DNA of 20,407 nucleotides, from positions 1,026,909-1,047,315 of the forward strand of contig FN649739.1 in the NCBI GenBank assembly GCA_000310025.1, written 5' to 3'. Positions 1-20,407 of this stretch are shown here, in pieces. The notes under the pieces were generated by a model. The model searched no databases, was not told where the DNA came from, and worked only from the letters and a program-made list of their open reading frames with translations. Source of the DNA: Ectocarpus siliculosus. Its lineage: Eukaryota; Sar; Phaeophyceae; Ectocarpales; Ectocarpaceae. Within the stretch, counting starts at the first letter, position 1, and each line of letters opens with the position of its first letter. The translations under genes and the position numbers were made by a program.

Positions 1-417
1 GTTTTGGTTGGGGAAAAGGAAGGGTTGCCTTTTTTTTCTTTCCGGGGGGGGGGGGAGGGGGGGAAAAGAAAGGGAAACACCCCGGCCGGGGCCCTTCGTT
101 TTTTTGAAAAACCCGTGTTCGGGGGGAAACCACCACCCGGGGGGGGACGCCCCCCTTGGGGGTACTCCCTCCCGTTCCCTTTTTCTTTTGGATTTTTTTT
201 TTTTTTTCCCCCCCGTTAGGAACACCCACTGTACTCCCCCTCCTCTGGGTGGGCCCTTACTGTGGGTTTTCTTTCCCCCCCCCCCCCCTTAGCCCAGGGA
301 CAACCCCTCCCTTCTTTTTTTTTTACCCCCCCAGCCCCAGAAAAAATTGCCCCCCCCCCCCCCATAATACCTTGAAACAACCATTCCCTCACGCGCGTCA
401 CCCCCCCCCCGAGTTCC
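1..417. other. Low-quality contig end
   Basis: Almost entirely runs of one base (G, C, A or T runs of 5 to 16) with little intervening sequence, and unlike anything between 430 and 20000. Open frames here are by-products of the missing stop-codon complexity. This is what unclipped read ends look like in a draft assembly. The boundary near 410-420 is a judgement by eye. No gene can be supported here. Confidence 0.8.
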
Positions 418-1255
418 TTACCCGACGGCTCCGAGCAAGCGAGGGATCCGAGCGGTCACCGCGACCACGCCGAGGAAAGCAGCGGTGGTTGTCCCCCACA
501 TCACCGGGGGCACAACGGGCTCTGGCATGACCGACCTATCCAGGCTGACCTCCAACAGGGGGGAAGAAGAAGAGGCCAGCACGCTCCTGCTTTGCTGCCT
601 TTGTTGTTGCTGCTGCTGCGGAAGGAACAACCGCGTATCAACGTTGGAAAAGAAGGTAAGAAGTGGAAAAAAAAAAACTTTCAGGGGTGCAGAAAAAAAA
701 GGGTGCCTGCACACACACACACACACGTACATTCATGTACATACAAAAAGAAATAAGACGAAGTCCGAGGCTAGTTTTGTGCTTCATAGTTCGGCGCGGT
801 CCCTTTCCCGGGAACAGAACGTCAAGTTCGCGCCATCCGTGTGTAGCGAAGCACGAGGCAGCAGCAGCAGCTACAGCAAATCGAGACACCTTGGCAACCA
901 TAAAGAAAGGCAGCATACTACCAGACCATCTCTCTGACGTGCACGCGCGCGCCGAACTACAAAAAAAACGGCGAACAACGACAGGGACGTGAGGCCGCTC
1001 CTCCCACGCCCCTCTTCCCCATCTCACCTCCCCTTCCCGATACAGCCTCTGCTGCCGCCGCCGCAGCTCCGTCTCCCGGGTGGCCGCCTCCCTTACCTCC
1101 GTCCATTCCTCCTCCGCTCCGTTCATCTCCGTCTCCTCCGCCCCCCCCTCCTCCCCCCGCTGCCGCCACTCCCCCATCTCCTCCCACTCCGCGGGGTCCC
1201 CCCCCCGCCGGCGAGGAGCCTCGAGGGAGTCTGGCGCCGGATTGCTATTTCGCCG

Positions 1256-1292
<37 letters not shown>

Positions 1293-1615
1293 CTCGCTCC
1301 TCCCCCGCCACCGCTTCGCCGCAACCCCGTAGCAGAAGAAGATTCCCCGTCCCCTGCCGTCAGCCCAGCGGAGGCGGCGGTCATCGCCGGTCGTTGCGCT
1401 CCGCTCCCGACCTCGGCCACCGCCGCCGCTTCTTCCTCATCGAGGGAACTCTGGCCGCCGCCGGCACCCGTGTTTACCGCCACCTCCCGCCGCTCATGGT
1501 CGACCCGTTGCGAGCTCCGAGTCCGTGCCAGCAGGAGGCCGGCCCCGACCACCAGCGACGGCAAGTCGCCCCGTTTCCTGAAAGAGTTGCCGTCCCCGCC
1601 GCGGCTGGCGGCCAT
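418..1615 (-). CDS. Hypothetical low-complexity polyQ protein, two exons
   Basis: Proposed model: exon 1 from 1615 to 1028, intron 1027-616, exon 2 from 615 to 418 with a TAA stop, about 261 codons. The donor at 1027 reads GAG|GTGAGA. A second strong donor, GAG|GTAAGG at 1096, is also phase 0, so a 238-residue isoform is equally allowed. The acceptor at 616 follows a pyrimidine run (TTGTTCCTTCCGCAG) and is phase 0. The start is chosen for its context (G at -3 and +4) and the following MAASRGG; the frame stays open upstream to 2497, so a longer N-terminus is possible. Visible parts are a short hydrophobic stretch at residues 18-30 after basic residues, twelve glutamines at 109-120, a Glu/Arg-rich, probably helical stretch around 140-196, and a hydrophobic segment near the C-terminus. 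I recognise no domain. The stop lies on the edge of poor sequence, and plus-strand frames are also open here, so the model is uncertain. Confidence 0.4.
1255..1290. repeat. (GTT)12 microsatellite
   Basis: Twelve perfect GTT units. On the minus strand it falls in frame as CAA and gives the twelve-glutamine tract of the proposed polyQ protein, so it may vary in length between individuals. Confidence 0.95.
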
Positions 1616-3421
1616 CGCGAGAGAGGAGGCGGAGAACCGCGCGCCCAGGTCTTCTCCTCCTCTCCCTGCAGCTGCTCTCCCTCGCCGCCGCCGCCGCCGC
1701 TGCTGGCTTGCTGCGGTCGATCTTGGCCAACCGCCCCCTGCATGGCTGCCCACCCGGCTGTGGCGCCGTTCATTCTGCTGAGAAAACGCTGGCGATGTTC
1801 TTGTCACCGTTAGCGGTGGTGTTGCCCACCCTGTCCTTGCCCTCGCTGGCGCCACCGAACGGCCTCCTCTACCGGCACTTTCGCCGGGGCAAAAGCATAA
1901 CAGAGTCCTATCCCCGCCGCCTCCCCCCAGAGTCAAGGCTGCACCGCCCGCGCCGTCGGTGTTGCCGAGCTGGCGCCTTAACCGGCTGTAGCAACCACCG
2001 TCCGCCTGCCCTCGTGTCGACCCTTCCGCCCTTCGTGTCCCTCTTGCTAGCTGCGCAGGGGCCACGTGGAATCCTTCTGCGGCTGGTGCCGCGGAAGCCG
2101 CCGCCGCCGCGGCTGCTGCTGCCGCGACCGCCGCTGCCGTAGCAGTCCCGATTGAGAGCCGCCGCCTTCGCTGTTGCTGCATCGTGCCACCTCGTGCAGC
2201 GCGCTCCGGCATGTTTTTCTGGTTTCCCATTTTTTTTATATACGAGAACATGTAACAAGACCGGGTGGAACAGCAGAGGTTTGAGAACAAGCCGCAGTGG
2301 TTGTCTTGTACGCGTACGGGATGTTTGCTCTTGGCACAGCAGTCAATGCATGGACCCTTCCAAAGATGAATTTCGTTAATGGAGCATGCACGCCTAGGGT
2401 CTGACCAAGGAACACGAGCGCTGTTAGTCCGCGAAGATGAACATTCGATAAAAAAAGGCGAACATTGTTGAACATTAACATTTAGAAAGCATAGCATTTC
2501 AAAGGCGCGCCGTATCTATCAACCTGTCGTGTTGGGGTTGGCAATCCTTCAAGCAGGATCCGAAGATTTTTCAAAAAACACGTGCGTGCGTGCAGCGTGT
2601 AGCATGCAGCAATTCAAAAACGCGGACCGGCAACCACACCCGCACCGTCAAATCTACTCTGGGTGGTCTCTGGTGAGGTGTTGTGTTGTCAACTGCAGGA
2701 TTAGGGCGTTCGCCAAGCAGCAGGTAGGATCGCCACAATAGCAAGGCAGGATTGCTACACTGCTGTTTGAAAAGCGCGCGCGATGACTGACCATGTGCAA
2801 ACATGAGTCCAGCGGAACAGAGGCTCCTACACGGCAGCAGCAGCAGCAGCAGTTTTCATCTTACAAGCTAAACCACACTAGAGGAGGTACAACGGGAACG
2901 TGCTCCGAAGCCAGAGTGTACTCTGGCCGTTGCTTCGCGACAGAGGCAGCGATGGATTCGTCGGTTCCGACGTTTAGACAGGGTCACCTTCCTGGGCATG
3001 TCACGCTCCACACACCAACATTCAAGGCACCAGGGGCTAGCTCACCTCTTTCCCCACAGAGCAGGGCTGTAAACAAAGCGAACGGAGGACACAACCAGCA
3101 CACCAGAACCTGTGCATATGATGCACGCAGATCAACGATGTGAACGCGGAACGAGCGGACGAGCGGCTGCTGTCGGTTCGACAGACAGTATTTCCGAGGG
3201 ATGACAAAATATTTGTTGCGTGCCCCCCCCTCGTCGCGTGGAAGGTGGAAGGCAAGGCTGGCCTTCATCACACATACCTGCTGACAGCAGACTGACGACC
3301 TTGCGAGCCTCGTGACCGCTTTCGCCAGGCGCCACGAGAGGCGTACCTCGACATAGACACTTCAGGTCCCGAGCTACCCCCCCGATCTACAGGAAACCGG
3401 GCGGACAAAAGGAGGGCAAAC
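1616..3421. promoter_or_regulatory. Divergent intergenic region, possible two-way promoter
   Basis: About 1.8 kb lies between the proposed minus-strand start (1615) and the ankyrin gene start (3422). The part next to 1615 is very rich in G and C up to about 2200, with CCG/CTG runs, and could be 5' UTR or extra N-terminal coding sequence for the minus gene. From 2200 to 3421 the composition is mixed and I see no supported exon. A short CAG run lies near 2837. No TATA box or other core element stands out. Promoter function is inferred only from the divergent layout. Confidence 0.3.
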
Positions 3422-3548
3422 ATGACCTTTCTTCGGAGCCTCGCGTTGCTGCTGGCAGCCGGGGTGGTTGCTCCGACAGGCAGTCTCACTGCCGCTGCAC
3501 AGAGCACGACAAGCCAGCCTTCCTTCTTCCTGCAGGACCCGTCCGATG
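3422..3548 (+). CDS. Ankyrin gene exon 1: signal peptide
   Basis: ATG in good context (AAC before the ATG, A at -3), then a classic signal peptide: short n-region with Arg5, hydrophobic core at residues 6-17 (SLALLLAAGVVA), and a likely cleavage site around residues 24-27 (A-A-A-Q). After cleavage the chain is Ser/Thr/Gln-rich. The exon ends at G|GTGAGG, leaving one base of a codon (phase 1). The next secure exon, at 7934, starts in phase 0, so exon 1 cannot join it directly. Either an exon is missing or this signal exon belongs to another transcript. It is assigned here because no other plus-strand coding lies between, and because Cys-rich segments follow, as expected for a secreted protein. 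Confidence 0.65.
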
Positions 3549-6500
3549 GTGAGGCTGCTGTAGTGTTTGGTTGTGTGCTGCTGTGTTGGCCCACGTGTCG
3601 CCCCACACGCGAGGCTTTTGGGAAGGGCATACTTGTAGCTGCGAAATATTGAAGCTCTGGGTTGCTGTGTGTTTGAAGCCAGGAACAGAGAGGGAGGGTA
3701 CCGGGGGTAGACGCGTGTTGTGCATGTAAAATAGTAGAGGGGTGGAAGAAACGCAGCCCGTTTCAGTCGCGCAGTCCGTCGCTAGTGGGCCCGGCTGTCG
3801 CCCGAGTGTCCGCTGGTGCGGGTGAGCTAGCTCTTGCCGCAGCGACGGATGCACTTTCGAAGGAAACGGTGGGTCATCGATGACCGCACACGACACACAC
3901 ACGACCCCCGAAGAGAACAAGCAGCAGGAGCAGCAGGAGCAGCAGCAGCAGCAGCAGCAGCAGAGCTCGTTTTTTCAACATCAACCAGCCTTCTTTCCTG
4001 TCGCCCTTCGTCTCTCGAGTGAGGCCGGCGGACAAGGAAGCACACAGCCGAGAAGTTCCGCCCTGCTGAACAGCTGACTAATCGGCGTGGACGCTTGGAC
4101 ATGTAAAGTGGAGGGTTGGACCTCTGGTTCCGCCTCCATGGGTAATGCTGTTTTTTTTAGGGCAGTGGTCAACGTTGAACATTGAACAAGAATTGTACAT
4201 ACACCGAGCCATGTTCTCTATCGCGATTCCTCTCCCCGTCCCTTGCGTGACCGCACTCGGCAGCATCAAGCAGCGTCACTCGCATGTACCACCGCAGGCA
4301 GACGTCACTTTTGCTGGTGTGGAGACAGAGATAAAGAGTGTGTGTGCTTATGGGGGGTAGGTACACTCAAACAAACAGCAGCAACTCGCTGCCTCACACT
4401 GCTGATTAAAAGGCAATTCCATCAAGAATCTAATGATTCACGCTGTTGATGTTCCCAGGATTGGGTGTTGAGTTTGTTGAAGGTAGCGTTGGGACCGACA
4501 CGCTTTCACCCCACACACGATGTTGGAGGCGGGGTTGATATGGCGCCTTCTCCGGAAAAACTGGGATGTTGGACCCATCATCTCCGTGAGCCACTGGGCT
4601 GCGTTGTCTTGTAGCTATACAGACTCTCCTGGAGTATGTACATGTACATAAACTCATACACAGACACAGCAGTTTAGCCCTACATACCTGAAAGCAGTCT
4701 CTTCCCTTCGCATCCCTTTCCTATTGAACTGTGAAGGACACACACTTAAGCCTAGTTGATCATTCTCAGATGTCTTCATTCCGTCCTGCCGACGCAGGTT
4801 GAGTGACTGCCGTCGGAACAAGCACCAATGACGGGGGGCAAGTTTTTTTTTTTTTTTTTTACCTCCCATGACCCCGCCGGTGCATGTACGTGGTACATAA
4901 ACGTCTGGTCTATAAACTAGGAGCGGAAATTCGGCCCGCCTTCGAGAGGGCATTATTATTTAACTATGAAATAGATAGGGGGCTTTCCTTGCCCTAGCCC
5001 TAACCCTTAACCCCCAATCTGCACAGCCTTAATCCATACCCACCCCTGCTAGAACCGACCTTAGCATCCGCGCGAAGGATACCTCCAAATTGAGGCCGGG
5101 GGGAAGCCCTCCCCTTTGGTTTGACGTGGCTGGTAGCTCTGAAGCCCTGCTACAACTGGGTGTGGTATCTCCCCGAAGGCTACTTTACTGCTGTGAAATT
5201 CAGGCGGGGGAGGGAAGGAAGCCCCTCCCCTTTGCCGTGGCTGGCTTCGTCCTCAACTCGTTATCTTGACATGGGCATAGCCTAGGACGGATTTTAATGC
5301 GTCTCCCGTCTGCGAGTAAATCGCACAGCAGTCAGTAGTTGTGGCATATATGTGTAAGCCCTGACGCCCTGACCGATCAGGCACGCGGAAGTTGTGCTCT
5401 GGCAAGAAATTTATGGCGTTTGCCTGGCGTACAAGTCCGTGCCTGAGATGCCTGAATTTTTGGTGGATTTTTTCTGGAGCGAGACCTACACTAATACAAC
5501 AAAAAAATGACTTCACCATTAGAAACTTCATCCTGCCCTCGTCCTGCAGTACGAATTTCTGCTAAAGCTACGAATTTCTGCTAGCTACGGGTCCAACCTT
5601 CGATGTAGCTAGCTGCTGCCCTCCTTCCCGCGTGACCCTCCGACGCGGGCTGCGTGTTACACACTGTGCATTCCTCAACACGTGGCCTTTGGTCCAGTAG
5701 ACACGCGTCTATCAAACTCTTGATGCAGGAGCAGCGAGGCGGCAGAATGAGAACTCCGTGAGACCTTTTTGTAAGACCCCAGAAAACCAAACCAAGACAA
5801 CCCAACCAACACGCCTCCTAGGCGGCACAACAATAACCCAAATACAACCGTAGATCTGGGAGATGTTCCGAATTCTTCCGTGCACAACAAACTACAGTTT
5901 ATTCGGTCTTCGACAACAAACTTTCATGTTTTGGCACACATAACTTTTTTTTTTATTAATCCATACAAAGTCAAGTGAATAAGTATTTTCCGGCTTTTAG
6001 GAGACGATATCCAACTAATTTCAAGGATATATTTTTCTCTAGAAAAGAGAGGGTCATACGGCGGTTAGTATTTTGGTTCTTCTCCGTGTGCTGCCTGGAG
6101 TTATGCACAAGCAGCCAGGCAACAAAACACCGTCTCAGGCAAACATCTCGCAGAAATGCGCTCTCAGGCAGCAACTCAGGCACGCGTGAGGGTTGAAAAG
6201 GGGCCCTTAGGCGAAAACTCAGGGCACGCCTGATCGGTCAGGGTTCACGCATGTACCAGCGCGCTCGACAACAAAACAATCGGACCGCACAGCAGCTTAA
6301 AGAATCCTGCTTGTAGCTCACCGATCTCGATGATGGAAGGATCATTCGGAAAATCGGGGACCGCTAATCTGCAGTGTATCGCAAGGGCTACAATCTCAGA
6401 TACCAACATTGTACACGAGGTGGGGTGAGCGGACGGTTAATTTGCGATTGAAGTTTCGTACTGGAGTTAGACTTTGGAAAACTGAGATATGCAGGCGTTT

Positions 6501-9500
6501 CCTGTGTTTTTTAAGAGGAGACACTGCGATCCCCCGTGCGCCCTCAATTGCAGATACACCGCGACATACTGTTTTTGTTCCCGTAGGGCGGAGCACATGG
6601 CGACTTGACAACAGTGCTCTTCTTACACACCGAATTCTCTTCCTCTCTTGTGACTGACCACAGCCCTAGGTGACCGCACAAGTGGAGTGTTTAGTTTCGC
6701 AATCAGGAGGCGCTTTGGTCGGAGGCTTTGGTACCCGATGACAGGCTTAAGGCTTTAGTGCTGGGGAGATGCTTTTTTGCCTAACGTGCACATGAGAGCA
6801 CTAGATAAATAGGTCAGATCGGTGTTTGGAAGGTCAAATATGTACCACACCCACACTAACGTGTATATACCCCCCCCCCCGCCCTGAAATGGATGGTGAA
6901 CGAACGAACCAGGCCAGTGTCTAGAGGGCGGTACGTTCAAGCGATGCGGCGTGGACACACTGTGGTACGTGACGGGCACCAACACACAGTACCAGCTGCA
7001 CCACCGACCACTGGAAGACGGGGAAGATGTGAGCGTTGCTGCTGCTGCTGGTGTCGGTGTTGTTGTTGTTGGTTCGGGTGTTGTTTCAGAACAGGCGAGC
7101 TAATTTAAACACGAACTGGAACAGTTTTTTTGCTGGTTGTCTGTGCCACAGATCGAGATAGTATCAGTTGAGGCAGGTGTTAGCTTGCTGTGAGATGGTC
7201 GGTTGTGTTTGAATGTACGATATCAAGATGTGCTGGTGGATGAAAGTGGCATGAGGTGGTCGAGAGCAGCGGAATGGAGTGCGACCATGGGTCGACCCTG
7301 TTGTTTTGTTCCGGAGGCAAGACGTCGTCAGTGGGCAACACATTGCAGGCGACAGCAGTAGACAGGGATAACGAGACGAGAGTGTAAACCGTGTTTTCGG
7401 TCCTTGCTGCGTACTGTACCACTTGTGTTGGGTCCGACAAAGTGACAAATACACCGATTGGAGAGGTGGAATGAAAATCGAGAATCTGGTGTAGTTGGTT
7501 ATAACATTCTATTGGCAAAGAAAAAAAAATTTCCCCACTATTCCCCACAACAAGCTTTTGGTATTCATTCGTTCACTTTGTCTTAAAGACCCCCCGACGT
7601 CCAGGCCAGGCCCGCCGGAGGTAAAAAAAGGTTTGCAAAACATTTCTTTGTTTACCCTCGGTGTGATATGATTGGTGCAACCACGCGAACCGGTGGGGAG
7701 GAAATGGGACACGAGAAGAGACGGAAACAGCAACCAACCACGTTGTGGCAGTGAGGCCAAGTTTCACGACAATCACGACAATATCCGCGCTCTCACGGTA
7801 TCATGTTTCTGGAACCGGGTGCGTTTGTCGTTTTCCGTGTCTGCTTTTTATAGCCCACTGCGGCTGCTACCACTGCTGACTGTGTATTGTGCTACTGCTG
7901 CTGCTGCTGCTGCTGATCGTGTATTGGTGACAGGATACGTGCCTTGACAGAGTCAGCTGCGCGGGGGAGGGCTCCGGGCTAAAGCTTGGCGCGTGCAAGA
8001 AGTGCTGCGCAAAGGTGAGAGCGAACGGGAGCTTTTTATTTTTTCGGCGTACCTTTGCTTTTCCTCCTTCCTTGAAATTGACCCACGTTGGGAGACGACC
8101 GATTGCACCTGCTGATGCCGATTCTGATGCCACTGCTGCTGCTGATGATGATGATGCTGATGCTGCCAAATAATCACGCGCTAGTCGGCTGGCCAATGAA
8201 ATGACCTCAGTCTCAGTGCGGCTGAAAACAGAGAATGTCATGCGTGATCTGGGACCCCGGCGAATGGGCCACACGGTATAAGGCACGTCCACACGGTATA
8301 CAATCACGTGTGTGTGTTGTATGTGTGACAGGCGTGGAACATCCTGGGGGACGCGGAGAGCGGTTACATCCTCACCGAGGGGGACGGAAACCACAACTGC
8401 CTGCAGAGGGACGGGGAGTCGGCGAAGGTGGCACCCTGCGACTCCGGCTACGCCAGCCTGTCGCTGCAGTTCGCCTCGAAGGAAGACATCGCTCTCATGA
8501 TGAGCCCCGGAGCTAGGTGAGACAAGGGGCAAAGCGAGAAGAGGCGTGAGAGGAGAGAATACGGGGAAATGTCCGGTGTTTTTTTGTTTTTGTGTGTTGG
8601 AGAGGGGTCGGAGCGGTGGGGTGAGAGAGCCCCCAGAGCTACGTGAGAGCGGAGAATTACGAAAGAGACAATAACAGATGCCAAAAGACAACCATGTACG
8701 AGACAAAAGGAAAGAATGGAAGTTATGTCACAGATACCAAAAGATAGGAGTATGTAAGTAGTACGATACAAATTGAAACTGTATTTTTCTTTTTCGTGGA
8801 GGAATGTCGGAGGTGGAACGCGGTTTGTGCGGTAAAATGTACATCTGGCGTTCTTCGTTCCTTGTGGTGTACCGGTGTGGAGATTCCTCGGAAGGTATGC
8901 ACATCCGAACGCCTCTACCCACACTGCAGCACAACTGTCGTGGCTACCATTTTTCCTCGCTCTCACGCCCTACACACACGTGGTCCATGTATCATTGTGT
9001 GACTTTTGAGGGCTTTTTGATGAGCAAACGAATTTTCATATGTTGGTCGTTGCGTTGTCAGCAGCATCCAAGGCTGGCTAATCGCCCGCAGCAGTAGCAC
9101 ACAGATGGTAGATGTCTTGTTCACTACCATGACCGTCGCCATCCGTTTTTTCTGAATCCTCCCGCTCCGACCCCCCCCCCCCCCCCCCCCCCCCCCCCTT
9201 TACTGCTGTAGTACCGTCGCTCACATGTCTTCCTACCCTACACAATCGGGGCGTCCTGGACGCCTGTGCCCATCAGGGGTGAGATCGAAAGAGCGCACCC
9301 CTGTATACCCCACAACATACCCATCTTCTGGCAGAAAGCACGACCGACAAGATTCTATGGGGGAATGATCGACAGGTATTTCCGTCGTCAACGCTACATC
9401 CATATGTCTATTTTCGACCACCGGCCAGCCTTCGACGTTCCGTATTCTCGAATATTTTATTGACCCAAGGAGTACGACAAATTGTTCCGATTTCCGTGCT

Positions 9501-12500
9501 CGATTTTTTCGGCAACGGGTGTAGAAGGTGTTACCGAAAAGAGGGTACACACACATGAAAAAACGGAGCGGGTATGGTACCATCACACGGAACACGGGAG
9601 CGGTTCTCGCTAGCCTCAAGATTATCTTTGAATCGGGTGTAGTAGATGGCCAGTGCCCAACACGTGCACCCCTCGGCGCAAATGGAGGGTGGCTGTGTCG
9701 AAAAATAGTTCACGAACAGCACTTTTAAGCCTGTACATATATATCGTCTCGTTTCGAGAATGCATCACTCCACGTCAGCAACGCTCCTCTAGTGCATGCC
9801 GTCGAGAGCCCGGGTTCGGGGCATCCAACGTGCGCGCAACATGGAAATAAAGCGCGCTAGGAAACCTCAGGCCGTGAGACCGAATTACGCTCACCCATGC
9901 CTGTCCCGATACACAGAGTGCCTGTTCCGCTAGAGCCACCTTCTCCATGCTCCAACAAAAACACCAACACCACCAATGCTCCACACCTGGTCGGGGCAGC
10001 ACCCCCAGTGCTTGCCCCCGTCGTGGAAGACCGGGTTGAGCCTGTGGTACCGGCAGGAGTCACGCTGGTTTTCCGCCACTACGAAGTCCTTTTGGCACCC
10101 GAGGTTCACACAGCTGAGAGAAACATAGCCGGTAAGCGGGGCAACGCAGCGCAACACGCATATTCAACACGAGAGAGCGAGATAGAGAGAGAGAGAGACT
10201 NNNNNNNNNNNNNNNNNNNNNNNNNNNNNNNNNNNNNNNNNNNNNNNNNNNNNNNNNNNNNNNNNNNNNNNNNNNNNNNNNNNNNNNNNNNNNNNNNNNN
10301 CTCCTCCTCCTCGGCGATGAGAGAGCAGGTTCATCACGGCTGCCTCCGACGGCGACTTGAGCGCGGTCAAGACCTACCTCAAGGACGGGTTGGACGTGAA
10401 CAGCCAGGACTGGGACAAGCTCACCGCCCTCGTAGCCGCCGCCTCGCAGGGTCACCTCAAGGTCGTCAAGCATCTCCTCGACAAGGTGAGTCGGTCAGGC
10501 ATTTTTTTTTTTTTCTGTCGCTTGCAGAAGCAGTTTCTTACGAGGAGAACGGTTTGATCAAGGTGGTGAAGCTTCCCCTCCACGAGGTCAGGCAGTCGGT
10601 GACGAGAGGAACATAATTCAGATTTTATATATATATTATATTTATCTGACAAGAGCAATTTCTCCCAGAAGCAAGTACGATGTGATTAACGTGGGGAAGG
10701 TTATCGTTATCCTCGACAAGGTTATGTACAGGAGTCACGCAAGAGCAAAGGACCAGAAGAGTTTTTTTTTCTGCTCGTACCATGTAACAAATTGAAGGTC
10801 GTCTATATCCTCATGCATACGCATACGTTGACAGGTGGTATTTTTTTCTGTCAGCTTTCATTTTCCCCCCTTGGTAGGATTAGTTCCCATGGTTAATTCC
10901 CATAGTTCCTCCATGGCTATTTCCCATGGGTAAACCCTTCTGTTGTGGTCAGGGACGCGCTTCTCGACGGGTTGTCCTTCGTTCACCTATGCACGTAGTG
11001 TTTTTCTAGATTGGCGGGTGCTGGGAGGGCTTTCTCCCAGCAGCAATAGCGGCGAGAACACAAAACAGCGGCAGGACGGAAGCAGTGATCGTAAAAACTT
11101 GGCGCCCTCGTGGTTTGAGTCTCCGCTCCTCAAGTCTTTTTTTCGAAAAGGAAAGTAGAGCGTGCAGATTCACCACACGAGCAGCGGCGCTCTTCGACTT
11201 GACAGTGAAGACGTTCAAGCGACCATACTCTATGAGCTTCTTTCAACTTGGTTTACATGCCAAACATCAAATGAATGCCTTGGTGCTTTTTGGTGAAGAC
11301 CAGAACGAACAGCGTTGTTAGTTATTTTCTACTCAAACGATTGCACGTTATGTGAAACATGTCTACAAGCATGGTGTGATGCTCGTTTTTTTATCGCATG
11401 TAGAACACCTCTTGCCCTTTGTAACGCTTCCTGCCCCACCGGCACAAGATCCCTCTAGACCAGCGTGATCTACTCGTTTCTTCGTGACAGCAGTCGCGAC
11501 ATCAGTGTTTGCGCAAGGGTCCTTGCGTGTATTTAAAAATGATGGGGTCATTGTCGTGAAAAGCATGTTTTTGTTTCGACTTCGGGGATTCCCCGTTGGG
11601 CTACAATACGAGAACGTGTTCCCTCTTGAGGAGGAAATTGTGCGAGGCTCGAAGCCCGCGTAGCGGATGGCAGAGGAAGATGTTAAACGTAGACGCAAGA
11701 GCGATGATCGTAAAAACTTGGCGCCCTCGTGGTTTGAGTCTCCGCTCCTCAAGTCTTTTTTTCGAAGAAGAAAGTAGAGCGTGCAGATTCGCCACACGAG
11801 CAGCGGCGCTCTTCGACTTGACAGTGAAGACGTTCAAGCGACCATACTCTATGAGCTCTCCATCCCCCCTCTCCACCACAGATTGTTCATGGTCGGGACA
11901 CCGTTGCACCCCGAAGGCGCACAGAGCCTGAACCTGGCCACAGCTGTTTCTCAGATGTTGACTGACGTAGAAGGAAAGACACCACGAAAACCAAAGTTGC
12001 GGCTGTTGGTTTTGTGCCGCTTCGAAAAATGTCGGATGGGAGAAACAGCTATCGGTTGTTGGGTACATCCATCCATCCATTCATCCATCCATAATGGCGT
12101 GGCGACCGAAGTGTTTTTTCGCGTAACCCCATTTTTGCTTTTTTTTTTTCGCTTTGTTGCGGTTTGTATTTTGGCTTGGTCCGTCTCGTGAGAGTGTGAT
12201 GATGTTGGCCTCTTGTTTCACTGCGAGATGCCCTTTTGGCATTTGCATTTGCCGAGCGTAGTAGACAGAGGTGGGCGAAAGGGGTAGAAACACGGCCTTG
12301 CGTGTGACCCCCCCCCCAGAACTCTGCCAGTACCACGCTAGCTGGAGGTACGAGAGGCTAATAGAAATTTTATTCTCCGTAACATGGGAATTGGATATCA
12401 GAATCTGGGAGATGGTTCTAGAGAAGGTAGACTGCGGTGTTTCTCTATTTACTCTCTCTGCTCGTATCGCTGTGTGAACGGTAACTCACGCACTGTTGAT

Positions 12501-15500
12501 ATCCCTAATTTGTGTGAATGGGACACGACGCCATCAGTAGCAGCAGCAGCAGCAGCAGTAGCAAGGAAGCAAGGATCGTAAAAACTTGGCGCCCTCGCGG
12601 TTTGAGTCTCCGCCCTTGGTCTTTTTTTCGAAAAGGATAGTAGAGCGTGCAGATTCGCCACACGAGCAGCGGCGCTCTTCGACTTGACAGTGAAGACGTT
12701 CAAGCGACCATACTCTATGAGCTTCTTCGCGAGCTGTTGTTGTACTGTGCATCGTTTTGGTTAGTGAAAAACAGCGCCCTTGGTGCCACCACAGCCTCCA
12801 CTACCACCAACAACAAGAGGGGTTCCTGGGTAGCGACTTCTGAGTTTTTTTTGTGAAGACAACAGCAACATGGAGGCGGCAACAAGGATGTGTTTTCCAT
12901 GTCTGTTGGTCTTGTCTTGCACGACACCGCAGGGTGCCGACGTGAACGCCAAGGACAAGGACGAGATCTCGGGACTGATGGAGGCCTCCATCATGGGGCA
13001 CGTGGCCGTCGTGAAGGAGCTGCTCAAGGTAATAAAAACAGTTTTTGCGAGACAGGTTGGCGGTGTGTGATGCGAAGCAGGATTCAGGGTCGCCGTCGCT
13101 CCCTGTTATTGAAGCACCCCTCCCCCCCCCAATGAAGCACGACACCCCCCTCCATCCACGACGAATTCAGCGCCTGTGTGTAAGGATGTATGGATCAGCG
13201 CATAGAGATGCCACACAGGTCGAACATGTTTTTGATTACCGTTGTCAGTGTGACCCAGCGTCGTGCCGTGCCTCCCGAGCAGCGAGCAGAGGTGACGCGG
13301 AGTGATTTGCCTCGTTCGTTTGAACGTCTCGGGCGGGAGGGAGGGAGGGAGGGAGGGAGGAAGGGCAGAGGAGAGATTGTGCGTATTTGTTATACCCGTT
13401 GTCATCGTTGTTGTCGATTTTTTTTGCCTCTCGTTCTCTTGGAACTCGTGTCCTTCGCAGGCGGGAGCAGAGACAGGTGTATGTATGTCCTTGTTTGATA
13501 CCGTTGTCGGCCTCGTCTCGCCTTGGTGCCTCTCGTCCTCTCGTCCTCTCGTTTTATTTCGGAATTTCCTCTCCTCCACAGGCAGAGAATGAGACATGTA
13601 GGTATATACAGTATCCTTGTTTGACACCGTCGTCGCGTTGTCTTGGACTTTTTTGCCTCCTGTTGGCTTGGGTCCCCTTCCTCCCGACACAGGCGGGAGC
13701 AGACAAGAGAAGAGATGCATGCCGTTGTTTGATGCCATTGTCGTCCTCGTCGTCGCCGTCGTGGCCGACTCGCGTTCTTTTCCGGCTCGTTCGCTTGGAA
13801 CTTCCTCCCTTCGACACAGGCGGGAGCAGACTGGAGCTGTTTATCCTCATCCTTGTTTAATACCGTTGTCGTCGTCGTCGTCGTCGTCGACTTCGTCGTT
13901 GTTTCGCATTGTTTTCCGCCTCGCTCGCTTGGAACTCCCTCCCCTCGACACAGGCGGGGGCAGAGGTGGACGCGGAGGCGAAGTCCGGGGTGACCGCCCT
14001 CTGGCTGGCCTCCGGCGAGGGCCGAAAAGAGGTCCTCAAGGAGCTGCTCAAGAGCGGCGCGTCCGCCAACAACAGCCGCAGCGACGGGATCACGGCCCTC
14101 ATGGGGGCCGCCGCAGGCGGGCACGGAGAAGTCGTTGAGATGCTTCTCAAAGCAGGTGTGGAGGTGGTGCTGTATCTACAATTGTATTTATTTTTATTGT
14201 TTTTTCGGCGGAGGTCGGTTAGCTTGGGCCTCGAGGCAGCTTGAAAGTTTTTTTTTTTTTCAGGGTGTGTATAATAGTAGTTTGCATCTTTTTTTCAAGA
14301 AGCAAGGGGCTGCGAGAGGTTTGTTTTTCAATTGGAAGTGAATATTTGCACAACAACAGCAATGCCAACATCGATAAAGATCAACACGACATGAGAAAAT
14401 GAAAACCGCATCCAACACAGCAGTATTTCATGTTGCAACAGCAAACAACAAGCACGTTGAAGGTATTGCAGGGACAAAAACACCGAGGATACCAATAGCA
14501 GTATGTAGCAAAGCAGTAAGACATAAAAAGACATGAGCATCTGATAAGCAGCAGAAGCCAACGTGCAAAGGGTTGGGAAATGATTTAAGAAACCAAGAAC
14601 GGACGTCGTGATTTTCCACTTGCCCGTCCGACGCGCCAAGGGCTCACTTTGAGGCGAGGCGGCTGGGGGTTGGGGGAGGGGGCTGAACAAGCCCCGTCCC
14701 CCCCCTCGCCGTCCCTCATTCCACTGAGGCGTTTTGTGTGCGGGGGGTGGGGGGTCCGGCACCAAAAACGTGACGGTCTTAAACGTTTACTAGGACTGAT
14801 CCTTTACCCGGCACACACGCGCAACAGGCAATGCTTGCTTGCTTGCGTTTTGGCTTGAGTTTTTGTGGGTGACGTGTTATTTTTTTTTCCCTTGGTCAGA
14901 AGTATGGGTGTTTTGTGAAGCAAGGTCGCACACGTGCGTACAAGCGATTTCCGCGTCTCTATTGGTGAGGGTTGGTCGGGACCTTTTTGTTCTGTTTCTC
15001 TGTTTTTTGTCTTGTTGTTGGGAGGTGTCTTCGTGGCCCCGAATGTTCGTTCGTTTCGTTTGAAGACTCCAGGGGAGCATGGAGGAGGATGCTGTGCTGG
15101 ATAGAGATTAGAGCGGTTTTCAATTGGCGTGAAGTAGATACCAGGACAACGTTTTTGATGTACTTTCGTGCGCTTTTTGGTTGCAGGTGTTGATGAAATG
15201 GCAACCACCAGAGGCTCCCCATATTCCACCCGTCATTACCTGAGCGCAAACGTGTTATTTCCACAGTTTTTTGTTTTTCTCTCCGCCGCGCTGCAGTCGT
15301 TACGCGCGGTACCTTTCGCCCTTGAAAATAGTGTCTCTGAACCCGTTCCCGCTAATCGTCTCCGAAGGAATTCACGGTATTTGGGGCCGAGGTTAGTAGG
15401 TTCATTTTTGCGTGTGAAGGTCGGGACAAAATGTGAGTACCCCCCGGCGTTTATCTCAACTACTTGGATGCCTATCGCGATTGTCTCCGCACGTTTTTCT

Positions 15501-18500
15501 CGCACGCCAAACAAGCACTAACAATATAAAATGAAATGCAGGGGCGGACCTCGCCCCGGCGCCCATGTTCCCTCTCTCAACGAGACCCCTACAATTACAA
15601 TACGCGATCGCTTTCCGAGCTCCGTTGTTGTCTCGCACGCCAACACAAACCGCACCAACAACAACAATCATCAAAAACGCAGGGGCGGAAGTCGGCGCTA
15701 AGGACCACGACGACGTGACGGCCCTCATGAACGCCGCCGAGAGCGGGTCTCTGGAGGCGGTGGAGGCGTTGCTGGCCAAGGGGGCTGATCCCGGGTCGAT
15801 GAGCACGACGGCCTTTACTCCCCTCATCGTGGCCGCCGCCGGGGGCCACCTCGACGTCGTCAAGGTGCGGGGCGGTGTTGGTGGTTTGTTGTTGGTGGTG
15901 GATGTGGCGTTGTGTTGGTGGGTGTGATGGTGGTCGTAGCTTGATGAAGTTGTTTGGGTGGTGGGTGGCGGTTGCGATGTTGTGATGTTTGTGTCTTCAT
16001 TGATGTTGGGGGCTGCTGCAGGATCCCGCACTTGTGTCGTAGGTGACGTGGATGTTGGTGGCGGCCGGGGGTGTGTTGTGTTGTGTTGTGTTATGTTTGT
16101 TGTTGTTGTAGTGTTGTTTGGTTCTGATGACTCGGGCTCTGCAGTATCTTACCACGAGTTTTGTTCGTAACGCCGAGCCCCTTCTTTTTTTTTTATTGTT
16201 GCTGTTTTTTTTTGTTTGTCTCTAATGGGATATTTGGAACCCGCCAACCACATCACTTTGAAGCAAATGAAAAACAGCTATAGTGCGGCGAGAGAAGCGA
16301 ACTGTTGAAGGACACGTTTGTTTGGTTCGCAGGTATCGAGAGACCCCCCTCTCTCGTGATGCCCTTCCGTGGGCTGCGTGGTCAACGCTCCGATACAAGC
16401 TCACCAGGAGCCCCCCCCCCCCGCCCAAGCGATTTTGCCCCCCATCTCACTCAGTCTGACAAGACATGCATTTCCTCTTCCTTCTGTTTTTCTGTTTAAT
16501 GGGCGACAACAACAGGCGTTGGTAGCGAAGGGCATCAAGGTGGACGAGATGCACCCGGACGGCGTGTCGGCTCTCATGTACGCCTCCGCCGGCGGGCACC
16601 CGGAGGTGGTGAAGCTGCTGCTGGAGGGCAAGGGGCCCGGGAAGGCCGACCCCAACCTCAAGCACGTGCAGGTATGGACATGCGTGTTCGTAGTTTACGC
16701 AAGATATCACACCCCCTGGACCGATCTTTAGAGCTTCATTTCTCGGCAAGAAAAGCGGTGGAATCGTCTCGTAGAGAGCTTTCCACAAACGGATCATTTG
16801 ATATCGGCAGCTTTTCGTCGTGAGAAGCCGAGCGTTGAAAAATTGTCAAGGGGGGAGGGGTATCTTCTGCAACCTATGCATACGGCATGCACCTGCGGCC
16901 ATTCTGTTGACCCCACGAACAAGGATTTGCGGGTTCCATGAAAGTTTATTTTCCCGCGGAGGGTATGCACTCTTGGGAAATGCATGGGCAAGTCTGTTGT
17001 ATCTACGCTCGGTATTTTTTCTGTCGTACTTGTCGTGTCTTTTTCGTTTGGTCTTGTTGGATGGCCTTGCGCATCCATATGTACATCCGTGCCAGAGGCG
17101 CGTACGGATGGGCAAGCTTTGCGATCATGTGCTCGGCACTAGGCCGTGTTTTTGATGCCCTTCCATCCCCCCCCCCCCCCCCCCACGAACAAGTCGTCAC
17201 CTTGACGCCATGAAATAATTATGTTGTTTTTTCTCTTATTTGTGTCTTTTTTACCCTTGTTGGTGGTTTGTGTACGATTGATTCAATGTCTCAGGGGGGC
17301 ACTGCGTTGATGGAAGCCGCGACCTCGGGCAGCCAGGAGGTCGTGGACCTGCTTTTGGCGGCGGGGGCGGACCCCATGGTCAGGGACAAGGACGGAGTCT
17401 CTCCGCTCATGTCCGCCGCAGCTCAGGTACGCGGTTCGCATTTTTTCGGGTATAGGGCGTACTCGAACGAAAATGCACTTGTTGCTGTTGCTTGTATATA
17501 TATATATATCCTTTTTTTTCCATGTGGACGTTGACCTTGACCTTCTGAGAAGGAAACATGCCGATATACCGATGCTCGAGGTTTCAAGAGTCTTTTTCGA
17601 CAGGCGCTTTTTTCAGCCATTTTGTCACGTCCAATCATTTTGGTGTCTCGCCCCCGGGGGATGACGCGTTCTCAACATGACGTATGATTTTCCGTTTTGG
17701 AGTTGGAGAATGGATGGAGGAGGATGGCTACTTATGTGCGTACTCACCACAGGTTGTAAGACGTTGACAAAATCGCAGTGATCGATATCATTGCGACCGC
17801 CTTCTCACTTGGCTGCTCTCTGGGGGGGTACCTTGTACGTGTTTTATTTTCTTGTTGTCCTCGCATCCCGGAACAAGAAGTTGCTAAATAATGTTTTTTC
17901 GATCTCGTTTCTTTCTTTTTTTTTTTAAATGTCTTCCCTTGCCAGTGATGATCTTTACAATCCTACTCTGAATTCCATTGGGCCGGAAAAAAATATACCG
18001 GTTGGCGATGCGGTGAATTGGGGCAGTGGGGAAGGGCGGTGCTGCTGTCGTTGTCTTTGAGGGGCCAAAATGGCCCCTCTGTTGGCTCGCACGAGGCCCC
18101 ACCAATCCCCCTTTTCTGACAACACACACGCCGGTCGGTTTTTGTTTCTCCGGCTGTAACAAACAGTGGCACATGAAAAGGACAAACCATTACACACTTT
18201 TTTTCTGAGGCAATCGTGATTTTTTTTCTTGTTTTGTACAGCCGGCGTGAATGTGTAATACTTCAAGCATATCGTCGGCGTAATCTTGAGCGTTTTCAGT
18301 TCTCCCTCTGGCACTACAGTGACACAACCTCTGACACCACAGTAGTGGCAGAACCCGTTCTTTTTTATTGTTTTTGGCTTCGTTCTTTATCGCTCTCTCT
18401 TCTCGTCATGAAACCGCCACACGGCAGAGTTACCTTCCGTCGAGCACAGCATGAACAATGACTTTAGCGATCGTTCACCTTCCTTCTCTGTGTCACCCGC

Positions 18501-19565
18501 TACGCTGGTGCTTCGAAGAGTGAAATCTTGCCGCCTGCAATAAATGGACCGGAAAGTTCACACACACGCACACCCAGTAAGCGTGTTTGCGCGTTTCATC
18601 CCGCTCTAAGACTGATGTATCTTCATCGGCCAGCCGGTTAGCGCGCGGTCTATGCTTTCGCACTGTCATGTCGAGGCAAAGCTCCCCTCCCTCCCGTTTT
18701 TTTGCGTTTTCCTGAGCGTTGAGCCCTGTAGTCGGCTGTTTTTTTGTTTTTTTTTCTGCCGGTGATGATCTTTACAATCCTACTCTGAATCCCCTGGGTC
18801 GGGAGGAAAGGTGCCGGTTGGCGATACGATAAATTGGAGGAGTGGGAAACGGGCAGTGCTGCAGTTGCTGTCTTGAGGGGCCAAAATGGCTCCTCTGTTG
18901 ACTTGACACAAGGCTCTGCTCCTCCCCCGCTCTTACAACGCATATGCCGGCCGGTTCCTTTTCTCCGGCTATAACAAACAGTGGCACATGAAAAGGACAA
19001 CCATTACACACTTTTTTCTGAGGCAATTTCGATTATTTATTTTTTTTGTGCGTTCTATTCTGGATGTGTACATACATTCGCCATGACCTTGGGCACGTCT
19101 CCGTGTGACGCTATGTACTTTCAACGGCAGCTCCCTTTTTTGTTTTCTTTCGTCATTGCTGGGAGAGGCGCTACTGCTATTTCCTTTTGTATCCCTCTCG
19201 TCTCAGCCTTTTTTTGACCGGCACTGCTATTTCAGCATCGTCAATTCCGTTCTTTTTTGTCTTGGTTCCCCAATTTCGTGGTTGGTGTCTCACTTTCTGA
19301 CCTCGTACCCCCCCCCCCCCTTCCCCGGGCGCGGGTCCCCCACCGTGGTCCTATCTTCGCTGTTCGCACACCCATGCAGGGGCGGACCGAGGCTTGCAAG
19401 GTTCTCATCGCCAAGGGCAACGACGTGAACGCCATGGCTAACTCCGGGGGCACCTCCCTCATGTTCGCCGCCGGCGCGGGGCACACGGAGGCCGCCGAGG
19501 TCTTGATCGCCGCGGGGGCCGACGTTAACGCCAAGCTAGAGGCGAAGCCCGAGTTCCTTGAGCAG
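3422..19565 (+). CDS. Secreted ankyrin-repeat protein, multi-exon, 3' end missing
   Basis: Spliced gene whose exons are listed separately. From 7934 onward nine exons join with no phase conflict: 0-0, 0-2, 2-0, 0-0, 0-1, 1-0, 0-0, 0-0, 0-0, giving 459 codons. With exon 1 (42 codons plus one base) and the tentative exon at 6375, the partial protein is about 518 residues. Order: signal peptide, Cys-rich linker, a two-cysteine module, then eleven ankyrin repeats in the pattern G-x-TALM-xx-A-xx-GH-xx-VVK-LL-xx-GADVNA. Ankyrin repeats bind partner proteins. Because of the signal peptide the protein probably enters the secretory pathway and acts outside the cell or in its endomembranes, but its partner is unknown. 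All exons use GT-AG borders and mostly G/C third positions. The last visible exon ends at a donor (19566), so more exons must lie beyond the contig. The architecture is well supported; the function is not. Confidence 0.85.
3920..3962. repeat. CAG-rich microsatellite
   Basis: Interrupted CAG/GAG run ending in eight or more perfect CAG units just before AGCTCG. It lies in the long first intron with no coding role seen. Its reverse complement gives the alanine or serine runs seen in shadow frames. Confidence 0.9.
4991..5015. repeat. Short telomere-like CCCTAA stretch
   Basis: The stretch reads GCCCTAGCCCTAACCCTTAA followed by C5, i.e. three or four imperfect CCCTAA units. CCCTAA/TTAGGG is the common telomere unit in stramenopiles. 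It is short and sits inside a gene, so it is either a chance C-rich run or a repair scar, not a chromosome end. Confidence 0.4.
5367..6243. mobile_element. Candidate non-autonomous DNA element with inverted ends
   Basis: A 16-base sequence at 5367-5382 (CCCTGACCGATCAGGC) recurs as an exact reverse complement at 6228-6243. The motif CTCAGGCA and close variants are repeated near the right end (6134, 6162, 6175, 6218), and the reverse complement TGCCTGAG occurs near the left end (5440), so similarity extends inward as scattered subterminal motifs. This is the layout of a small transposon-derived element. There is no transposase; the minus-strand frame at 5253-5531 crosses the left end and matches nothing I recognise. 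No clear target-site duplication was seen. The core 16-mer is itself nearly palindromic, which weakens the case. Confidence 0.35.
6375..6424 (+). CDS. Tentative small exon linking signal peptide to Cys-rich part
   Basis: A 50-base segment between an acceptor (CTAATCTGCAG) and a donor (GGG|GTGAGC). It is open in exactly the frame needed: phase 1 in from exon 1 and phase 0 out to 7934. It would encode VYRKGYNLRYQHCTRGG, adding one cysteine ahead of the next Cys-rich exon. Against it: third positions are only about half G/C, unlike the secure exons, and short segments with passable splice sites are common by chance. It is the only candidate I found that resolves the phase conflict. Confidence 0.25.
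6425..7933 (+). other. Intron sequence, no exon seen
   Basis: Mixed composition. It includes a C10 run near 6871, TGC/GTT-rich sequence at about 7036-7085 and a GCT microsatellite at about 7890-7916. The minus-strand frames between 7164 and 7776 look random in composition and lack paired splice sites. A 33-base segment ending at a GTGAGC donor near 7029 has the wrong phase to connect exon 1 to 7934. Confidence 0.45.
7934..8014 (+). CDS. Ankyrin gene Cys-rich exon
   Basis: 81 bases, 27 codons, phase 0 at both ends, between GGTGACAG and the strong donor AAG|GTGAGA. It was found by asking what could precede the exon at 8332 in phase. It encodes five cysteines: a TCLDRVSC stretch (C-x4-C) followed by GACKKCCAK at the end. 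Third positions are mostly G/C. Such closely spaced cysteines fit a disulphide-bonded region behind a signal peptide. The intron that follows is 317 bases. I do not recognise the fold. An alternative acceptor at 7952 would make a shorter exon in phase 1 that joins exon 1 directly (length 2 mod 3), and that is a real alternative. Confidence 0.6.
8332..8516 (+). CDS. Ankyrin gene exon with two-cysteine module
   Basis: 185 bases between GTGTGACAG and AG|GTGAGA, phase 0 in and 2 out. The two bases left over are completed by the first base of the exon at 10329, giving Arg then FITAASDGDL, which is the start of ankyrin repeat 1. It encodes about 62 residues: AWNILGDAESGYILTEGDG, then NHNCLQRDG, then APCDSGYASLSLQF, then SKEDIALMMSPGAR. 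The CL...APCD...LQF spacing loosely recalls one repeat of a ricin-type beta-trefoil lectin (CL...C...QxW), but the tryptophan is replaced by Phe and only one unit is present, so this is a resemblance only. Strong third-position G/C bias supports coding. Confidence 0.8.
9171..9198. repeat. C28 homopolymer
   Basis: Twenty-eight consecutive C. The true length is unreliable because homopolymers of this size are often miscounted in assembly. Confidence 0.9.
9987..10113 (-). CDS. Antisense exon encoding most of a CHORD zinc domain
   Basis: Read on the minus strand, a 127-base segment lies between the acceptor GTTTCTCTCAG and the donor CAG|GTGTGG, with phase 2 in and 0 out. It encodes 42 residues with C-x4-C-x13-C-x2-H-x6-H-x7-CC, starting CVNLGCQKDF and passing SCRYHRLNPVFHD to KHWGCC. 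This spacing and the N, YH, P-x-FHD, K-x-W-x-CC positions match CHORD domains of RAR1 and CHP-1, which bind zinc and work with HSP90 and SGT1. The last part of the domain (DF..F...GC..G.H) should be in the next exon but was not found on this strand down to 8517. No upstream exon was found before the N gap. It may be an exon of a gene nested in the ankyrin intron, or a captured or dead fragment. The domain call is firm; its status as an expressed gene is unknown. Confidence 0.75.
10170..10200. repeat. GA-rich simple repeat at gap edge
   Basis: GAGAGCGAGATAGAGAGAG-type sequence runs right up to the N gap, and CTCCTCCTCCTC follows the gap. The break is therefore probably caused by a simple repeat that did not assemble. 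Confidence 0.8.
10201..10300. other. Assembly gap, 100 N
   Basis: Exactly 100 N, the conventional filler for a gap of unknown size. It lies within the ankyrin intron and next to the antisense CHORD exon, so exons of a nested gene could be hidden here. Confidence 1.
10329..10485 (+). CDS. Ankyrin exon: repeat 1 and most of repeat 2
   Basis: 157 bases, acceptor GAGAGCAG and donor AAG|GTGAGT, phase 2 in and 0 out. Repeat 1 reads FITAASDGDLSAVKTYLKDG then LDVNSQ, the usual helix-turn-helix plus the DVN hairpin. Repeat 2 begins DWDKLTALVAAASQGH then LKVVKHLLDK and is completed by GADVNAK in the next exon. An in-frame stop at 10318 shows that the exon cannot extend further left. Repeat 1 is a capping type: it lacks the TPLH/TALM start. 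Confidence 0.88.
10883..10935. repeat. Repeated TTCCCATGG units
   Basis: Four close copies of TTCCCATGG or TCC(C)ATGG in about 50 bases, several carrying the palindrome CCATGG. No function is seen. Confidence 0.6.
11087..11238 (+). repeat. Dispersed 152-base repeat, copy 1
   Basis: Starts GATCGTAAAAACTTGGCGCC and ends ATACTCTATGAGCT. It differs from copy 2 at about 3 of 152 positions by eye. Plus-strand frames of all three copies are open over the same stretch, but the shared frame simply reflects shared DNA. It contains GGTTTGAGTCTCC, which resembles a tRNA/SINE B box, but a convincing A box at the right distance is not clear. Confidence 0.9.
11706..11857 (+). repeat. Dispersed 152-base repeat, copy 2
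   Basis: Same orientation and borders as copy 1. Differences are two bases after the T-run (GAAGAAG for GAAAAGG) and one at CACC/CGCC. High identity points to recent duplication or gene conversion. Confidence 0.9.
12574..12723 (+). repeat. Dispersed 150-base repeat, copy 3
   Basis: Same orientation, preceded by a CAG microsatellite. It is more diverged than copies 1 and 2: CGCGG for CGTGG, a 2-base shortening at CCGCCCTTGGTC, and ATAGTAG for AAAGTAG. The ends are the same as in copies 1 and 2. Confidence 0.9.
12933..13028 (+). CDS. Ankyrin exon: end of repeat 2 and repeat 3
   Basis: 96 bases, 32 codons, phase 0 at both ends, acceptor ACACCGCAG and donor AAG|GTAATA. It encodes GADVNAK, closing repeat 2, then DKDEISGLMEASIMGH and VAVVKELLK of repeat 3. 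One exon is about one repeat long (33 residues) with borders at the LLK|GA position, which makes it a unit that could be added or removed without changing frame. Confidence 0.9.
13332..13361. repeat. GGGA tandem repeat
   Basis: Six or more GGGA units followed by GGAAGGGC, in the intron before the exon at 13954. Confidence 0.85.
13441..13953 (+). repeat. Tandem array of copied 3' splice sites
   Basis: The end of this intron is a diverged tandem array. A block of TTGGAACT.CCTCCC, then ACACAG or close, then GCGGGAGCAGA recurs with AG ends at 13460, 13581, 13692 and 13819, before the authentic acceptor at 13953 (CGACACAG|GCGGGGGCAGAGG). Start-to-start spacings are 121, 111, 127 and 134 bases. 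Between them lie related GTTTGATACCGTTGTCG stretches. Each copy carries a pyrimidine tract, an AG and a version of the first exon codons, so they are decoy acceptors. The authentic one is the only copy followed by ankyrin coding sequence. Confidence 0.8.
13954..14155 (+). CDS. Ankyrin exon: repeats 3 end, 4 and most of 5
   Basis: 202 bases, phase 0 in and 1 out, donor GCAG|GTGTGG. It encodes AGAEVDAE, closing repeat 3, then repeat 4 (AKSGVTALWLASGEGR, KEVLKELLKSGASANNS) and repeat 5 (RSDGITALMGAAAGGH, GEVVEMLLKA). It is followed by one base of a glycine codon finished in the next exon. The third-position G/C bias is very strong. In repeat 4, GH is replaced by GR and DVN by SANN, both common variations. 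Confidence 0.9.
14156..15682 (+). other. Intron with duplicated 3' end
   Basis: 1527 bases. From 14156 to about 15470 it is mostly AT-rich or T-rich, with a G/C-rich patch at 14640-14755. No exon is supported; the long minus-strand frame at 14804-15229 has no paired splice sites and a biased composition. The last 200 bases hold a duplicated acceptor region, entered separately. Confidence 0.6.
15482..15682 (+). repeat. Duplicated 3' splice region with one decoy acceptor
   Basis: TCTCGCACGCCAA, a variable A/C-rich stretch, then GCAGGGGCGGA occurs twice: ending with AG at 15541 (decoy) and at 15682 (used). The spacing is 141 bases. Only the second copy continues into AGTCGGCGCTAAGG and ankyrin coding sequence. 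The layout is the same as in the array before 13954, but with two copies. Confidence 0.7.
15683..15864 (+). CDS. Ankyrin exon: repeats 5 end, 6 and most of 7
   Basis: 182 bases, phase 1 in and 0 out, donor AAG|GTGCGG. The first two bases complete the glycine begun at 14155, giving LLKAGAEVGAK across the junction. Repeat 6 reads DHDDVTALMNAAESGS, LEAVEALLAKGADPGSM; repeat 7 begins STTAFTPLIVAAAGGH, LDVVK. Repeat 6 has GS in place of GH. Confidence 0.9.
15865..16515 (+). other. Intron, GTTGG-rich
   Basis: 651 bases, with long G/T-rich stretches of GTTGGTGG and TTGTGTTG type between 15866 and 16110, then T runs. No exon on either strand is supported. Confidence 0.6.
16516..16671 (+). CDS. Ankyrin exon: repeats 7 end and 8
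   Basis: 156 bases, 52 codons, phase 0 at both ends, acceptor ACAACAACAG and donor CAG|GTATGG. It encodes ALVAKGIKVDEM, closing repeat 7, and repeat 8 (HPDGVSALMYASAGGH, PEVVKLLLEGKG, then PGKADPNLKHVQ). Repeat 8 is about four residues longer than the others because of the glycine/lysine/proline insertion between LLLE and ADPN, which would lengthen the loop after the second helix. Confidence 0.9.
16672..17294 (+). other. Intron, no exon seen
   Basis: 623 bases from GTATGG to ATGTCTCAG, including a poly-C tract at about 17167-17184. No coding sequence is supported on either strand. Confidence 0.6.
17295..17426 (+). CDS. Ankyrin exon: repeat 9 and start of 10
   Basis: 132 bases, 44 codons, phase 0 at both ends, acceptor ATGTCTCAG and donor CAG|GTACGC. 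It encodes GGTALMEAATSGS, QEVVDLLLAAGADPMVR, then KDGVSPLMSAAAQ of repeat 10. The exon ends inside the first helix of repeat 10, so unlike the others this border does not fall between repeats. Confidence 0.9.
17941..18220 (+). repeat. Dispersed 280-base repeat, copy 1
   Basis: Runs from GCCAGTGATGATCTTTACAA to CTGAGGCAATCGTGAT. It has long shared blocks with copy 2, such as CAATCCTACTCTGAAT, GAGGGGCCAAAATGG and AACAGTGGCACATGAAAAGG. No terminal inverted repeat or coding sequence is seen. Confidence 0.85.
18758..19034 (+). repeat. Dispersed 280-base repeat, copy 2
   Basis: Same orientation as copy 1, about 820 bases downstream in the same intron, starting GCCGGTGATGATCTTTACAA. It is diverged by roughly a sixth of positions by eye, with small indels, so it is an older duplication than the 152-base family. 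The first 30 and last 60 bases are best conserved. Confidence 0.85.
19380..19565 (+). CDS. Ankyrin exon: repeats 10 end and 11, last in window
   Basis: 186 bases, 62 codons, phase 0 at both ends, acceptor CCCATGCAG and donor CAG|GTTCGT. It encodes GRTEACKVLIAKGNDVNAM, closing repeat 10, then repeat 11 (ANSGGTSLMFAAGAGH, TEAAEVLIAAGADVNAK), and LEAKPEFLEQ, which leaves the ankyrin pattern. It has no stop codon, and nothing resembling the next repeat appears before the contig end, so the protein is truncated by the assembly. Confidence 0.9.
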
Positions 19566-19597
19566 GTTCGTTCGGCCTGCCCGTCGCTTTGCGTTGG

Positions 19598-19653
<56 letters not shown>

Positions 19654-20014
19654 CTGCTGACCTAAACGGAACCTAGACAGAGCATTGGTTTGAGCTAGTC
19701 GCGCTTGCCCATGTACCCAAATCCGCTTCACCGTATCGTCGTGCAGCCCACGCCAGCCAGCTGGCCTAAATAGACAGTTCATGTGTTTTAGTCGCGTTTG
19801 CTCTTCTACCCAATCCACTTTGTCGTTTTCCAGCACCTATCGACTGCACTCATTGCGTACCCCCACCACATACGTGAATGCCCATGCTTTGGTTGTTTCA
19901 GCTCGTTTCTCCGGCCAGCTGGCCTAATTAGGCCATTTGTTGTTCGGGAATCAATCGTGCTTGCCTTTCGACCCAATCCACGTTTTCTCGTTTTTCGACC
20001 CTATTTTTCCTTCT
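19566..20014 (+). other. Start of last intron, with imperfect repeats
   Basis: After the donor and a GTT tract there are three loosely related stretches of the type GTCGCGTTTGC...ACCCAATCCAC (about 19698, 19790, 19956), and CCAGCTGGCCTAA occurs at about 19765 and 19915. No exon is supported. Confidence 0.5.
19597..19653. repeat. (GTT)19 microsatellite
   Basis: Nineteen perfect GTT units starting 31 bases after the donor at 19566. It is likely to vary in length. Confidence 0.95.
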
Positions 20015-20407
20015 GTCTCCCCCCCCCCCAAAACCCCCAAAAAAAAAAAAAAAAAAAAAAAACGGGTGGGGGTTCCGGTAAAGGTAAACGCGGTTAAACC
20101 CGCCAAAAAAAAGGGGAAGGGGGGGAAGAAACAAAAGGAAAAAAAGGCCAAAAGGAAAAAGGGAACCCCCCGAAGGGGGGGGGAAAAGGGGGAAAAAAAG
20201 GGGGGGGGAAAACGGCGGGGGGGAAAGGGGGGGAAAGTAAGGGGAAAAAAAAAGAAGGGGTTAACCCCCCCCCCAAAACCCGCAAAGGGAAATTTGGAAA
20301 AGGGGGGGGGGGGGGGCCCCTTGGGGGGGGGGGGGGGGAAAAAAGGTTTTTTTTTTGGAAATTTGGGAAAGGGGGGGGGGGGCGGAAAATTGGGGGGGGA
20401 AAAAAAA
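20015..20407. other. Low-quality contig end
   Basis: From a C9 run and an A-run of more than 20 bases onward, the sequence is runs of A and G with few other bases, like the mirror of the left end. It looks like poor-quality terminal sequence. No gene is supported. Confidence 0.8.

What the first reader, a model, noticed from the sequence alone, without database searches (positions are those of the whole stretch)
9987..10113. CHORD zinc-domain exon on the opposite strand inside an ankyrin intron
Seen: a splice-bounded 42-residue open segment on the minus strand with C-x4-C-x13-C-x2-H-x6-H-x7-CC. Known: this is the spacing of the CHORD domain of RAR1/CHP-1, HSP90 and SGT1 partners involved in plant immunity. 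Inference: a nested antisense gene, or a captured exon, lies inside a secreted ankyrin gene. The final part of the domain and any start exon are not visible, and an N gap lies 88 bases away.
Basis: partly seen in the sequence, partly recalled or inferred. Interest (0 to 1): 0.75.

Follow-up and report, generated by a model that had tools for sequence, protein, structure and literature searches.

The report
Misplaced CHORD gene piece beside gap
The zinc-domain exon is genuine sequence, but it is an exact copy of part of an ordinary gene held on another contig, sits between a long run of C and an assembly gap, and is most likely an assembly error rather than a gene nested inside the ankyrin gene.

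Summary
In detail: window 9987-10113 (minus) is a splice-bounded 42-residue exon carrying the first two thirds of a CHORD domain (Pfam PF04968, 57 bits, cut-off 24.6, E 3e-15), with six of the eight CHORD zinc ligands. The inference of a nested antisense gene does not hold. The 1021 bases 9180-10200 are 100% identical to C8:2812999-2814019 of the same genome. There they form exon 7 and flanking intron sequence of a two-CHORD gene. In the window the copy starts inside a 28-base poly-C run and stops at the last base before the 100-N gap. On C8 the match also ends in a 19-base poly-G, where a high-copy repeat begins. Both sides of the window's gap belong to one ankyrin gene: the exons join in frame, and a paralogue reads through the junction without an intron. 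The CHORD piece is therefore the intruder. Best reading: a chimeric contig end joined through homopolymer C/G (about 0.82). Rival: a very recent duplication into the intron (about 0.13). No sequencing reads were available, so the two are not finally separated.

The parts
9987..10113 (-). CHORD exon (first two thirds of a CHORD domain), identical to exon 7 of the CHORD gene on C8
   Evidence: Pfam CHORD 57 bits; splice signals and spacing; genome-wide CHORD scan
9180..10200 (-). 1021-base stretch 100% identical to C8:2812999-2814019 (exon 7 plus parts of both flanking introns)
   Evidence: string comparison True
9171..9198 (.). 28-base poly-C run in which the identity with C8 begins; C8 has 19 G at the same place (L011:6001-6019)
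10201..10300 (.). assembly gap of exactly 100 N; the copy ends at the base before it
8332..8516 (+). exon of the host ankyrin gene (acceptor ACAG|GCG, donor AG|GTGAGA)
   Evidence: joins in frame to 10329; this exon itself has no Pfam match at E 0.01
8517..10328 (+). ankyrin-gene intron that, as assembled, holds the poly-C, the CHORD piece and the gap
10329..10485 (+). next ankyrin exon, acceptor GAGAGCAG|G
   Evidence: Pfam ankyrin models over cut-off on this part of the joined peptide

Best explanation
The CHORD exon in the window belongs to the genome's own CHORD gene on contig C8 and is misplaced here by the assembly. The contig to the left of the 100-N gap ran into a long poly-C in the ankyrin intron. 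Reads starting in the poly-C/poly-G run of the CHORD gene's intron on C8 were then wrongly overlapped with it, which added about one read length (1021 bases) of CHORD-gene sequence to the contig end. The piece ends in a GA repeat at the gap. Shown: exact identity, the limits at poly-C and gap, the fuller gene context on C8, and that the two sides of the gap form one ankyrin gene. Inferred: that the join is false and not a real recent duplication. If real function is asked of the exon, it is that of exon 7 of the C8 gene: the first part of the second CHORD of a two-CHORD protein, by family knowledge a zinc module that binds HSP90 and SGT1-type CS domains.
For: The DNA search scored two places, the window and C8, both 100% over the query. 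The identical stretch is 1021 bases with 0 mismatches and 0 gaps. It begins inside the window's 28-C run and ends at the last base before the 100-N gap. Left of the poly-C the window does not match C8. Right of the gap, 10301-11000 matches nothing but itself. The 1399 C8 bases just past the piece found no second copy. On C8 the same exon follows six further exons (my reading of splice signals) on the same strand, including a complete first CHORD (91.4 bits, profile 2-63 of 63), in sequence without N. Ankyrin exons 8332-8516 and 10329-10485 join in frame. The paralogue at C9:2420032-2420223 reads through the junction in one open frame (58% identity over query 43-106, of which 20 residues lie left of the junction), so the two sides of the gap belong together. 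The C8 poly-G is the start of a high-copy repeat: of 53 matches other than the query itself, 45 begin at query 98-113, in or just before the poly-G at 102-120, so such runs are shared by many places.
Against: No reads were available. The perfect identity over 1021 bases is a little surprising if a single error-prone read end made the join. A real, exact 1-kb duplication could itself have broken the assembly at its edge, so the gap's place is not independent proof. Four other contig ends tested (window 10301-11000) carry no exact copy from elsewhere (0 of 4), so this fault is not shown to be frequent. The 100-N length is read as a placeholder from recall of assembly practice, not from a record.
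Confidence: 0.82

Rival explanations
1. A real, very recent DNA-level duplication: 1021 bases or more of the C8 CHORD gene (exon 7 with intron flanks) were copied in inverted orientation into the ankyrin intron, perhaps by template switching at poly-C. The exact repeat then broke the assembly and left the gap. The exon would be a non-functional passenger, or at most a source of a short antisense transcript.
For: Identity of 100% is possible for a recent event; a 1-kb exact repeat would itself cause a gap; intact splice signals.
Against: The breakpoint falls inside a homopolymer at the place where a high-copy repeat begins on C8, yet no part of that repeat is carried along. The other end coincides with the gap. 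There is no divergence at all, whereas 45 of 53 listed matches of the neighbouring repeat are 93-98% identical to the C8 copy and the other 8 less.
Confidence: 0.13
2. A complete antisense CHORD gene nested in the ankyrin intron.
For: Real CHORD exon with splice signals on the minus strand.
Against: Six upstream exons are on C8 in contiguous sequence. The window has only 28 bases between the gap and the next ankyrin exon. The genome-wide CHORD scan shows no other CHORD match on C14; a motif scan of the window for the end of a CHORD gave 10 matches, judged by eye as chance.
Confidence: 0.02
3. The false join is on C8: the CHORD gene really continues from the poly-G into the left part of the window (inverted), and the C8 repeat beyond the poly-G is misplaced.
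For: The C8 sequence beyond the poly-G is high-copy repeat followed by N wherever read over about 19.6 kb, so that join is also not secure. The end of the second CHORD was not found downstream on C8 either.
Against: Neither scan shows a convincing end of the CHORD on the minus strand left of the poly-C, though an exon as short as this could be missed. The ankyrin exon at 8332-8516 belongs with the exon right of the gap.
Confidence: 0.03

Closest known systems
CHORD-domain proteins: RAR1 (plants), Chp1 and melusin (animals)
   Same: Domain signature, zinc-ligand spacing, and two CHORDs in the C8 gene (ligands and tandem pairing from passages of PMC2935968).
   Different: The window holds only part of one domain, without the last two zinc ligands, start or further exons. 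The C8 gene has an N-terminal region of about 100 residues with no Pfam match over cut-off and no PDB match at E 1.
Chimeric contig ends next to scaffold gaps (kind named from general knowledge)
   Same: Exact copy of a distant locus, limits at a homopolymer and at an N gap.
   Different: Not proven by reads.

Membership tests
CHORD domain (PF04968) | Pfam score over the curated cut-off | tested here: met
   57 bits against 24.6, profile 2-46 of 63
CHORD domain (PF04968) | Eight zinc ligands (C159, C164, C178, H181, C196, C197, C213, H218 of the RAR1 CHORDII structure; passage of PMC2935968) | tested here: inconclusive
   Six of eight present with identical spacing (C, C, C, H, C, C); the last C and H would be in the next exon, not recognised in the window or on C8 as far as read
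RAR1/CHP-1 type protein | CHORDs in tandem pairs (passage of PMC2935968) | tested here: met
   Met by the C8 gene (complete first CHORD and start of the second), not by the window copy, which has one partial CHORD
RAR1/CHP-1 type protein | C-terminal CS domain (animal type) | tested here: inconclusive
   Seven CS matches in the genome at E 0.1 or better, none on C8, but the C8 gene runs into N over about 19.6 kb
Plant RAR1 | Small zinc-binding C3H motif between the two CHORDs | not tested
   Named in a passage of PMC2935968; not looked for in the C8 gene
Nested antisense gene | Further exons and a start on the same strand within the intron | tested here: not met
   No other CHORD match on C14, motif scan without convincing match; exons 1-6 are on C8. 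The 100-N gap itself could not be read
Assembly chimera | Reads do not support the join | not testable with these tools
   No reads held; indirect signs only

The most novel reading that the evidence does not exclude
A very recent inverted duplication placed a spliceable CHORD exon, antisense, in an intron of an ankyrin gene, giving a fresh case of exon capture at a homopolymer breakpoint.
Probability: 0.12. Interest if true: 0.3.

Novelty: not a real feature. Interest (0 to 1): 0.08.

Why it matters
It prevents a false report of an immune-type gene nested in an ankyrin gene. It also shows a cheap test that would catch similar cases: search any surprising exon that lies within a read length of an N gap against its own genome before interpreting it. 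The C8 gene itself shows that this genome has an ordinary two-CHORD protein.

Tried and rejected
Tried: a search for the missing last part of the second CHORD with a guessed peptide gave nothing (no positive control, so an empty answer proves little). Motif scans for it gave 11 matches in the window and L011 (where the third stretch, L015, was all N) and 2 matches in L052, L053 and L011; all were judged by eye as chance, and an exon that splits the motif would be missed. A scan for CS-domain exons gave seven matches, none on C8. Nine CHORD matches below the cut-off elsewhere in the genome were not followed up. Four other contig ends were tested for exact copies elsewhere: 0 of 4 had any (one search scored 40 of 174 candidates, and one search showed one 85% local repeat). 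The end right of the gap that closes at C14:1058559 and the C8 gap ends were not tested.

Species: not identified. PMC11541908 was seen only as passages. It reports 11,588 gaps and a contig N50 of 33 kb for Ectocarpus V2 and a near-complete V5, which would be the place to look if this genome is Ectocarpus; that is not shown here. Paper searches: 'CHORD domain' with 'brown alga' found 0 papers. RAR1, CHORD, stramenopile, SGT1 (three of four) found 52, 20 listed, of which PMC2935968 was seen as passages. CHORD, HSP90 and Ectocarpus together found 6, seen as a listing, one of which (PMC4513859) was searched for primers only. Searches were seen as listings; from them only PMC11541908 and PMC4333798 (passages) were opened.

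Rejected: chance motif; nested gene.

Full report
What was reported and what is there. The minus strand of window 9987-10113 holds a 127-base exon with canonical splice signals (TCTCAG before, GTGTGG after) and 42 codons. hmmscan of its open frame gives CHORD PF04968 at 57 bits against a cut-off of 24.6, E 3e-15. Solved relatives are CHORD containing protein-1 (2yrt, E 1.2e-7) and RAR1 (2xcm, E 4e-4), the only 2 sequences at E 1 or better. The spacing matches the zinc ligands listed for the RAR1 CHORDII structure in a passage of PMC2935968: six of eight ligands are in this exon, and the last C and H would be in the next one.

Where it comes from. A scan of the whole genome for CHORD gave 12 matches at E 10 or better, 3 over the cut-off: the window copy, a match with the same score on contig C8 (both 56.3 bits, E 9.2e-13), and a second CHORD exon 1.7 kb before it on C8 (64 bits). 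In the 14 control genomes of that search none was over the cut-off. DNA search with window 9200-10199 rang at 2 places, the window itself and C8:2813000-2813999, both 100%. Direct comparison shows 1021 identical bases, window 9180-10200 against C8:2812999-2814019, with no mismatch or gap. On C8 the exon is the seventh of a gene read from sequence without N: an N-terminal part of about 100 residues without a Pfam match over cut-off or a PDB match, a complete first CHORD over three exons (91.4 bits, positions 2-63 of 63), a linker exon, and then this exon, whose phase fits the exon before it (read by eye). The exon boundaries on C8 are my reading of splice signals, without transcripts.

The limits of the copy. 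In the window the identity begins inside a run of 28 C (9171-9198) and ends at 10200, the last base before a gap of exactly 100 N. Window 8500-9250 matches C8 only from 9180 onwards, that is from within the poly-C. Window 10301-11000 matches only itself. On C8 the match ends in a run of 19 G, after which comes a very common dispersed repeat: 3034 candidates at first look, 40 scored, 54 matches listed; of the 53 other than the query itself, 45 begin at query 98-113, in or just before the poly-G at 102-120. Beyond it C8 reads N wherever it was read from 2814863 to 2834444 (only probes of 200 bases were read between 2827001 and 2833200). The 1399 C8 bases just past the copy's other end found no second copy in the genome.

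Which neighbour is the intruder. The ankyrin exons on the two sides join in frame, AG|GTGAGA after 8516 to GAGAGCAG|G before 10329. The right-hand exon scores as ankyrin repeats (3 models over their cut-offs); the left-hand exon has no Pfam match at E 0.01. A paralogue at C9:2420032-2420223 (58% identity over query 43-106, 20 residues of it left of the junction) reads straight through this junction in one open frame, with no intron and no CHORD there. Both sides of the gap therefore belong to one gene, and the CHORD piece between them is foreign to it.

Explanation. The simplest account is a chimeric contig end. The contig met poly-C in the ankyrin intron, sequence beginning with the poly-C of the CHORD intron was overlapped by mistake, and the contig ended about one read length later in a GA repeat. 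The scaffold then continued with the true next contig after a placeholder gap. The read length and the placeholder rest on general knowledge of assemblies, not on a record. The rival is a real and very recent duplication. It is not excluded, because an exact 1-kb repeat could itself have caused the gap, and because four other contig ends tested showed no such copy (0 of 4), so the fault is not shown to be common. The coincidence of the left limit with a homopolymer at the edge of a repeat, without any of that repeat being carried along, and the complete lack of divergence, favour the artefact. I put 0.82 on the artefact, 0.13 on a real duplication, 0.03 on a false join on C8, and 0.02 on a nested gene.

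Comparison and novelty. The C8 gene is an ordinary member of the CHORD family as far as it can be read; the end of its second CHORD was not found in the stretches read, and a CS domain could not be placed. The window finding as a nested or captured exon is most likely not a real feature.

Noticed in passing
L011:6001-6862 (C8:2814001-2814862): A very high-copy dispersed repeat (3034 first-look candidates, 40 scored); 45 of 53 listed matches other than itself begin at the poly-G run and 45 of 53 are 93-98% identical.
   Followed up: partly
L011:631-2130 (C8): N-terminal region of about 100 residues of the C8 CHORD protein has no Pfam match over cut-off and no PDB match at E 1; by eye it could be a ubiquitin-like fold, which was not tested.
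   Followed up: partly
window 11066-11242, 11705-11857, 12553-12727: Three copies (92-98% alike) of one stretch of about 150-180 bases between exons of the ankyrin gene.
   Followed up: no
window 18115-18237 and 18931-19049: Two copies, 85% alike, of a stretch of about 120 bases.
   Followed up: no
C9:2419645-2420223 (minus; L029): Paralogue of the ankyrin gene that lacks the intron in question.
   Followed up: yes
window 1 and 20407: Both window ends lie directly at assembly gaps, of 1770 and 11244 N.
   Followed up: yes
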